Shown here piece after piece: positions 1-64,000 of a stretch of DNA of 64,000 bases; the stretch's first letter is position 1, and each line of letters begins with the position of its first letter. Below the pieces are notes generated by a model. The model was given only the letters and a program-made list of their open reading frames with translations, ran no database searches and was not told where the DNA came from. The translations under genes and the position numbers were made by a program. The stretch comes from Mesorhizobium amorphae CCNWGS0123 (lineage in GTDB: Bacteria; Pseudomonadota; Alphaproteobacteria; Rhizobiales; Rhizobiaceae), in NCBI RefSeq assembly GCF_001686985.1, contig NZ_CP015318.1:3532001-3596000 (forward strand), given 5' to 3'.

Positions 1-88
1 CCTGCCTCGTTCCCGAAAACCGGCTCGCAACGTCAAATCATGAACTGCTCAATCATTGTGGCCGGCGTTACCTGAATATCGACACGCC

Positions 89-2158
89 TTAAGCGAGGCT
101 GCCCTGCAGCACCTTCAGCCTGGCCTTCTTCGGGCTGCGCGCCATCAGCCATTCGCGCGCCTTGTCCTGCGGCATCGGGAAGGCGATGGAATAGCCCTGC
201 ACCTGGTCGCAACCGATCGCCATCAGCGAGTCGAGCTCGGCTTCGGTCTCCGCGCCCTCGGCGACGATCGAGATGCCGAGGCCGCGCGCCAGCTCGGTGA
301 TGGCACGCACGATCTTGGAGTTGTCGCCATTCTCGTTGATGTTCTGGACGAAGCGGCGGTCGATCTTCAGCCGGTCGATCTCGTTCGGGTTGACGTGGCT
401 GAGCGAGGCATAGCCGGTGCCGAAATCGTCGAGTTCCAGATGCACGCCGGCGGCGCGGATGTGCCTGAGCTTCGCGGCGATGCCCGTCTTTTCGTCGTCG
501 AGGATGACGGATTCGACGATTTCAAGCGACAGCTTCTGTGGCGCCAGGCCGGCCTTCTCCAGCGTATCGAACAGGAACTTGTCGAAGTCCGGCTCGCGCA
601 ACTCGGTGCCGGAGACGTTGACGGCGAGCCGCCCGAAGGCGATGCCGGCGCGGTCCCATTCGGCCGCTTCGTTGATTGCCTTGCCAATGACGATGCGGCC
701 GATCTCGGGCATGAAACCGCATTTCTCGGCGACCGGAATGAATTCACCCGGCGAGATCATGCCGCGATCGGCGTGCTTCCAGCGCACCAGCGCCTCGATG
801 CCGCTGATCGTGCCGTTGGTCAGCGACACCTGAGGCTGGAAATAGACCTCGAAGGCCTTGTCGGCGATGGCCGTGCGGATGTCGTGCTCGAGCTGCTTGC
901 GGTAGTCGAGTTCGCGCCTGAGTTCCTCGGAGAAGAACGAGAAGTTGCCGCCGCCGAGCTTCTTGGCGGAGTAAAGCGCCAGATCGGCATGGACCAGCAG
1001 GTCCTCGGCATTGTCGGCGTCGACGGGATAGACGGCAATGCCGCCGCTGGCGCCCGGCAGGATGGTCGTGCCCTGGAAGACGATCGGCTCGTTGATCTGC
1101 TCCAGGATGCGCCTGCCCAGCATATGGATGTCCTCGGTGCTGCCGGCGCCGTTGAGGATCATCACGAACTCGTCGCCGCCGAGGCGCGCGCACAGATCCG
1201 ATGCCCGGCAGGAATCGCGCATGCGCTGTGCGGTGACCACCAGCACATAGTCGCCGGCGGCGTGGCCGAGCGTGTCGTTGATCTGCTTGAAGCGGTCGAG
1301 GTCGAGCTGGATCACGGCCAGCCGCTCGCGCCGGCGATGCGCGCCCTTGATCAGCGTGTCGAAATGGTCGGTGAGAAAAGTGCGGTTGTGCAGGCCGGTC
1401 AGCCCGTCATGCACGGCGATGAAGGCCATCGAGTTGCGCGCGTCGACCAGCTCACGCGTCTTGCGCAGGATGGCGTTCGACATCGGCCGGAAGATGAACA
1501 GCGCCACCAGCACGATGACGCCGATGGTAGCGAAGAACAGGGTGCGGTGAAGATCGAGCAGCTGTCCCGAGCGCTCGTTGGCATAGGCGCTGATACGCTG
1601 GCCAAGTGCCGCATAGCCCGACAGCGTGGCATTGGCGACGGAGGCGTCGAGATTGACGCGCTCGGCACTGCCCTTATAGCCCTCGCCGCCGATTGCCAGC
1701 CTCGATTCGAAGGATGAGATCAGGCGTTCGCCGTTGGCGATCAGCCCGACCGAGAAATAGTCTAGGTGGAAGGGTTTGGCGAACAGCACATTCTCGATCG
1801 ATTTCGGATCGAGCCGTGCCGGCGACGTCGGATCGGCGCCCGTCTGGTCGAGCAGGAGGTCGTAATTCGTCTCGAACTCGGCGGTCGCCTGCTTGAGCGC
1901 GGCAACCAGGGCCGGTTGCTTGTCGCGCGTAGCAGCGCCCGTTGCACCGGCAAGGAAGACGATGCGCTGCGACAGGGCCTTCTGCGTGCTGACGATGTTG
2001 AGCAGTGCGTCGTTGTGCTGCTGGGCCGCCATCATCTGCTGCAGCAGGATGAAGGAGGCCATCACCATGGTGGCGATGATCAGCAGCGCCAGCCAATAGC
2101 CGCTCTTGATCAGCAGTATCAGCTTGCGCGACACGCTATGCACTGGCTGCTGCGACAT
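89..2158 (-). CDS. Membrane-bound bifunctional GGDEF/EAL cyclic-di-GMP protein
   Basis: Predicted inner-membrane protein of 689 aa that makes and/or degrades cyclic-di-GMP. TM1 (about residues 18-40) and TM2 (about 215-235) flank a periplasmic sensor whose first helix (NIVSTQKALSQRIVFLA) resembles PilJ/NarX-type sensors. GGDEF is intact near residue 326 and is preceded by an RASD inhibitory-site motif five residues upstream. The EAL domain keeps EAL near 454, DDFGTGYASL, KIDRRF and EGAETEAE, so both activities look possible. I chose the ATG at 2158 because GGAGGG lies about 10 nt upstream; an in-frame extension reaches 2218. The gene stands alone, so the input signal is unknown. Confidence 0.93.
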   Translation of the reverse strand: MSQQPVHSVSRKLILLIKSGYWLALLIIATMVMASFILLQQMMAAQQHNDALLNIVSTQKALSQRIVFLAGATGAATRDKQPALVAALKQATAEFETNYDLLLDQTGADPTSPARLDPKSIENVLFAKPFHLDYFSVGLIANGERLISSFESRLAIGGEGYKGSAERVNLDASVANATLSGYAALGQRISAYANERSGQLLDLHRTLFFATIGVIVLVALFIFRPMSNAILRKTRELVDARNSMAFIAVHDGLTGLHNRTFLTDHFDTLIKGAHRRRERLAVIQLDLDRFKQINDTLGHAAGDYVLVVTAQRMRDSCRASDLCARLGGDEFVMILNGAGSTEDIHMLGRRILEQINEPIVFQGTTILPGASGGIAVYPVDADNAEDLLVHADLALYSAKKLGGGNFSFFSEELRRELDYRKQLEHDIRTAIADKAFEVYFQPQVSLTNGTISGIEALVRWKHADRGMISPGEFIPVAEKCGFMPEIGRIVIGKAINEAAEWDRAGIAFGRLAVNVSGTELREPDFDKFLFDTLEKAGLAPQKLSLEIVESVILDDEKTGIAAKLRHIRAAGVHLELDDFGTGYASLSHVNPNEIDRLKIDRRFVQNINENGDNSKIVRAITELARGLGISIVAEGAETEAELDSLMAIGCDQVQGYSIAFPMPQDKAREWLMARSPKKARLKVLQGSLA

Positions 2159-2457
2159 TTCTAGGTGACCCCCTCCGGCCGACGGATTCCTGCCGTGAAT
2201 TCCTGGCGAGAAGACCATTGGCTTGAAAGGGTTAACAGGTCCGGAAACGATGACGCTGGCCGCAAGGGCTGGGATGGAAAGCTGCCAAGATGGTTATCAT
2301 GTTCTTTAGCCGCAGCTGTGCATTTGAGTTCATCGTCGCTTGATTGTCACGAAGGATCGCGGCCGCGCGTTCGCGGCGCCACCGAAGCCGTCGCTTTTGC
2401 GATGGATTTTTCCGCCGCGCGGGGCGACAGTCCGATCGATCTCAACAGGGCCTGACC
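2159..2457. other. Intergenic region between the GGDEF/EAL gene and kbl
   Basis: This divergent spacer must hold promoters for both flanking genes. I see no convincing palindrome, RNA gene or small ORF. The kbl frame stays open upstream of its ATG, but the extension is arginine-rich and unlike the family. Confidence 0.5.
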
Positions 2458-3702
2458 ATGAGCGCGGCATTCCTTTCCCACATCGACAGCGAGCTTGAGG
2501 GCCTGAAGTCGGCCGGCCTCTACAAATCCGAGCGGGTGATTGCCTCGACGCAGTCGGCCGAAATCGAAGTCGGCGGCGAAAAGGTGCTGAATTTCTGCGC
2601 CAACAACTATCTCGGGCTCGCCGACAGTCCCGAATTGCGCGAGGCGGCAAAGCAGGCGCTCGACCGCTATGGCTACGGCATGGCCTCGGTGCGCTTCATC
2701 TGCGGGACGCAGGAGGAACACAAGGAGCTCGAAGCCACGATTTCCGCCTTCCTCGGCATGGATGACACCATCCTCTACGGTTCCTGCTTCGACGCCAATG
2801 GCGGCCTGTTCGAGACCCTGCTCGGCGAAGAAGATGCAATCATCTCCGATGCGCTCAACCACGCCTCGATCATCGACGGCGTGCGGCTGTCGAAGGCAAA
2901 GCGCTTCCGCTACGCCAACAACGACATGGCCGAGCTCGAGACGCGATTGAAGGAGGCGAAGGATTGTCGCTTCCGGCTGATCGCCACCGACGGCGTGTTT
3001 TCCATGGACGGCATCATCGCCAACCTGAAGGGCGTCTGCGACCTTGCCGACAAATACGACGCCATGGTCATGGTCGACGACAGCCATGCGGTCGGCTTCG
3101 TCGGCGCCAACGGCCGCGGGTCGGCCGAGCATTGCGGCGTCGAGGGCAGGGTGGACATCATCACTGGCACGCTCGGCAAGGCGCTGGGCGGCGCCTCCGG
3201 CGGCTATACGTCGGGCAAGAGGCAGGTGGTCGACTGGCTGCGCCAGCGCTCGCGGCCCTATCTGTTCTCCAACACGCTGATGCCGGCGATCGCCGGCGCT
3301 TCGATCCGGGTGTTCGAGATGGTCCGCAACGGCGATGCGCTGCGCCGGCGCCTCTACGACAACGCCGCGCGGTTCCGCTCCGAGATGGGCAAGCTCGGCT
3401 TCACGCTGGCCGGCGCCGACCATCCGATCATCCCGGTGATGCTGGGCGATGCGGCCCTTGCGCAGGAGATGGCGGCACGCATGCTGAAGCGCGGCATCTA
3501 TGTGATCGGCTTTTCGTTCCCGGTGGTGCCGAAGGGCCAGGCTCGCATCCGCACGCAGATGTCGGCCGCCCATTCCAGCGCCGACATCGATCGTGCGGTG
3601 GCGGCGTTCGGCGCCGTCGGCAAGGAGCTGGGCGTCATCTCTGAGTTGCCAAAAGCGATTCCGGATCAAGCGATTCAAGGGACAAAAGAATGTCGAACAT
3701 GA
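2458..3702 (+). CDS. kbl: 2-amino-3-ketobutyrate CoA ligase (glycine C-acetyltransferase)
   Basis: PLP enzyme that cleaves 2-amino-3-ketobutyrate with CoA to glycine and acetyl-CoA, the second step of threonine degradation. The 414-aa protein has the alpha-oxoamine synthase fold: [11 protein letters not shown] near the N terminus, [10 protein letters not shown], and the PLP lysine in [10 protein letters not shown] (about K241). The family is usually near 395-400 aa; the excess is a C-terminal tail ([19 protein letters not shown]) that runs into the tdh start. ATG 2458 matches the family N terminus. The pairing with tdh is the standard threonine-to-glycine route. Confidence 0.96.
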
Positions 3703-4724
3703 TGAAGGCGCTGGTGAAGGCCAAGGCCGAACCGGGCATCTGGATGGAAGAGGTGCCGGTGCCGGAGATCGGCCCCAACGACGTGCTGATCAAGGTCAGG
3801 AAAACCGCGATCTGCGGCACCGACGTCCACATCTACAATTGGGACCAGTGGGCGCAAAAGACCGTGCCGGTGCCGATGGTGACCGGCCATGAATTCGTCG
3901 GCACGGTCGCCGATTTCGGCGCGGCGGTCACCGAATACAAGGTCGGCCAGCGCGTGTCGGGCGAAGGCCACATCGTCTGCGGCCATTGCCGCAACTGCCG
4001 GGCGGGGCGAGGGCATCTCTGCCGCAACACGCTCGGCGTTGGCGTCAACCGCCCCGGCGCCTTCGGCGAATACCTGGCGATCCCACAGCACAATGTCGTG
4101 CCGATTCCCGACGACGTGCCGGACGAGATCGCCGCGATCTTCGATCCATTGGGCAATGCGGTCCACACGGCATTGTCGTTCGACCTGGTCGGCGAGGACG
4201 TGCTGGTCACCGGCGCCGGCCCGATCGGCATCATGGGCGCGCTGGTGGCGCAGTGCGTTGGTGCCAGGAAAGTCGTCATCACCGACATCAACCCGGTGCG
4301 GCTGGCGCTGGCAAAAAAACTCGGCGTCCAGCATGTCGTCGATGCGTCCAAGGAAAAGCTGCGCGACGTCATGCCGGTGCTCGGCATGACCGAGGGCTTT
4401 GACGTCGGCCTCGAAATGTCGGGAGCGGCTCCCGCCTTCCGCGACATGATCGACACCATGAACAATGGCGGCAAGATCGCCATTTTGGGCATCGCGCCGA
4501 CCGGCTTCGAGATCGACTGGAACAAGGTCATCTTCAAGATGCTGCATCTCAAGGGCATCTATGGGCGCGAGATGTTCGAGACCTGGTACAAGATGATCGC
4601 TTTGGTGCAAGGCCCGCTCGACGTCTCCGGGCTGATCACTCATCGTATCGGCATCGACGATTTCCAGACCGGGTTCGATGCCATGCGCAGCGGCAGTTCG
4701 GGCAAGGTGGTGATGGACTGGTGA
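3690..4724 (+). CDS. tdh: L-threonine 3-dehydrogenase
   Basis: Zinc-dependent medium-chain dehydrogenase that oxidises L-threonine to 2-amino-3-ketobutyrate with NAD+. The 344-aa protein has catalytic-zinc residues in [13 protein letters not shown] (C42) and TGHEFVG, the structural-zinc cysteine cluster [15 protein letters not shown], and the Rossmann motif [10 protein letters not shown]. Its ATG lies inside the 3' end of kbl in another frame, an overlap of 13 nt, which suggests translational coupling. The product is labile, so co-expression with Kbl fits. Confidence 0.97.
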
Positions 4725-4783
4725 GCGCTATGCTTCCGTCACCTGGACGAAACCGAAAGCAAAGGTCCCACAGACACCTGCCG

Positions 4784-5425
4784 TTAGACATAGGACGTGC
4801 GTTTAGGGTCGAAGACAATCGGATAATGGTGCTCGTCGAGAATATCGAGGAAAGCATCCAGCCGCGCCGTCCTGATGAACTCATACTCCGCACCGGAGAT
4901 TAAATGGACGCAGAGGATCGTGACGTCATCATTGTCGATGGTCAGTGCCTCCGCAATGCCTTTGTCCGGCGCTATGATAGGGGTCAAAAACAGGAAAATT
5001 CTGAAATCCGACCCTGAGACGGGCGACCAAGGCATTTCAATGCGGTGACCAAAGCCCAACCATGTATTGTCGATAAAAGGATACTCCGCCAGCCATTTGA
5101 GATTGCTGATGACGTTCGGGTCAGGCTCGCGAACATACCACATCAGTTCGGCCCGCCGGTCGGTGTTCTCGCCTGCCGTTGACGGGATAGACATTCGCCG
5201 GTCGCTCATGCCGTTGGTCAGGAGCACAAAGCCGTTGCCCGCCGGATCGATGAGTGAGAAGTCTCGAGGAAACGCAAGAACCTCAACGTCATCAGGCCCA
5301 TTGCCCGGGAAGATGCTATGGGGCTCGCCGAGCTCTTCGGTGTAAACCGATCTTCGATACAGGTTGTTGGAGTTGCCAGACCGGGGCGGATCGCTGGTGA
5401 ACAATCCCTTTGGAAACCGAGCCAT
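4784..5425 (-). CDS. Suppressor-of-fused (SUFU) domain protein
   Basis: A 213-aa cytosolic protein with no signal peptide or TM segment. Family features are the FVLLTNGMSD core followed by MSIPS, RAELMWYV, and a C-terminal FLFLTPI..DKGIAEAL stretch, which fit the SUFU family (PF05076). Bacterial SUFU proteins are often immunity proteins of polymorphic toxins; no toxin gene is seen here, so a specific role is unproven. The gene is more AT-rich than kbl-tdh and hmgA and sits alone between them, suggesting acquisition. GGGAG lies upstream of the chosen ATG. Confidence 0.8.
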   Translation of the reverse strand: MARFPKGLFTSDPPRSGNSNNLYRRSVYTEELGEPHSIFPGNGPDDVEVLAFPRDFSLIDPAGNGFVLLTNGMSDRRMSIPSTAGENTDRRAELMWYVREPDPNVISNLKWLAEYPFIDNTWLGFGHRIEMPWSPVSGSDFRIFLFLTPIIAPDKGIAEALTIDNDDVTILCVHLISGAEYEFIRTARLDAFLDILDEHHYPIVFDPKRTSYV

Positions 5426-5443
5426 CTTCCACCGCTCCCGATA

Positions 5444-5914
5444 TCAGCCCTCAGAACTCATCCGATTAGCACCGACTACGCTTTGTCCCAAGCAGGCTTC
5501 CAGCGCTGCCACCCCGTCCACAATCGCTGTTTGCTCTTCCGCACCCAACCTCGCCAGCAACTCCCGCTCAAACGCCTTCGCCAGCGGCACCATTTCGCGA
5601 TAGGCGGCAAGCCCCGCTTTGGTCAGCGTCAGGTGCTCGACACGGCGATCGCTCTCGTCCGGCGTGCGCGTCAGCCAGCGCCGGCGCTCCAACTCGGCCA
5701 CCGCACGCGAAACCTTGGTCTTGTGCATGGCCGACTGTTCGCCAAGTGCCTTTGCCGTCATTGTGCCGTGCTGGCCGAGCCCGGCCAGCGTGCGCCATTC
5801 GGGCCGGGTCAGGCCGTGGCGGTCCTTGTAGATCTTCGAGAATTCGTGGCTGACCGCATCGGCAAGCCGGTAGAGCCGGTAGGGCAGGAAGCTTTCCAGT
5901 TCGAGGATGTCCAT
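5444..5914 (-). CDS. MarR family transcriptional regulator
   Basis: A 156-aa winged-helix regulator. The DNA-binding core includes LTRPEWRTLAGLGQHGTMTAKALGE followed by HKTKVSRAVAELERRRWLTR, and the wing is DESDRRVEHLTLT. It is transcribed divergently from hmgA, with 126 bp between the start codons, so control of homogentisate genes in response to an aromatic intermediate is the obvious inference. GAGG lies upstream of the ATG. Confidence 0.9.
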   Translation of the reverse strand: MDILELESFLPYRLYRLADAVSHEFSKIYKDRHGLTRPEWRTLAGLGQHGTMTAKALGEQSAMHKTKVSRAVAELERRRWLTRTPDESDRRVEHLTLTKAGLAAYREMVPLAKAFERELLARLGAEEQTAIVDGVAALEACLGQSVVGANRMSSEG

Positions 5915-5952
5915 GGTTGCTTAGTCCTCGCAACGCCATGGCGGCATTGATA

Positions 5953-5973
5953 GTTACATTTTAGATGGTTACA
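5953..5973. promoter_or_regulatory. Possible MarR operator: paired GTTACA repeats
   Basis: In the marR-hmgA intergenic region, GTTACA occurs at 5953-5958 and 5968-5973, a 15-bp period, with CATTT and AAATG arms around the second copy. The location suits a shared MarR operator. The repeats are short and direct rather than a clean palindrome, so this is tentative. Confidence 0.3.
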
Positions 5974-6040
5974 AATGAAACCACTTTGGTCAATCCATCA
6001 GGACGTCTCGCGTCTTCGTGGATGCGCAACGGAGGAAGCG

Positions 6041-7354
6041 ATGACCTTTTCCTACATGCCAGGCTTCGGCAACGACTTCGAAACCGAGACGCTGCCGGGC
6101 TCACTGCCGCAGGGACGAAATTCGCCACAGCGGCCGGCCTACGGCCTCTATGCCGAACAGCTTTCCGGTTCGCCCTTCACCGCGCCGCGCGGCACCAATG
6201 AGCGCTCCTGGCTCTATCGCATCCGGCCGAGCGTAAAACACACCGGTCGGTTCAAACCGGCCAGCTATCCGCTGTGGAAGACTGCCCCCAATGTCGGCGA
6301 CCACGAACTGGCGCTCGGCCAGTACCGCTGGAACCCGGTGCCGATGCCGAAGGAGCCGACCGATTTCATTCAGGGCATACGCAGCATGACCACGGCCGGC
6401 GATGTGCTTGGGCAGACCGGCATGGCAGCGCATGTTTATGTTGCCAACACATCGATGGTCGACGACCATTTCTTCAACGCCGACGGCGAGTTGCTGATTG
6501 TGCCGCAGGTGGGGGCGCTGCGCTTCGTCACCGAGATGGGCGTCATCGAGCTTCGGCCGGGCGAGATTGCCGTCCTGCCGCGCGGTCTGGTGTTCAAGGT
6601 CGAGCTGGTCGACAAGGAAGTGCGCGGCTATGTCTGCGAGAACTACGGCGCCAAGCTGACGATGCCCGACCGCGGCCCGATCGGCGCCAATTGCCTCGCC
6701 AATCCGCGCGATTTCAAGACGCCTTGCGCCTGGTTCGAGGAGAAGGAGACGCCGTGCCGGCTGATCGTCAAATGGTGCGGAAATTTCCACGTCACCGAGA
6801 TCGGCCATTCGCCGCTGGACGTGGTGGCGTGGCACGGCAACTACGCGCCCTACAAATATGATCTTGCGACGTTTTCGCCTGTCGGCGCCATCCTGTTCGA
6901 CCATCCTGATCCGTCGATCTTCACGGTGCTGACGGCGCCCAGCGGCGAGGAGGGCACCGCCAACATCGACTTCGTCATCTTCCCGCCGCGCTGGTTGGTG
7001 GCGGAGGATACGTTCCGGCCGCCCTGGTACCACCGCAACATCATGAGCGAGTTCATGGGCCTGATCCACGGCCAGTACGACGCCAAGGAGGAAGGCTTTG
7101 TCCCTGGCGGCATCAGCCTGCACAATCTGATGCTGGCCCACGGGCCAGACGCCCCTGGCTTCGAAAAGGCCTCGCGTACCGAGCTGAAACCGGTCAAGCT
7201 CGAGGACACCATGGCCTTCATGTTCGAGACCCGATTCCCGCAAATGCTGACCCGCTACGGCGCCGAGCTGGAAACAAGGCAGGACAATTACATCGACTGC
7301 TGGGCCGATCTGAAGAAGCGTTTTAATGGCACGCCCGAGGGCGACTGGTCTTGA
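6041..7354 (+). CDS. hmgA: Homogentisate 1,2-dioxygenase
   Basis: Non-heme iron enzyme that opens the ring of homogentisate to 4-maleylacetoacetate in tyrosine and phenylalanine breakdown. The 437-aa protein starts with the family signature [15 protein letters not shown] and carries the iron-ligand region [18 protein letters not shown] plus a later histidine in [18 protein letters not shown] 6041 is preceded by GGAGGAAGCG, and the upstream in-frame extension lacks family features. The stop TGA overlaps the TTG start of the next gene, indicating translational coupling. Confidence 0.97.
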
Positions 7355-8253
7355 GCGTCGACCGGGTGCGCGATCGGTTGGTGCTTCTGGGTTCCAAGGG
7401 CGGACCGGCGTTGCGGCCAGGCGGGCCTTGGCCGAGTTCGTCGCTGCTGGAGCTCGGCGGCCGCACCATTGTCGTCGACTGCGGGCTGGGCGTGACGCGG
7501 GCGTTTGTTGACGCAGGAGTCGGCCTGAAGGCGCTCGACCTCATCTTCATCACCCATCTTCATTCCGACCACGTGCTGGAACTCGGGCCGCTCATCCACA
7601 CCGCCTGGACGGCCGGTCTGGCGAGCCCGGTCAGCGTCTTCGGACCACCCGGCACCGGCCATTACTGGAGGCGCTTTTGTCAGGCGATGGAATTCGACAT
7701 CGAGATCCGCATCGCCGACGAGGGCCGGCCGGATATCCGCGAGCTGGTTTCGGTCGTCGAGTTCGGCGAGGGCAAGGTTATCGAGGACTACGGACTGAAG
7801 GTGACGGCGCTGCGCGTCGACCATCCGCCGGTGACCGACTGTTTTGCGCTGCGCTTCGAGCAAGGTGGGAAAAGCGTTGTCTTCTCGGCCGACACGGCGT
7901 TCTTTCCACCGCTGGCCGATTTCGCCAAGGGTGCCGACATTCTTGTCCACGAGGCGATGCTGGAACAAGGCATCGAGAGGCTGGTCGCCAAGACCGGTAA
8001 CGGCGCGCGGCTGAGGGAACATTTGCTCGCCAGTCATTCGTTTGCCGATGAAGCGGGGCGCATCGCTACCGACGCCGGTGTCAAAAGACTGGTGCTGAAC
8101 CACCTCATCCCGGCCGACGATCCCGAGATCGGTGAAGCCGATTGGATCGCTGCCGTCAGGAAAACTTGGTCTGGCGACTTGACGATTGCCCGCGACGGCC
8201 TTGTTGTGGGCTTAAGCTGCGCCGAAGCCGCAGTAGGAGAGGAAACCGCATGA
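7351..8253 (+). CDS. Metallo-beta-lactamase-fold hydrolase inside the homogentisate operon
   Basis: A 300-aa cytosolic MBL-fold protein. The zinc motif THLHSDH lies at residues 68-74, with a bridging Asp in FSADT and a late His in LVLNHLIP, as in RNase Z/arylsulfatase-like hydrolases. The TTG start overlaps the hmgA stop (TTGA) and its stop overlaps the next ATG (ATGA), so it is translated with hmgA and the FAA hydrolase. The substrate is unknown; an acyl or ester intermediate of the pathway is an inference from context only. Confidence 0.85.
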
Positions 8254-9263
8254 AGCTTGCCACATTGAAGGACGGGACACGCGACGGGAAACTTGTCGTC
8301 GTCTCGCGTGACCTGACGCGCTTTACCGATGCCTCGTTTCTGGTGCGCACCCTGCAGGCCGCGCTCGACGACTGGAGCCGCATCGCGCCGCATCTCGCCG
8401 CCATGGCGGAATCGCTGGAGAACAATGCGGTGCCTTCTGCCCGGTTTCACGAGCATGACGCCCATTCGCCGCTGCCGCGCGCCTATCAATGGGCCGACGG
8501 TTCGGCCTATGTGAACCATGTCGAACTGGTGCGGAAAGCGCGTGGCGCCGAGATGCCGGCGAGCTTCTGGACCGATCCGCTGATCTACCAGGGTGGCTCC
8601 GACAGCTTCGTTCCGCCGCGCGATCCGATCCGCATGGCGGACGAGGCCTTCGGCATCGACATGGAGGCGGAAGTCGCCGTCGTCGTCGATGACGTGCCGA
8701 TGGGTGCCGGCCTCGATGAGGCGCGGGCCGCGATCCGGCTGGTCATGCTGGTCAATGACGTGACGCTGCGTGCCCTCGCGGGGCCGGAGCTAGCCAAGGG
8801 TTTTGGCTTCTTCCAATCAAAGCCGTCCTCGGCCTTTTCGCCCGTCGCGGTGACGCCGGACGAATTGGGCGACGCCTGGGATGGCGGCAAGGTCAGCCTG
8901 CCGCTGCTCGCCGATCTCAACGGCAAGCCGTTCGGCCGGGCGAACGCCGGCATCGACATGACCTTCGATTTTCCGGCGCTGATCGTCCATGCCGCCAGGA
9001 CAAGACCGCTGGTCGCCGGCACGATCATCGGCTCCGGCACCGTGTCCAACAAGCTCGACGGTGGCCCGGGCAAGCCGGTGCCGGCAGGTGGCGCCGGCTA
9101 TTCCTGCATCGCCGAGCTGCGCATGATCGAGACCATTGTATCAGGCGAACCCAAAACGCCGTTCCTGGGCTTCGGCGATACGGTGCGCATCGAGATGAAG
9201 AACAAGGCGGGAAGTTCTATCTTCGGCGCCATCGAGCAGAAGGTCGAGAAATACGAGAGGTGA
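8250..9263 (+). CDS. Fumarylacetoacetate hydrolase family protein
   Basis: A 337-aa FAA-hydrolase-family protein. The acidic metal-site region is FGIDMEAEVAVVVDDVP, followed by LVMLVNDVTLR, FFQSKPSSAFSP and a C-terminal GAGYSCIAELRMIETI segment. In this operon it most likely splits 4-fumarylacetoacetate to fumarate and acetoacetate, the last step after hmgA. The start is ATG 8250, four bases overlapping the upstream gene, with AGGAGAGG as ribosome binding site. Other C-C hydrolase substrates are possible because the family is broad. Confidence 0.9.
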   Translation: MKLATLKDGTRDGKLVVVSRDLTRFTDASFLVRTLQAALDDWSRIAPHLAAMAESLENNAVPSARFHEHDAHSPLPRAYQWADGSAYVNHVELVRKARGAEMPASFWTDPLIYQGGSDSFVPPRDPIRMADEAFGIDMEAEVAVVVDDVPMGAGLDEARAAIRLVMLVNDVTLRALAGPELAKGFGFFQSKPSSAFSPVAVTPDELGDAWDGGKVSLPLLADLNGKPFGRANAGIDMTFDFPALIVHAARTRPLVAGTIIGSGTVSNKLDGGPGKPVPAGGAGYSCIAELRMIETIVSGEPKTPFLGFGDTVRIEMKNKAGSSIFGAIEQKVEKYER

Positions 9264-9267
9264 GGGA

Positions 9268-9564
9268 ATGACGGGCGGGGCATTCTATCTTCTGTGCGGC
9301 GTCTGGGCGCTTGTGATGCTGGCGATCTTCATCCAGGCGATCCGGCTGAGTTATCGCATCGAGGCGCGCTCGCCTGACCTCACCAACCGCAGCGGCTTTC
9401 CGCGCAACGCGATGATGTTCCACACCGTCACCAACATCAACGTCGCGCGCGACGAGGAAACGCAGGCCATGCGGCGGCGCATGAACCGGCTGCTGCTGAT
9501 CGTTCTGGCCGGGTTCGTGGTCATGTGGGCGGGCCTCTATCTGATGCGGTCGACGGACGCTTGA
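9268..9564 (+). CDS. Small two-TM membrane protein, first of a tandem pair
   Basis: A 98-aa protein with a hydrophobic N-terminal helix (about residues 5-26), a charged middle, and a second hydrophobic helix (about 73-92). The middle carries TNINVARDEETQAMRRRMN. It starts 4 bp after the FAA hydrolase stop, so it probably belongs to the same transcript. The next gene is a diverged copy of the same size. I do not recognise a function. Confidence 0.75.
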   Translation: MTGGAFYLLCGVWALVMLAIFIQAIRLSYRIEARSPDLTNRSGFPRNAMMFHTVTNINVARDEETQAMRRRMNRLLLIVLAGFVVMWAGLYLMRSTDA

Positions 9565-9571
9565 CTGGCAG

Positions 9572-9868
9572 ATGCCGTACTCCGTTCCCTATCTTTGTTG
9601 GATCGGACTTTGCAGCGTCGCAACCGGCTGGCTGTTGATCTCCGCAATTCGGCTCTGCCGGCAGGTCGAGGACCGGTCTGAAAGGCTGCGCAATTTCAGC
9701 AGCATGGCGCGCCTACCGAAGCTTATTCATGTTGCTTTGAACCGGGACGTCGCAAGCGACGCCGAAACACAGGCGCTGCGGCGCGGCATGAACGCTCGTC
9801 TTACGGGTATAGTTGCCCTGGCCGGCATTACAAATTTGGTTGCCTGGACCGGTTGGGCAGGCGCATAG
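9572..9868 (+). CDS. Small two-TM membrane protein, second of a tandem pair
   Basis: A 98-aa protein with the same plan as its upstream neighbour: an N-terminal hydrophobic helix, a central motif LNRDVASDAETQALRRGMN, and a C-terminal hydrophobic helix. The shared pattern N-x(0,1)-(D/N)-V-A-x-D-x-ETQA(M/L)RR-x-MN shows duplication. It begins 7 bp after the first copy. The function is unknown. Confidence 0.7.
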   Translation: MPYSVPYLCWIGLCSVATGWLLISAIRLCRQVEDRSERLRNFSSMARLPKLIHVALNRDVASDAETQALRRGMNARLTGIVALAGITNLVAWTGWAGA

Positions 9869-9869
9869 C

Positions 9870-10406
9870 ATGGATATTCTCACCCACTTCAGCCGCATGG
9901 CCGGCAACAATCTCTGGTCGAACGACCGGCTCTATCGTGCCGTGCTCGCGCTCAAGCCCGGTGAGTTCGAGGCCGAGCGCACCAGTTTCTTCCCCTCGAT
10001 CAAGGCGACGCTCAACCACATCCTTGCGGTCGATTATCTCTATCTCGATTTCCTGGAGCAGGGTGGTGTCGGCGCTGCGGCCTATGATGATTTCGTGCCG
10101 TTCGATAGGCCTCAGGCGCTGTTTGCCGCCCAGGTCGCGGCCGACCGCAGGCTCATCGCCTTCTGCGACGCCCTGTCAGAGGCCGATCTCGACCGCCGCG
10201 TCATCACCGACCGGCGCGAGGACGGCATGGTCCCGGAAAAGATCGGCGACATCCTCGCCCACGTCTTCCTGCACGACATCCACCATCGCGGCCAGGTGCA
10301 CGCGATGCTGTCCGGCACCTCCGTCGCGCCGCCGCAGCTGGACGAGTTTCTGCTCGATTATGATGTGAAGCTGAGGAATGAAGAGGTAGAGCGGTTGGGA
10401 TTGTGA
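9870..10406 (+). CDS. DinB family protein
   Basis: A 178-aa DinB/YfiT-like four-helix protein. Histidines in LNHILAVDYLYLDF and in HVFLHDIHHRGQVHAML form the three-His metal site typical of the fold. Family members include thiol-dependent transferases such as bacillithiol or glutathione enzymes and maleylpyruvate isomerase relatives, so it could be a thiol-dependent isomerase, but no pathway residue proves that. The ATG at 9870 is one base past the previous stop. Confidence 0.85.
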   Translation: MDILTHFSRMAGNNLWSNDRLYRAVLALKPGEFEAERTSFFPSIKATLNHILAVDYLYLDFLEQGGVGAAAYDDFVPFDRPQALFAAQVAADRRLIAFCDALSEADLDRRVITDRREDGMVPEKIGDILAHVFLHDIHHRGQVHAMLSGTSVAPPQLDEFLLDYDVKLRNEEVERLGL

Positions 10407-10430
10407 TCGACCAATCCGCGATATTGGCGC

Positions 10431-10522
10431 CGCCCCTCATTGCCCTGCCGGGCATTTCTCCCCGTTACGGGGAGAAAGAGGCTGGCCGCAACCCGACGCC
10501 GCAGGCGGGTGAGGGGCAGCTC
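10431..10522. repeat. GC-rich intergenic palindromic element
   Basis: The centre is a perfect 10-bp stem with a 3-nt loop at 10455-10477 (TTTCTCCCCG, TTA, CGGGGAGAAA). It is flanked by outer arms CCCCTCA and TGAGGGG. It lies between convergent genes and resembles the elements near 15,964 and 35,184, so it is probably a dispersed rhizobial intergenic repeat that may also end transcription. Confidence 0.55.
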
Positions 10523-10541
10523 TACGTTGGTAATTTGACCG

Positions 10542-11657
10542 TTACGCGGCCTTGCCGTCCACCTTGATCACCCCGCGCTTGATCTGGTCCTGCTCGATCG
10601 ATTCGAACAAAGCGCGGAAATTGCCCTCGCCAAAGCCTTCGTCGCCCTTGCGCTGAATGAACTCGAAGAAGATCGGGCCGATCACGGTTTTCGAAAAAAT
10701 CTGCAGCAGGATCTTGGTCATGCCGCCGTCGACCACGCCTTCGCCGTCGATCAGGATGCCGTGCTTCTTCATCCGCTCGATCGGCTCGTCATGGCCGTTC
10801 ACACGGTTCTGCGACATGTCGTAATAGGTTTCCGGCGGTCCCGGCATGAACTTCAGCCCGTTTGCCGCCAGCCTGTCGGTGGCGCCGTAAATCTCGTCGG
10901 TGCCGACGGCGATGTGCTGGATGCCTTCGCCATTGTACTTCTTCAGATATTCGGCGATCTGGCTGGTCTCGTCCTTGGACTCGTTCAGCGGGATGCGGAT
11001 CTTGCCGCAGGGCGAGGTAATCGCCCGGCTGACCAGGCCGGTGATCTTGCCGTCAATGTCGAAGAAATGGATCTGCTTGAAGCCGAACAGCTCGCGGTAG
11101 AAATCCCACCATTTGTCCATCTGGCCGCGATAGACATTGTGGGTGAGGTGGTCGAGATAATAGAAGCCGACGCCTTGCGGCCGCAGGTCGCGCTCGCCCA
11201 GCCATTCGAACTCGGCGTCATAGGCCGAGCCCTTCTTGCCATAGGCGTCGATGAAATAGAGCAGCGAGCCGCCGATGCCGACGATGGCCGGCACGTCCAG
11301 CGCCTTGTCCTTGCCTTCGTAGGGCGTGGCGCCTTTGGCCACGGCATGGTCGAACGCGTGCCTGGCATCGACCACCCGCCACGCCATCGAGGCGGCGCAG
11401 GGGCCGTGCTTGTCGGCGAATTTCATCGCATGCGAACCGGGCTCGGCATTGACGATGTAGTTGATGTCGCCCTGGCGCCAGACGGTGATGTTCTTGCTGC
11501 GGTGTTTGGCAACCGCGACATAGCCCATGCGGGTGAAAAGCTCGGCGAGCTTCTCCGGCTCCGGATGCGCGAATTCGACGAACTCGAAGCCGTCGGTGCC
11601 GGCGGGATTGGCCTTGCTGATCTTGGCGGGCGGTGCGTCGTGCGGGAAGGGGCCCAT
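10542..11657 (-). CDS. hppD: 4-hydroxyphenylpyruvate dioxygenase
   Basis: Fe(II) enzyme that converts 4-hydroxyphenylpyruvate to homogentisate, feeding HmgA. The protein is 371 aa from the ATG at 11657, chosen because CGGAG lies 8 nt upstream and MGPFPHDAPP matches the family start; an extension to 11696 is open. The facial-triad regions are LDHLTHNVYRGQM (His), IQHIAVGTDEIYG (His) and FFEFIQRKGDEGFGEGNF (Glu). It is transcribed toward the hmgA group but lies on the opposite strand, and is divergent from an Lrp-type regulator. Confidence 0.97.
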   Translation of the reverse strand: MGPFPHDAPPAKISKANPAGTDGFEFVEFAHPEPEKLAELFTRMGYVAVAKHRSKNITVWRQGDINYIVNAEPGSHAMKFADKHGPCAASMAWRVVDARHAFDHAVAKGATPYEGKDKALDVPAIVGIGGSLLYFIDAYGKKGSAYDAEFEWLGERDLRPQGVGFYYLDHLTHNVYRGQMDKWWDFYRELFGFKQIHFFDIDGKITGLVSRAITSPCGKIRIPLNESKDETSQIAEYLKKYNGEGIQHIAVGTDEIYGATDRLAANGLKFMPGPPETYYDMSQNRVNGHDEPIERMKKHGILIDGEGVVDGGMTKILLQIFSKTVIGPIFFEFIQRKGDEGFGEGNFRALFESIEQDQIKRGVIKVDGKAA

Positions 11658-11704
11658 GGCAGGTCTCCGAAAGCTGTTCTGGCCGCTCTTGGCCATCCTT
11701 GCCC

Positions 11705-11710
11705 ATTATA
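11705..11710 (-). promoter_or_regulatory. Possible -10 box of hppD
   Basis: TATAAT on the minus strand lies 48 nt upstream of the chosen hppD start. No TTGACA-like hexamer stands 16-18 bp further upstream, so expression may need an activator, plausibly the adjacent Lrp protein. Confidence 0.3.
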
Positions 11711-11795
11711 GCGCCAACCAACCGCACAGAGCTTGCATTCAAACGCTTGAAATGTTCATCTGATGCGTGAAGCGTGCACAGAGAGGAGAACGTCC

Positions 11796-12263
11796 GTGGA
11801 TGATGTGCGCATTGATCAATTTGACCGCAAGATACTGGCGCTTCTGCAGGCCGATGCGCGGTTGACCAACAGCGATTTGTCGGACCGGGTGAATCTATCG
11901 CCGTCGCAATGCTCGCGCCGCCGTCAGCGGCTGGAAGAGGACGGCTATATCAAGGGGTATCGCGCCGTGCTCGATCGCGACCGGCTCGGCTTTTCGCTGG
12001 TCAACGTCATCTCGGTGACCTTGGCCACCCACAACCGCGACAATGCCAGGCGCTTCGGCGAATTGCTGGCGCGGCTCCCGGAAGTGCAGGAGGCGCACGC
12101 GCTGACCGGCGAGATGGACTACATCTTGAAGGTGGTGACGCCGGACCTGAAGTCGCTGTCGGAATTCGTCAACGACGTGCTCTTGCCGCACGAATCCGTG
12201 CAGCACGTGAAGACGGCGATCGTGCTGGAGACACTGAAGGAAACCGGCGCGCTGCCGATCTAG
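11796..12263 (+). CDS. Lrp/AsnC family transcriptional regulator
   Basis: A 155-aa regulator with an N-terminal helix-turn-helix (FDRKILALLQADARLTNSDLSDRVNLSPSQCSRR, residues about 9-42) and a RAM ligand domain ending in LPHESVQHVKTAIVLETLKE. GTG 11796 is preferred because AGGAGA sits about 8 nt upstream; an in-frame ATG at 11763 lacks one. It is divergent from hppD, so control of tyrosine degradation is likely. Its stop codon shares CTAG with the stop of the convergent downstream gene. Confidence 0.88.
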   Translation: MDDVRIDQFDRKILALLQADARLTNSDLSDRVNLSPSQCSRRRQRLEEDGYIKGYRAVLDRDRLGFSLVNVISVTLATHNRDNARRFGELLARLPEVQEAHALTGEMDYILKVVTPDLKSLSEFVNDVLLPHESVQHVKTAIVLETLKETGALPI

Positions 12264-12598
12264 GCCTTCTGCTGCTGGATCAGGCCATAGAGATTGGTGC
12301 AGCGCGCGCCCGAGCGGCAATAGGCGAACACCGGGCCTTCGAGCTCGTCGAGCGCCGCGGCCTGGTCCTCGACATTCTCCATGGTGATCTGGCCGCTGAT
12401 GACCGGGATGAAACGGAAGGTGAGCCCCGCCGCTTCGGCGGCTGCCTTGACGCTGTCGGCCGAAGGTTGGCCGGGCTGCTCATTGTCGGGCCGGTTGCAG
12501 ATGACGCTCTTGAAGCCGGCTTCCTTGATGGCGGCGATGTCTTCGAGCTGGATCTGTCCCGCGACCGAATAGTCTTCGCTGATCTGGCGGTATTCCAT
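12260..12598 (-). CDS. TIGR01244/DUF442 family phosphatase- or sulfurtransferase-like protein
   Basis: A 112-aa protein with a cysteine-phosphatase-like loop YCRSGARC and the family pattern ICNRPDNEQPGQPS. Related domains are found fused to Blh-type persulfide dioxygenases and are called beta-lactamase-hydrolase-like. GAGGACACC precedes ATG 12598. No sulfur-oxidation gene is nearby. Its stop overlaps the Lrp gene stop on the other strand by four bases. Confidence 0.82.
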   Translation of the reverse strand: MEYRQISEDYSVAGQIQLEDIAAIKEAGFKSVICNRPDNEQPGQPSADSVKAAAEAAGLTFRFIPVISGQITMENVEDQAAALDELEGPVFAYCRSGARCTNLYGLIQQQKA

Positions 12599-12658
12599 GG
12601 TGTCCTCGCAATCCGATTTGTCGGCAGTCTTGCCACTCCCCGGTCGGACCGGCAATCC

Positions 12659-12683
12659 GCGCAGGGAAGAAATCTCCCTGCGC
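12659..12683. terminator. Perfect hairpin downstream of the zinc transporter operon
   Basis: GCGCAGGGA and TCCCTGCGC form a perfect 9-bp stem with a 7-nt loop, 39 nt past the aztC stop. There is no T-run, so it may stabilise or attenuate RNA rather than act as an intrinsic terminator. Confidence 0.4.
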
Positions 12684-12721
12684 AGATAGACATTTCCGGC
12701 GACGAATCCAACCGGCCTTGC

Positions 12722-13663
12722 TCAACTGCCGAGGATGGCGCCTTTGATCTGGGCGATGTTGTTGTGCATCATGTCGATATAGGTCGAGGCCGGGCCGCCG
12801 GGCTGCGACAGCGCGTCTGAGTAGAGCGTGCCGCCCACCTTGATGCCGGTCTCGCTGGCGATCTGCTCGATCAGGCGCGGATTGGTGATGTTCTCGACGA
12901 AGATCGCCGCCGCCTTGTCCTGCTTGACCTGATTGACCAGCTTGGCGACGTCGGCGGCCGAAGGCTCGGAATCGGTCGACACGCCCTGCGGCGCCAGGAA
13001 GGTCAGGCCGTATTCGTGTTCGAAATAGCCGAAGGCGTCATGCGAGGTGATGACGACGCGTTTTTCTTCCGGGATGGACTGGATCGCCGTCTTCACTTCG
13101 CCTTCGACCGCATCGAGCTTCTTGGTGTAGGCGGCGGCGTTGCTCTGGTAGCTGACGCAGCCCGCGGAATCGGCGGCGCAGAAGGCATCGGCGATGTTCT
13201 TCACATAGATCTTTGCGTTGGCGATCGACTGGAAGGCATGCGGGTCGGTGACCGTCTTGCCGCCACCCGTGCCGGCGCCTTCGGCAGCGTCGGCATCGGC
13301 GAACTCAGGCTTGAAATCGATCGGCGTCACACCCTTGGTCAGCACCGCGATTGTCGCCTTGGTGGCGCTGGCGTCGATCAGGCGCTGCAAAAAGCCTTCG
13401 AAATGCAGCCCGTTGACCAGCACCACATCGGCGCCGGCCATCGCCACTGCATCGGCCGGGCTCGGCTCATAGACATGCGCGTCGCCATCCGGGCCGACGA
13501 TGGTGGTGATGTTGACCCGGTCGCCGCCGACATTTTTCGCGAAATCGGCAATGACCGTGAAGCTGGCGACCACCTTGAGCGGCGCCGCGAAGGCCGAGGA
13601 GGCTCCAAAGGCGCTTAATGTTATAACGCTCATGGTCAGGGCGGCGCGGATCGATTTCAGCAT
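12722..13663 (-). CDS. aztC: Zinc ABC transporter periplasmic binding protein (AztC/ZnuA-like)
   Basis: A 313-aa cluster A-I metal-binding protein with a signal peptide ending near SSAFA (residue 26). Metal ligands are inferred as H63 (GDAHVYEP), H142 (TDPHAF), H208 (ITSHDAFGYF) and D282 (LYSDAL). His rather than Glu at the third position points to zinc rather than manganese. The loop before H142 is acidic and glycine-rich rather than His-rich. AAGGAGATC precedes ATG 13663. It is third in an ATPase-permease-binding-protein operon, the order of the Paracoccus azt system; no aztD chaperone gene is adjacent. Confidence 0.82.
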   Translation of the reverse strand: MLKSIRAALTMSVITLSAFGASSAFAAPLKVVASFTVIADFAKNVGGDRVNITTIVGPDGDAHVYEPSPADAVAMAGADVVLVNGLHFEGFLQRLIDASATKATIAVLTKGVTPIDFKPEFADADAAEGAGTGGGKTVTDPHAFQSIANAKIYVKNIADAFCAADSAGCVSYQSNAAAYTKKLDAVEGEVKTAIQSIPEEKRVVITSHDAFGYFEHEYGLTFLAPQGVSTDSEPSAADVAKLVNQVKQDKAAAIFVENITNPRLIEQIASETGIKVGGTLYSDALSQPGGPASTYIDMMHNNIAQIKGAILGS

Positions 13664-13697
13664 TGGGAAGATCTCCTTGTAGGGCGGGGGGTGGGGA

Positions 13698-14573
13698 TCA
13701 GGCGGTTCGGTGGCGGTGATGCACGATGCGAGCGCGCAGCACGCCGCGCGTGCCGAACAGGATCGAGGCGAAGTAGACGACGCCGGCGGACAGGATGATG
13801 GCCGGACCTGACGGCAGCGACGCGTGATAGGAGAGCAGCAGCCCGGCAATGCAGGAGGCGAAGCCGATCAGCACCGCCAGCACGCACATCGGCTCGACGC
13901 GCACGGTCCAGAAGCGGGCGGCCGCCGCCGGCAGCATCATCAGCCCGACCGACAGCAGCGTGCCCAGCGCCTGGAAGCCGCCGACGAGGTTGAGCACGAC
14001 GAGGCCGAGAAAGATGAAATGCACCGGGCTGCCGAGACGGCTGACCGAGCGCAGGAACAGCGGATCGAGGCATTCCGCGACCAGCGCCCGCCAGAAGATG
14101 ACGAGGCAGACCAGCGTCACCGCGACGATGCCGCCGATCAGCGCCAGCGCCTCATTGTTGAGCGCCAGCACGGTGCCGAACAGCACATGCATGAGGTCGA
14201 CGCTGGAGCCACGGATCGACACCATCAGCACGCCGATGGCGAGCGAGATGAGATAGAAGGCCGCCATCGAGGCGTCCTCGCGCTGGATGGTGAAGCGCGA
14301 GACGGCACCGGCCCCGAGCGCCACGATGATGCCGGCGATCAGCCCGCCAATGGTCATCGGCAGGATTTCAAGCCCATAGAACAGGAAGCCGGCGGCGGCA
14401 CCGGGCAGGATGGCATGCGCCATGGCGTCACCCGACAGGCTCATGCGCCGCAGCATCAGGAAGACGCCGACCGGGCAGGCGCCAAGCGACAGCATCAGCG
14501 AACCGATCAGGGCCCGCTGCATGAAGCCGAAATCGGCAAAGGGGGCGATAAAGAGGGTGTAGAGCGCGTCCAT
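13698..14573 (-). CDS. aztB: Zinc ABC transporter permease
   Basis: A 291-aa integral membrane protein of the ABC-3 family (ZnuB/TroC-like) with about eight hydrophobic segments. SLSGDAMAHAILPG near residue 45 is the conserved region after the second helix. Its ATG overlaps the ATPase stop by one base (TGATG). The last residues (RIVHHRHRTA) are histidine-rich, echoing the ATPase tail. Confidence 0.88.
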   Translation of the reverse strand: MDALYTLFIAPFADFGFMQRALIGSLMLSLGACPVGVFLMLRRMSLSGDAMAHAILPGAAAGFLFYGLEILPMTIGGLIAGIIVALGAGAVSRFTIQREDASMAAFYLISLAIGVLMVSIRGSSVDLMHVLFGTVLALNNEALALIGGIVAVTLVCLVIFWRALVAECLDPLFLRSVSRLGSPVHFIFLGLVVLNLVGGFQALGTLLSVGLMMLPAAAARFWTVRVEPMCVLAVLIGFASCIAGLLLSYHASLPSGPAIILSAGVVYFASILFGTRGVLRARIVHHRHRTA

Positions 14574-15382
14574 CAGGCTGCCCTCGGCCCGGAGCCATGA
14601 TGGTGGTCGTGAACGTGATCGTGCCCGTGGACATGCCCGTAATCATGGCCTTCCGGCTCGCACCACGGCGCATTCTCTTCCCACGCTTCATGGAAGCGGC
14701 GGGCGCGCAAAAGGTTCTCCGGCCGCAGCGTTTCCTTGGTCTCGCCCCAGGCCACCGGCTGGCGGGCGAGCAGTAGCGTTTCGGGGAAATTCTGGCGGAC
14801 GAGGTCGAGATCGTGCACGACGACCATGATGGTGCGCTCCTCGCCGTGCCAGCGTTTGATCAGCGCGATCAGGTCGCCGACGGTCTTGGCATCGACGGCG
14901 TTGAACGGCTCGTCGAGCAGGATGAGATCGGCGTCCTGCAGCAGCACCCGGGCAAACAGCGTGCGCTGCAGCTGGCCGCCCGACAGCGTATCGATCGGGC
15001 GTTTCTCGAAGCCGCCGAGGCCGACGGCCATCAGCGCCTGGCTGACGGAGTCACGGTCTTCCTTTGTGTAGCGGCCGAGCATGCCGCGCTTGGGCCAGAG
15101 GCCCAGCGAAACCAGATCGACGACCCGTGCCGGAAAGGAACGATCGAGCTCCGACTGCTGCGGCAGATAGGCGGCGCGAACGCCGGGCGCACGGATCACG
15201 CTGCCGGCCATCGGCTTGAGAACCCCGACAATGCCCTTCATCAGCGTCGACTTGCCCGAACCGTTGGCGCCGACGACGGCGGTCAGCGAGCCCTTGCGGA
15301 TGGTGCCGTCGAGATGATGGATCGCCGGGTGGCTGCCATAGCCGAGCGTCAGGTCGCGGAAGGTTAGGCAGGCATTTGTCAT
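14573..15382 (-). CDS. aztA: Zinc ABC transporter ATP-binding protein with His-rich tail
   Basis: A 269-aa ABC ATPase. Walker A GANGSGKST is at residues 38-46, followed by a Q-loop in YLPQQSELD, the signature TLSGGQLQR, Walker B LILLDEPFNAVD, and the switch histidine in VVHDLDL. The C terminus holds HVHGHDHVHDHHHG, nine histidines in about 20 residues, consistent with cytosolic zinc binding. ATG 15382 follows an in-frame TTG. It is first in the operon, downstream of a candidate Zur site. Confidence 0.88.
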   Translation of the reverse strand: MTNACLTFRDLTLGYGSHPAIHHLDGTIRKGSLTAVVGANGSGKSTLMKGIVGVLKPMAGSVIRAPGVRAAYLPQQSELDRSFPARVVDLVSLGLWPKRGMLGRYTKEDRDSVSQALMAVGLGGFEKRPIDTLSGGQLQRTLFARVLLQDADLILLDEPFNAVDAKTVGDLIALIKRWHGEERTIMVVVHDLDLVRQNFPETLLLARQPVAWGETKETLRPENLLRARRFHEAWEENAPWCEPEGHDYGHVHGHDHVHDHHHGSGPRAA

Positions 15383-15434
15383 CAAAACGATCCGTGGCGC
15401 GGAAATCCGCGCTGCTGCAGGCGGTCAAGTCGAT

Positions 15435-15451
15435 ATGTGATGTTATTACAT
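15435..15451. promoter_or_regulatory. Candidate Zur operator
   Basis: ATGTGATGTTATTACAT is an imperfect palindrome (ATGT-n-AT-nnn-AT-n-ACAT) about 53 nt upstream of the aztA start. The AT-rich character in a GC-rich region and the position before a zinc importer fit an alphaproteobacterial Zur box. Confidence 0.5.
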
Positions 15452-15618
15452 TAGTCAACAAGCCAATCTGGCGGAATTGCGGCGCCCAGGTCAACTTGCC
15501 GTGTACGGTTGGCCGCGCGCCCACCGCCTTGGCTCAAGAAGGATTCGCCCAGGCGGCCTTGCCCGAAGCAAGCCGCGACTCTAAAGAGGCGCGACCCACA
15601 AATGGAAGGAAACATCCC

Positions 15619-15963
15619 ATGAGCATTCGTCGCATCGATGTAGGCCCGCGCATGACCCAGATCGTCATCCACGGCAACACCGTCTATCTGGCCGGCCAGG
15701 TCGGCGAACCCGGCGGCAACGTCGCCTCGCAGACCCGCGACATTCTGGCGACCGTCGACGAATTGCTGGCCAAGGCCGGCACCGACAAGACCAAGATCCT
15801 GCAGGCGATCATCTGGCTGGACGACATGGGCACCTTCGCCGAAATGAATGCGGAATGGGACAAGTGGGTGCCGCAAGGCCACACGCCGGCCCGCGCCACC
15901 GGTGAGGCGAAGCTTGCCGGGCCGGAGTATCTGGTCGAGATGATCATCACTGCTGCGCTGTAA
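15619..15963 (+). CDS. RidA family protein
   Basis: A 114-aa YjgF/YER057c/UK114 protein. It has the core GNTVYLAGQVGEPGGNVASQ, the helix AIIWLDDMGTFAEMN, and PARATGEAKLAGPEYLVEM with the arginine expected to hold a carboxylate. RidA-type enzymes hydrolyse reactive enamine/imine intermediates from PLP enzymes; subgroup and substrate are not clear here. AAGGAA precedes ATG 15619. Confidence 0.88.
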   Translation: MSIRRIDVGPRMTQIVIHGNTVYLAGQVGEPGGNVASQTRDILATVDELLAKAGTDKTKILQAIIWLDDMGTFAEMNAEWDKWVPQGHTPARATGEAKLAGPEYLVEMIITAAL

Positions 15964-16087
15964 GCGCCTGCCCTCTACCTCCCCCTTGTGGGGAGGTCGG
16001 GCCGAAGGTCCGGGTGAGGGAAGCGCCGCACCTCCACCCCGCTGCTTCGCAGCGACCCTCCCCACAAGGAGGAGGGTAAAGAGGCGC
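15964..16087. repeat. Long imperfect inverted repeat between ridA and hutC
   Basis: Arms at about 15964-15998 and 16054-16087 are near-complementary: GCGCCT and AGGCGC at the ends, with CCTCCCCCTTGTGGGGAGG-type sequence facing CCTCCCCACAAGGAGG. The space between the arms is itself partly palindromic. This is the style of dispersed rhizobial intergenic elements; between convergent genes it could also act as a bidirectional terminator. Confidence 0.6.
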
Positions 16088-16827
16088 TACCCCTGCGAAG
16101 GCCTGAACCGCGCCACCAGCGTGTGGCTCTCGGCCGCATAAATGAAGCGGACATGGGTGACTGGATGCTCGGCGCTCCATGTCCGCCGTTCGACCACCAG
16201 GCACGGCGCGCCGGGCTCGATGTCGAGGGCATCGGCAATGTGCTGGTCGGCGGCAATGGCGCGGATGCGATGCTCGGCTTCGCTCCACGGCACGCGGCCG
16301 ATCAGCCAGGGGCCGGGTGCGATTTCAAGAAATTCCTCCTCGCCGGCCTCCACGACGGCGGTCAGATTGATCAGCCGTTGTTCGTGCGCGAACGGCCGCT
16401 GTCCGGCGAAATGCAGGCACTCCAGCGCCAGCACCGGCCCTGCGGCGGTTAGCTCAAGCAGGGCGCGGTCCTCGGCGCTGCTGCGCCGCTTCAGCCGCGC
16501 CAGTCGTTCATAACGGTAAAGCAGGCCAAGCGCCTCGACCTCTATCCGGATGTCGTGGATCTCCAGCACCGCGGCCTGCGATTGCGGCCGGCGCACGAAG
16601 CTGCCCGAGCGGCGGCGGCGCTCGATCAGCCCGGCCTTGGCCAGCTGTGACAGCGCCTTGTTCACCGTCATGCGCGAGCAATTGTACTCAGCCGTCAGCT
16701 CGTGCTCGAACGGGATGCGGTGGCCGGGCGCCCAGGCACCTGACAGGATTTTTTCGCTGATGTCGGACAGGATGCGCTGGTGCAGCGAGCCGCCGCCTTC
16801 CGTCGCTGCTGTCTCGATCAGGCTCAT
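16087..16827 (-). CDS. hutC: Histidine utilization repressor
   Basis: A 246-aa GntR/HutC regulator. The winged helix covers about residues 14-80 (YNCSRMTVNKALSQLAKAGLIERRRRSGSFV), followed by a UTRA effector domain that in this family binds urocanate. ATG 16827 overlaps the hutF stop (ATGA), so the repressor is co-translated with hutF. The expected operator is the palindrome at 18231-18244. Confidence 0.93.
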   Translation of the reverse strand: MSLIETAATEGGGSLHQRILSDISEKILSGAWAPGHRIPFEHELTAEYNCSRMTVNKALSQLAKAGLIERRRRSGSFVRRPQSQAAVLEIHDIRIEVEALGLLYRYERLARLKRRSSAEDRALLELTAAGPVLALECLHFAGQRPFAHEQRLINLTAVVEAGEEEFLEIAPGPWLIGRVPWSEAEHRIRAIAADQHIADALDIEPGAPCLVVERRTWSAEHPVTHVRFIYAAESHTLVARFRPSQG

Positions 16828-18176
16828 GCCGAAAGCGCCGTCATCACTTTGCGAAACCGCGCGGCAATCGCCTCGCGCTTCGCATGCCGGCCGCCGCTGA
16901 CCTGCTTCTTGCCATGCACCCAAACGCAATCGACTTTGGTGCCATTGGCGAAGATCCAGGCATCGAGGATCGCGTCGCCGGCCTTTCCGGTTAACGATGG
17001 GTGACCTCCATCAAGCGAGACGAAATCGGCAGCGGCCCCGGCAGCGATCCGCGACGGGCCGGCGCCGAGTGCGGCGCTGCCGCCGCCGAGCGCCGCATCG
17101 AACAAGGCGCGCCCGGTCGAGCCGCCGGCGACCGCCAGCACGTTGCGGGCGCGGTGGGCGAGACGCTGCGAATATTCGAGCTGCCTGAGTTCGTCCGGCA
17201 GGCCGATCAGCACATTGGAATCGGAGCCGACACCGAAGCGTCCGCCATGTTCTCTGAACAGCGGCGCGGCAAAGGTGCCGTCGCCGAGATTGGCCTCGGT
17301 GATCGGGCATAGCCCAGCGACAGCGCCGCTTTTTGCCATGGCGACTGTCTCGTTCTCGGTCATGTGGGTGGCATGGATCAGGCACCAGCGCTGGTCCACC
17401 CCGGCATTGGCGAGCAGCCATTCGACCGGGCGCGCACCGGACCAGGCGAGGCAGTCCTCGACTTCCTTGACCTGCTCGGCGACGTGGATGTGGACGGGCC
17501 CGTCCGGCGCCATAGCGGCAACCGAGGCGAGTTCATCCGGCGTCGCGGCGCGCAGACTGTGCGGGGCGACGCCGATGACGGCTTGATTCAGAGCGCGAAC
17601 GCATTCCCGGCTTTTCTCAAGCAGCAGCGCGAACCTCCCCACATCATTGATGAATCGCCGCTGGCCTTCATTGGGCGCCGCGCCGCCGAAGGAGGAATGC
17701 GCGTAAAACACCGGCAGCAGTGTCAACCCGATGCCTGTCTCGCCGGCCGCCGCCGCGATGCGTTCAGCCATCTCGGCGATGTTGGCATAGGGCTTTCCGT
17801 CGCAGTCGTGGTGCAAATAGTGAAATTCGCCGACGCGTGAAAAACCGGCCTCGAGCATCTCGACATAGAGTTGGGCGGCGACCGCCTCGACCTGGTCGGG
17901 CGTCATCGACAGCGCGAAACGGTACATCACCTCGCGCCAACTCCAGAAACTGTCGGCGGAAGGGCCGCGCAATTCGGCAAGGCCGGCCATGCCGCGCTGG
18001 AAGGCGTGGCTATGCAGGTTCGGCATGCCGGGAACCACGATGGCATGGCGCTCGTCGCCGGCTTGCGGCGATGCACCTGCGTCGACTGTCACGATGCGGC
18101 CTTCAGCCAATGATATCCTGACATTGCCGTGCCAGCCGTCGCTCAGCAGCGCCTGTTCCGCAAAGATCGCCGTCAC
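16824..18176 (-). CDS. hutF: Formimidoylglutamate deiminase
   Basis: Amidohydrolase that converts N-formimidoyl-L-glutamate to N-formyl-L-glutamate and ammonia, the fourth step of the five-step histidine route. The 450-aa protein carries metal-site motifs NLHSHAFQR, HIHVAEQ, HATHMT and GSDSNVLI. The GTG at 18176 has GGAGAAAAAC upstream; the open extension to 18311 crosses the hut operator and is rejected. Presence with hutG shows the five-enzyme pathway. Confidence 0.95.
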   Translation of the reverse strand: MTAIFAEQALLSDGWHGNVRISLAEGRIVTVDAGASPQAGDERHAIVVPGMPNLHSHAFQRGMAGLAELRGPSADSFWSWREVMYRFALSMTPDQVEAVAAQLYVEMLEAGFSRVGEFHYLHHDCDGKPYANIAEMAERIAAAAGETGIGLTLLPVFYAHSSFGGAAPNEGQRRFINDVGRFALLLEKSRECVRALNQAVIGVAPHSLRAATPDELASVAAMAPDGPVHIHVAEQVKEVEDCLAWSGARPVEWLLANAGVDQRWCLIHATHMTENETVAMAKSGAVAGLCPITEANLGDGTFAAPLFREHGGRFGVGSDSNVLIGLPDELRQLEYSQRLAHRARNVLAVAGGSTGRALFDAALGGGSAALGAGPSRIAAGAAADFVSLDGGHPSLTGKAGDAILDAWIFANGTKVDCVWVHGKKQVSGGRHAKREAIAARFRKVMTALSA

Positions 18177-18230
18177 GTTTTTCTCCGAATCCCGCTTTCC
18201 ATTCACGATAGCACTTGCAGTGCGTTTCAA

Positions 18231-18244
18231 TATGTATATACATA
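18231..18244. promoter_or_regulatory. Candidate HutC operator
   Basis: TATGTATATACATA is a perfect 14-bp palindrome between the divergent hutF and hutI starts. GntR/HutC regulators bind AT-rich palindromes of the GTATA/TATAC type, and this is the only such sequence I see in the gap. One site could control both arms of the cluster. Confidence 0.6.
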
Positions 18245-18272
18245 ATTGCCATCCATTGAAACGGAAAAGATG

Positions 18273-19508
18273 ATGGCGGCACAAATGAAAAGCCCGGCAG
18301 GGGGCCTTCACCTTTGGCGCAATGCGCGCCTGGCGACCATGGCCGAAAACACGGCCGGACTTGGCATCGTCGAAAAGGGTGCGATCGCCGCGCGCGATGG
18401 CCTGATCGCCTATGCCGGCCCGGAAGCCGAGATGCCGTCGAGCCTAGCTCAGGGCACCGAGAGCATCGACTGTGAGGGCCGCTGGATCACGCCCGGCCTG
18501 ATCGACTGCCACACGCATCTTGTCTATGCCGGCAACCGCGCCAACGAGTTCGAGATGCGTCTGGCCGGCGCCACCTATGAAGAGGTCGCCAAGGCCGGCG
18601 GCGGCATCGTCTCCTCGGTCAAATCCCTGCGTGCCGCCAGCGAGGACGAACTGGTCGCCCAGACGCTGCCGCGCCTTGACGCGCTGATGGCGGAGGGCGT
18701 CACCACCGTGGAAGTAAAGTCGGGCTATGGCCTCGACTTGGCCAATGAGACAAAGTCACTGCGCGCCGCGCGACGGCTGGGCAACAAACGCCCGGTGACG
18801 GTCCGCACCACATGTCTCGCCGCCCACGCGCTGCCGCCAGAGGCACAAGGCGACAAGGACGCTTTCATCGATCTGGTCGCCCAGGAGATCCTGCCGGCCG
18901 TCGCCGCCGAAGGTCTCGCCGATGCGGTCGACGGATTCTGTGAAGGCATCGCCTTTTCGCCCGAGCAGATGGCACGTGTTTTCGACGCGGCCAGGGCGCT
19001 CGGCTTGCCCGTAAAACTCCACGCCGACCAGCTTTCCAACCTGCACGGCGCCGAACTCGCCGCCCGCTATGGCGCGCTGTCGGCCGACCATCTCGAATAC
19101 ACCGACGACGCGGGCGCGGCGGCGATGGCCAAGGCCGGGACCGTGGCGACGATCCTGCCCGGCGCCTACTATTTCATCCGTGAGACCAAGAAGCCGCCGG
19201 TCGGCTTGTTCCGCCAGCACGGCGTGAAGATGGCGGTCGCCACCGACTGCAATCCCGGCACCTCGCCGCTGACCTCGCTGCTGTTGACCATGAACATGGC
19301 CGCGACTTTGTTCGGCCTAACCGTTGACGAGTGCCTTGCGGGTGTCACCCGCGAAGCGGCTCGCGCGCTGGGGCTGCTGGAAAAGACCGGCACCTTGGAG
19401 GCCGGCAAATCCGCCGATCTGGCGATCTGGGACATCGAGCGCCCGCCCGAACTCGTCTACCGCATGGGCTTCAACCCGCTGCATGCCCGCATCTGGAGAG
19501 GACAATGA
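18273..19508 (+). CDS. hutI: Imidazolonepropionase
   Basis: Metal-dependent amidohydrolase that opens 4-imidazolone-5-propionate to N-formimidoyl-L-glutamate. The 411-aa protein has the metal-binding [12 protein letters not shown] motif, KLHADQLSN, and [13 protein letters not shown] near the C terminus. Consecutive ATGs lie at 18270 and 18273; GGAA stands 6 nt before the second. Its stop overlaps the hutH start (ATGA). Confidence 0.96.
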
Positions 19509-21046
19509 CCGAACTCGTTTTGAAACCCGGCAATGCGACGCTTGCCGACTGGCGCGCCATCTACCGCGGCGCCGTGCCTAGGCTGGATGACGCCTGCCGG
19601 CCAAAAATCAAGGCCAGCGCCGAGGCCGTCGCAAGGATCGTCGCCAAGGGTGAGCCGGTCTATGGCATCAACACCGGCTTCGGCAAATTGGCGAGCGTGC
19701 GCATTCCCGCCGCCGACCTCGAGACCCTCCAGCGCAACATCGTGCTGTCGCATGCCGCCGGTGTCGGCGAGCCGATGCCGGTCGCTGTCACCAGGCTGAT
19801 GATGGCGCTGAAACTCGCCAGCCTGGCGCAGGGCGCATCCGGCGTGCAGCCGCAGACCATCGAATTGCTGGAAGCCATGCTCGCCAACGACGTCATCCCG
19901 GTGGTGCCGGCTCAAGGCTCGGTCGGCGCTTCCGGCGATCTCGCGCCGCTGTCGCACATGACGGCGGTGATGATCGGCGTCGGCGAATGCTTTACCCCGC
20001 ATGGCCGTTTCCCGGCCAAGGTTGCCTTCGTCTCGCACGGGCTGGAGCCGGTGACCTTGGGCGCCAAGGAAGGCCTGGCGCTGCTCAACGGCACGCAGTT
20101 CTCGACCGCCTATGCGCTGGCCGCTTTGTTTGAGGCCGAAGTGCTTTATCAGTCTGCGCTGGTCGCCGGCGCGCTGTCGACCGACGCCGCCAAAGGCTCC
20201 GACGCCCCCTTCGATCCGCGCATCCATCTGTTGAGAAAGCATCGCGGCCAGATCGAGACGGCAGACGCACTGCGCAATCTGATGGCCGGCAGCGCTATCC
20301 GTGAATCGCACCGCGTCGGTGACGAGCGCGTGCAGGATCCGTACTGCCTGCGCTGCCAGCCGCAGGTGATGGGTGCCGCCCTCGATGTGCTGCGCAAGGC
20401 CGCCGATACGCTGGGCACCGAGGCCAATGGCGTCACCGACAATCCGCTGATCTTCGCCGAGGACGATACCGCGCTTTCCGGCGGCAACTTCCACGCCGAG
20501 CCGGTGGCCTTCGCCGCCGACATGATTGCGCTCGCCGTCTGCGAGATCGGCTCGCTGTCGGAACGCCGCATCGCCATGCTGGTCGATCCGGCGCTGTCGG
20601 GCATGCCGGCCTTCCTCACGCCGAAGCCCGGCTTGAATTCCGGCTTCATGATCCCGCAGGTGACCGCGGCGGCGCTGGTCTCCGAGAACAAGCAGAAGGC
20701 CTATCCGGCGAGCGTCGATTCCATCCCGACCTCGGCCAACCAGGAAGACCATGTCTCGATGGCCGCCCACGGCGCGCGCCGGCTGATCGGCATGGTCGAG
20801 AACGCGACTGCCGTCATCGGCATCGAGTTGCTGGCCGCGGCCCAAGGTTGCGACTTCCACGCACCGCTGGCCTCGAGTGCCGCGCTCGAGGCGGTGCGCA
20901 AACTGGTTCGGGCCGAAGTGCCGCATCTCGACAATGACCGCCATTTCCACCCCGACATAGAAAAGGCCATCGCCATGGTGCGCAGTGGTGCCGCGGTGAA
21001 GGCGGCGGGCGCGGTGGCGCTGCCCGCGATCTCGGGAGCGGCATGA
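19505..21046 (+). CDS. hutH: Histidine ammonia-lyase
   Basis: Deaminates L-histidine to trans-urocanate, the first step of the pathway. The 513-aa protein contains the Ala-Ser-Gly triad that cyclises to the MIO cofactor in [14 protein letters not shown], and also has [17 protein letters not shown] and [11 protein letters not shown]. The ATG at 19505 shares four bases with hutI. Length is normal for the family. Confidence 0.97.
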
Positions 21047-21858
21047 TGGCCGACTGGCTTACGGTAACGCGCGGCACGGCCCCGCTGCTGGTGTCGATCC
21101 CTCACACCGGCATCGATCTCGCCGGCCTCGAGAACCGTTTGGTCTCGCCTTGGCTCGGCCGCCGCGACTGCGACTGGTGGATCGACAATCTCTATGATTT
21201 TGCTGCCGGCCTCGGCGCGACGATCATCCATACGGCGATCTCGCGCACCGTCATCGACGTCAACCGCGACCCGTCCGGCGCCTCGCTCTATCCCGGCCAG
21301 GCAACCACCGGGCTCTGCCCGACCGAGACTTTCGATGGCGACCCGCTCTACCGCGAGGGCGAGGAGCCGGGACCGTCGGAAATCGACCAGCGTCGCGAAA
21401 AATACTTCGCACCCTATCACGCGGCCCTGCAGGCCGAGATCGACCGGTTGCGCGGCCTGCACGGCAAGATCGTGATCTACGACTGCCACTCGATCCGCTC
21501 GGTGCTGCCGCGCCTGTTCGAAGGCACGCTGCCGGTGTTCAACCTCGGCACCAATGACGGCAAAAGCACCGATCCCGTGCTGCAAGGCAGGGTCGCCGAG
21601 ATCATGGCCGCAACGGGCGAGACATGGGTGGTCAACGGCCGCTTCAAGGGCGGCTGGATCACCCGCAATTTCGGCCAGCCGCAGAACGGCGTGTATGCGC
21701 TGCAGATGGAGCTTTCCAACCGCGGCTACATGCGCGAACCCGAAGGAAGGGGCGCGCCGGACAACTGGCCGGTGCCTTACGACGCCGAATACGCGGCGCC
21801 GATCCGCGCCACGCTGAAGACGATCCTCGAAACCGCCATTGACTGGGCCGGGCGCTGA
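21043..21858 (+). CDS. hutG: N-formylglutamate deformylase
   Basis: Hydrolyses N-formyl-L-glutamate to formate and glutamate, the final step after HutF. The 271-aa protein belongs to the N-formylglutamate amidohydrolase family: LLVSIPHTG near the N terminus, [15 protein letters not shown], and the metal-site region [17 protein letters not shown]. The ATG at 21043 overlaps the hutH stop. Confidence 0.95.
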
Positions 21859-21883
21859 CGCGCCGCCTTACTCGAAAGGGACA

Positions 21884-23557
21884 ATGATGACCGATCCTCG
21901 CCACAACATCCGCGAAGTGCGCGCCCCGCGCGGCGACAAGCTCAACGCCAGATATTGGACGACCGAAGCGCCTTTGCGCATGCTGATGAACAACCTCGAT
22001 CCGGATGTCGCCGAGAACCCCAACGAGCTGGTCGTCTATGGCGGCATTGGCCGTGCCGCGCGCACCTGGAATGACTTTGATCGCATCGTCGCCTCGCTGA
22101 AGACCCTCAATGAGGACGAGACGCTGCTGGTCCAGTCCGGCAAGCCAGTCGGGGTGTTTCGCACCCATCCGGATGCGCCGCGCGTGCTGATCGCCAACTC
22201 CAACCTTGTGCCGCATTGGGCGAATTGGGAAAAATTCAACGAGCTCGATAAGAAAGGCCTGATGATGTATGGCCAGATGACGGCCGGCTCGTGGATCTAC
22301 ATCGGCACGCAAGGCATCGTGCAGGGCACGTACGAGACCTTCGTCGAGGCCGGCCGCCAGCACTATGGCGGCAACCTCAAGGGCAAGTGGATCCTGACCG
22401 GCGGCCTCGGCGGCATGGGCGGCGCCCAGCCGCTGGCCGCGGTCATGGCTGGCGCCTGCTGCCTCGCCATCGAATGCAATCCGGATTCGATCGATTTCCG
22501 CCTGCGCACCCGCTATGTCGACGAGAAGGCCGAGACGCTCGACGAGGCGATGGAAATGATCGAGCGCTGGACCAAGGCCGGCGAGGCGAAGTCGGTCGGC
22601 CTGCTCGGCAATGCGGCCGAGATCGTGCCCGAGATGTTCAGGCGCGGTATCCGTCCCGATATGGTCACCGACCAGACGTCGGCGCACGACCCCATCAACG
22701 GCTATCTGCCCAAGGGCTGGACGATGGCCGAGTGGCGCGAAAAGCGCGTCAGCGACCCCAAGGCTGTCGAGAGAGCTGCCCGCGCCTCGATGCGCGAACA
22801 TGTCGAAGCGATGGTGGCGTTCTGGAATGCCGGCGTGCCGACGCTCGACTACGGCAACAACATCCGCCAGGTGGCCAAGGACGAAGGTTTTGAGAACGCC
22901 TTTGCCTTCCCCGGTTTCGTGCCCGCTTATATCCGCCCGCTGTTTTGCCGCGGCATCGGCCCGTTCCGCTGGGCAGCGCTGTCTGGTGATCCCGAGGACA
23001 TCTACAAGACCGACGCCAAGGTACGCGAACTCACCCCCGGCAACACCCATCTGCACAACTGGCTGGACATGGCGCGCGAGCGCATCGCCTTCCAGGGGTT
23101 GCCGGCGCGCATCTGCTGGGTCGGCTTAGGCGACCGACACCGGCTCGGCCTTGCCTTCAATGAGATGGTCGCCAAGGGCGAACTCAAGGCGCCTGTCGTT
23201 ATCGGCCGCGACCATCTCGATTCCGGCTCGGTCGCCTCGCCCAACCGCGAGACCGAAGCGATGAAGGACGGCTCCGACGCCGTCTCCGACTGGCCGCTGC
23301 TCAACGCGCTGCTCAACACCGCGTCGGGCGCCACCTGGGTGTCGCTGCACCATGGCGGCGGCGTCGGCATGGGCTTTTCGCAGCATTCCGGCATGGTCAT
23401 CGTCGCCGACGGCACGCCGGACGCCGCAAGGCGCCTGGAGCGGGTGCTGTGGAACGACCCGGCGACCGGTGTCATGCGCCACGCCGATGCCGGCTACGAC
23501 ATCGCTGTTGACTGCGCCAAGCAGCACCAGCTTAACCTGCCGGGCATTTTGGGGTGA
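21884..23557 (+). CDS. hutU: Urocanate hydratase
   Basis: NAD+-dependent hydration of urocanate to imidazolonepropionate. The 557-aa protein has [44 protein letters not shown], and [20 protein letters not shown] near the end. The start is ATG 21884 (or 21887) with GAAAGGG upstream; the 15-residue upstream extension is not family-like. It lies 25 bp after hutG. Confidence 0.97.
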
Positions 23558-23579
23558 GAAACGCCCGGCCGCAGGCAGG

Positions 23580-23605
23580 CGAAAAGCCACGGAATCGGCT
23601 TTTCG
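23580..23605 (+). terminator. Hairpin between hutU and hutD
   Basis: CGAAAAGCC and GGCTTTTCG form a perfect 9-bp stem around an 8-nt loop, 23 nt past the hutU stop. No T-run follows. It could lower read-through into hutD or protect the upstream mRNA. Confidence 0.4.
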
Positions 23606-23643
23606 AGTTTCGAACGCCCGTAGCCATAACGGAGGGCTGAGCC

Positions 23644-24231
23644 GTGCGCATCCTTCGTGCCGCCGACTACCGCGTCATGCCGTGGAAGAACGGCGGCGGT
23701 ACGACGACCGAAATCTCCGTCTCGCCTGAGGGCGCCGGGCTCGATGATTTCGACTGGCGCGTCTCCATGGCGCGCGTCGAGGCCGGCGGGCCGTTCTCCA
23801 GCTTTGTCGGCGTCGACCGCACCTTGGCCGTGCTGGAAGGCGAGGGCATCGTCCTCGATATCGCCGGCCGGGCCCCTAAGGAACTGACCGGCACAACCGC
23901 TCCGTTTTCCTTCCCGGCCGACGTGCCGACTGGAGCATCGCTGATCGCCGGCCCGATCACCGACCTCAATGTGATGACCCGCCGCACCCGCATGACCCAC
24001 ACTGTCGAGCGGCTGCTGATTTCGGCTGCGATCGACGTTCAGCCGGCGGCCGATGCGACGCTGGTCCTGTGCCTCGACGGTGAATTCGCGGTGCACGGCG
24101 CTGCGCCGGCGCGCCTGGGTCCGCTGGATGCGGTTCTGCTGGGGCAGGGTGCCTCAAGGCTTCGCCTGGAGCCCGCCGGGACGGTGGCTATGTTCGTCGT
24201 CCACATCGGCCGTGTTCCCGGAAACGGTTAA
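23644..24231 (+). CDS. hutD: HutD/Ves family protein
   Basis: A 195-aa bicupin-type protein beginning with the family signature RILRAADYRVMPWKNGGGTTTEI and continuing FDWRVSMARVEAGGPFSSF. HutD accompanies hut genes in many bacteria and is thought to tune pathway flux; no enzyme activity is established. The start is GTG 23644 with CGGAGG upstream. It is the last gene of the rightward hut operon. Confidence 0.9.
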   Translation: MRILRAADYRVMPWKNGGGTTTEISVSPEGAGLDDFDWRVSMARVEAGGPFSSFVGVDRTLAVLEGEGIVLDIAGRAPKELTGTTAPFSFPADVPTGASLIAGPITDLNVMTRRTRMTHTVERLLISAAIDVQPAADATLVLCLDGEFAVHGAAPARLGPLDAVLLGQGASRLRLEPAGTVAMFVVHIGRVPGNG

Positions 24232-24488
24232 CGCCTGTCTCCAAACATGATCGCGCTGCCGGCGAAATATCGCGTAAGCTGTTGCCCGTACCACGAAAAA
24301 GCCTGAATCCGATCAAATCCGAATGGGTGCGAGGGGCGCTCATCCGGAAGTTGTCGAGAGACGGCGCCCTGTCGCGCGCGGAAACAACATTTCGGCAATG
24401 TCGCCATGCAACCAATTGCATTTGAATCGGTTTTAGGGACATTGCCGTGGCGGGGACGCCGCATCGCGCCCGCTATACGGAATTTTCA

Positions 24489-27400
24489 ATGAACATACAG
24501 ACGAACCCTGCCAAGATCGAAAAGACGAGCGCCGCCTTTCCGGCCATAACGGAAGAGCCGATCCGCTCCAATTTCCTCCCGGAGGACCGCCTGCGTGCGC
24601 TGGGCAGCGGTCTCGCCGAGGGCGAAGTCGGGGACCTGTTCGGGCTGACGCCGTTCGAATTCCAGGCCCGTATCCGCGACAGCGCGAAACGAATTCTCGA
24701 AGTCTACCGCTCGACCAATGCCGCGCAGGCCAAGGGCGAAACCATCACGCCGGCGGCGCAATGGCTGCTCGACAACAACTATCTGGTCGAGGAGACGATC
24801 TTCCAGGTCAAGCGCGATCTGCCGCGCCGCTTCTATCGCCAGTTGCCGACCCTTAAACTGGCCGACGGCACCAGCGTGCCGCGCGCTTTGGCGGTGGCCT
24901 GGACCTATGTTGCGCATTCCGACAGTTCTGTCTCGGCGACCATGTTCAAGTCGATCGTCGAGGGTTTTCAGTCGGTCGAGCCGCTGAAGATCGGCGAGCT
25001 CTGGGCGCTGCCATCGCTGCTGCGCTTCGTGCTGATCGAAAACCTTCGCCGCATCGCCGTGCGCGTCAACCGCACGCGGCAGATGCGCCAGATCGCCAAC
25101 GAAGTCGCCGACCGCGTGCTGGCGACCGACGACAACGCCGACCGCCAGGCGATCCTGTCGCATTACGTCACCCATGCGCAGGACACCACCTTCGCCACCC
25201 AGCTGCTCTACCGTCTGCGCGACGGTTCGCAGAATGCCGGCCGGGCGCTGGAATGGCTGGAGGGCGAGCTCGAGAAGACCGGCTCCGACGCCGAGGAAAT
25301 CATCATCTCCGAGCATCACACGCTGTCCAGCGGCAATGTCACCACCGGCAACATCATCCGCGGCCTGCGCCTGATCAACGACGTCGACTGGACGGTATGG
25401 TTCGAAGGCGTCAGCCGCATCGACACGCTGCTGCGCGAGCGCACCGATTTCGCCGCGCTCGACTTCTTCTCGCGCGACCAGTACCGCACCGCTATCGAGC
25501 AACTGGCGCGGCGCTCCGAGCTTTCCGAATACCGCGTCGCCGAGAAGGCGATCGAGCTTGCCGGTCATGCTGCCGGTGATAACGCTGCCGAGAGTGCGGC
25601 GCATACGGATGTAGGTTTCTTCCTTGTCGGTCCGCTCCGGCTGGAGCTGGAAAAGGCGATCGGCTACCGGCCGACCGTCGCCGTCACGGTCAAGCGCACC
25701 TTTGCCAGCACCGGCTGGCTGGGCGTCGTCGTGCCGGTGTTTGCGCTGACCGTCCTGCTTCTGGCACTCGCCGGCAATGCGCTCGCCCATCTCGGCCTGT
25801 CGGTGCCGTCCATCGTGCTGATGCTTGCGCTGTTCGCGGTGCCGGCCAGCGAGGGCGCGCTCGCCTTCTTCAACACCGTCGTCTCGCTGTTCCTGAAGCC
25901 GACGCGGCTCGTCGGTTACGACTACAAGCACGGCGGGGTGCCGGCCGAAGCGCGCACGCTGGTCGTGGTGCCCTCGCTGATCGGCTCGCGCGATGATGTC
26001 GAAGAAAACATCCGAAACATCGAGGTGCATCACCTCGCCAACACGGCCGACGAGATCCGCTTTGCGCTGCTTTCGGACTGGCCGGACTCCAAGACCGAAA
26101 TCGACGCCGCCGATATCGAGATCCTGCAATATGCCCGCGACGAGATCGCCCGGCTCAACGCCCGCTATCCGTCGGAAGGCGCGCCGCGTTTCTATGTCCT
26201 GCACCGGCGCCGGCTCTACAACGCCGCGCAAGCCTGCTGGATGGGTTGGGAGCGCAAGCGCGGCAAGCTGCACGAGCTGAACCTTTTGCTGCGCGGCGAC
26301 AGCGACACCACCTTCCTGCCGCTCGATGTACCGCTGCCGGAAAACGTCGTCCATGTGATGACGCTGGACGCCGATACGCGCACCACGCGCGATGCCGTCG
26401 CCACCTTGGCCGGCAAGCTCAGCCATCCGCTCAACCGCCCGCATTTCGATGCGGCCAAGCGCCGTGTCACCGCCGGCTACACCATCCTGCAGCCGCGCAT
26501 CACCGCCTCCTTGACCAGCGGCGACGACGCCTCGTTCTTCCAGCGGATTTTCTCCGCCAATCGCGGCCTAGACCCTTATGTCTTTGCCGTTTCGGACGTC
26601 TACCAGGACGTCTTCGGCGATGGCTCCTTCACCGGCAAGGGCCTCTACCATGTCGATGCCTTCGAGGCGGCGCTGAAGGGCCGCATCGAGGAGAACACCA
26701 TCCTCAGTCACGATCTGCTCGAAGGCGCTCTGGCGCGCTCGGCTTTGGTCACCGATGTCGAGCTGGTCGAGGACTATCCGACCCGCTATTCGGTCGATGC
26801 TTCCCGCCATCACCGCTGGGCGCGTGGCGACTGGCAGCTGCTCAGCTTCATCTTCAATCCGCGCTCCGGCGTGCCGGCGCTGTCGCGCTGGAAGATGGTC
26901 GACAATCTGCGCCGCTCGCTGACGCCGATTTTCTGGGTGATGGCGGCGATCGCCGGCTGGACGCTGCTGCCTTTCACGCAGGCCGCGCAATGGCAGGCGC
27001 TGCTGATCCTCAGCCTGTTCATGGCGCCGACCTTCGACATCGTCAACGGCATCCTGCCCAAGAGCGGCGACCAGACGCCGCGCGGTCATTTCTCGGCGCT
27101 GGCGCGCGACACCGTCTTCGGCACGGCCCTTGTAGCGCTCAAGATCCTGTTGATGGCGCACAACGCCTGGATGATGGGCGACGCCATCGTGCGTACGGTC
27201 TACCGCCTGTTCGTCAGCCGGCAGAACCTGCTCGAATGGCGCACCGCCTCGCAGGCGCACAAGAGCGGCGGCAGCGACCTCGGCGCCTATTACGGCATGA
27301 TGTATGGCGCCGTGATCATCGGCGTCGTCGGCCTGGCCATCCCGGTGCTTGCCGATTCCACCGGCGCCTTCGTCGCCTTCTTCTTCGCGATTTTCTGGAT

Positions 27401-30400
27401 CGGCTCGCCGGCGGTCGCCTGCTGGATCAGCCGCTCGGCCGAGACCGAGGACCGGCTGCGCATCTCGGCCGCCGACATCCATACGCTGCGCACGGTAGCG
27501 CGGCGCACCTGGCATTACTTCGAGACCTTCGTTACCGCCGAGCACCACAATCTGCCGCCGGACAATTTCCAGGAGAGCCCGGCGCCGGTGGTGGCACCGC
27601 GCACCTCGCCGACCAATATCGGCGTCTACCTCTTGTCGGTGGTCTCGGCGCGCGATTTCGGCTGGATCAGCCTGTCCGACGCCATCACCCGCATCGACGC
27701 GACGATGTCGACCATCGAGAGCATGCCGCGCGATCGCGGCCATCTCTACAACTGGTACGACACGACCACGCTGAAGCCGCTCTATCCGCTCTACATTTCG
27801 GCCGTCGACAGCGGCAACCTCGCCGGCCATCTGGTGGCGGTGGCGGCGGCCTGCGCCGAATGGGCGGAAGCGCCTTCCGTGCACCTGCAGGGCGATTTCG
27901 AGGGCATCCTCGACACGGTGACCATCCTCGACGAGAGCCTCGAGGAATTACCCGACGACCGCCGCCAACTCAGGCCGCTGCGCCAGCGGCTCGCCGATCG
28001 CCTCGACGGCATGCGGCGCGCGGTGATGACCATCAAGGCGCAGCCCGAGATGGCCTCGATCCGCACCATCAACCTTGCCGTGCTCGCCGGCGAGATCCGC
28101 AAGCTTGCCGTCGCCATCCACACCGAGGCCGCGTCGCCGAAGAGCGATGTCATCGCCGATTGGGCGGCGAGGCTGGAAGCTACTTGCGAGGCGCATGTCC
28201 ATGACTCGCACAATGACGAGAACGCTGTCGAAACCCTGCGCGCCAGGCTCCTGGCGCTGCGCGAGCGCACGCGCCGCTACGCCTTCGAGATGGATTTCTC
28301 CTTCCTGATGCGGCAGGAGCGCAAGCTCCTGTCGATCGGCTACCGTGTCGAGGAACACCAGCTTGACGAAAGCTGCTACGACCTTCTCGCCTCCGAGGCG
28401 CGACTGACCAGCCTGTTCGCCATCGCCAAGGGCGACCTGCCGACCGAGCACTGGTTCCGGCTTGGCCGGCCCATCGTCGAGATCGGTTTCCAGGGCTCGC
28501 TGATGTCCTGGTCGGGCTCGATGTTCGAGTATCTCATGCCGCCGCTGGTGATGAAGGAGCCGCAGGGCAGCATCCTCAATCAGACCAGCAAGCTGATCAT
28601 CAAGCGCCAGATCCAGTACGCCCGCTCGAAGAACGTGCCGTGGGGCATTTCGGAAGCCGCCTACAACGCGCGCGACCGCGAACTGACCTACCAGTACACC
28701 AATTTCGGCGTGCCCGGGCTCGGCCTGAAGCGCGGCCTTGGCCAGAACACGGTGATCGCGCCTTACGCGACGATCCTGGCGGCGCAGTTCACGCCGCGTG
28801 AATCCGTGCAGAACCTGGCCAGGCTGAAGGCCATCGGCGCGCTTGGCCGGCACGGCTTTTACGATGCCGTCGATTTCACGCCGCAGCGCGTGCCCGAAGG
28901 CGCCGACCACGCCGTGGTGCTGAACTACATGGCCCACCATTCCGGCATGTCGATCGCCGCCGTCGCCGACGCCATCTTCGAAGGACGTCTGCGCGACCGT
29001 TTCCACAGCGACCCGGTGATCGAGTCGGCCGAACTCCTGCTGCAGGAGAGGGCGCCGCGCGACATCCCGACCGCCACTGTCCGGACCGAGGCCGACGAGC
29101 GCTCGAAGGACGAGACCGAGACCGAGAGCCCGGATACACGCATCATCCTCGATCCGGCACGTGCGCTGCGCTCGACCAACGTCATGTCCAACGGCCGCTA
29201 TTCGGTGATGGTCACCGCCACCGGCTCGGGCTACAGCCGCTTTGGCGAGCTTGCCGTCACCCGCTGGCAGCCGGACCCGACCGAGGACCGGCTCGGCTCC
29301 TACGTCTTTCTGCGCGATGCCGGCACCGGCGACTGGTGGTCGGCGACGTCAGAGCCGAGGCGGGCGGAGAACGAGCGTGTCCAGACGCTGTTTTCCGACG
29401 ACAAGGCGAGCTTCATCAAATCCGTGGGATCGCTGCGTTCGGAGGTCGAATGCATCGTCATCTCGGAAGGCAATGGCGAAGGCCGCCGCGTCACGCTCTA
29501 CAATGACGGTGCCGTCGACCGGCATATCGAGGTGACTTCCTTCGCCGAACTGGTGCTGGGCAACGAAGCCTCGGACTACGCCCATCCGGCCTTCTCGAAA
29601 ATGTTCGTCGAGACCGAGATCGCGGCCAACAAGGGCGCCATCTTTGCCACCAGGCGCAAGCGCGAGAAGAACGAACCCGACCTCACCATGGCGCATTTCG
29701 TCACCGATCCTTCGGGACCGGCGCGCGATGCCGAGGCCGAGACCGACCGGCGCGCCTTCATCGGCCGCGGCCGCACCATCGTCGATGCGGCTGCCTTCGA
29801 TTCCGGCGCCAAGCTTGGGGGCCATTCCGGCTTCACGCTGGATCCGGTCGCCGCCCTGCGCCGGCAGGTGCGCGTGCCCGCCAACAAGAAGATCTCGCTG
29901 ACCTTCTGGACCGTCGTCGGCGCCAACCGTGCCGAGCTCGACGAAGCCATCGCCCGGCTCGACCATCCGGAAAGCTTCGCCCGCCAGGCGATGCTCGCCT
30001 GGACCCGCAGTCAGGTGCAGACCCGCCATCTCGGCCTTAGCCTGACCGACGCCGCCAATGTGCAGAAGCTGGCACGCTATCTGGTCTATCCCGATCCCTT
30101 CCTGCGCCTGCCGGCCGAATCCATCGCGTCGGGGCTCGGCAAGCAGTCCAGCCTGTGGCCGACCAGCATCTCCGGCGACTTTCCGATCTTCCTGGTCCGC
30201 ATCGGCGACGTCGCCGATCTGGAGATCGTCGCCCAGGCGCTGCGCTTCCAGGAATATATGCGCGCCCGCGGCATGATGATCGACTTCGTCGTCGTCAACG
30301 AACAGGCGTCCTCCTATGTGCAGGACCTGCAAAGGGCAGTCGAGACGCTGTGCGAAAACGCCCGCCTGCGCGGCAAGGAGCTCGGCCCGCGCCAGCACAT

Positions 30401-33047
30401 CTTCGCCGTGCGCCGCGACCTGATGGACGAGGCCACCTACAAGACCTTGCTCGCGGTTGCCCGTGTCGTGCTGCACACGCGCAACGGCACCATCTTCGAC
30501 CAGATCGAGCGCGCCGAGGCGGCGGCGCTGCAGGCACGTGATGCCCTGCAGCCGGCGCCGGGCGCGGCGGGCCCTCGCGAGTCATCGCTGCCGGCACCGG
30601 CCTTCATGGCGCGCCCCTCGGCGGAAAGCAGCGCCGACGGCAGCGGCTTGAACCTCTGGAACGGTTTTGGCGGCTTCGACGGCGACGGCCGTCATTACGT
30701 CACCCGTTTGACCGGCCACCGCACGACGCCGCAGCCCTGGATCAACGTCATCTCCAACGCGTCGTTCGGCTTCCATGTCTCTGCCGAGGGCGCGGCCTTC
30801 ACCTGGAGCCGCAACAGCCGCGACTACCAGCTGACGCCATGGTCGAACGATCCGGTCTCGAACCGGCCGAGCGAGGGCATCTACATTTACGACCACGCCA
30901 GCGGCAAGGCATTCTCGCCGACGGCCGCCGTGCTGCGCGATCCCGCCATGACCTACGAAACATGGCACGGGCAGGGTTTTTCGACGTTCCGCTCGAAGCG
31001 CGGGCTGCTGTCGATGGACCTGACGCATGTGGTGGACCCGGACGATCCGGTGAAGATCACCCGGCTGCGCATCCAGAATTCCGGCTCGGTGTCGGCGCGG
31101 CTGCGCATCTATGCCTACGCCGAATGGGTGCTTGGCAGCCATCGCTCTCGCACGGCGGCGACCATCGTGCCCGCGCGGGACGTGGCCACAGGCGCACTGC
31201 TGGCGAAGAATCCCTATGGGCTGGATTTCAGCGAGCGGGTGGCCTTCCTGGCCGCCGGCGGCCCGGTGCATTCGGTGACGGCGGACCGCGGCGAGTTCAT
31301 CGGCAGGCACGGCAGCAGCGAGTATCCGCAGGCGGTGCTGGCGGGTGCCAACCTGTCCGACCGTGTCGAGGCCGGTGATGATCCCTGTGCCGCGATCGCC
31401 AGCGACGTGGACATCCCCGCCGGCGGCGACGTGACGCTTTTCTGGCTGCTCGGCGACGCGGCCTCTGTCGAAGAGGCGAGCGCGCTGGTGCAGACCCATC
31501 GCGGCAAGGATTTCGACCAGCGTCTGGCCGACAATGAGCGCGTCTGGCGCGGCTTCCTCGATACCATCCAGGTCGAAACGCCCGACAAGGCGCTCGACGC
31601 CATGGTCAACCACTGGCTGCCCTACCAGAGCCTCGCCTGCCGCATCCGTGCCCGCTCCGCCTTCTACCAGGCGAGCGGCGCCTTCGGCTTCCGCGACCAG
31701 CTGCAGGACACGATGGCGCTCTTGGCTCATGACCCGAAACTGGCGCGCGACCAGATCCTCAACGCGGCGCGCCGGCAGTTCCCCGAGGGCGACGTGCAGC
31801 ACTGGTGGCTGCCGCGCACCGATGCCGGCGTGCGCACCATGATCTCGGACGACGTGGTCTGGCTCGCCCACGCCACCAGCCGCTACATCGACGTGACCGG
31901 CGATGCCGGCATCCTGAAGGAGCAATTGCCGTTCATCGACGGGCAGGAGCTCGGCGAAGGCGAGCACGATGCCTTCTTCACGCCGGAGATTTCCAAGACG
32001 CATGCCTCGCTCTACGACCATTGCGCGCGGGCGCTCGATCTCGCCATCAAGCGCAGCAGCCCGGCCGGCCTGCCCCTGATCCTCGGCGGCGACTGGAACG
32101 ACGGCATGAACCGCGTCGGCGAAGGCGGCAAGGGTGAGAGCGTCTGGCTGGGCTGGTTCCTCTTGAAGACGCTGGGCGACTTCGCCCCCGTTGCCAAGAC
32201 GCAGGGCGACACCAAGCGGGCGCAAGCCTGGACAAAGCACGCCGATGCGCTGAAGCGGGCGCTGGAAAGCACCGCTTGGGACGGCCAATGGTATCGCCGC
32301 GGCAGCTTCGACGACGGCAGCCCGCTCGGCTCGCACAATTCGCAAGAGTGCAAGATCGACTCCATCGCTCAGTCGTGGAGCGTGCTGTCGGGTGAGGGCG
32401 ATCCGGCGCGCTCGACCACCGCCATGCAGCAGGCGACAAAGATGCTCGTCGACGACGAACTCAAGATCGTCAAGCTGTTCACGCCGCCCTTCTCCAGGAC
32501 CGACAAGAACCCGGGCTACATCAAGAGCTATCCGCCCGGCGTACGCGAGAACGGCGGCCAGTACACCCACGCGGCGACATGGTTCGTCATCGCGCTGGCC
32601 GAGATGGGCCGCACCGACGACGCCTATCGATGCTTCTCGATGCTGAACCCGGTCAACCATTCCGCCGACGAGGCGGCCGCCGAGCATTATCGGGTCGAGC
32701 CCTATGTCGTGGCGGCCGACATCTATGCCGGGGAAGGCAAGGGCGGTCGTGGCGGCTGGACCTGGTACACCGGGTCGGCCGGTTGGCTTTACCGGGCCGC
32801 GGTCGAAGGCATTCTGGGTATCGAGCGGCGCGGCAAGCAGATCACGTTCCGGCCGAAACTCCCCGGCCATTGGGACGGCTATGCGGCGACGCTCAAGATG
32901 CTGGGGGCCGAGGTCAAGGTTCGCGTCATCCGCGACAAAAAGGCCAAATCCATTTCGCTCGAGGTCAATGGAACCAAGACAAAATCCTCGTCCTTTGAGC
33001 CGAAAGCCGGCGACAAGGTCGAGGTGGTTGTCAGGATACCTGCGTGA
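24489..33047 (+). CDS. ndvB: Cyclic beta-1,2-glucan synthase
   Basis: Very large inner-membrane enzyme (2852 aa from ATG 24489) that initiates, elongates, trims and cyclises beta-1,2-glucan from UDP-glucose. Hydrophobic helices lie near residues 415-480, 815-860 and 935-980. The GT84 region has MTLDADTRT (D627/D629) and RWARGDWQ near 776, matching DxD and QxxRW-type motifs. The C-terminal half is a GH94 phosphorylase-like module with GGDWNDGMN near 2535 that controls chain length. A GTG at 24447 with AGGGAC upstream is an alternative start. Length is normal for NdvB/ChvB. Confidence 0.97.
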   Translation: MNIQTNPAKIEKTSAAFPAITEEPIRSNFLPEDRLRALGSGLAEGEVGDLFGLTPFEFQARIRDSAKRILEVYRSTNAAQAKGETITPAAQWLLDNNYLVEETIFQVKRDLPRRFYRQLPTLKLADGTSVPRALAVAWTYVAHSDSSVSATMFKSIVEGFQSVEPLKIGELWALPSLLRFVLIENLRRIAVRVNRTRQMRQIANEVADRVLATDDNADRQAILSHYVTHAQDTTFATQLLYRLRDGSQNAGRALEWLEGELEKTGSDAEEIIISEHHTLSSGNVTTGNIIRGLRLINDVDWTVWFEGVSRIDTLLRERTDFAALDFFSRDQYRTAIEQLARRSELSEYRVAEKAIELAGHAAGDNAAESAAHTDVGFFLVGPLRLELEKAIGYRPTVAVTVKRTFASTGWLGVVVPVFALTVLLLALAGNALAHLGLSVPSIVLMLALFAVPASEGALAFFNTVVSLFLKPTRLVGYDYKHGGVPAEARTLVVVPSLIGSRDDVEENIRNIEVHHLANTADEIRFALLSDWPDSKTEIDAADIEILQYARDEIARLNARYPSEGAPRFYVLHRRRLYNAAQACWMGWERKRGKLHELNLLLRGDSDTTFLPLDVPLPENVVHVMTLDADTRTTRDAVATLAGKLSHPLNRPHFDAAKRRVTAGYTILQPRITASLTSGDDASFFQRIFSANRGLDPYVFAVSDVYQDVFGDGSFTGKGLYHVDAFEAALKGRIEENTILSHDLLEGALARSALVTDVELVEDYPTRYSVDASRHHRWARGDWQLLSFIFNPRSGVPALSRWKMVDNLRRSLTPIFWVMAAIAGWTLLPFTQAAQWQALLILSLFMAPTFDIVNGILPKSGDQTPRGHFSALARDTVFGTALVALKILLMAHNAWMMGDAIVRTVYRLFVSRQNLLEWRTASQAHKSGGSDLGAYYGMMYGAVIIGVVGLAIPVLADSTGAFVAFFFAIFWIGSPAVACWISRSAETEDRLRISAADIHTLRTVARRTWHYFETFVTAEHHNLPPDNFQESPAPVVAPRTSPTNIGVYLLSVVSARDFGWISLSDAITRIDATMSTIESMPRDRGHLYNWYDTTTLKPLYPLYISAVDSGNLAGHLVAVAAACAEWAEAPSVHLQGDFEGILDTVTILDESLEELPDDRRQLRPLRQRLADRLDGMRRAVMTIKAQPEMASIRTINLAVLAGEIRKLAVAIHTEAASPKSDVIADWAARLEATCEAHVHDSHNDENAVETLRARLLALRERTRRYAFEMDFSFLMRQERKLLSIGYRVEEHQLDESCYDLLASEARLTSLFAIAKGDLPTEHWFRLGRPIVEIGFQGSLMSWSGSMFEYLMPPLVMKEPQGSILNQTSKLIIKRQIQYARSKNVPWGISEAAYNARDRELTYQYTNFGVPGLGLKRGLGQNTVIAPYATILAAQFTPRESVQNLARLKAIGALGRHGFYDAVDFTPQRVPEGADHAVVLNYMAHHSGMSIAAVADAIFEGRLRDRFHSDPVIESAELLLQERAPRDIPTATVRTEADERSKDETETESPDTRIILDPARALRSTNVMSNGRYSVMVTATGSGYSRFGELAVTRWQPDPTEDRLGSYVFLRDAGTGDWWSATSEPRRAENERVQTLFSDDKASFIKSVGSLRSEVECIVISEGNGEGRRVTLYNDGAVDRHIEVTSFAELVLGNEASDYAHPAFSKMFVETEIAANKGAIFATRRKREKNEPDLTMAHFVTDPSGPARDAEAETDRRAFIGRGRTIVDAAAFDSGAKLGGHSGFTLDPVAALRRQVRVPANKKISLTFWTVVGANRAELDEAIARLDHPESFARQAMLAWTRSQVQTRHLGLSLTDAANVQKLARYLVYPDPFLRLPAESIASGLGKQSSLWPTSISGDFPIFLVRIGDVADLEIVAQALRFQEYMRARGMMIDFVVVNEQASSYVQDLQRAVETLCENARLRGKELGPRQHIFAVRRDLMDEATYKTLLAVARVVLHTRNGTIFDQIERAEAAALQARDALQPAPGAAGPRESSLPAPAFMARPSAESSADGSGLNLWNGFGGFDGDGRHYVTRLTGHRTTPQPWINVISNASFGFHVSAEGAAFTWSRNSRDYQLTPWSNDPVSNRPSEGIYIYDHASGKAFSPTAAVLRDPAMTYETWHGQGFSTFRSKRGLLSMDLTHVVDPDDPVKITRLRIQNSGSVSARLRIYAYAEWVLGSHRSRTAATIVPARDVATGALLAKNPYGLDFSERVAFLAAGGPVHSVTADRGEFIGRHGSSEYPQAVLAGANLSDRVEAGDDPCAAIASDVDIPAGGDVTLFWLLGDAASVEEASALVQTHRGKDFDQRLADNERVWRGFLDTIQVETPDKALDAMVNHWLPYQSLACRIRARSAFYQASGAFGFRDQLQDTMALLAHDPKLARDQILNAARRQFPEGDVQHWWLPRTDAGVRTMISDDVVWLAHATSRYIDVTGDAGILKEQLPFIDGQELGEGEHDAFFTPEISKTHASLYDHCARALDLAIKRSSPAGLPLILGGDWNDGMNRVGEGGKGESVWLGWFLLKTLGDFAPVAKTQGDTKRAQAWTKHADALKRALESTAWDGQWYRRGSFDDGSPLGSHNSQECKIDSIAQSWSVLSGEGDPARSTTAMQQATKMLVDDELKIVKLFTPPFSRTDKNPGYIKSYPPGVRENGGQYTHAATWFVIALAEMGRTDDAYRCFSMLNPVNHSADEAAAEHYRVEPYVVAADIYAGEGKGGRGGWTWYTGSAGWLYRAAVEGILGIERRGKQITFRPKLPGHWDGYAATLKMLGAEVKVRVIRDKKAKSISLEVNGTKTKSSSFEPKAGDKVEVVVRIPA

Positions 33048-33128
33048 AATCAAAGGCTTGAAGTGCTATCTGCACGTTTTTCGGGGTGTGCAGTACTCTG
33101 CAGTCTTTATTTGCTCATGATCTTGGCG

Positions 33129-33148
33129 AATGGGCGGTTCGGCCCATT
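33129..33148 (+). terminator. Hairpin 1 after ndvB
   Basis: AATGGGC and GCCCATT pair perfectly over 7 bp around the 6-nt loop GGTTCG. It stands 82 nt past ndvB and 36 nt before a second hairpin. No T-run follows. Confidence 0.4.
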
Positions 33149-33184
33149 AGCCCCAGCTACGCAAGCTTCCGGTGATTAAAAATG

Positions 33185-33206
33185 TGGCAGCGCTTCGGCG
33201 CTGCCA
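33185..33206 (+). terminator. Hairpin 2 after ndvB with TTCG tetraloop
   Basis: TGGCAGCGC and GCGCTGCCA form a perfect 9-bp stem closed by the ultrastable TTCG tetraloop, followed by TGATTTTG. It is a good candidate for ending ndvB transcription. Confidence 0.6.
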
Positions 33207-33334
33207 TGATTTTGCCGCAAGGCTGACATTTCACCTTTTATCTCAAACCGTTAGGTGATCACGACAGATTTCGCAGCGTCGTCATCTTTTGTTCGCGAAT
33301 TGGGAACGGAAGAGGTAGACGGGCATTGTTTTGC

Positions 33335-33356
33335 GACACGTTAACCGGTACGTGTC
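33335..33356. promoter_or_regulatory. 22-bp palindrome upstream of ndvA
   Basis: GACACGT at 33335-33341 and ACGTGTC at 33350-33356 are perfect inverted 7-mers around TAACCGGT. The element ends 46 bp before the ndvA start. It looks like a dimeric regulator site; I cannot name the regulator. Confidence 0.4.
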
Positions 33357-33402
33357 AAGAAATGGTGCGGTGCACAATAAAACTTTTGGCGGAGTAGCTG
33401 AA

Positions 33403-35172
33403 GTGTCCCTTCTGCAAATCTACTGGAGAGCGCTGGGTTATCTCGCGGCCGACAGAAAGCGCGTCGCGCTGATCTGCGGCGCGAACGTCGCGCTTGCCAT
33501 TATCGCCATCCTCGAGCCGATCATGTTCGGACGGGTGATCGATGCCATCTCCGAGCATGGCTCGGTGTTCTCGACGCTGGGATTGTGGGCCGGCCTCGGT
33601 GCCTTCAACATCGTCGCCTTCGTGCTGGTGGCGCGCGGCGCCGACCGTTTCGCTCACAAGCGGCGCAGCGAAGTCCTGTGCCAGTCGTTCGAGCGCGTGA
33701 TCACGATGCCGCTCGCCTGGCATCACCAGCGCGGCACCTCCAATTCGCTCCACACGCTGCTGCGCGCGGTGGAGACCCTGTTCAGCCTGTGGCTCGAATT
33801 CATGCGCCAGCATCTGTCGACGGCTGTCGCCCTTGCGCTGCTGATCCCGACCGCGCTCAGCATGGACGTTCGCATGTCGATGGTGTTGCTTGCGCTCGGC
33901 GCCCTCTATGTCGGCATCGGCCGGCTGGTGATGCGCCGCACCAAGGCAGGCCAGGCAGCGGTCGAGCAGCACTACCACACCGTGTTCGCGCATGTGACCG
34001 ACTCCGTCAGCAACGTCGCCGTGCTGCAGAGCTACAACCGCATCGGCCATGAGACCGAGGCGCTGAAGCGTTACGTCAAGAACCTGCTCGATGCGCAGAA
34101 TCCGGTGCTCGACTGGTGGGCGATCGCCAACGCGCTGCATCGCCTGTCGTCGACCATCTCGATGATGATTGTGCTTTTGATCGGCGCCTATCTGGTCACC
34201 CATGGCCAGCTGCGCATCGGTGACGTCATCGCCTTTACCGGATTCGCCACGCTGCTGATCGCCCGTCTCGACCAGATGTCGGCCTTCGCCAACCAGATCT
34301 CCGAGGCCCGCGCCAAGCTCGAGGACTTCTACCGCCTCGAGGACTCGGCCGCCGAAACCGCTGAGCCCGACGGTCTGCGCGACCTCGTCAACGTCACCGG
34401 TCACGTCCGTTTCGAACATGTCGGCTTTGAGTTCGCCAATTCCGGCCAGGGTGTCGACGACGTGTCGTTCGAAGTCCAGGCAGGCCAGACGGTCGCCATC
34501 GTCGGCCCGACGGGCGCCGGCAAGACAACGCTCATCAACCTGCTGCAGCGTGTCTTCACGCCGTCCAGCGGCCGCATCCTGATCGACGGCATCGATACCC
34601 GCTCGGTGACCCGCAAGTCGCTGCGCCATTCGATCGCCACCGTGTTCCAGGATGCCGGCCTGCTCAACCGCTCGATCGAGGACAACATCCGCGTCGGCCG
34701 CGCCGAGGCGACCTATGACGAGGTCCACGCTGCCGCCAATGCCGCCGCCGCGCAGGACTTCATCCTGTCGAAGAGCGCCGGCTACGACACGGTGGTCGGC
34801 GAGCGCGGCGGCCAGCTTTCGGGCGGCGAGCGCCAGCGCATCGCCATCGCCCGCGCCGTGCTCAAGGATGCACCGATCCTGGTCCTCGACGAGGCGACCA
34901 GCGCGCTCGACGTCGAGACCGAGGACCGCGTCAAGGAAGCGATCGACGAGTTGCGCCGCGATCGCACCACCTTCATCATCGCCCACCGCCTGACCACGGT
35001 TCGCGACGCCGACCTGGTCGTGTTCATGGACAAGGGCAGGGTGGTCGAGTTCGGTGGCTTTGCCGAACTGTCGCTGCGCAACGGCCGCTTCGCCAGCCTG
35101 CTGCGCGCCGGCGGCCTGCTTAACGATGAAGAGGTCCGTCGCCTCAGCCGGACTGTGAACGAAGCGGCTTGA
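33403..35172 (+). CDS. ndvA: Cyclic beta-1,2-glucan ABC exporter
   Basis: A 589-aa half-transporter that moves NdvB product to the periplasm. An N-terminal six-helix membrane domain (about residues 20-310) is fused to an ATPase with Walker A GPTGAGKTT (368-376), signature LSGGERQR (from 472) and Walker B ILVLDEATSALD (D496). GTG 33403 is preceded by GGAG; the 24-residue upstream extension crosses the palindrome and is not family-like. Its position directly after ndvB supports the substrate. Confidence 0.96.
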   Translation: MSLLQIYWRALGYLAADRKRVALICGANVALAIIAILEPIMFGRVIDAISEHGSVFSTLGLWAGLGAFNIVAFVLVARGADRFAHKRRSEVLCQSFERVITMPLAWHHQRGTSNSLHTLLRAVETLFSLWLEFMRQHLSTAVALALLIPTALSMDVRMSMVLLALGALYVGIGRLVMRRTKAGQAAVEQHYHTVFAHVTDSVSNVAVLQSYNRIGHETEALKRYVKNLLDAQNPVLDWWAIANALHRLSSTISMMIVLLIGAYLVTHGQLRIGDVIAFTGFATLLIARLDQMSAFANQISEARAKLEDFYRLEDSAAETAEPDGLRDLVNVTGHVRFEHVGFEFANSGQGVDDVSFEVQAGQTVAIVGPTGAGKTTLINLLQRVFTPSSGRILIDGIDTRSVTRKSLRHSIATVFQDAGLLNRSIEDNIRVGRAEATYDEVHAAANAAAAQDFILSKSAGYDTVVGERGGQLSGGERQRIAIARAVLKDAPILVLDEATSALDVETEDRVKEAIDELRRDRTTFIIAHRLTTVRDADLVVFMDKGRVVEFGGFAELSLRNGRFASLLRAGGLLNDEEVRRLSRTVNEAA

Positions 35173-35183
35173 GCGGAACGGCT

Positions 35184-35209
35184 TTCCTTCTCCCACAGGG
35201 GAGAAGGAA
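35184..35209 (+). terminator. Hairpin after ndvA
   Basis: TTCCTTCTCCC and GGGAGAAGGAA pair perfectly over 11 bp around ACAG, 11 nt past the ndvA stop. The TTCTCCC core matches the intergenic element near 10,455, so it may be a reduced copy of the same repeat acting as terminator. Confidence 0.55.
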
Positions 35210-35277
35210 GAGCCTGCCTCGCCTGCGACACCACCACTCGATTGCCCCAAACACGCCGCGGGTCTATGTAAGGCCGC

Positions 35278-36030
35278 ATGAGCGACACCACCTCACGCCT
35301 CACCGGCTGGATGGATATTGCCAACCCGACGCGCTTCGTCGGGCTGGCCGACAGGCTCGTGCCGTGGCTGGCTTCGGTCGCCGCCATCCTGCTCGCTGCC
35401 GGTCTCTATATGAGCTTCGCGGCACCCGAGGACTTCCAGCAGGGCATCACCGTGCGCATCATGTACATTCACGTGCCTTTCGCCTGGCTCGCCATGATGT
35501 GCTACACGCTGATGGCGATCTCGGCGTTGGGCACGCTGGTCTGGCGCCATCCGCTGGCCGACGTGGCGCTGAAATCGGCGGCTCCGATCGGCGCCGTCTT
35601 TACGGCACTTGCCCTGATCACCGGTTCGATCTGGGGCAAGCCGATGTGGGGCACCTGGTGGGTGTGGGACGCGCGACTGACCTCGGTCTTCGTGCTGTTC
35701 CTGATGTATCTCGGTATCATCGCGCTGACCCGGGCGCTCGATGACGCAAGCCGCGCCGCCTGGGCCGCGGCCATCATCACGCTGGTCGGCTTCATCAACA
35801 TCCCGATCATCAAATTCTCGGTCGACTGGTGGAACACGTTGCATCAGCCGGCATCGGTGTTCCGCATGGGCGGCTCGGCTATCGATCCCTCGATGTTGCG
35901 GCCGCTGCTGGTGATGGCGCTCGGCTTCACCGTGCTGTTCTTCGCCCTGCATCTGATGGCGATGCGCACGGAAATCCGCCGGCGCCGCGTGATTTCGATG
36001 CGGCGTGTGGCGGCGCGCCAGGCTAACTGA
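35278..36030 (+). CDS. ccmC: Heme exporter protein CcmC
   Basis: A 250-aa six-helix membrane protein of system I cytochrome c maturation that presents heme to CcmE on the periplasmic side. The WWD domain WGKPMWGTWWVWDARLTS spans residues 119-136, flanked by the expected heme histidines H65 (MYIHVPFAW) and H189 (WWNTLHQPA). Oddly, ccmA, ccmB, ccmD and ccmG are not adjacent: ndvA lies upstream and a convergent gene ends 28 bp downstream. Confidence 0.94.
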   Translation: MSDTTSRLTGWMDIANPTRFVGLADRLVPWLASVAAILLAAGLYMSFAAPEDFQQGITVRIMYIHVPFAWLAMMCYTLMAISALGTLVWRHPLADVALKSAAPIGAVFTALALITGSIWGKPMWGTWWVWDARLTSVFVLFLMYLGIIALTRALDDASRAAWAAAIITLVGFINIPIIKFSVDWWNTLHQPASVFRMGGSAIDPSMLRPLLVMALGFTVLFFALHLMAMRTEIRRRRVISMRRVAARQAN

Positions 36031-36057
36031 CCTCAGTCGAAGATCAGCTACCGCTTC

Positions 36058-37116
36058 TCATCCCATCCGGCCGCGCGCAGCCACCGGCAGCGTTTCCAGC
36101 ACCTTGTCGCCGTCGACCAGATGCACCTGGTCGAACAGATTGGTGACGACGCAGCAATGGTCGGGCACGACGCGCACGCGCTCGCCGATGCGCAACTTCG
36201 CATCGCCTGAAAGCGTGACATTGCCGTGCTCTTCGCTGAGGCCCGTGACCCTGGCGCCCGGGATGCCCAGCAACTCGCCGAAATCGGCCAGCCCCAGCGT
36301 GTCGCTGGACAGCGCCTTGCTGCCGGCATCGAGGATGGCCCGCGCCGGCGTCGGGTGGCTGACCACCGTCGACAGCACCGTCAGCGCACAATCGTCAAGG
36401 CCGCCGACGCCTTTGGCAACCTGGTAGCGGTCGAGATAGATGTAGGTGCCGGGCCGATACTCGGTGACGACGCTGTCCTCGCCCGAGCGCCACATATCCG
36501 GCGTGCCGCCGCTGGAGATGCGTTGGCATTCGAGGCCCGCTGCCGCCAGCGCTTGTTTGGCATCCACAAGCCACGCCTCGGCCTGCGCCGCGCGGCCGGC
36601 CGCCGGATAGGTCATCAGCCCGCCGAAGCGAAGACCCTTGGCCTTGTCGATCTCGCGCGCCAGCGCAACTGCCTCGTCGGGGCTCTGCACACCGCAGCGG
36701 CCCATGCCGGTGTCGCATTCGACCAGCACCGGCAGCGGATGGCCGGCATCGGTGAAAGTGTCGGCGAGCCCTTCCAGCGTTTCCCTGCTGTCCGTTGTCA
36801 CCGACAACGTCACGCGGCCGTGCAGCGCCTTGAGGCGCTCCAGCTTGGCGCGCCCGAGAATGTTGTAGGGCAGAAAAATATCGGCGAGGCCGGCATCGGC
36901 CATCACCTCGGCCTCGCCGATCTTCTGGCAGGTGATGCCGACCGCGCCGGCCGCAACCTGCTTCTTCGCCCAGTAGGGCAGCTTGTGGGTCTTGATATGC
37001 GGCCTGAGCTTCAGTCCATGGCGGTCGCCATGCGCCTGCGCCCGCTTGATGTTGGCTTCGGCGCGGGCGGCATCGATCAGGATCGCCGGCGTATCGAGGT
37101 CGTCTATGCTGCGCAT
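36058..37116 (-). CDS. D-threonine aldolase / D-serine dehydratase-like PLP enzyme
   Basis: A 352-aa fold-III PLP enzyme. The alanine-racemase-like barrel carries the PLP lysine in RPHIKTHK (K42), ISSGGTPDMW binds phosphate, and a C-terminal domain has VPDHCCVVTNL, where His and Cys typically bind metal in D-threonine aldolase and D-serine dehydratase. Substrate choice between D-threonine, 3-hydroxyaspartate and D-serine cannot be read from sequence alone. AAGGTGA precedes the ATG. Confidence 0.87.
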   Translation of the reverse strand: MRSIDDLDTPAILIDAARAEANIKRAQAHGDRHGLKLRPHIKTHKLPYWAKKQVAAGAVGITCQKIGEAEVMADAGLADIFLPYNILGRAKLERLKALHGRVTLSVTTDSRETLEGLADTFTDAGHPLPVLVECDTGMGRCGVQSPDEAVALAREIDKAKGLRFGGLMTYPAAGRAAQAEAWLVDAKQALAAAGLECQRISSGGTPDMWRSGEDSVVTEYRPGTYIYLDRYQVAKGVGGLDDCALTVLSTVVSHPTPARAILDAGSKALSSDTLGLADFGELLGIPGARVTGLSEEHGNVTLSGDAKLRIGERVRVVPDHCCVVTNLFDQVHLVDGDKVLETLPVAARGRMG

Positions 37117-37255
37117 GGATTGTCACCTTGAGATTTGCCTGGACTTATGGCCCCGATCGGTCCGGATGTCATGAGGCCAGCATAGAGTTTGCGTCGACAC
37201 CGGATCGGTGTTCGGCTATGCGCTGTAGGCGCCGCCTGAAGAAGGGATCACGACC

Positions 37256-37942
37256 ATGAAACGCTCCACCATCAACGACATCATCCGCGACGCCGACGCC
37301 TTCATCCGCTCGTTCGGCTATATCATGCCGCCCTTCGCCTACTGGAGCCCGGAAGAGATGAAGGCGCGCAAGGCTGATTCTGCGGCTATTTTCACCTCGC
37401 GCCTCGGTTGGGACATCACCGACTACGGCCAGGAGAAGTTCGACGAACTCGGCCTGTTCCTGTTCACCGTGCGTAACGGCGTCTACGCGGACATGAAAAA
37501 GGGCATGGGCATGCTCTATGCCGAGAAGATCATGATCTCGCGCAAGGACCAGCTGTCGCCGATGCATCGCCACAACATCAAGGCCGAGGACATCATCAAC
37601 CGCGGCGGTGGCAAGCTGGTGCTGGAACTGTTCATGCACGATCGCGACGGCGGCATCGATCCGAAGGCCGAAGTGTCGGTGCCTGTCGACGGAACCATCC
37701 ACAGATTGCCGGCCGGCGGGCTGCTGAAGCTCGATCCGGGCCAGAGCGTTACACTAATGCCGGGCGTCTGGCACGCCTTCTGGGCCGAAGGCAAGGACGT
37801 GCTGATCGGCGAGGTCTCGACCGTCAACGACGACCTCACCGACAACGTCTTCCGCGAGCCGATCGGCCGTTTTTCCAACATCGACGAGGATGTCGCGCCG
37901 CTGCATCTGCTGGTGTCGGATTACGAGAAGTGGGTGGGGTAG
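37256..37942 (+). CDS. D-lyxose/D-mannose isomerase family cupin
   Basis: A 228-aa cupin resembling D-lyxose isomerase (PF07385). Metal-site residues appear in SPMHRHNIKAED (H104, H106, E111) and in MPGVWHAFWAEG. The family interconverts D-lyxose and D-xylulose or D-mannose and D-fructose. It is divergent from the PLP enzyme gene, with no sugar transporter or kinase nearby. GAAGGGATC precedes the ATG. Confidence 0.85.
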   Translation: MKRSTINDIIRDADAFIRSFGYIMPPFAYWSPEEMKARKADSAAIFTSRLGWDITDYGQEKFDELGLFLFTVRNGVYADMKKGMGMLYAEKIMISRKDQLSPMHRHNIKAEDIINRGGGKLVLELFMHDRDGGIDPKAEVSVPVDGTIHRLPAGGLLKLDPGQSVTLMPGVWHAFWAEGKDVLIGEVSTVNDDLTDNVFREPIGRFSNIDEDVAPLHLLVSDYEKWVG

Positions 37943-37957
37943 CGGCCTGGCTGCCTT

Positions 37958-38232
37958 CTATTTTGATCGACCGAGGAGCGCGCGCAGTCTGCGCACTTCG
38001 GCGACCAGGCGAGGCACGTCCTGACGCGCGGCAGCCATGAAATCCTGATCGGCAACAGTCCCGTCGGTCATTTCGATGTCTTCGCCTCGATCCGCTCCTT
38101 CGCCGGTTTGGATGAAATTCGATCCGCCGAGAAAATCCCGGCCTCGACCCATGATTTCCATGGGCCTGGCTGGGCCGCAGCTGCCCGGGCCTCCATCTCC
38201 TGGAGTTCGAGTTCGGATGGAGATGTGATCAT
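37958..38232 (-). pseudogene. Frameshifted small conserved hypothetical gene
   Basis: Two frames together encode one small protein. From ATG 38232 (GAGG upstream) frame A reads MITSPSELELQEMEAR to PGPWKSWVE; frame B continues GRDFLGGSNFIQTGEG to a conserved end with ADQDFMAAARQDVPRL and VAEVRRLRALLG. The break is at about 38141-38144, where one missing G in GAGGCC explains the shift. Restored, it would be about 91 aa. Frame A alone ends after about 54 codons, and frame B could restart at 38161 giving 67 aa. I recognise the pattern as a common uncharacterised small protein; its function is unknown. Confidence 0.75.
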
Positions 38233-38256
38233 GGCGGCCTCGTTGGTTCGTGGACG

Positions 38257-39117
38257 CTAGCGCGCGTGCTTGTCCGCCTTGCGGTTGCCAAGCAGCAGCT
38301 TGCGTTCCAGATGCGCCCTGAGCTCGCCGTAGTAGGCGGTGAGGAAGGCCCTTGAATCCGGCGCCTGCGGCACTGCACCGATCTTGCGCCCGATCGTATC
38401 GGCCACCGCCCTGAGTGCGAAATAGTCGTCGCGGCGCAGCACCTCTTCCAGCTTGTGCAATTCGGCGATGCCATAGGCGTCGAGCTGGGCTTGGCTGAAA
38501 TGGAATGCTTTGGCGACCGGATCCTGCCGCAGCGACAGGTCCTCGACCAGCGCAACCTTCGGCGCTTCGACCACCCAGGTGCCGGCCAGCAGGTCGCCGA
38601 TGCGCAGGCGGTCGCGGTTGAAAAGCGGGAAGAGCGCGAACAGCAGCGCCCACACCAGCCCGAAGATCGTCGTCAGCGTGTCGGCGACGCCGGCGCCGCC
38701 GCGTCCGGCAAGGATAGAGAGCGGCAGGAAGATCTCGATCTCGCGCATCAGATTGCGCGCTATCACCTGATCGATCGTGAGACCCGCGCCGCTGCGCGAG
38801 GCGACCCGTATGCCGACGATCCGCTTGCCGGGCGTCGCGGCGCGCCGGCCGGCCTCGAAGGCGATGAAATAGGCATTGCGCAGCAGGAAGATCAGGATGA
38901 TCCAGACGATGAAGAGCGGCTGCAGCTCGTGGGCGCCAAGGCCTCTCAACCCGAACAGCGCGACGATGGTGATCACCACCGCCGCGGTGGAGATGATCAC
39001 GACATCGAGCAGGAAGGCGGAAGCCCGCGTGCCGGCGTCGGCAAGCCTGACCCTGAGATCGACGCCTTCCGGCGTGATCAGCGGTCGTGCCGCTACAAAG
39101 GCAGCGCGCCTAGCCAT
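38257..39117 (-). CDS. RDD family membrane protein
   Basis: A 286-aa protein with an RDD domain: VRLADAGTRASAFLLDVVII near the N terminus, a hydrophobic hairpin, GRRAATPGKRIVGIRV, and NRDRLRIGDLLAGTWVVE. Three to four TM segments lie before residue 180; the C-terminal 100 residues are soluble and helical. It is last in a six-gene run and overlaps the SpoIIM gene by 8 nt. The function of this type is unknown. Confidence 0.87.
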   Translation of the reverse strand: MARRAAFVAARPLITPEGVDLRVRLADAGTRASAFLLDVVIISTAAVVITIVALFGLRGLGAHELQPLFIVWIILIFLLRNAYFIAFEAGRRAATPGKRIVGIRVASRSGAGLTIDQVIARNLMREIEIFLPLSILAGRGGAGVADTLTTIFGLVWALLFALFPLFNRDRLRIGDLLAGTWVVEAPKVALVEDLSLRQDPVAKAFHFSQAQLDAYGIAELHKLEEVLRRDDYFALRAVADTIGRKIGAVPQAPDSRAFLTAYYGELRAHLERKLLLGNRKADKHAR

Positions 39118-40123
39118 GCCGCACCAGCCGGAACAGGTAGAAATAGGCGCTCCACAGCGCCAGCATGCCGCCGCCTATGGCATAGCGCGCGCCATCGCTG
39201 GTGATCGTCTGCCGGCCGATGCCTTCGAGCAGGCCGGCAAACAGCAACATCACCACGACGCCGACCATGGCGGTCGCGGCCACCCGCCCGGCCTGGGCGG
39301 CGGCCGCCATGCGGGGCAGTTCGCCGGGAAAGGCGATGCGCGTGCCGATGCGCATGCCGGCGGCGCCGGCCAGGGCGATTGCGAAGATCTCGGTGGTGCC
39401 GTGAATGGAGAGCCAGCCGCCGAGTTCCAAGCCCAGCCCCTTGGCCAAATAGATCTGGAATATCGCGCCGAGCATGCAGCCGTTCATCAGGATGAGCAGC
39501 ACGGTGGGCACGGCAAAGGCGAAGCCCAGCGCAAAGGCCAGGATCGCCACCTGCGTGTTGTGCGTGAAAAGATAGGCGGCGAAGCTCGACAGGAATTCGC
39601 TGCTGGCGCCGTCATAAAGCACGCTGCGCAGCATCTCCGCCGACGAATCCGGGTTGCGCCCACCGGCAAGGCCAGGCGCGATGATGGCGTCGTACCAACC
39701 CTTGTCGGACGCGACCAGCCAATAGCCGGCGCCACCGCCGATCGCCGTCAGACCGACAGACACCAGCGTCTCGCGCCACAGGTCGCGTATGGCATGCGGC
39801 CAGTCATGCAGGAAGAAATCGCCGATGCGCTGCCGCAGGCCGCGGCGCGCGCCGTAGAGGTAGAAATAGCCGCGCAGGCAGAGCGATTCGAGATAGGAGA
39901 CCAGGGCATTGTCGAGCGATGTCGCGCGCGCCACCGAGAGCGAAGACAGCGCCGACCGGTAGAGCAGGGGCAGCGACAGCAATTCCTCTTCCGAAAGTGC
40001 GCGCGGCGCCCGTTTCTCGACACGCGCCAGCAGTGCCTCGAACGCCTTCCAGTCGGCCTCGCGCTCCTGGCGGAAGCTGGCCAGCGACTGGCGTACCGCG
40101 TTGGTGCCAGCTTGCATCGTCAC
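39110..40123 (-). CDS. Stage II sporulation protein M-like membrane protein
   Basis: A 337-aa SpoIIM-family membrane protein in a non-sporulating lineage. A soluble helical N terminus (about residues 1-110) precedes five or six TM segments, including FLSSFAAYLFTHNTQVAILAF, VLLILMNGCMLGAIFQ and HGTTEIFAIALAGAAGM. GTG 40123 overlaps the DUF58 stop (GTGA) with AGGAGG 7 nt upstream. Pairing with MoxR and DUF58 recurs in many bacteria, but the role is unknown. Confidence 0.86.
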   Translation of the reverse strand: MTMQAGTNAVRQSLASFRQEREADWKAFEALLARVEKRAPRALSEEELLSLPLLYRSALSSLSVARATSLDNALVSYLESLCLRGYFYLYGARRGLRQRIGDFFLHDWPHAIRDLWRETLVSVGLTAIGGGAGYWLVASDKGWYDAIIAPGLAGGRNPDSSAEMLRSVLYDGASSEFLSSFAAYLFTHNTQVAILAFALGFAFAVPTVLLILMNGCMLGAIFQIYLAKGLGLELGGWLSIHGTTEIFAIALAGAAGMRIGTRIAFPGELPRMAAAAQAGRVAATAMVGVVVMLLFAGLLEGIGRQTITSDGARYAIGGGMLALWSAYFYLFRLVRHG

Positions 40124-41430
40124 AGCAAATCCTCCTGCTTGAGCTGCAGGTAGCGCTCGACCAGCGCCAGGCCGAGCCGCTGATGGCTGGCCTCGATGAC
40201 ATGTGCACCGAGCAGCCTGAGCCGGCCGATCACCACTTGCCGCTCCCTGAGCAGGCTGCCGGCGGTCACGGCGCGCGCGACGTCTTCGGGGGCGGTGGGC
40301 GGCATGTCGGCCAGCGTTTCCAGCTCGACATCCTTCATCATCATGAACAGCACCAGATGCCGTTCGGTCAGCCGGCCGACGGTGCGCAGCATTAGTTCGG
40401 CGCTGATCGGGTCGACGAAATCGGTGAAGACGATGACCAGCGAGCGGCGGTCGAGCTTGGCCGAAAGCGTGGTCAGCGCGAGCGTGAAATTGGTCTCCTC
40501 GCTGGAATAGTCGATCTCGGCCGCGCGCTTCTGGATCATCGCGAAGCTGGCGGAGCCGCGCACCGCGCCGCTGGTGACGCGGGGCCGCGCATCGAACGAG
40601 AACAGGCTGACCATGTCGCCGCCCTTCAGCGCGATGAAGGCCGACAAAAGTGCTGCCGTCACGGCACGGTCGACCTTCGGCACGCCGTCGACCGGCTCGC
40701 ACATCAGGCGTCCGCTGTCGATGGCGAGCACGATGTTGTTGTTCTCCTCGATGCGGAATTCGCGCGCCAAAAGTTTGCCGTGGCGGGCGCTACGCTTCCA
40801 GTCGATCATCCGCCGGCCCATGCCGGGCTGATAATCCTTCAGTGACTCGAACTCACGGCCCTGGCCGGCACGCCTTTGCGCATGGCCGTCGGCCAACGTC
40901 GAGCGCTGCAGAAGGGTGATCGCCTCGTCGCGGGCGCTCCTGACATCTGGCAGCACCGCCACCTTCTTGTCCATCGGCAGCACGACCTGGTTCCAGACCA
41001 GCCCGAACGGTCCGCGCCAGCGCAGCCACAGGCGGTCGAAGCTGGCAATGCCGCGCCGCAATGCCTCGAACTGCAGGTCGAGCGTTCCGCCGTCCTTGGT
41101 CGGAGCCAGCGCGCCGCCGCTGCCGGCGACCGGCGCCAGCCGCGCATCGTGCCCGACCCGCGCCTGCAGTGCCCGCGGCCGGCCGGCAAAGCGGGCGGCG
41201 ATCTGCAGGTTGAACCGACCGCCGACGCCGATCTGCGGCGGCGCGTCGAGACTGGCGCTGAGCGATGCCCGTCCGCGCCCGGCGGCCGCATCAACCGCCA
41301 GGAAGGCAAGCAGCAGGCAGATCCACAGCAAGCCGAGATACCAGAGCGACGGCAATGCCAGCGCCACCAGGAAGGCAGGGATGGCCCCCGCCGCCGCTGC
41401 CCAGATCGCCCTGCCGCTTGGATAGATCAA
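40120..41430 (-). CDS. DUF58 domain protein
   Basis: A 436-aa protein with two N-terminal TM segments (about residues 8-46), a beta-rich region, and the DUF58 signature GREFESLKDYQPGMGRRMIDWKRSARHGKLLAREF. A von Willebrand A-like fold follows (VLAIDSGRLM, VIVFTDFVD). DUF58 proteins usually partner MoxR AAA+ ATPases as metal-dependent adaptor or assembly factors. The ATG overlaps the moxR stop (ATGA). Confidence 0.9.
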   Translation of the reverse strand: MIYPSGRAIWAAAAGAIPAFLVALALPSLWYLGLLWICLLLAFLAVDAAAGRGRASLSASLDAPPQIGVGGRFNLQIAARFAGRPRALQARVGHDARLAPVAGSGGALAPTKDGGTLDLQFEALRRGIASFDRLWLRWRGPFGLVWNQVVLPMDKKVAVLPDVRSARDEAITLLQRSTLADGHAQRRAGQGREFESLKDYQPGMGRRMIDWKRSARHGKLLAREFRIEENNNIVLAIDSGRLMCEPVDGVPKVDRAVTAALLSAFIALKGGDMVSLFSFDARPRVTSGAVRGSASFAMIQKRAAEIDYSSEETNFTLALTTLSAKLDRRSLVIVFTDFVDPISAELMLRTVGRLTERHLVLFMMMKDVELETLADMPPTAPEDVARAVTAGSLLRERQVVIGRLRLLGAHVIEASHQRLGLALVERYLQLKQEDLL

Positions 41431-42383
41431 CGTGGCGCTTCCGTCTGGTCGACAAGGTCGGAGACGATCTGCTCGACCAGCCGCCCGTCGATCTGCGCCG
41501 CCGGCGAGAGGATGACGCGGTGGCGCAGCGCGGGCACGGCGAGCGCCTTGACGTCATCGGGGATGACATAGGCGCGTCCGTCGAGTGCCGCCCTGGCGCG
41601 CGCCGCGCGGGCGAGCATTGCGCCCGCGCGTGGGCTGGCGCCGACTTCCAGTTCCGGGCTTTGGCGTGTGGCGCGCACCAGCGAGGCAATGTAGCCGACG
41701 ACGTCGTCGACGAGCGTGACATCGCCGACGGTGGCAAGCGCCTTCTCCAGCGTCTTGCGGTCGGTCTGCGCCTCGATGCCGTATTGCTTGATGTCATGCG
41801 AGGCGGAACCGCCGCCATGGTGGATGATGATGGCGCGTTCCTCCTGCGCGTCGGGGTAGCTCACCCGGTGCTTGAACAGGAAGCGGTCGAGCTGGGCTTC
41901 GGGTAGCGGATAGACGCCCTGGTGCTCGATCGGGTTTTGCGTCGCCACCACCATGAAGTTCTGGCCGAGCGAATGCGTGGTGCCGTCGAAAGTCACGGCG
42001 TGTTCCTGCATGGCTTCCAGCAGCGCCGCCTGCGTCTTCGGCGGCGTGCGGTTGATTTCGTCGGCAAGCAGCAGGTCGCAGAAGATCGGGCCGCGCGTCA
42101 GCGTGAACTGCCCGGTCTGGAAATTGTAGATGTTCGATCCGACGATATCGCCGGGCATCAGGTCGGGCGTGAACTGGATGCGGCCATAGGCGACGCCGAG
42201 CGCCTGCGCGAAGCAGCGCGCCGTCATCGTCTTGGCGGTGCCCGGCGGTCCTTCGAGCAGGATATGCCCACCCGCGAACAAGGCGGTCAGCATCAGGTCG
42301 ACCGTGTCATGCTGGCCCGTAATCGCCTTCGCCACCTCTTCCCTGATCGCATTCGCCAGGGTCTTCACATCATCGACGTTCAC
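41427..42383 (-). CDS. MoxR family AAA+ ATPase
   Basis: A 318-aa AAA+ ATPase with Walker A GPPGTAKT at residues 45-52, Walker B LLLADEINR, the MoxR pore region TPPKTQAALLEAMQE, sensor-1 ATQNPIEHQGVYPLPEAQ and an arginine-containing LDRFLF. GTG 42383 has AAGGAGG upstream and lies 14 nt inside the DUF4350 gene. MoxR ATPases act as chaperones for complex assembly or envelope stress, here presumably acting with DUF58. Confidence 0.93.
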   Translation of the reverse strand: MNVDDVKTLANAIREEVAKAITGQHDTVDLMLTALFAGGHILLEGPPGTAKTMTARCFAQALGVAYGRIQFTPDLMPGDIVGSNIYNFQTGQFTLTRGPIFCDLLLADEINRTPPKTQAALLEAMQEHAVTFDGTTHSLGQNFMVVATQNPIEHQGVYPLPEAQLDRFLFKHRVSYPDAQEERAIIIHHGGGSASHDIKQYGIEAQTDRKTLEKALATVGDVTLVDDVVGYIASLVRATRQSPELEVGASPRAGAMLARAARARAALDGRAYVIPDDVKALAVPALRHRVILSPAAQIDGRLVEQIVSDLVDQTEAPR

Positions 42384-43575
42384 TGAGCCTCCTTGACGTC
42401 CAGTCGTGCAGCCGCTCGGCCGCCTCATGCATTTGCGCCAGGGTCCTGGCATTGTTTGCGGCCTGCAGGCGCACAGTAAAGCCGCCGGCCTCGTCCTTGT
42501 CGCGGGAATCCAGCCAGTGGTCGAGCGCTTCGCCCTGCAGGCCGTGCGGCGCGCCGAGCAGTGCCGCGGCGCGCGCCCGCGCCAGGGCGCCGTAGCGGTC
42601 GCCCAGTTCCTCCAGCCGACCCGCGCGCCTGAGCAGCATCGCCGTGGTGTCGACCAGCGCCCGCTTGCCGAAGGCGATCGCGCGCTCCTCGGCACGCGGT
42701 GGCCCGAAACGGCCAAGGCCGTGCAGGAAGGCCAACGCCGATGCGGCGAGGATGGTCAGCGTCAGCGCCAGGAACGGCGGCTCGACCAGGAGCTTGGCGA
42801 GATCGTATTTGCGCCCCGCGCCGTGCAGGGTGAGGTCGAACATGACCGTCCCTTCGTCGGGTGTCAGGAAGGCGATCAGGTCGCGCGCCGCCGCTGCCTT
42901 GTCCGGGTCCTTGAGCGCGGCGTTGTTGATCAGGTCGGGGTCGGTCAGGATGTAGAAAGGCTTGTCGGCGAGTTCGGTGAGAACAGCCTTGCCGTTGCCC
43001 GCCGCGATCAGCGGATGCTCCTCGGCCACCCACTGCATGTCCTCGGGCGCGGCAACGAGCCTGCCTTCGATGTCGAGTTTCTCGACCGTGCTTTGGCCGA
43101 CGCCGAGCTTTGCCTTGGTGATGCGGCCGAGCCATTCATTCACGACCGTGTCGGGCAGCCGCTCGACTTTCGTCTCCCAGCCTTCGTGCTCCAGCAGCGG
43201 GAACGTCTGCCATTTCGGCAGCACGAAGAGCGTGCTGAGGTCTTTGCGCAGATCGAGTATCCGGGTGAGCGCCTCCGGGTCGCTCGCGGGCGAGATGGTG
43301 ACGATCAGCAATTTGTCGCTGGCAAGGTCGTCCTCGTTGCGCGCCATCGACGGTGGCTCGCCGGTCAATTTCAGCCATTCCACCAGGCCGGCATAGCCGG
43401 AGCCGCCCTTGGACAATGGCGTTGGCCCGCCATTGCCAGGCGTGCGGAAATCGGGGGCATAGGTGGAAAGCAGGAAGAAACCGGCCGCCGCGAGCAGGCT
43501 GGCGAAAATGCCCCAGAACAGCGTTCTGCGGCTGAACGGTTCCTGCGACGGAACTTCGGCTGCCGGAGCGCTCAT
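42370..43575 (-). CDS. DUF4350 domain membrane-anchored protein
   Basis: A 401-aa protein with an N-terminal TM helix (about residues 18-38), a periplasmic DUF4350/GATase-like domain (KGGSGYAGLVEWLKLTG, LLIVTISPASDPEALTRIL, HPLIAAGNGKAVL), a second TM near 275-295, and a cytosolic helical tail. DUF4350 is a regular companion of MoxR/DUF58 clusters. Its ATG overlaps the upstream DUF4129 gene by 4 nt. Confidence 0.85.
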   Translation of the reverse strand: MSAPAAEVPSQEPFSRRTLFWGIFASLLAAAGFFLLSTYAPDFRTPGNGGPTPLSKGGSGYAGLVEWLKLTGEPPSMARNEDDLASDKLLIVTISPASDPEALTRILDLRKDLSTLFVLPKWQTFPLLEHEGWETKVERLPDTVVNEWLGRITKAKLGVGQSTVEKLDIEGRLVAAPEDMQWVAEEHPLIAAGNGKAVLTELADKPFYILTDPDLINNAALKDPDKAAAARDLIAFLTPDEGTVMFDLTLHGAGRKYDLAKLLVEPPFLALTLTILAASALAFLHGLGRFGPPRAEERAIAFGKRALVDTTAMLLRRAGRLEELGDRYGALARARAAALLGAPHGLQGEALDHWLDSRDKDEAGGFTVRLQAANNARTLAQMHEAAERLHDWTSRRLSERR

Positions 43576-44267
43576 GCCCAGGCATCCCGGAAGGCGAATC
43601 GCTCATAGGCGCCGCGCGCCTGTTGCCAGCCTTCGGCCCCGACCGGCCGGCGGGCGAACAGCGCGGCCTCGACGATCCGCGCGATCTCGCTGAACGCGCC
43701 GCGGGCGCGTGCCGGCAGGGAAGGCGCATTGGCAATGTCGCGCGACGTCAGCGACGGCCGCAGGAAGTCGGGCAGCCGTCCGGCAATGTCGGCGACGCTG
43801 CGGCGAAGCAGGAGGTGGACCGCTTCGTCATAGTCGCCGCGCGCGGCAAGCGCGTCCGCTTCCGACAGCAGGATCTGGGCTGCGCCTGCGTCGGGGCGCC
43901 ATGCCTCTTCCGCCTCGGTCTCCTTGCGTGCGCGCCGCCACGGCAGGCGCCAGGCGACGCCTTTCACTTCAAGCACGATCAACAAAAGGATGATGGCCGC
44001 GCCCGATATCACCGCGGCCCAGAACAGATAGATCATATAGGGACCGAGCCGCTCCAGCATCTCCAGCAACGGCTTCAGCCATTCGGGCGGTTCAGGCTGA
44101 ACAAGGGCCGGCAGGCCGAACTGGATCGAATTATCCGCAAGCAGCTGCTTGTGCATCTTGGCCAGCCATTCGGCGTCCGCTGTGCCCAGCCCTGCATTTG
44201 CCACCCGCTCGCCCCCTGCAACCTGCGGTTCCGCGCCGACAGTGGCAATGCAGAATAAGAATTGCAA
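43572..44267 (-). CDS. DUF4129 domain protein
   Basis: A 231-aa protein with one TM helix (about residues 78-100) and a C-terminal DUF4129 region (ALAARGDYDEAVHLLLRRSVADI followed by PSLTSRDIA). It is the first gene of the RDD/SpoIIM/DUF58/MoxR/DUF4350 run. The start is uncertain: the longest reading begins at TTG 44267 with no clear ribosome binding site, and the N terminus looks like a poor signal sequence. Confidence 0.75.
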   Translation of the reverse strand: MQFLFCIATVGAEPQVAGGERVANAGLGTADAEWLAKMHKQLLADNSIQFGLPALVQPEPPEWLKPLLEMLERLGPYMIYLFWAAVISGAAIILLLIVLEVKGVAWRLPWRRARKETEAEEAWRPDAGAAQILLSEADALAARGDYDEAVHLLLRRSVADIAGRLPDFLRPSLTSRDIANAPSLPARARGAFSEIARIVEAALFARRPVGAEGWQQARGAYERFAFRDAWA

Positions 44268-44353
44268 GTGGGCTGGACGGCGACCTTCAATCTTGGCAAA
44301 TTTACTGTCGAGTCCGCCAACCTACACGCGGCGGTGAGCACGGGGGGTGCATC

Positions 44354-45136
44354 ATGACTTCGACGACAATGGAACGGCCGGAGAAATTTCAGTTCGGCAG
44401 GGTATTCAACAACACATTTGCCGTAATCGGTCGCAACATCGGTCTTTGCGTTGGTTTGGCTTTGCTGTTTTCAGGCGTGCCGACGGTTGTTTTTCGACTT
44501 TGGACCGAATCGCGCATGCAAGCGATCTTGCAGACCGATCCTGGCGCCGCGGCAGACCCCACCTTCGCGTTTGGCAACCCCTGGATCACGGTTGTTGCCG
44601 TTGTCATAAGCTCCATGCTGGCGCTGCTGCTGCAGTCGGCGCTTGTGCGGGCCACCATCGAGGATTTGAACGGCAAGCGGCCGACCCTTGGCGACAGCCT
44701 TCAGATCGCCATCCGCTTTCTGCTGCCGACCCTGGCGATAGGTTTCCTCGTTGCTCTGGGGTCGGGCCTGGCCATGATCGCCTTGATCGTGCCCGGCGTC
44801 ATCCTGTGGCTCGGCTGGTCGGTGTCGGTGCCGGTTCTGATCCAGGAGCGGCTCGGCGTGTTCGGCTCCATGTCGCGAAGCCGTGCTCTGACCAAGGGCA
44901 GCCGCTGGTCGCTATTTGGCCTGTTCCTGGTTTTGATCATCATCGCCATGGTCATCCAGGGGGCGGTTGGCGTGGTTGTCTACCTTTTTCACGGCACTGT
45001 CGCTTCCATCCTGGAGGGGCTGGTGCAGAGCGTGGTGTCGATGGTGCTGTCGGTCGCCGCCGCGGTCAGCTATGTCGAGCTGCGCCAGGTCAAGGAAGGC
45101 ACCAGCGTTGACGAACTGGCGGAGATCTTCTCCTGA
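44354..45136 (+). CDS. Multi-spanning membrane protein, YciC/GDPD-membrane-domain-like
   Basis: A 260-aa protein with about six hydrophobic helices and no catalytic motif. The KFQFGRVFNNTFAVIGRN start and MSRSRALTKGSRWSLFGLFLV segment resemble bacterial YciC or glycerophosphodiesterase membrane-domain proteins. It is divergent from the MoxR cluster. The ATG at 44354 follows a G-run; upstream in-frame sequence is not protein-like. Confidence 0.72.
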   Translation: MTSTTMERPEKFQFGRVFNNTFAVIGRNIGLCVGLALLFSGVPTVVFRLWTESRMQAILQTDPGAAADPTFAFGNPWITVVAVVISSMLALLLQSALVRATIEDLNGKRPTLGDSLQIAIRFLLPTLAIGFLVALGSGLAMIALIVPGVILWLGWSVSVPVLIQERLGVFGSMSRSRALTKGSRWSLFGLFLVLIIIAMVIQGAVGVVVYLFHGTVASILEGLVQSVVSMVLSVAAAVSYVELRQVKEGTSVDELAEIFS

Positions 45137-45175
45137 CGGGGAGGGGTCTCACCACATCATGAAGCTCCTGCATAT

Positions 45176-45206
45176 CGGCCTTCAGCCCGAACGTGGCTGA
45201 AGGCCG
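45176..45206 (+). terminator. Strong hairpin after the membrane protein gene
   Basis: CGGCCTTCAGCC and GGCTGAAGGCCG form a perfect 12-bp stem around a 7-nt loop, 39 nt past the stop codon. No T-run follows, so Rho-assisted termination or RNA protection is as likely as intrinsic termination. Confidence 0.5.
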
Positions 45207-45341
45207 TGCCTGCTCGTGGCCACCAGCGCCGCGATTGGCGCGCTTGAGGCGCGCGATCCCGCACTCGTTTGCGTGATGAAGGCGTATAATGCTCAGCGTA
45301 ATGACTGATTGCCGTCGGCAAAGGCGGGAGCACGCGAGACC

Positions 45342-46397
45342 ATGATCCCCAATCTCAACATCGTTCCCTTCGTCAGCGTCGACCACATGATGAAGCTGGT
45401 GCTGAAGATCGGCGTCGAGCGTTTTCTTACCGAGCTTGCTGCCTACATCGAGGACGACTTCCGCCGCTGGGAGGCCTTCGACAAGACGCCGCGCGTCGCC
45501 TCGCACAGCGCCGAGGGCGTCATCGAACTGATGCCGACCAGCGATGGCGAGGTCTATGGCTTCAAATATGTCAACGGCCATCCCAAGAACATGCGCGAGG
45601 GCCGCCAGACGGTGACCGCTTTCGGCATGCTGGCCGACGTCCACAATGGCTATCCGGTGCTGCTGTCGGAAATGACCATACTGACGGCGCTGCGCACGGC
45701 GGCGATGTCGGCGCTGGCGGCAAAGCACCTGGCGCCTGCCGGCGCCGATTGCATGGCGCTGATCGGCAATGGCGCCCAGGCCGAATTCCAGGCGCTGGCC
45801 TTCAAGGCGCTGCTCGGCGTGCGCAGATTGCGCTTCTTCGACATTGATCGCGCGGCGACGGAAAAATGCATCCGCAATCTCGCCGGCCTCGGCTTCGATA
45901 TGGTGGCCTGCGGAACCGCGCAAGAGGCAGTCGAGGGCGCTCAGATCATCACCACCGTCACCGCCGACAAGCAGTACGCCACCATCCTCACCGACAACAT
46001 GGTCGGCTCCGGTGTCCACATCAACGCGGTCGGTGGCGATTGTCCCGGCAAGACCGAGCTGCACCGCGACATCCTGCTGCGCTCAGACATTTTCGTCGAA
46101 TACCCGCCGCAGACCCGTATCGAGGGCGAGATACAGCAGCTTCCCGCCGACCATCCGGTCACCGAGCTGTGGCAGGTCATCACCGGCGTGGCAAAGGGCC
46201 GGCGCGAGCCCGGCCAGATCACCCTGTTCGATTCCGTCGGCTTCGCCATCGAGGATTTTTCGGCGCTGCGCTATGTCCGCGATCAACTCGCATCGACCGG
46301 CCTCTACCAGGAACTCGACATGCTGGCCGACCCCGACGAGCCGCGCGACCTGTTCGGCATGCTGCTGAGGGCGGCGGCGCCGGCGAAAATGGCTTAG
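45342..46397 (+). CDS. Ornithine cyclodeaminase
   Basis: A 351-aa member of the ornithine cyclodeaminase/mu-crystallin family, which converts L-ornithine to L-proline and ammonia with NAD+. The nucleotide-binding stretch is LIGNGAQAEFQALAFKALLG, with conserved GFKYVNGHPKN, VHINAVGGDCPGKTELH and LFDSVGFAIEDF. Length and N terminus (NLNIVPFVSVDHMMKLV) match true ornithine cyclodeaminases rather than shorter alanine-dehydrogenase-like relatives. ATG 45342 has GGGAG upstream. Confidence 0.92.
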   Translation: MIPNLNIVPFVSVDHMMKLVLKIGVERFLTELAAYIEDDFRRWEAFDKTPRVASHSAEGVIELMPTSDGEVYGFKYVNGHPKNMREGRQTVTAFGMLADVHNGYPVLLSEMTILTALRTAAMSALAAKHLAPAGADCMALIGNGAQAEFQALAFKALLGVRRLRFFDIDRAATEKCIRNLAGLGFDMVACGTAQEAVEGAQIITTVTADKQYATILTDNMVGSGVHINAVGGDCPGKTELHRDILLRSDIFVEYPPQTRIEGEIQQLPADHPVTELWQVITGVAKGRREPGQITLFDSVGFAIEDFSALRYVRDQLASTGLYQELDMLADPDEPRDLFGMLLRAAAPAKMA

Positions 46398-46428
46398 GAT
46401 TGGTCGAGAATAAGTTAGCGCGACCTTC

Positions 46429-47262
46429 TCACCGCCCCAGGACCTTGAGCGCCTCCGGGACCGGGTATCGGCTGCCGTCATAGCGCAGCCGGTAGGTCAG
46501 CTTCACAGGCTTGCCGGGATGGGACTGGCACTCGCCGTCCTTGTCGGGAGAGGGCTCGTCGGTATCCCTCCGCTCGATCACGGTGATGTCGTGATAGCCG
46601 CGGTGGCTCGCCGAGTGCATCGTCAGGCTGACCTCGCGGGAATGAAAGGATCCGGTGCAACTGGCATCGCCTTCGCCGCCAAAGTCGGCCACGACGAGGC
46701 CGTCGAGCACCAGGCGCAGGCCATCGCTGGCGAAGGCATAGAGCCGCAGGTCGGTTTCTCTGAAAGGATTGGGCTGCGAATGGTTTGCCATTTCGATGCG
46801 CAGGCCGAAGGCGGTGACATCGGGCGCCAGCCTGTAGCGGCCCGTATCGAATGCGATCTCGCGGATGGCGATGGCGTCATCGTTCATCAGCCCGGGCTGG
46901 AGCAGGCGCTGGCGCACTTGCAGGCTCTTCGCGTCAAACACCAGAAGCTCGATATCGCCGACATGTTCGTCGACACTGAGTTTTGCACTGTCGAGCAGCG
47001 GCACCGCGACCAGCAGCAGGTCGTCATGGGCGGGCCAGATCTTGCAGACCAGGCCGAATGAATTATCGCCCTCCGGGAGCGTCAGGGAGATGCTGGTATG
47101 GGGTTCGAGCGTGAACGATTTGCCGTCGGCGCTCTTCTGGGCCTTGGGATAGGCCAGCTGCACCAGGGCGGCAGCGTCGCCGCAATCGTCGGCCCTGGCC
47201 TGGGCGGGCAACAGGCTGGCGGCGGCGAGGCCGAGCAAGAGGGTACCTGACAGCAATCGCAT
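46429..47262 (-). CDS. Secreted hypothetical protein
   Basis: About 277 aa with a clear signal peptide (MRLLSGTLLLGLAAASLLPAQARA). The mature part has a few cysteines (DDCGDAAALV, CKIWPAH, ASCTGS, GECQSHPG) that could form disulfides, and no domain I recognise. An ATG at 47274 is an alternative start. It lies downstream of the TPR protein gene on the same strand, about 100 bp away. Confidence 0.7.
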   Translation of the reverse strand: MRLLSGTLLLGLAAASLLPAQARADDCGDAAALVQLAYPKAQKSADGKSFTLEPHTSISLTLPEGDNSFGLVCKIWPAHDDLLLVAVPLLDSAKLSVDEHVGDIELLVFDAKSLQVRQRLLQPGLMNDDAIAIREIAFDTGRYRLAPDVTAFGLRIEMANHSQPNPFRETDLRLYAFASDGLRLVLDGLVVADFGGEGDASCTGSFHSREVSLTMHSASHRGYHDITVIERRDTDEPSPDKDGECQSHPGKPVKLTYRLRYDGSRYPVPEALKVLGR

Positions 47263-47365
47263 GGGGGTTCTCATCTCGCAGGGCCGGGTTCGGTCAGGAT
47301 TGTCTACGCGAGATTGGCGGCGGCGCACAGGGGTGCAGGAAAGTCACGACACCTCCTCAGGCTCG

Positions 47366-49051
47366 TCAGTGGCAGCAGCTATGCCCTGCCTGGACACTTG
47401 TCCGGCACAGGCAGGACGAGGTGATCGGCACGTCTGTTCGGTCCTGCGCGGTGGCGAGCCTGGCCTGCAGCAGCGGCAGCTCGCCAGTGTCGCCGCGGCG
47501 TTTCAGGCACTCGACCAAGCCGTGCAGCGCCCAGACATTGTCCGGATGCTGGGCGCAGCGCTGGACCGTGCCGCTCAGGCCGAGATCGTCACGATAGACC
47601 TGTTCGGCCTCTTCAGCGTGACCCTGGTCGAGGAGCAGGGCGGCCAGCGCATGGCGCGGCGGGTGCATCCACGCCCACGGTTCGGTGTAGGAAAGATTGT
47701 CGTCGAGCTCGACCGCTTCCCTGAGATGGACATAGGCCTCCTCATGCCGGCCCTGGTGATAGGCTAGTTCGCCGTCGAGCAGGGCAGCGCCGACGGCCAG
47801 CGAGGCGCGGGTCGGGTTGCTGAGGAAGCGCCGCTCCGGCGGTATGCGGCTCAGATGAAGGTGGAAGCGCTCGCGCTCCTGTTCGGCTGCCTTGAAATCC
47901 CCCAGCGTCGCATGCGCGACGCCCTTGGCGTAGTGCTGCATGGCGGTGGTCAGCACATAGAGGTCCGGCTCCTCAACCATCGGCTCGTCGATGATCTCCT
48001 GCCAGCGGCCGAAGCGCACCTGCACATGCGATTTCATGGCGTGGTAGCCCTCCACGGTCTGGGTGAGCTTCGGTCGGTCCGGAATGCTGACGACGTCGCG
48101 CGTCACCAGGCTGCGCACCTTGTCGGCCGCCCACAGCGCCGGCCTGTGCTGGCCGAGGAACATGCAAGAAAACATCATCAGATGCAGGTCGTGACAGCAG
48201 CCGAGCAGGTAGTAGGAAGTCTCCTGCGCATAGGCGAGATAGAGGTCGTTGGCGCGCACCGCCTTTTCGCTGGCGCGTTTTGCTTTTTCGTATTCGCCGC
48301 AGAGCACATAAATATGCCCCGGCATATGGTTCATGTGGCCGGCATCGGGGCACATCGTGCCGAGCAGGTCGGCCGAGCGCATGCCGCGTTCAGGCATGGT
48401 CGACATTTCCAGCAGATGGATGTGCAGATGGACGATCGCCGGATGCTGCGCGACGCCGCGTTCGTCTGAGAGTCTGATCGACCGCTCGCAGACCTCGAGC
48501 GCCTCCAGCACGTCCGAGTTCGGCGCCGGCTTGCCGGTCTTGAGGTCCCACAGACGCCGCACCGTGCGCATCATCAGCGCTTCGACAAACAGCGCCATGA
48601 CGTCGTGGTCATCGGGAAAGTCGGCATGGACGCGCCGCATCTCGGCGGCATAGGCATCGTCCCACTGCTCGAATTCCGCTGGCGTCACGCGGTGCGGCTT
48701 CTGGAACCGGCAGGCCAGCGCCTCGATCAGCCGCCTTTCGACTGTGCTCGCCTGATCGGTATTGGCGCGCGCAAGCTGGATGTGATCAAAGCAGAGTTTC
48801 GTCGCCCTGTTCGCCTCGGCCTCGCCATGCTCCTTCCAGGTCAGATTGTAGAAAGGGCCAGCCGCATAGGCGATGCCCCAATGCACGAAGGCGCATTCAG
48901 GATCGGTTTCCAGCGCCTTCTCAAAACACTTGATGCCTTCCTCGTGGTTGAAGCCGTAGCACCAGTTCAGCCCGATATCGAACCAGCGCTGCGTCTCCGC
49001 CGAGCGGGTGGAGATGGGGCGCCGGTAGGTGCCGAGATCGAAATGATCCAT
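47366..49051 (-). CDS. Tetratricopeptide-repeat protein with Cys/His-rich C terminus
   Basis: A 561-aa helical-repeat protein. Early TPR sequence (WFDIGLNWCYGFNHEEGIKC and FEKALETDPECAFVHWGIA) is followed by HLHIHLLEMS and GHMNHMPGHIYVLCGEYEKA, a His-rich core seen in a family of uncharacterised TPR proteins, and further repeats to about residue 535. The tail SSCLCRTSVQAGHSCCH has four Cys and two His and could bind metal. ATG 49051 is preferred over 49090 because the family begins at this point. No enzyme activity is evident. Confidence 0.8.
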   Translation of the reverse strand: MDHFDLGTYRRPISTRSAETQRWFDIGLNWCYGFNHEEGIKCFEKALETDPECAFVHWGIAYAAGPFYNLTWKEHGEAEANRATKLCFDHIQLARANTDQASTVERRLIEALACRFQKPHRVTPAEFEQWDDAYAAEMRRVHADFPDDHDVMALFVEALMMRTVRRLWDLKTGKPAPNSDVLEALEVCERSIRLSDERGVAQHPAIVHLHIHLLEMSTMPERGMRSADLLGTMCPDAGHMNHMPGHIYVLCGEYEKAKRASEKAVRANDLYLAYAQETSYYLLGCCHDLHLMMFSCMFLGQHRPALWAADKVRSLVTRDVVSIPDRPKLTQTVEGYHAMKSHVQVRFGRWQEIIDEPMVEEPDLYVLTTAMQHYAKGVAHATLGDFKAAEQERERFHLHLSRIPPERRFLSNPTRASLAVGAALLDGELAYHQGRHEEAYVHLREAVELDDNLSYTEPWAWMHPPRHALAALLLDQGHAEEAEQVYRDDLGLSGTVQRCAQHPDNVWALHGLVECLKRRGDTGELPLLQARLATAQDRTDVPITSSCLCRTSVQAGHSCCH

Positions 49052-49289
49052 GCCTGAATGCTTCTCGCGCTGATGATCAGTCAGGCGCAATCTGTGCCAA
49101 AATTCACGCGCATGGCAAATGGCATTCGGCGAGCGCCTGCCTCCGCTTAGCGGTCAAACGTCCCGGGCGAAACGGTTCAAGCAACGAACCATCATCGAGC
49201 GGATGTCGGTCGCGCAGGTTCCGGACGTCGTCAGGGCGGCCACCGCCTGACGCGCCCACGATAGGTGGTCGCGTCAGCCGATCGACAGA

Positions 49290-50930
49290 TCAGCTCTCCA
49301 GCCAGACCTTCTCGAAATGCTGCTCGAGCGACTGGTGCTGCTCGCAGCCATGCACGCCTTTGCGGTAGGTGCGGTAGACCGAGCGCCAGTAAGGCTGGAT
49401 GATGATGCCGGAGTCGCGCAGATTCTGCTCGATCTTGGCCATGATCTCCTTGCGCGCCTTGGCGTCGGGCATTGCCAGCGCCCTGTCGAGCAGTTCGTCG
49501 AACTCCTTGTTGGCATAGGCACTTTCGTTCCAGGCGGCGCCCGATTTGTAGGCCAATGCCAGCACCTGGACGCCGAGCGGCCGTCCCAGCCACTCGGTGC
49601 AGGAGAACGGGTATTTGCTCCAGTCGTTCCAGAAGGTCGCGGCCGGCAGCACGGTGCGCTTGATCTTCAAGCCTGCCTCGCGCATCTGCGCGGCGATCGC
49701 ATCGCCGGTGCTCTTTTGCCATTCGACATCGACCGAGATCAACTCATACTCGTGGTCGGCCTTGCCGGCCTCAGTGAGCAGCTTCTTCGCCTCATCCACA
49801 TCACGCTTGGCCGGGCCGATATCGGCATATTCGGGGTGCACCGGGCCGACATGGTGGTTGTCGGCCGGCTTGCCGCGACCGTCGATGCCAAGTTTCAGCA
49901 CGGCTGAATTGTCGACGGCAAGCTGGGCGGCACGGCGCACCTTGGCGTCGTCATAGGGCGCATTGCCGACATTGAAGCGCGCCACGATAGTCGAGCCGGT
50001 GGCGATCTCGGAATTCTCGAGCCCCATGTCTTCGGTCTGCGACACGGCATCGGAGGCGGTCTCGTGGTCGGTGTCGATCTCGCCGGATTCGAAGGCCGAC
50101 AGCATGGCGTTGGGATCGGAGCCGTAATCGACCCATGTGATGCCGTCGAGATGGAACTCGCCCTTCCACCACGGCTTGTCCTTGCGGCGTACCTCCGCAC
50201 TCGTCTCGGCATCCCATTTCACCAGTTCGCAAGGACCGGTGGTGATCGCCAGCGCCTTCATCGGGTCGCCGTCGCCATCATAGGAGCGGTGCATGATCAG
50301 CGCCGGATAGTCTGCCATGCCGGCGATCAGCGAGATGTCGGGCTTGGGCAAATTGAGCTTCACGGTGAAGTCGTCGACTTTCTCGATGCTGCCGTCGACC
50401 GGCTTCTTGGTATCGGCATTGACCAGCGCGCCCATGCGCGCGGCGACCGAATTGCCGGCGACCGAGGCGTCGCACCAGCGCGTCAGATTGTGGACGACGT
50501 CGTCGGCGTTGAACGTATCACCGTTCGACCAGGTGATGCCCTTGCGCACATGAAGCGTCAGTGTCTTTGCGTCGTCGCTGGTCTCCCAGCTTTCCAGCAG
50601 CCACGGCTCGAAGCTGAAGTCGGTGTTCCAGCGCACCAGATATTCGTTGCAGTGGCGCGCGACATTCGACATTTCGACGCCGTCGAAGGTGCGCGGATCC
50701 TTGAATCCCTTGACGTTCATGGCGACGCGGAGTGTGCCGCCCTTTTTCGGTTCCTCAGCGCGGGCGGGCGAGGGGGCAAGGCCGCCGAGCGCCAGCGCAC
50801 CGGCCGCGCTGACGCCGAACCCGGCCATCAGGGCGAGGTACTCGCGCCTATTCATGGCGCCTTTCTTGAAATCGTCGGCGATCGGCTTTGCGCGCGGGTG
50901 CAGCTTTCGGTCGGTCAGCATGAACTTCAT
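49290..50930 (-). CDS. Family 5 (peptide-type) ABC transporter substrate-binding protein
   Basis: A 546-aa periplasmic binding protein of the DppA/OppA class. The N terminus has an unusually long leader before [20 protein letters not shown], which resembles a twin-arginine signal, then the mature start [14 protein letters not shown]. Domain motifs are [31 protein letters not shown] and [21 protein letters not shown] precedes ATG 50930. No permease or ATPase genes adjoin it. It lies downstream of the esterase/cysteine hydrolase/M24 group and may supply their substrate. Confidence 0.88.
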
Positions 50931-51197
50931 CGTCGTTCCCTCCTGTTGGTGCATGTCGCCAAAAGCATGCTTTCGGGCCTGACCCGAGGGTGCGCTGCGG
51001 TTTTGGGGCAACGACATGCACGCAAGACCAGGTCGCTCCGGTTGCCGCCAGACGCGGGGGGAGGATGCGGTTCACCGGAGCGCCATTGCCTCAGCCGATG
51101 ATAGGGCGGGCTTACGCGGGGAAATGTTCGCTTTTCCGCAGTTCTTGTGCGCTGTTCCGCAGCGGGCTGCGAGGACGGCGAGACAACGAGATGGCGT

Positions 51198-52175
51198 TCA
51201 GGACGGCTGGTTGTTCTTGCCCAGCATGGTCACGGAAGCGATGGCCGAGAGGATATCCAGGAAAGCCTCGCCGGCGCGCGGCACGCCCTTGCGGGCGCGC
51301 AAGAAACTGTGCACGAGGCGCGGCTCCTCCTGCCACCAGGCCGAGCCGCCGGCGGCAACGATGCGGTCGCGATAGGCCTCGCCGTCCGACGATAGCGGGT
51401 CGCATTCCGCCGTAATGACGAAGGTCGGCGGCAGGCCGGAGAAATCACCGTCGCGCAACGGCGAAAAGGTCGGATCGTCGGGTGATTGTCCGGGTGCAGA
51501 GCGGATGCGGCGATAGAAATCGATATCGCCGAGCGAAAGAAGCGGCGCATTGGCGTGCTCGATGTAGGAGCGGCCGGTCTCGTCGCCGCCGAGGCCGGGA
51601 TAGATCAGCACCTGTCCGGCCGCGCGGCGCGGGCTGCGGCGCGTCGCATGCGCGACGGCGGCGGCCAGATTGCCGCCGGCGCTCTCGCCGCACAGCACGA
51701 TCGGCAGGGCGCTGGTCGCGGCCGCCCACTCGAACACCGCCAGCGCATCGTCGAAGGCGGCGGGATGAAGATGCTCCGGTGCCAGCCGGTAGTCGGCAGA
51801 AAACACCTCGAACCCGGTGGCTGCGCAGATCTCGGCGCAGATGTCGTCATGGCTGTCGAGCCCGCCCAGCACGAAGCCGCCGCCATGATAGTAGACGACG
51901 ATCGCCTGCGGCGTCTTGCCGGCGAGCCGGTAGCGCCGGACAGGAATGTCGCGAGCGGCGCGACCGACCAGGCCGTCACTGGCTGACACGCCCGGCGGAT
52001 GGCCCTGGTGGAAGGCCCGGCACATCGCGTCATAGACCGCCCTTTGCTCGGAGATCGGCAACTCGGCGATTTCGGGCGGATACCACTCATTGACCCGGTC
52101 GATATAGAGCCACAAAGCCGGATCGAGCCGCCTTGCGTATTTCCCGCGCCTGGTCATGTGGTGGACCGTGCCCAT
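51198..52175 (-). CDS. Alpha/beta hydrolase, hormone-sensitive-lipase family
   Basis: A 325-aa esterase-like protein. The oxyanion motif YYHGGGFVLGG includes H97-G100, the nucleophile S165 lies in CGESAGGN, and Asp/His of the triad are expected in ECDPLSSDG and RLVHSFLR. The physiological ester or amide is unknown. It lies 17 bp downstream of the cysteine hydrolase gene, so it is probably part of one operon. Confidence 0.9.
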   Translation of the reverse strand: MGTVHHMTRRGKYARRLDPALWLYIDRVNEWYPPEIAELPISEQRAVYDAMCRAFHQGHPPGVSASDGLVGRAARDIPVRRYRLAGKTPQAIVVYYHGGGFVLGGLDSHDDICAEICAATGFEVFSADYRLAPEHLHPAAFDDALAVFEWAAATSALPIVLCGESAGGNLAAAVAHATRRSPRRAAGQVLIYPGLGGDETGRSYIEHANAPLLSLGDIDFYRRIRSAPGQSPDDPTFSPLRDGDFSGLPPTFVITAECDPLSSDGEAYRDRIVAAGGSAWWQEEPRLVHSFLRARKGVPRAGEAFLDILSAIASVTMLGKNNQPS

Positions 52176-52192
52176 CGCATCCGATCCTCGCG

Positions 52193-52870
52193 TCAGAGGT
52201 CGTCGTAAAGCCCGGCCGCGTTCTCATAGGTGAAGCGCAGCGGCACCGAACCCTCGACCTGCCAGACGCTGACCGTGTCGCCCGACAGCAGCCGGCAGGC
52301 ATCCACGGTGTTGGCGACAGCGCCGCCATAGAGCCGGTTGGCGAGGTTGAGGATGGCGGTCTGGTGCATCGCTGCACTGGCGCTGCCGCAGGCGTCCTTG
52401 ACCAGCAGCACGCGAAAGCCGAGCGCCACCGCATCCCTGACCGTGGCGTCGATGCAGGCCTCGGTCCACACGCCGGCGATCACCAGCCATTCGATGCCGC
52501 GCGACTTCAAATCGTCCGCCGCGGACCCTCCACCGAAGGCGCTGGCCTCGGTCTTGACCAGCATCGTCTCGCCGGCAGCCGGCGCCACTTCCGCGCAGAT
52601 CGCGGTGAGCGGATCGTCCTTGTCGGAGAAGGCCGACTTGCCATCGGCATCGACCGGATGGAACGGTCGTGCCTTGGCGAGATCGACGATGTAGGCCCAG
52701 TGATAAAGCGGCACGAAATTGCGCCGCGCTGCTTCTTGCAGACGCTGGACGTTGGCGAGGATGTCGCCGAACCCTTCGACCAGATAGCGCTTGTCCTGGC
52801 GATGCTCTTCCTGGAGATCGATGAACACCGCCGCCACGGTGCCTCTGCTGATCGAGATCGGGCGCTTCAT
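52193..52870 (-). CDS. Cysteine hydrolase (isochorismatase / N-carbamoylsarcosine amidase-like)
   Basis: A 225-aa protein with the catalytic triad of the isochorismatase-like hydrolases: D18 (VFIDLQ), K106 (LVKTEAS) and C139 (TEACIDATVRDA). Members include nicotinamidase, N-carbamoylsarcosine amidase and ureidoacrylate amidase, so amide hydrolysis is likely but the substrate is not fixed. Its ATG directly abuts the stop of the M24 gene, showing co-transcription. Confidence 0.9.
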   Translation of the reverse strand: MKRPISISRGTVAAVFIDLQEEHRQDKRYLVEGFGDILANVQRLQEAARRNFVPLYHWAYIVDLAKARPFHPVDADGKSAFSDKDDPLTAICAEVAPAAGETMLVKTEASAFGGGSAADDLKSRGIEWLVIAGVWTEACIDATVRDAVALGFRVLLVKDACGSASAAMHQTAILNLANRLYGGAVANTVDACRLLSGDTVSVWQVEGSVPLRFTYENAAGLYDDL

Positions 52871-54175
52871 TCAAACGTGCCTGTCAAGGAAATCGTCCTC
52901 ATAGGGGAAGCGCGACAGAAGCTCGGTGCCGGTCTCGGTGATCAGGATCTCGTCCTCCAGCTTGACGCCCTCGCGGCCGCCCTTCTCGCCAATATAGCTT
53001 TCGACGCTGACCACCATGCCGGGCACGATGATGCCGTCGCGGCCATAGGTCTCGTAGTCCATGGCATGCGCGATGAACGGCGTCTCGCCATGCATGCCGA
53101 CACCGTGCATGACCGAGGTGTAGCGCTGGTCGACGAAGCGGTCGGGGATCTTCCACGCCTTTTCGGCGATCTCGCGAAAAGCCATGCCGGGCTTTACGAT
53201 CGAGATGTTGTGCTGAACCTGGTCATGCGCCATGCGGTAGAGCGATTTCTGATAATCGGTCGGTCTGCCCGGCCCGCAGCGGAAGGTGCGCGAGAAGTCG
53301 GAATAATAGCCGTAGCAGCCGATCGTGTCCGTATCGAGCGCCAAGAGTTCGCCCGGCCTGATCTTGCGGCCGCTCGCCTCGTTGAACCACGGGTTCGTGC
53401 GTTGGCCCGAAGTGAGCAGGCGCGTCTCGATGAACTCGCCGCCCTGGCGGATCACCTCGTGGTACATGATGGCGAACAGGTCGTTTTCGGACACGCCGGG
53501 TTTTATCGCCTCGCGCACGGCTGACACGGCGGCCTCGGCGCCGGCCATCGACACCTGCAGGCATTTCACTTCCTCCGGCGTCTTCACCGCGCGCACCGCC
53601 AGGATTTCGCCCTGGCAATCCCTGACCTCGCAGCCGCGCTTTTCAAGCGCCAGCGCTTGCAGATGGCCGCAGCGGTCGAGGCCGAGCTTCATCGAGCCGC
53701 CGCCGTGCTTTTTCAAGAGCTCGGCGATCTCGTCGGCGAACGGGCCGGCGGTCTCGTCGTCGCGGCCCGAGACGGAGGACCAGACCAGCTTGGAAGGACG
53801 CGCCTCGTCGATCGTGTCGAGCACCATGGAGACATGGTAGCTTTGCGGATATTCGAACAGCACGATCGGCCCTTCGGTCGGGATGAAGAAATAGCGGGTC
53901 GAATTGCGCAGGAAATAGCCGAACATGTTGCGCGAGCCGGTGGCGTAGCGCTGGTTGTAGGGATCGAACAGCACGATACCGCCATAGCCTGCCTCGCGCA
54001 TCCAGGCGCGCAGCTTTGCCAGACGCCCTTTGCGCAACGCATCCGCATCGATGAAGGACGGCTCGGTGTCCGACAGCCACATGCCGCCGGCCGGATCGGC
54101 CGCGGCCGGGTGGCGCATGCGGTCCTTGAAGTCCACGTCCTCGGTGCTGTCGGGGTCGAAAACGACGATGCTCAT
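52871..54175 (-). CDS. M24 family (creatinase/Xaa-Pro peptidase fold) protein, DddP-like
   Basis: A 434-aa protein of the pita-bread M24 fold. Metal ligands are conserved: D281, D283, D293, H357, E392 and E407. Sequence blocks GGEFIETRLLTSGQRTNPWF, LDTDTIGCYGYYSDFSR and MHGVGMHGETP match the DMSP lyase DddP more than ordinary prolidases. The Asp that DddP uses for DMSP cleavage (in its MHGVGLCDEWP block) is Gly363 here, so DMSP lyase activity is doubtful; hydrolysis of a small amide or C-N compound is an alternative. ATG 54175 follows AGGAGGCACCC. Confidence 0.85.
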   Translation of the reverse strand: MSIVVFDPDSTEDVDFKDRMRHPAAADPAGGMWLSDTEPSFIDADALRKGRLAKLRAWMREAGYGGIVLFDPYNQRYATGSRNMFGYFLRNSTRYFFIPTEGPIVLFEYPQSYHVSMVLDTIDEARPSKLVWSSVSGRDDETAGPFADEIAELLKKHGGGSMKLGLDRCGHLQALALEKRGCEVRDCQGEILAVRAVKTPEEVKCLQVSMAGAEAAVSAVREAIKPGVSENDLFAIMYHEVIRQGGEFIETRLLTSGQRTNPWFNEASGRKIRPGELLALDTDTIGCYGYYSDFSRTFRCGPGRPTDYQKSLYRMAHDQVQHNISIVKPGMAFREIAEKAWKIPDRFVDQRYTSVMHGVGMHGETPFIAHAMDYETYGRDGIIVPGMVVSVESYIGEKGGREGVKLEDEILITETGTELLSRFPYEDDFLDRHV

Positions 54176-54261
54176 GGGTGCCTCCTGAAGCGGCGAAGAT
54201 GGGCCATGCGTCATGCAAACGCTGTGCGGAATCCCGCAAATGTCGTGCCGGATGCCGCACC

Positions 54262-55257
54262 CTAGTGCCGCCGCATCCCCTTCGGCGCATGCCCATGCTC
54301 TTCCCTGAACGCCCGCGCAAAGCTCGACATCGAGGCAAAGCCGCAGGCTAAAGCCACGTCGCGCACCATCAGGGTGGAGTGCGCCAGCAGGTCGGCGGCG
54401 CGCTTCAGCCTGAGGCGCCGGTAGTAGCCATTGGGCGAGATGCTGAGTTCGGTTCGAAAATTCCGCTCGAGCTTGTCCGGCGAAACGCCGAGCCTTGTCG
54501 CCAATTCCGCCATGCCGAGCCGCTCCTCCACCGCGTCCTCCATGATGGCGATGGCCGACAGCACCAGCTCGTTCTGCACGCCGGTGCGCAGGCGCAGCGG
54601 CATCAGCTTGCGGTCCACACTCGATCGCAAAGGGCTGTGCACGAACCATTCGGCAACGCCGGCGGCGAGCTCGGCGCCGTAGTCGCGGGTGATGATCTCC
54701 AGCATCATGTCGAGGCTGCCGACGCCGCCGGCCGACGTAAAACGCTTGCGGTCGATGACATAGAGATCGCGTCTCAGCTCGATGTCCGGAAACGCCTCGG
54801 TGAAGGCCGCCTGGCTGGTCCAGTGCAAGGTGCAGGCATGGCCGTCGAGCAGGCCCGCGCGGGCGAGGAAGAACGCCGCATCCGCCACCGCACCAATATC
54901 GGCGCCGCCTCTGAGGCTCTTGCGGATCCAGCTCAACGCCTCGTCGGCGACGAGATGGTCTGCATCGCCGCCGGAGCAAACGACGATGCGGTCGACCTTC
55001 GGTGCATCGCCGGCAAAAAAGCCCGGCTGGATGACGACGCCGTTCGAGGCTTCGACCGGACCCTTGCCGGCGCCAACGATCACCCAGCGATAGCATTCCT
55101 TCTTGGCCAGCACATTGGCCGCGCGCAACGGCTCGATCAGCGAGCTGAACGCCATCATCGGAAAACCGGGGAAGACCAGCACGGCGAAGGTGAGGGGAGC
55201 CTCGGCCGCCAACGGCTGCGTGCGCTCACGTTTTCGATTGGCGAGGGTGGCGTTCAC
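54262..55257 (-). CDS. GlxA family transcriptional regulator (DJ-1/PfpI plus AraC domains)
   Basis: About 331 aa. The N-terminal class-I amidotransferase-like domain (FAVLVFPGFPMMAFSSLIEPLRAAN, with ADAAFFLARAGLLDG) serves as ligand sensor, and a C-terminal AraC helix-turn-helix pair ends in DVALACGFASMSSFARAFREEHG. This architecture includes GbdR, CdhR and SouR, activators for betaine, carnitine and sarcosine. GTG 55257 gives a normal length, though its ribosome binding site is weak. It lies 86 bp upstream of the M24 gene and likely controls that operon. Confidence 0.88.
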   Translation of the reverse strand: MNATLANRKRERTQPLAAEAPLTFAVLVFPGFPMMAFSSLIEPLRAANVLAKKECYRWVIVGAGKGPVEASNGVVIQPGFFAGDAPKVDRIVVCSGGDADHLVADEALSWIRKSLRGGADIGAVADAAFFLARAGLLDGHACTLHWTSQAAFTEAFPDIELRRDLYVIDRKRFTSAGGVGSLDMMLEIITRDYGAELAAGVAEWFVHSPLRSSVDRKLMPLRLRTGVQNELVLSAIAIMEDAVEERLGMAELATRLGVSPDKLERNFRTELSISPNGYYRRLRLKRAADLLAHSTLMVRDVALACGFASMSSFARAFREEHGHAPKGMRRH

Positions 55258-55341
55258 GATTGTGTATTTCCCGGCAGCGTCATTGGTGGCAGAGAAACTG
55301 TAGCGGGCGTATCCAGCCGCTGGCAACGGAGACAAGCGACC

Positions 55342-55839
55342 ATGTTTGCGGCAAAAACCATCGACAGCAGCGACAAGGCAGCGTTCTACCGCGATCTCGT
55401 CGCCCAGCTGAAGGCGCTTCTCGAGGGCGAGCGCGACTCGATCGCCAACGCCGCCAACACGTCGGCGCTGATCTTCCAGATGGTGCCCGACCTCAACTGG
55501 GCCGGCTTCTATTTCCTGGCGTCCGACGAGGAACTGGTGCTCGGGCCCTTCCAGGGCAAGCCGGCCTGCGTGCGCATCGCGGTCGGCAAGGGTGTCTGCG
55601 GCACGGCCGTCGATCTGGATATGTCGATGCTGGTCAAGGACGTGCACGACTTTCCCGGCCACATCGCCTGCGACGCGGATTCGCGCTCTGAGCTGGTCGT
55701 GCTGCTCAGGGACAATGACGGCGTCTTCGGCGTGCTCGATCTCGACAGCCCGACGCCCGGCCGCTTCGACAAGGAGGACCAGGCCGGCATCGAGAAGCTC
55801 GCGGCGATCTATGTCGCGGCGAGTTCCTTCGAGGACTAG
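55342..55839 (+). CDS. Free methionine-(R)-sulfoxide reductase (GAF domain)
   Basis: A 165-aa GAF protein that reduces free Met-R-O with thioredoxin. Cysteines C76, C86 and C110 have the same spacing (10 and 24) as the three functional cysteines of E. coli YebR/fRMsr. The core [20 protein letters not shown] and [11 protein letters not shown] are typical. GGAGACAAG lies upstream of the ATG. Its stop shares CTAG with the convergent yeiH-like gene. Confidence 0.93.
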
Positions 55840-56930
55840 ACGAACTTCACCAGCATCAGGCTAAAGCCGCCGACGAACAGGAAGGCGAAGAAGGCCAGCA
55901 TCAGCGGGCGCAGGCCGCGCGAGCGCAGCTGCGAGATGTCGGCCTGAAGGCCCATGGCGGCGAGCCCCATGGTCAGCATGATCTGGGTGGCGAGAGCGAT
56001 CGCCGAATGGATTTCGGCGGGCATTGCAACCATGCTGTTCAGCGCCACAACCGCGATGAACGCCACGACGAACCACGGCATGGGCGCCTTCGCCGCCGAC
56101 GGATCCGCACTGCCGCGGCGCGCCATCAGGCCGAGCGCGAGTACCATCGGTGCCAGCATGGCGACGCGCGTCAGCTTGGCGACGGTTGCCGTCTCGCCCG
56201 CCTGCGTGCCGTTCTGGAAGCCGGCGCCGATCACTTGCGCCACCTCGTGGATCGAGGCGCCCGCCCACAGGCCGAACGCGTGCTGGTCGAGGCCAAAGAC
56301 CGGCGCCAGTAGCGGAAAGCAGAGCATGGCAATTGTGCCGAACAGCGTGATGGCGGCAACGGCGTAGGTGACGTCTTCGTCGCGCGCGTCCGTCACGATG
56401 TTGGTGGCGACGATGGCCGAGGCGCCGCAGATCGAGGTGCCGGCGGCAATCAGCTGCGCTAGCTTGCGGTCGACGCCGAGCAACCGGCCGAGCGTGACGG
56501 TGAAGACGAAGGTGGCGCCAAGCGTGGCGGCCACGATGCCGACGCCGCCGGCGCCGATCGCCGCCACCTGGCCGAGCGTCAGCTGGAAGCCGAGCAGCAC
56601 GATGGCGAAGCGCAGCAGACGGCGCTGCGAAAAGGCGATGCCGGCCTTGGCGTGGACGGGCGTGCCGAGCACATTGGAATAGATCATGCCGGCGACCACG
56701 GCCAGGATCATCGGGCTGAACAGAGCAAAGCCTGAAACGCTGCGGGCCGAGTAGGCGACGCTGGTGATCATTGCCACCAGCACGATGCCGGGCACCACGC
56801 CGGCCCAACTGACCGCCGCCGCGCCTGTGCGCGTTTCAACGGCGGCTCCGTTTGGAAGATCGTTCGCGGTGGTCGACAGGAAAGACAAGGAAATGCTCCA
56901 GGCGGGTTCGCCAGTGGAATGCCATTCCAT
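55836..56930 (-). CDS. YeiH family putative sulfate exporter
   Basis: A 364-aa membrane protein of the UPF0324/Cons_hypoth698 family with about ten TM helices. Conserved stretches are [39 protein letters not shown] and [20 protein letters not shown]. The transport role (sulfate, sulfite or a sulfonate) is unproven. ATG 56930 with GGAAAG upstream is preferred to TTG 56945. Confidence 0.88.
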
Positions 56931-57197
56931 TACCGATCTTTCCAACGAATTATTCGCATCACAACGATCGATTTTTCCGAACGATTGCGAGGCCGTCGAA
57001 TTGACTGCGGACGATGGGCTGCACTCCTGCCTCTATCCGCCCCGGCAGGCGGCTTGACGCTTCGCCGTTTCTGTTCCAGCTTGCCGCAATGTTCGCCTTT
57101 CCCGCCAACTCGCAGCGATGCCGTTCTCACGAGCGGCAAGCTGATTGCGCGAGAATGAAGGCCGCCTAGTCGACAATCCGGTCTGTTCGTCCCCAGC
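56931..57197. other. Intergenic region upstream of an orphan terminator
   Basis: About 270 bp with no convincing protein gene; a short frame at 57119 would give only about eight residues. It ends in a strong rightward terminator at 57198-57230 although no rightward gene precedes it. It may encode a small RNA or a leader for the GNAT gene; sequence alone does not decide. Confidence 0.4.
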
Positions 57198-57230
57198 CCC
57201 GCCCATCCAAAACGGATCGGCGGGTTTTTT
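57198..57230 (+). terminator. Intrinsic terminator just upstream of the GNAT gene
   Basis: CCCGCCCATCC and GGATCGGCGGG pair with one mismatch around AAAAC and are followed by six T residues. This is the clearest Rho-independent terminator in the window. The GNAT start codon is 18 bp further on. Confidence 0.8.
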
Positions 57231-57247
57231 GCATTTTGGAGCATTGA

Positions 57248-57709
57248 ATGACTGATCTTTCCATCCAGTTTCGGCCGGCCGAGCCGGCGGATGCAGCCGC
57301 CATCAGGGACATCGTGCGCGCCGCCTATGCCAGATGGGTGCCGGTGATAGGCCGCGAGCCCTTGCCGATGCGGGCCGACTACGACAAGGCCGTCCGCGAG
57401 CATCGGTTCGACCTTGCCATCGAGAAGGGCGAGATCGTCGGCCTGATCGAAACCATGCGACATGAGGATCACATCTGGATCGAGAATCTCGCCGTCGCGC
57501 CTGACGCGCAGGGCAGGGGCATCGGCCGGCTTCTGCTCGACAGAGCCGAGCGCAGGGCGGTCGAAGCCGGTTGCGCGGAGCTTCGCCTGCTGACCAATGG
57601 CGCGTTCGAAGCCAATGTGCTGCTCTATCGCAAGCACGGCTACGCGATCGACCGGGAAGAAGAATTCATGAACGGGATAACCGTCTATATGAGCAAGACA
57701 CTCGCGTAG
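57248..57709 (+). CDS. GNAT family N-acetyltransferase
   Basis: A 153-aa acetyltransferase. The acetyl-CoA motif A is NLAVAPDAQGRGIGRLLLDRAE near residues 83-105, and motif B ends in LYRKHGYAIDREEEF. The substrate is unknown. The T-run of an upstream terminator lies within 25 bp of the start, so expression may depend on read-through or a promoter overlapping it. Confidence 0.88.
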   Translation: MTDLSIQFRPAEPADAAAIRDIVRAAYARWVPVIGREPLPMRADYDKAVREHRFDLAIEKGEIVGLIETMRHEDHIWIENLAVAPDAQGRGIGRLLLDRAERRAVEAGCAELRLLTNGAFEANVLLYRKHGYAIDREEEFMNGITVYMSKTLA

Positions 57710-57847
57710 TTTTGTTTGGCTCCGAGCCGAACGGGCTTGGCTCAACGACTGGCGCTTGCGTTTGACAGTGCCGACCGCGCATCGTTATCTCTGGAAAAAT
57801 ACGACGATCCCCCAATCAAAATCGAGATCCGCCCCGAGGAGGAAACC

Positions 57848-59281
57848 ATGTCCCACAATCTGCAGTTCTACATCGATGGTGCCTGGGTCGATCCGGTCGT
57901 GCCGAACACGCTCGACGTCATCGATCCGTCGAACGAAGACGCCTTCGCGCAGATCTCGCTCGGCTCCAAGGCCGATGTCGACAAGGCGGTGGCCGCCGCC
58001 AGGCGCGCCTTCAACACATTCGGCTTCACCGAGGTCGCCGAGCGGCTCGACCTGTTGAACCGCATCATCGACATCTACAAGAAGCGCAGCGCCGATCTTG
58101 CCGTTGCCGTGTCGCGCGAAATGGGCGCGCCGCGCCAGATGGCGCTGGACAGCCAGGTCGGCGTCGGCCTCGCGCACCTGCAGAAGATGGCCGAGGTGCT
58201 GAAGAGTTTTCAGTTCCGCCACATCAGGGGCTCTTCGCTGGTGGTGAAGGAGCCGATCGGCGTCGTCGGCCTGATCACGCCGTGGAACTGGCCGCTGAAC
58301 CAGATCACCTGCAAGGTCGGTCCCGCACTTGCCGCCGGCTGCACCATGGTGCTGAAGCCGTCGGAAATCGCGCCGCTCGACGCCATCATCTTCGCCGAGA
58401 TTCTGGACGAGGCCGGCGTGCCGAAGGGCGTCTTCAACCTCGTCAATGGCGACGGGCCGGGCGTCGGCCAGGCGCTCTCCAGCCACCCGGATGTCGACAT
58501 GATGTCGTTCACGGGCTCGACCCGCGCCGGCATCCTGGTCGCCAAGGCCGCCGCCGACACAGTCAAGCGCGTGCATCAGGAGTTGGGCGGCAAGTCGGCC
58601 AACATCCTATTCCCCGATGTCGACCTCGAAAAGGCCGTCAGCAAGGGTGTCGCCGGCTGCTTTAGCAACAGCGGCCAGTCCTGCAACGCGCCAACCCGCA
58701 TGTTCGTGCCGCGCGACCGCCACGACGAAGCGGCCGCTTACGCCAGGACGGCGGCGGAAAAATTCACGGTCGGCCCGGCCGATGCGCCCGGATCAAAGCT
58801 CGGCCCGGTGGTCAGCCAGATCCAGTTCGACAAGATCCAGGACCTGATCCAGGCCGGCATCGACGAAGGCGCCACCCTGGTCGCCGGCGGCCCCGGCCGT
58901 CCCGCCGAACTCAACCGCGGCTACTATGTCCGGCCGACCGTCTTCGCCGACGTCACCCACGACATGCGCATCGCCCGCGAAGAAATCTTCGGGCCGGTGC
59001 TGGCGATCATGCCCTATGACAGCGTCGACGAGGCGATCCATACCGCCAACGACACCGTCTACGGCCTCGCCTCCTACATCCAGGCCAAGGACATCCAGAA
59101 GGCTCGCGAAGTCGCCGCCCGCATGCGCACCGGCAACGTCTACATCAACTACCCGACCTGGGACGCCGGCCTGCCGTTCGGCGGTTACAAGCAGTCCGGC
59201 AACGGCCGCGAATATGCTGAGTATGGGTTGGAGGATTTCCTGGAGATCAAGGGCATCGCGGGGTACGAGGCGGCGGAGTAG
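57848..59281 (+). CDS. Aldehyde dehydrogenase family protein
   Basis: A 477-aa NAD(P)+-dependent aldehyde dehydrogenase. The cofactor/active-site region TPWNWPLNQ, the general base Glu in HQELGGKSANI, the nucleophile Cys in SNSGQSCNAPTR, and EEIFGPVLAIMPYD are present. The subgroup resembles broad-range bacterial ALDHs; no substrate-defining partner is adjacent. ATG 57848 follows GAGGAGGAAACC; the upstream in-frame extension is rejected. Confidence 0.92.
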   Translation: MSHNLQFYIDGAWVDPVVPNTLDVIDPSNEDAFAQISLGSKADVDKAVAAARRAFNTFGFTEVAERLDLLNRIIDIYKKRSADLAVAVSREMGAPRQMALDSQVGVGLAHLQKMAEVLKSFQFRHIRGSSLVVKEPIGVVGLITPWNWPLNQITCKVGPALAAGCTMVLKPSEIAPLDAIIFAEILDEAGVPKGVFNLVNGDGPGVGQALSSHPDVDMMSFTGSTRAGILVAKAAADTVKRVHQELGGKSANILFPDVDLEKAVSKGVAGCFSNSGQSCNAPTRMFVPRDRHDEAAAYARTAAEKFTVGPADAPGSKLGPVVSQIQFDKIQDLIQAGIDEGATLVAGGPGRPAELNRGYYVRPTVFADVTHDMRIAREEIFGPVLAIMPYDSVDEAIHTANDTVYGLASYIQAKDIQKAREVAARMRTGNVYINYPTWDAGLPFGGYKQSGNGREYAEYGLEDFLEIKGIAGYEAAE

Positions 59282-59297
59282 GCACGAGGCGGTTGGG

Positions 59298-59343
59298 GCC
59301 GGCGTTTGGCGCCGGCTGTGATGGGCGCGGTCTAGCCGCGCCC
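59298..59343 (+). terminator. Two tandem hairpins after the aldehyde dehydrogenase gene
   Basis: GCCGGCG/CGCCGGC (loop TTTGG, 59298-59316) and GGGCGCGG/CCGCGCCC (loop TCTAG, 59323-59343) are perfect stems directly after the gene. They lie just before the base composition drops. Confidence 0.5.
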
Positions 59344-59453
59344 CTGCTATTTGAAGGCGGCGTTTCGCGAAAGGCTGCAAGTATATCTTGGAGGTGCAGA
59401 GGCGGTTCCGCAGTCAAATGCTGGATTTGTCGATCTGTGCTAGCTTGTCGCCA

Positions 59454-59579
59454 ATGAATTCGAAAACTTGGAGTCGATTCCTTCCGACGCGGAGAAATGG
59501 ACCTTGTCCGTGCAAGAGCGGGCTGCGGTTCAAGCATTGTCATGGGCGCTTCAACACCTCAGCGACCATGGACGAATGA
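59454..59579 (+). pseudogene. SEC-C zinc-motif N-terminal fragment cut off by an in-frame TGA
   Basis: ATG 59454 opens 41 codons with the SEC-C motif RNGPCPCKSGLRFKHCHG (CxC...CH type). Translation stops at TGA 59577-59579, but the same frame continues without interruption as the 487-aa ORF downstream (IEQQLNELMRVREAEEI). SEC-C proteins of this kind normally carry a long C-terminal domain beginning with a RKQQQGLGRP-like segment, matching RKRQQGYGRP here. A single nonsense change is the simplest explanation; a tiny separate SEC-C protein is less likely. Confidence 0.7.
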
Positions 59580-59600
59580 ATTGAACAGCAACTCAACGAG

Positions 59601-61064
59601 TTGATGCGGGTCAGAGAAGCCGAGGAGATCCTTCGCAAACGTCAGCAAGGTTATGGTAGGCCAATGCTGACGTCCCTATACAATGGCGTTCGGGTTGTAG
59701 TTGTTGGGAGGCGGATGGTTCATTCGCCTAGTTGGCAATTTGTATCCGACTTCCTAATCGATAATCTTATGACTGTTTTCGGTCGAGAGTGGGGCGCCAA
59801 TGCCTCTCAAACGATTGCAGATCATATGCTTTTTAGCTGGTTGGACGGCCTTGGTGAAGCACGAAAGGAAGTCGGAGAAGGTGTATTACTCCCGCCCAGG
59901 GGAAATGTGTCTGCCTTAACTCGTCTCGCCTACGCTCTTTACCTCCTTGAGCACAACGATAAGCCGCAGCAAAACCTCCTAACCCGGCTGAGACATCCCG
60001 TTAATTTCGCACCCGCCGTGTACGAGGCGCTAGTGGCGTCGGCATTTGCCCTGGCCGGCGCGCGGATCGATGGCGCTGAGGATGAAACAGGCGGCGCTCC
60101 TAAACCTGAGTTCTTTGCGACATTCCGAAATGGACTTATCTACGCAGTCGAGGCGAAACGAAAGAAAAGTTGGAAATCCCCGTTTGACTTGAACAGCGAT
60201 GCGTTTGTCGACGAATTGCAGGGCTGGTTACGTGACAAGCTATACAAAGCTTCAAAGAAAGCTCTGGCAAACCCCGTTTATTGGTTTGAGTTAGGGATCG
60301 ACGCAGAAATCAATCCGGATGAGGTAGATCGTCTTCGCCAAGTCGTCGTTGCAGGTGTTACGAACGCCGAAACAATCACTGTTAACGGGGGGCCTCCGTC
60401 TCCGGCCTACGTTTTCGTGACCAACAACCAGGACTTGGTCAATGAGGAAGCATCGAATCTAGGTTTTTTCGCTTTGCTCATGGGATTTGCCATGGACAAT
60501 TTCCGCGAAGGGGTCGTCGACATCGAGACTGCGATGGACAATCACGACATACACCGTCCCATTCGGTGGGTGCATGACTGCTTGTCCTTGGTACAGCGAG
60601 TGCCTAACAGCTTCGAAGGCGTGCCCGATGAGTTGTTGGACGATCAGGGCCAGCCGATAGACACATTAAGGATTGGAAAGCTAATCCCATACCCCAGAAG
60701 CGACGGCACGGAGGGCGTCGGCCGAATCCGAGAAATTGCAACCTTGGACCAACAGGCAATGGTCGTGTTGGTGGACGAACAAACCAATCAGCAGGTCTTC
60801 GCCAAACTGCTCCTCAAACCCCAGGAGGCAGAAGCGGCCAAGAAATTCGGAAACGCGATTTTCGGAAAGCCCGAAGGACCTCAAAGGGTCATAGGCGATC
60901 GCCTGAGACTCTATGATCGCATGCTTGAAATATATGCTGATTATGACCGCAAATCCCTTCTGAATCAGATTAGGAAGCATCCAAACCTAATCGATTTCGA
61001 AAACCTGGATACGGAAAATCTAAGGATAAGAGTGGCGAGAGAGATAGCCAAATCCATTGGATAA
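59601..61064 (+). CDS. C-terminal part of a SEC-C protein, possible nuclease-fold domain, AT-rich
   Basis: 487 codons from TTG 59601 (ATG at 59604), without a good ribosome binding site. It is in frame with the SEC-C fragment, one TGA away. Seen: RKRQQGYGRPMLTSLYNGVRVVVVG near the start, and PEFFATFRNGLIYAVEAKRKK (E170, E184, K186), whose E...ExK layout resembles a PD-(D/E)xK nuclease core. The C-terminal 150 residues are helical and unrecognised. Base composition is clearly lower in GC than the neighbours (60421-60480 has 27 G/C of 60). Function is unknown; it may be a remnant if translation does not restart. Confidence 0.65.
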   Translation: MMRVREAEEILRKRQQGYGRPMLTSLYNGVRVVVVGRRMVHSPSWQFVSDFLIDNLMTVFGREWGANASQTIADHMLFSWLDGLGEARKEVGEGVLLPPRGNVSALTRLAYALYLLEHNDKPQQNLLTRLRHPVNFAPAVYEALVASAFALAGARIDGAEDETGGAPKPEFFATFRNGLIYAVEAKRKKSWKSPFDLNSDAFVDELQGWLRDKLYKASKKALANPVYWFELGIDAEINPDEVDRLRQVVVAGVTNAETITVNGGPPSPAYVFVTNNQDLVNEEASNLGFFALLMGFAMDNFREGVVDIETAMDNHDIHRPIRWVHDCLSLVQRVPNSFEGVPDELLDDQGQPIDTLRIGKLIPYPRSDGTEGVGRIREIATLDQQAMVVLVDEQTNQQVFAKLLLKPQEAEAAKKFGNAIFGKPEGPQRVIGDRLRLYDRMLEIYADYDRKSLLNQIRKHPNLIDFENLDTENLRIRVAREIAKSIG

Positions 61065-61125
61065 TCATGCATCCCGCGAGATCCCCTGTCGCTTCCTAAG
61101 CTTCTGAATTTGCTTAAGGAAAACT

Positions 61126-61198
61126 TGGCTCGAGAAACTAGGATTCGAACCGGGACTCGCGGTGTCAGAGTCGCAGTCTATCGTTAACCTACTCCCCA
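61126..61198 (-). pseudogene. Degenerate tRNA-Gln(CTG)-like sequence
   Basis: On the minus strand a 73-nt segment starts TGGGG and ends GCCA. It has a loop CTCTGAC with anticodon CTG in the expected place and GGTTCGAATCC as T arm. Acceptor and anticodon stems do not pair properly, so it is probably a tRNA remnant rather than a working gene. It directly follows the AT-rich SEC-C gene and could mark an integration junction. Confidence 0.45.
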
Positions 61199-61295
61199 GC
61201 AGGCGCAGTCTGTAACGCGCGAAGCGGGCGGCTATGCGCCGCGAACCTTGCCCATCCCGCATTGCACAATCTCCTCGCATCAGCAAAATACAGCC

Positions 61296-61898
61296 ATGGT
61301 CCGCTCCTCACTCGCCGTTCTGGTGATCGACGAAAACCGCATCCGTGCCTCGATCATTGAGGCCGGGCTGCGGGAGGCTGGCCATGAGCGGGTCACGGTC
61401 ATCCATGACGTCACCGGCATTGCGCGCCGCATTGCCGAGATCGAACCTGATGTCATCGTCATCGATCTCGAAAACCCGAACCGCGACATGCTGGAAAACA
61501 TGTTCCAGCTCTCGCGCGCGGTGAAGCGGCCGATCGCCATGTTCGTCGACCGCTCCGACCAGGCCTCGATCGAGGCGGCGGTCGATGCCGGCGTGTCGGC
61601 CTATGTCGTCGATGGTCTGCGGCAAGAGCGCGTCAAGCCGATCCTCGACATGGCGGTCAGCCGTTTCAACGCCTTCTCGCGCATGGCGCGCGAGCTGGAG
61701 GAGGCGCGTAGCGAATTGGAGAGCCGCAAGGTCATCGACCGCGCCAAGGGCATTTTGATGAAGTCGCGCGGTTTGAGCGAGGAGGCGGCCTACACGCTGC
61801 TGCGCAAGACGGCGATGAACCAGAACCGCAAGATCAGCGACATCGCCCAAAGCCTGGTGACTGCCGCCGGGTTGCTTGGGCCGCTGGAGGACGAGTGA
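61296..61898 (+). CDS. nasT: Nitrate-responsive ANTAR antiterminator NasT
   Basis: A 200-aa RNA-binding regulator: a pseudo-receiver domain (LAVLVIDENRIRASIIEAGL, VIVIDLENPNRDMLE) joined to an ANTAR domain (SRKVIDRAKGILMKSRGLSEEAAYTLLRKTAMNQN). In the known system NasT binds two hexaloop hairpins in target leaders and prevents termination; NasS blocks it without nitrate. ATG 61296 has no strong ribosome binding site. Its stop overlaps the nasS GTG. Confidence 0.9.
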   Translation: MVRSSLAVLVIDENRIRASIIEAGLREAGHERVTVIHDVTGIARRIAEIEPDVIVIDLENPNRDMLENMFQLSRAVKRPIAMFVDRSDQASIEAAVDAGVSAYVVDGLRQERVKPILDMAVSRFNAFSRMARELEEARSELESRKVIDRAKGILMKSRGLSEEAAYTLLRKTAMNQNRKISDIAQSLVTAAGLLGPLEDE

Positions 61899-63133
61899 GC
61901 ATGGGCCACGAAATCACCGCCGGCTTCATGCCGCTCTTCGACAGCGCCGTGCTGGTCGCCGCGCGCGAGATGGGCTTTGCCGCGCGCGAGGGCATCGAGC
62001 TCAAGCTGCAGCGCGAGACGTCCTGGGCCAACATCCGCGACCGCATCGCCATCGGCCATTTCGACGTTGCCCATATGCTGGGGCCGATGCCTTTGGCCTG
62101 CAATCTCGGCCTGACGCCGCTGGCCTCCGAGACGATCGTGCCGTTCTCGCTGGGCCTGGGCGGCAATTGCGTCACCGTATCCAACGCCGTCTGGCAAGGC
62201 ATGGCGGCGCATGGCGCCGCGCCAGACCTCGACCCGGCGCGCGCGGGTGCAGCGCTCCGTGCGCTGATCCGGGAGCGGGCAGGGGCCGGCCGCGATCCGC
62301 TGCGCTTTGCGGTTGTGCATCCGCATTCCGGGCACAATTACGAGCTGCGCTATTGGCTCGCCGCCTGCGGCGTCGATCCGACCCAAGAGATCGAGATCGT
62401 CATCGTGCCGCCGCCCTTCATGGCCGATGCTTTAGCCGCCGGCCGCATCGACGGCTATTGCGTCGGCGAACCGTGGAACAGCGCCTCGGTCGCCGCCGGC
62501 ACCGGCCATATCGTCACCGTTAAGGCGCTGCTGTGGCGCAATAGCCCGGAGAAGGTGGTTGGTGTGCGCAAGGCGTGGGCGCAGGAGAACCCGGATGCGC
62601 TGGCGGCGCTGCTGCGCGCCCTGCATCATTCGGCCCGCTGGTGCCAGGATCCGGCCAACCACCAGGAATTGGCCGCGGTGATGGCGCAGCCCGGCTTCCT
62701 CGGCCTGCCGCCGGCAGTGCAGATGCCGATCCTGACCGGCCATCTCGATCTGGGCGGCGGCGCGGAGTGGGCGATCGACGATTTCTTCGTGCCTTTCGAC
62801 AAGGCAGCGAACTTTCCCTGGAAGAGCCACGCGCTGTGGTTTTACACGCAGATGGTGCGCTGGGGGCATGTCGAGCACACGCCTGAGAACCTTGCTATCG
62901 CCAGGGACTGCTACCGCCCCGACCTCTACCGCTCGGCACTGAAGCCGCTTGGCGTGGCGCTGCCCGGCGCCAATGCCAAGGTCGAGGGCGCGCTGAAGGC
63001 CGCGACGCCGGTCGGTTCGGCGGGGGCAAGCCTGGTGCTTGGTCCCGACGGTTTCTTCGACGGTCAGATCTTCGATCCCGATGAGATCGACGCCTACATT
63101 GCCGGCCAGAAATTGGTCCGCGCTGAAGCCTGA
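61895..63133 (+). CDS. nasS: Cytosolic nitrate sensor NasS (NrtA-like)
   Basis: A 412-aa NrtA/CmpA-type binding protein without a signal peptide, as expected for the cytosolic sensor NasS. Typical stretches are AGFMPLFDSAVLVAAREMGFA, HFDVAHMLGPMPLA and FMADALAAGRIDGYCVGEPWN. GTG 61895 overlaps the nasT stop (GTGA); an ATG at 61901 is also possible. Coupled translation fits formation of a NasS-NasT complex. Confidence 0.9.
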   Translation: MSMGHEITAGFMPLFDSAVLVAAREMGFAAREGIELKLQRETSWANIRDRIAIGHFDVAHMLGPMPLACNLGLTPLASETIVPFSLGLGGNCVTVSNAVWQGMAAHGAAPDLDPARAGAALRALIRERAGAGRDPLRFAVVHPHSGHNYELRYWLAACGVDPTQEIEIVIVPPPFMADALAAGRIDGYCVGEPWNSASVAAGTGHIVTVKALLWRNSPEKVVGVRKAWAQENPDALAALLRALHHSARWCQDPANHQELAAVMAQPGFLGLPPAVQMPILTGHLDLGGGAEWAIDDFFVPFDKAANFPWKSHALWFYTQMVRWGHVEHTPENLAIARDCYRPDLYRSALKPLGVALPGANAKVEGALKAATPVGSAGASLVLGPDGFFDGQIFDPDEIDAYIAGQKLVRAEA

Positions 63134-63158
63134 TCATTTTCGCGCCATTCTTGTGCAT

Positions 63159-63175
63159 TGCACAAAAATTGTGCG
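63159..63175. promoter_or_regulatory. Candidate NtrC binding site
   Basis: TGCAC-N7-GTGCG matches the NtrC palindrome TGCAC-N7-GTGCA at nine of ten fixed positions. A second overlapping palindrome, TTGTGCATTGCACAA, begins at 63151. The site is about 110-125 bp upstream of the sigma-54 promoter, the usual enhancer distance. Confidence 0.6.
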
Positions 63176-63282
63176 CGCGCTTGCGCTAATGAACAATCTT
63201 TGGCTAGCGCGCCCTGCGGGCGGGCGCGCCGCCATTGGGGCATGTCGTTGATTTAATTCATGTTTGTCATCCATTCTGAAAC

Positions 63283-63298
63283 TGGCACGGTTCCTGCT
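63283..63298 (+). promoter_or_regulatory. Sigma-54 promoter of nrtA
   Basis: TGGCACGGTTCCTGCT matches the consensus TGGCACGrNNNTTGCW with one change. GG (63284-63285) and GC (63296-63297) are separated by the required 10 bp. Transcription should start near 63309, leaving a leader of about 180 nt before nrtA. Confidence 0.75.
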
Positions 63299-63333
63299 TT
63301 GTCATAGGCAGGCTCTTCTAGGGTCACGGAACG

Positions 63334-63368
63334 GGCGTCCAATGGCGGGCGCCACAGGCAAAGCTGCC
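63334..63368 (+). promoter_or_regulatory. Two-hairpin ANTAR (NasT) target in the nrtA leader
   Basis: Hairpin 1 is GGCGTCC-AATGGC-GGGCGCC (7 bp, 63334-63353). Hairpin 2 is GGC-AAAGCT-GCC (63357-63368), a short stem. Both loops are six nucleotides with A at position 1 and G at position 4, the known ANTAR recognition pattern. The 3' side of hairpin 2 runs into GCCGC, complementary to the GCGGC before the downstream T-run, so the two structures could be exclusive. Confidence 0.65.
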
Positions 63369-63403
63369 GCTCAGGTCAACACGCGATCCCGGATGGACGG
63401 ACG

Positions 63404-63429
63404 CGCGCGGCCTGGCCGGCGGCTTTTTT
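63404..63429 (+). terminator. Leader terminator ahead of nrtA
   Basis: A GC-rich stem (CGGC-CTG-GCCG, with possible longer-range GCCGC/GCGGC pairing) is followed by six T residues at 63424-63429. It lies 61 nt before the nrtA start and is the expected target of NasT antitermination. Confidence 0.55.
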
Positions 63430-63490
63430 GTTTTGATCGAACACGCAATCGACGGCGCCGATCCCAAGCGGCGCCCAACCGGAGATGACG

Positions 63491-64000
63491 ATGACGAAAC
63501 GCATCAAGACCGAAGCCCCTCTCGAGGGCATGACCCGCCGCAATTTCCTGATGGCAAGCGCTGCCACCGCGGCAACCCTGGCGGCGGCGCGTGCGCTGCT
63601 GCCCTCCGGCGCCTATGCGGCGCCGGCCGCTCCGGAAGTGACCGGCGCCAAGCTCGGCTTCATCGCGCTGACCGACGCCGCCCCGCTGATGATCGCCAAG
63701 GAAAAGGGTCTGTTCGCCAAGTTCGGCATGCCCGATGTCGAGGTGCTGAAGCAGGCCTCCTGGGGCGCGACGCGTGACAATCTGATGCTCGGCGGCGAGG
63801 CCAACGGCATCGACGGCGCCCACATCCTCACGCCGATGCCCTACCTGATGCACACCGGCAAGGTGACGCAGAACAACCAGCCGCTGCCGATGGCGATCGT
63901 GGCGCGGCTCAACTACGACTGCCAGGGCATCTCGGTCGCGCAGGAATATGCCGCGACCGGCGTCGGCCTCGACGCCTCCAAGCTGAAGGAGGCCTTCGCC
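63491..64000 (+). CDS. nrtA: Nitrate ABC transporter substrate-binding protein, partial
   Basis: The first 170 codons of an NrtA/CmpA-type protein; the gene runs off the window. A twin-arginine signal (MTRRNFLMASAATAATLAAA) ends near PSGAYA, followed by KLGFIALTDAAPLMIAKEKGLFAKFG and the nitrate-pocket region. ATG 63491 has GGAGATGACG upstream. It is the first gene of the expected nitrate uptake and assimilation operon under NtrC, sigma-54 and NasT control. Confidence 0.93.
   Translation, partial: MTKRIKTEAPLEGMTRRNFLMASAATAATLAAARALLPSGAYAAPAAPEVTGAKLGFIALTDAAPLMIAKEKGLFAKFGMPDVEVLKQASWGATRDNLMLGGEANGIDGAHILTPMPYLMHTGKVTQNNQPLPMAIVARLNYDCQGISVAQEYAATGVGLDASKLKEAFA

Follow-up and report, generated by a model that had tools for sequence, protein, structure and literature searches.

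What do the products of five neighbouring genes in Mesorhizobium amorphae CCNWGS0123, predicted to encode a regulator (REG), three enzymes (M24, ICH and EST) and a binding protein (SBP), take up and break down? We analysed a stretch of 64,000 nucleotides (contig NZ_CP015318.1, positions 3,532,001 to 3,596,000; hereafter the window, from whose first nucleotide the coordinates below are counted) of this 7.34 Mb genome of 5 contigs. A preliminary description had reported four close-set genes on one strand together with a binding protein, and this layout was borne out by an open reading frame check of the window, which found all five minus-strand reading frames at the coordinates given below. The intergenic gaps calculated from these coordinates are approximately 86 bp between REG and M24, 0 bp between M24 and ICH, 17 bp between ICH and EST, and at least 180 bp between EST and SBP.

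Relation of M24 to DddP

M24 (52871..54175, minus strand) is predicted to be a DddP-related metalloenzyme of 434 amino acids with the domains PF00557 and PF01321. Its ATG start is closely preceded by a probable ribosome-binding site, AGGAGG (54181..54186, minus strand), and coincides with the annotated start of the counterparts in Shinella and S. meliloti. DddP is a marine DMSP lyase with an M24 fold, which releases dimethyl sulfide. In a sequence search of the PDB, DddP was the nearest solved relative of M24 (E value approximately 1e-70), while prolidases matched far more weakly (1e-21) and creatinases reached 2e-9 at best. Since its closest solved relative is DddP, M24 is, judged by homology, not an ordinary peptidase. 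The identities rejected for M24 were a plain peptidase, a creatinase (weak similarity) and the ectoine hydrolase DoeA (54 bits against a cut-off of 575 for NF038259, and 29 against 613 for TIGR02993). The relationship to DddP, which had not been recognized in the preliminary description, is the most informative feature of M24.

Compared with DddP (PDB 4rzy and 4b28), M24 has the same fold by sequence and retains all six metal ligands (D281, D283, D293, H357, E392 and E407) as well as Tyr366. The difference lies at Asp377, proposed as the catalytic base of DddP in the available part of PMC4108388, which aligns with Gly363 of M24 (codon 53087..53089, minus strand, a coordinate calculated from the M24 start codon at 54175). 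In a tree of 71 sequences, the metal site is kept in all rows, the base was lost once, and the rows with Gly at this position form one supported clade of 35. All 12 rows above the cut-off of the DddP model carry Asp. That model (NF043017) is also the best NCBIfam model for M24, which scores 312 bits against a curated cut-off of 600. A true DddP, in a cluster splitting DMSP into dimethyl sulfide and acrylate, would agree with the closest structure, the best model, the metal ligands and Tyr366, but the low score and the Gly in place of the base make it highly improbable. Because Asp377 is replaced by Gly across one supported clade, DMSP lysis by M24 through the proposed DddP mechanism is unlikely. 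The predicted structure of M24 was unusable (mean pLDDT 38.9, from a shallow alignment of 13 rows).

The hydrolases ICH and EST

ICH (52193..52870, minus strand; PF00857) is a putative cysteine hydrolase with an isochorismatase fold. Its Asp18, Lys106 and Cys139 align with the triad positions of the isochorismatase family in 1nba, and we take these residues to be the catalytic triad. None of the curated family models reached its cut-off with ICH. N-carbamoylsarcosine amidase, to which ICH had been likened earlier, is indeed the top PDB match (1nba) and shares the fold and the triad positions; at only 55 bits, however, and nearly tied with 3ot4, it is not a close sequence match. EST (51198..52175, minus strand; PF07859) is a putative alpha/beta hydrolase of the hormone-sensitive lipase type with HGGG and GESAGG motifs, which scores 226 bits with the LipP1 model, below the cut-off of 350.

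The top match of ICH, together with the M24 fold of creatinases, would fit a creatine- or creatinine-type pathway in which M24 is creatinase-like and ICH is an N-carbamoylsarcosine amidase. We consider such a pathway very unlikely, given the almost tied match of ICH, the distance of creatinases behind DddP in the search with M24, and the retained metal site of M24. Creatine or creatinine thus found no support as the substrate; a creatinine-like compound had been among the possibilities named in the preliminary description.

The binding protein and a candidate permease

SBP (49290..51017, minus strand; PF00496) is a putative family-5 ABC substrate-binding protein with a twin-arginine-like leader. 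Because the aligned homologues begin near residue 24–27 of the open reading frame, the true start is probably near 50930. The SBP_bac_5 domain scores 223 bits, none of the cut-offs of the curated models was reached, and all 21 homologues compared share Trp476. In OppA and DppE, an Asp binds the amino end of the peptide. SBP shares the family-5 fold with OppA, DppA and DppE, but in the sequence alignment it has Arg479 where both OppA and DppE have this Asp. The structure predicted for SBP was likewise unusable (mean pLDDT 45.9, alignment of 11 rows, also shallow).

Peptide use, with import of a dipeptide by SBP, cleavage by M24 as an Xaa-Pro-type peptidase and action of ICH and EST on the products, would be in line with the SBP_bac_5 and M24 folds and with the public annotation 'Xaa-Pro peptidase family protein'. 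It is nevertheless unlikely in view of the weak prolidase matches and of SBP paralogues that adjoin demethylation genes, and the Arg at the Asp position of the peptide family speaks against dipeptides, which the preliminary description had listed among the compounds to screen.

The search for permease genes, recommended in the preliminary description, yielded one close candidate permease in this genome, which lies away from the cassette elsewhere on the chromosome (G000 C1, approximately 4,939,755–4,944,342) and adjoins another SBP paralogue and an MttB gene. At locus L096, the same permease type is found within the cassette.

Conservation of the gene set

The best 80 of 453 matches, which are therefore loci closely related to one another, were reduced to 66 by removing 14 with less than 5.5 kb of flank on one side. 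Scored anywhere in flanks of up to 9 kb, with strict adjacency not required, and with identity thresholds of 40% (REG, ICH, EST and SBP) or 45% (others), ICH was present in 66/66, REG in 65/66, EST in 59/66 and SBP in 53/66 of these loci. REG matched twice in some loci, probably owing to a spurious leader of the query, and was counted once per locus. The gene set belongs to root-nodule bacteria and bacteria related to them, and the named close relatives are mostly Mesorhizobium.

Within the genus, REG, M24, ICH and EST occur together in 11 of the 11 loci fetched, and hence their grouping exceeds chance: the four genes are a conserved cassette. SBP adjoins it in six of these loci, and the other five genomes have an SBP orthologue (89–91%) at a distance of 14–63 kb, one with an in-frame TGA. 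The recurrence of the gene set corroborates the earlier notion of an uncharacterised but conserved catabolic set. An M24 orthologue is lacking in G003, one of 19 genomes compared. Among 43 genomes of the family, 24 have ICH but no M24; 20 of these 24 were fetched for the counts of ICH-only loci and four were left out. Alignment A2 excludes locus L239 (stop codon).

Probable methylated-amine context

REG (54262..55257, minus strand) is a putative GATase1-like/AraC regulator of the GlxA family, composed of a DJ-1/PfpI domain (PF01965) and an AraC-type HTH (PF12833); its start is uncertain, GTG at 55257 being one of several possible starts. GbdR is a regulator of choline and betaine metabolism. 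The GbdR model (NF052371) is the best curated model for REG and covers most of the protein, although the score of 281 bits is below the cut-off of 480.

In S. meliloti, where a copy is located on pSymA (approximately 803–817 kb in strain 2011), and in Sinorhizobium sp. K101 and Shinella, the cassette adjoins genes for an MttB-type methyltransferase, an FAD/GcvT demethylase and a betaine-type ABC transporter. Of 20 ICH-only loci, where an ICH homologue lies apart from the cassette, 13 have MttB nearby and 14 carry FAD/GcvT. The M. amorphae genome has eight MttB genes, none of them beside the cassette in the window. The stretches within 10 kb of these genes make up approximately 2% of the genome and include three of the four SBP paralogues as well as the two further M24 genes of DddP-like type; the fourth SBP paralogue adjoins a TMADH-like gene and a GlxA-type regulator. 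The surroundings of the Sinorhizobium and Shinella cassettes, of the ICH-only loci and of the SBP paralogues suggest a connection with methylated amines. Along with the GbdR-like REG, these relatives among betaine-demethylation genes support the quaternary amine that had been put forward as a possible substrate. The Sinorhizobium and Shinella arrangement resembles the MttB/MtgB-type glycine betaine demethylation clusters described in the available part of PMC12478193, from which the M. amorphae cassette differs by lacking an adjoining MttB gene and by adding M24, an amidase and an esterase.

A fixed pairing of the cassette with the Sinorhizobium-type MttB failed as a rule. Only 4/66 related loci have an MttB gene near the cassette, and the best counterpart of the Sinorhizobium-cluster MttB reaches at least 84% in 3/19 genomes and only 63–67% in 14/19. 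At the search threshold, none was found in the other two, G258 and G272, both of which keep the cassette. Among M24 relatives with usable flanks, MttB is commoner near the Asp type (13/23) than near the Gly type (8/34).

The genes might also be kept together while serving more than one pathway, with ICH, EST and SBP in general scavenging and an incidental tie to methylated amines. The many genomes with ICH but not M24 and the loci devoid of EST or SBP point in this direction, but REG, M24 and ICH are nearly constant and ICH remains near MttB even where M24 is missing, so that we give this explanation little credence.

Proposed function

From the gene content, its conservation, the aligned residues, the neighbourhoods and the location of the permease, all directly observed, we infer every substrate and every reaction of the following module, and the order of its reactions. 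The cassette would be an inducible module for the uptake and breakdown of a betaine-class methylated ammonium compound, a reading to which we assign a probability of about 0.5 with the steps proposed here; the compound class by itself, a betaine-type methylated ammonium, is somewhat more probable. REG would sense the methylated ammonium compound and switch on M24, ICH and EST, while SBP would capture it in the periplasm and deliver it to the family-5 ABC permease encoded elsewhere. M24, being a binuclear-metal member of the DddP branch in which the proposed base is absent, would hydrolyse a C–N bond of the imported compound, an activity that we propose tentatively. In the next steps, ICH and EST may take off an amide and an ester or acyl group, and the methylated amine would be passed on for demethylation by an MttB-type corrinoid methyltransferase and by FAD/GcvT. 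The genes predicted for this last stage share a cluster with the cassette in Sinorhizobium and Shinella and lie at other loci in M. amorphae.

Counting against this reading are the scarcity of MttB near the cassette and the occurrence of MttB neighbours outside the Gly clade as well. A family-5 binding protein and an M24 fold are, moreover, also compatible with peptides.

As a special case of the betaine module, the substrate could be beta-alanine betaine, which corresponds to DMSP with nitrogen in place of sulfur; the DddP-type scaffold of M24 would agree with this. The Dpp-MttB-FAD/GcvT(-ICH) locus adjoins PreT-like and PreA genes in 9/20 loci, and in M. amorphae the same locus type is also accompanied by omega-aminotransferase, carbamoylase and dihydropyrimidinase genes, all converging on beta-alanine. 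The window cassette, however, is not beside any of these genes, this substrate needs neither an amidase nor an esterase, and beta-elimination is disfavoured because M24 lacks the DddP base; we therefore regard it as improbable.

Considerably more speculative than the betaine module itself is the wider proposal that the M24 proteins of the Gly clade constitute an enzyme family not described before, which would have arisen once within the DddP branch through loss of the base and would now perform metal-dependent C–N cleavage of a betaine-type compound. It would open an unreported methylated-amine pathway in most of the Mesorhizobium genomes searched and on S. meliloti pSymA, in which a single permease would serve several family-5 binding proteins.

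Significance

The literature searched, judged by titles and the openings of abstracts, yielded no account of the cassette or its relatives. A salt study of M. alhagi reported induced mttB, and the terms 'peptidase M24', 'isochorismatase' and 'extracellular solute-binding' are absent from its main text as far as available (PMC4302635). If the betaine module is correct, nodule and soil bacteria would possess a hitherto undescribed way of using a methylated compound from plants or soil, and the DddP scaffold would have a further use. DddP-like matches from soil bacteria could then not be counted as DMSP lyases unless the Asp377 position is checked. The copy on pSymA of S. meliloti makes the cassette testable in a laboratory strain.

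Cassette layout and conservation

The cassette comprises genes for a regulator (REG), a DddP-related metalloenzyme (M24), a cysteine hydrolase (ICH), an esterase (EST) and a binding protein (SBP), all on the minus strand of the window, in a genome of 7.34 Mb whose named close relatives belong mostly to Mesorhizobium. The M24 gene starts at 54175 (minus strand) with AGGAGG upstream, and this start is identical to the annotated one in Shinella and S. meliloti. ICH directly abuts M24, and 17 bp separate ICH and EST. About 3 kb from SBP lies an ornithine cyclodeaminase gene (45309-46397, plus strand; 586 bits versus a curated cut-off of 350). Elsewhere in the window, a D-lyxose isomerase gene adjoins one for an alanine-racemase-like/D-serine-dehydratase-domain protein (36058-37942), and a 487-aa ORF (59601-61064, plus strand), unmatched in both Pfam and PADLOC at the default threshold, lies in surroundings of lower GC (0.565 over 59000-59999). 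The plus-strand genes at 61248-64000 (ANTAR response regulator, NMT1_2-type protein, further SBP-like ORF) probably begin a nitrate-assimilation cluster, judging by their family names.

An M24 orthologue of at least 92% identity was present in 33 of 37 genus genomes, source genome counted, and one of at least 79% in 19 of 394 family genomes, the next-best matches reaching 45-47%. A class-wide sample of 385 genomes added three more with relatives at 59-65%. Among plasmid records with a match, 65 of 177 encoded M24 at 90-95%; the S. meliloti copies among the matches listed had 92.2%. REG, M24, ICH and EST occurred together in all 11 genus loci examined. SBP was non-adjacent in five of these, each with an SBP orthologue (89-91%) 14-63 kb away; at that threshold none was found in G397 and G334, genomes of other genera. 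Hosts of the named cassette loci (the best 80 of 453 matches) include Mesorhizobium as well as Sinorhizobium, Shinella, Pseudaminobacter, Nitratireductor, Aquamicrobium, Chelativorans and one Rhizobium. In the 66 of these 80 with at least 5.5 kb of flank on each side, the neighbours were ICH (66), REG (65), EST (59) and SBP (53), and more scarcely proX (7), the corrinoid methyltransferase type MttB (4) and the FAD/GcvT demethylase (4).

The M24 protein and DddP

The nearest solved structures to M24 are those of the DMSP lyase DddP (E 1.3e-70 to 1.6e-67). Matches to prolidases were far weaker, reaching at best 1e-21; those to creatinases reached at best 2e-9, and that to ectoine hydrolase 6e-6. 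M24 scores 312 bits on the NCBIfam DddP model, below the cut-off of 600, and no protein of the source genome reached that cut-off, the best being the paralogue at locus L037 (475 bits). For DddP, PMC4108388 names six residues as metal ligands and prefers Asp377 for the role of base, Tyr366 being the alternate; a review (PMC5395565) likewise has the proton taken by an aspartate. In our alignment and tree of 71 rows, 12 of them proteins above the DddP cut-off, the six ligands and Tyr366 were retained in all 71. Position 377 was Asp in 35 rows, including all 12 DddP rows, Gly in 35 and Asn in one. A tree branch with 100/98 support separates the Gly rows from all others, and the window M24 falls inside the Gly clade, next to a second subclade (n=15) at 44-50% identity. 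As far as the 71-row sample shows, the putative catalytic base was thus lost once and the metal site retained.

At L101, L104 and L105 a Gly-type and an Asp-type DddP-like M24 gene share a locus with MttB and FAD/GcvT, L104 and L105 additionally with a betaine-homocysteine methyltransferase homologue. L124 has five DddP-like M24 genes in about 15 kb beside MttB, including the one with Asn.

Binding protein and permease

SBP belongs to the peptide-binding family yet reaches no curated cut-off. Its Arg479 aligns with the Asp of OppA and DppE that binds the peptide amino end, and all 21 aligned homologues share its Trp476. Judged from sequence, these two residues would fit a carboxylated cation more readily than a peptide.

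Locus L096 unites EST, REG, M24, ICH and SBP with the family-5 ABC permease genes DppB, DppC and DppDF. Its DppB has a single close homologue in the source genome (60%; C1:4,943,314-4,944,342) and none other above 38%; this homologue is grouped with an SBP paralogue, DppC, a fused ATPase and MttB. Each of the four close SBP paralogues (53-57%) in the source genome neighbours methylated-amine genes: the first has MttB and a corrinoid protein, another a TMADH-like gene and a GlxA-type regulator in the absence of MttB, a third MttB and FAD/GcvT, and the last MttB and the permease. Five SBPs against one close permease suggest a permease common to several SBPs. Stretches within 10 kb of the eight MttB genes make up, by arithmetic, about 2% of the genome, yet hold three of the four paralogues; both other DddP-like M24 genes are also within 10 kb of MttB. 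Some 1-10 kb ahead of the window start, at L106 (C1:3514000-3532500, ending inside the window), MttB, an SBP paralogue, a B12-binding (corrinoid) protein, a mandelate-racemase-family protein and a TMADH-like oxidoreductase are encoded consecutively.

Downstream of the permease and MttB lie genes 79-93% identical to FAD/GcvT, PreT-like (our name), PreA, RutR-like, omega-aminotransferase, carbamoylase and dihydropyrimidinase genes of sister genera. The sister-genus PreA, aminotransferase, carbamoylase and dihydropyrimidinase reach curated cut-offs; the RutR-like copy does not. Because beta-alanine genes adjoin the sister locus, beta-alanine betaine is a candidate substrate, although it leaves the amidase and esterase unexplained.

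Association with methylated-amine genes

The S. meliloti, Sinorhizobium sp. K101 and Shinella plasmids share one gene order: MttB, REG, M24 and ICH, then a betaine-type ABC transporter, then enzymes of the mandelate-racemase and Ldh families. FAD/GcvT lies nearby; the K101 MttB is unannotated and matched as two overlapping pieces. The intermediate loci L086 and L088 carry SBP and EST alongside betaine ABC and racemase-family genes. No REG was seen at L088, in whose genome an 89% MttB shares the M24 contig at a distance of about 10 kb.

ICH was found in 43 of 394 family genomes, including all 19 with an M24 orthologue. Of 20 loci examined from the 24 ICH-only genomes, 13 carried MttB, 14 FAD/GcvT, 11 Dpp genes and nine PreT-like plus PreA, usually in the order Dpp, MttB, FAD/GcvT, ICH; SBP fell within the examined stretch in only one. 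The source genome has a Dpp-MttB-FAD/GcvT locus without ICH, its sole ICH match at the search threshold being the window copy. Across several genera of the family (L130-L149), and at L109 and L150 of the source genome, PreT-like, PreA and other reductive pyrimidine genes adjoin Dpp-MttB-FAD/GcvT.

MttB is nonetheless uncommon beside the cassette itself. Among 19 genomes tested, one of which (G003) lacks an M24 orthologue, the closest MttB to the Sinorhizobium one reached at least 84% in three, and only 63-67% versions were found in 14. G258 and G272 kept the cassette with no Sinorhizobium-type MttB at the search threshold, G272 having a 49% one. In the tree set, by our own count, MttB was near 13 of 23 Asp-type M24 genes with usable flanks and near 8 of 34 Gly-type ones, the 12 DddP loci having short flanks; the tie is therefore a property of the wider DddP-like family, not of base loss.

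Proposed function

Only gene content, positions, conservation and residues were established directly. Partial lines, and no strict rule, converge on a proposed uptake and breakdown of a methylated ammonium compound of the betaine class. REG would sense the compound, SBP capture it and the shared permease import it; M24 would then hydrolyse it, ICH and EST would carry out release, and enzymes encoded elsewhere would perform demethylation, this being the likely order of steps. In the open-access papers searched we found neither this cassette nor any DddP relative of the Gly type described; as far as those papers show, the cassette is a new combination built from parts of known kinds.
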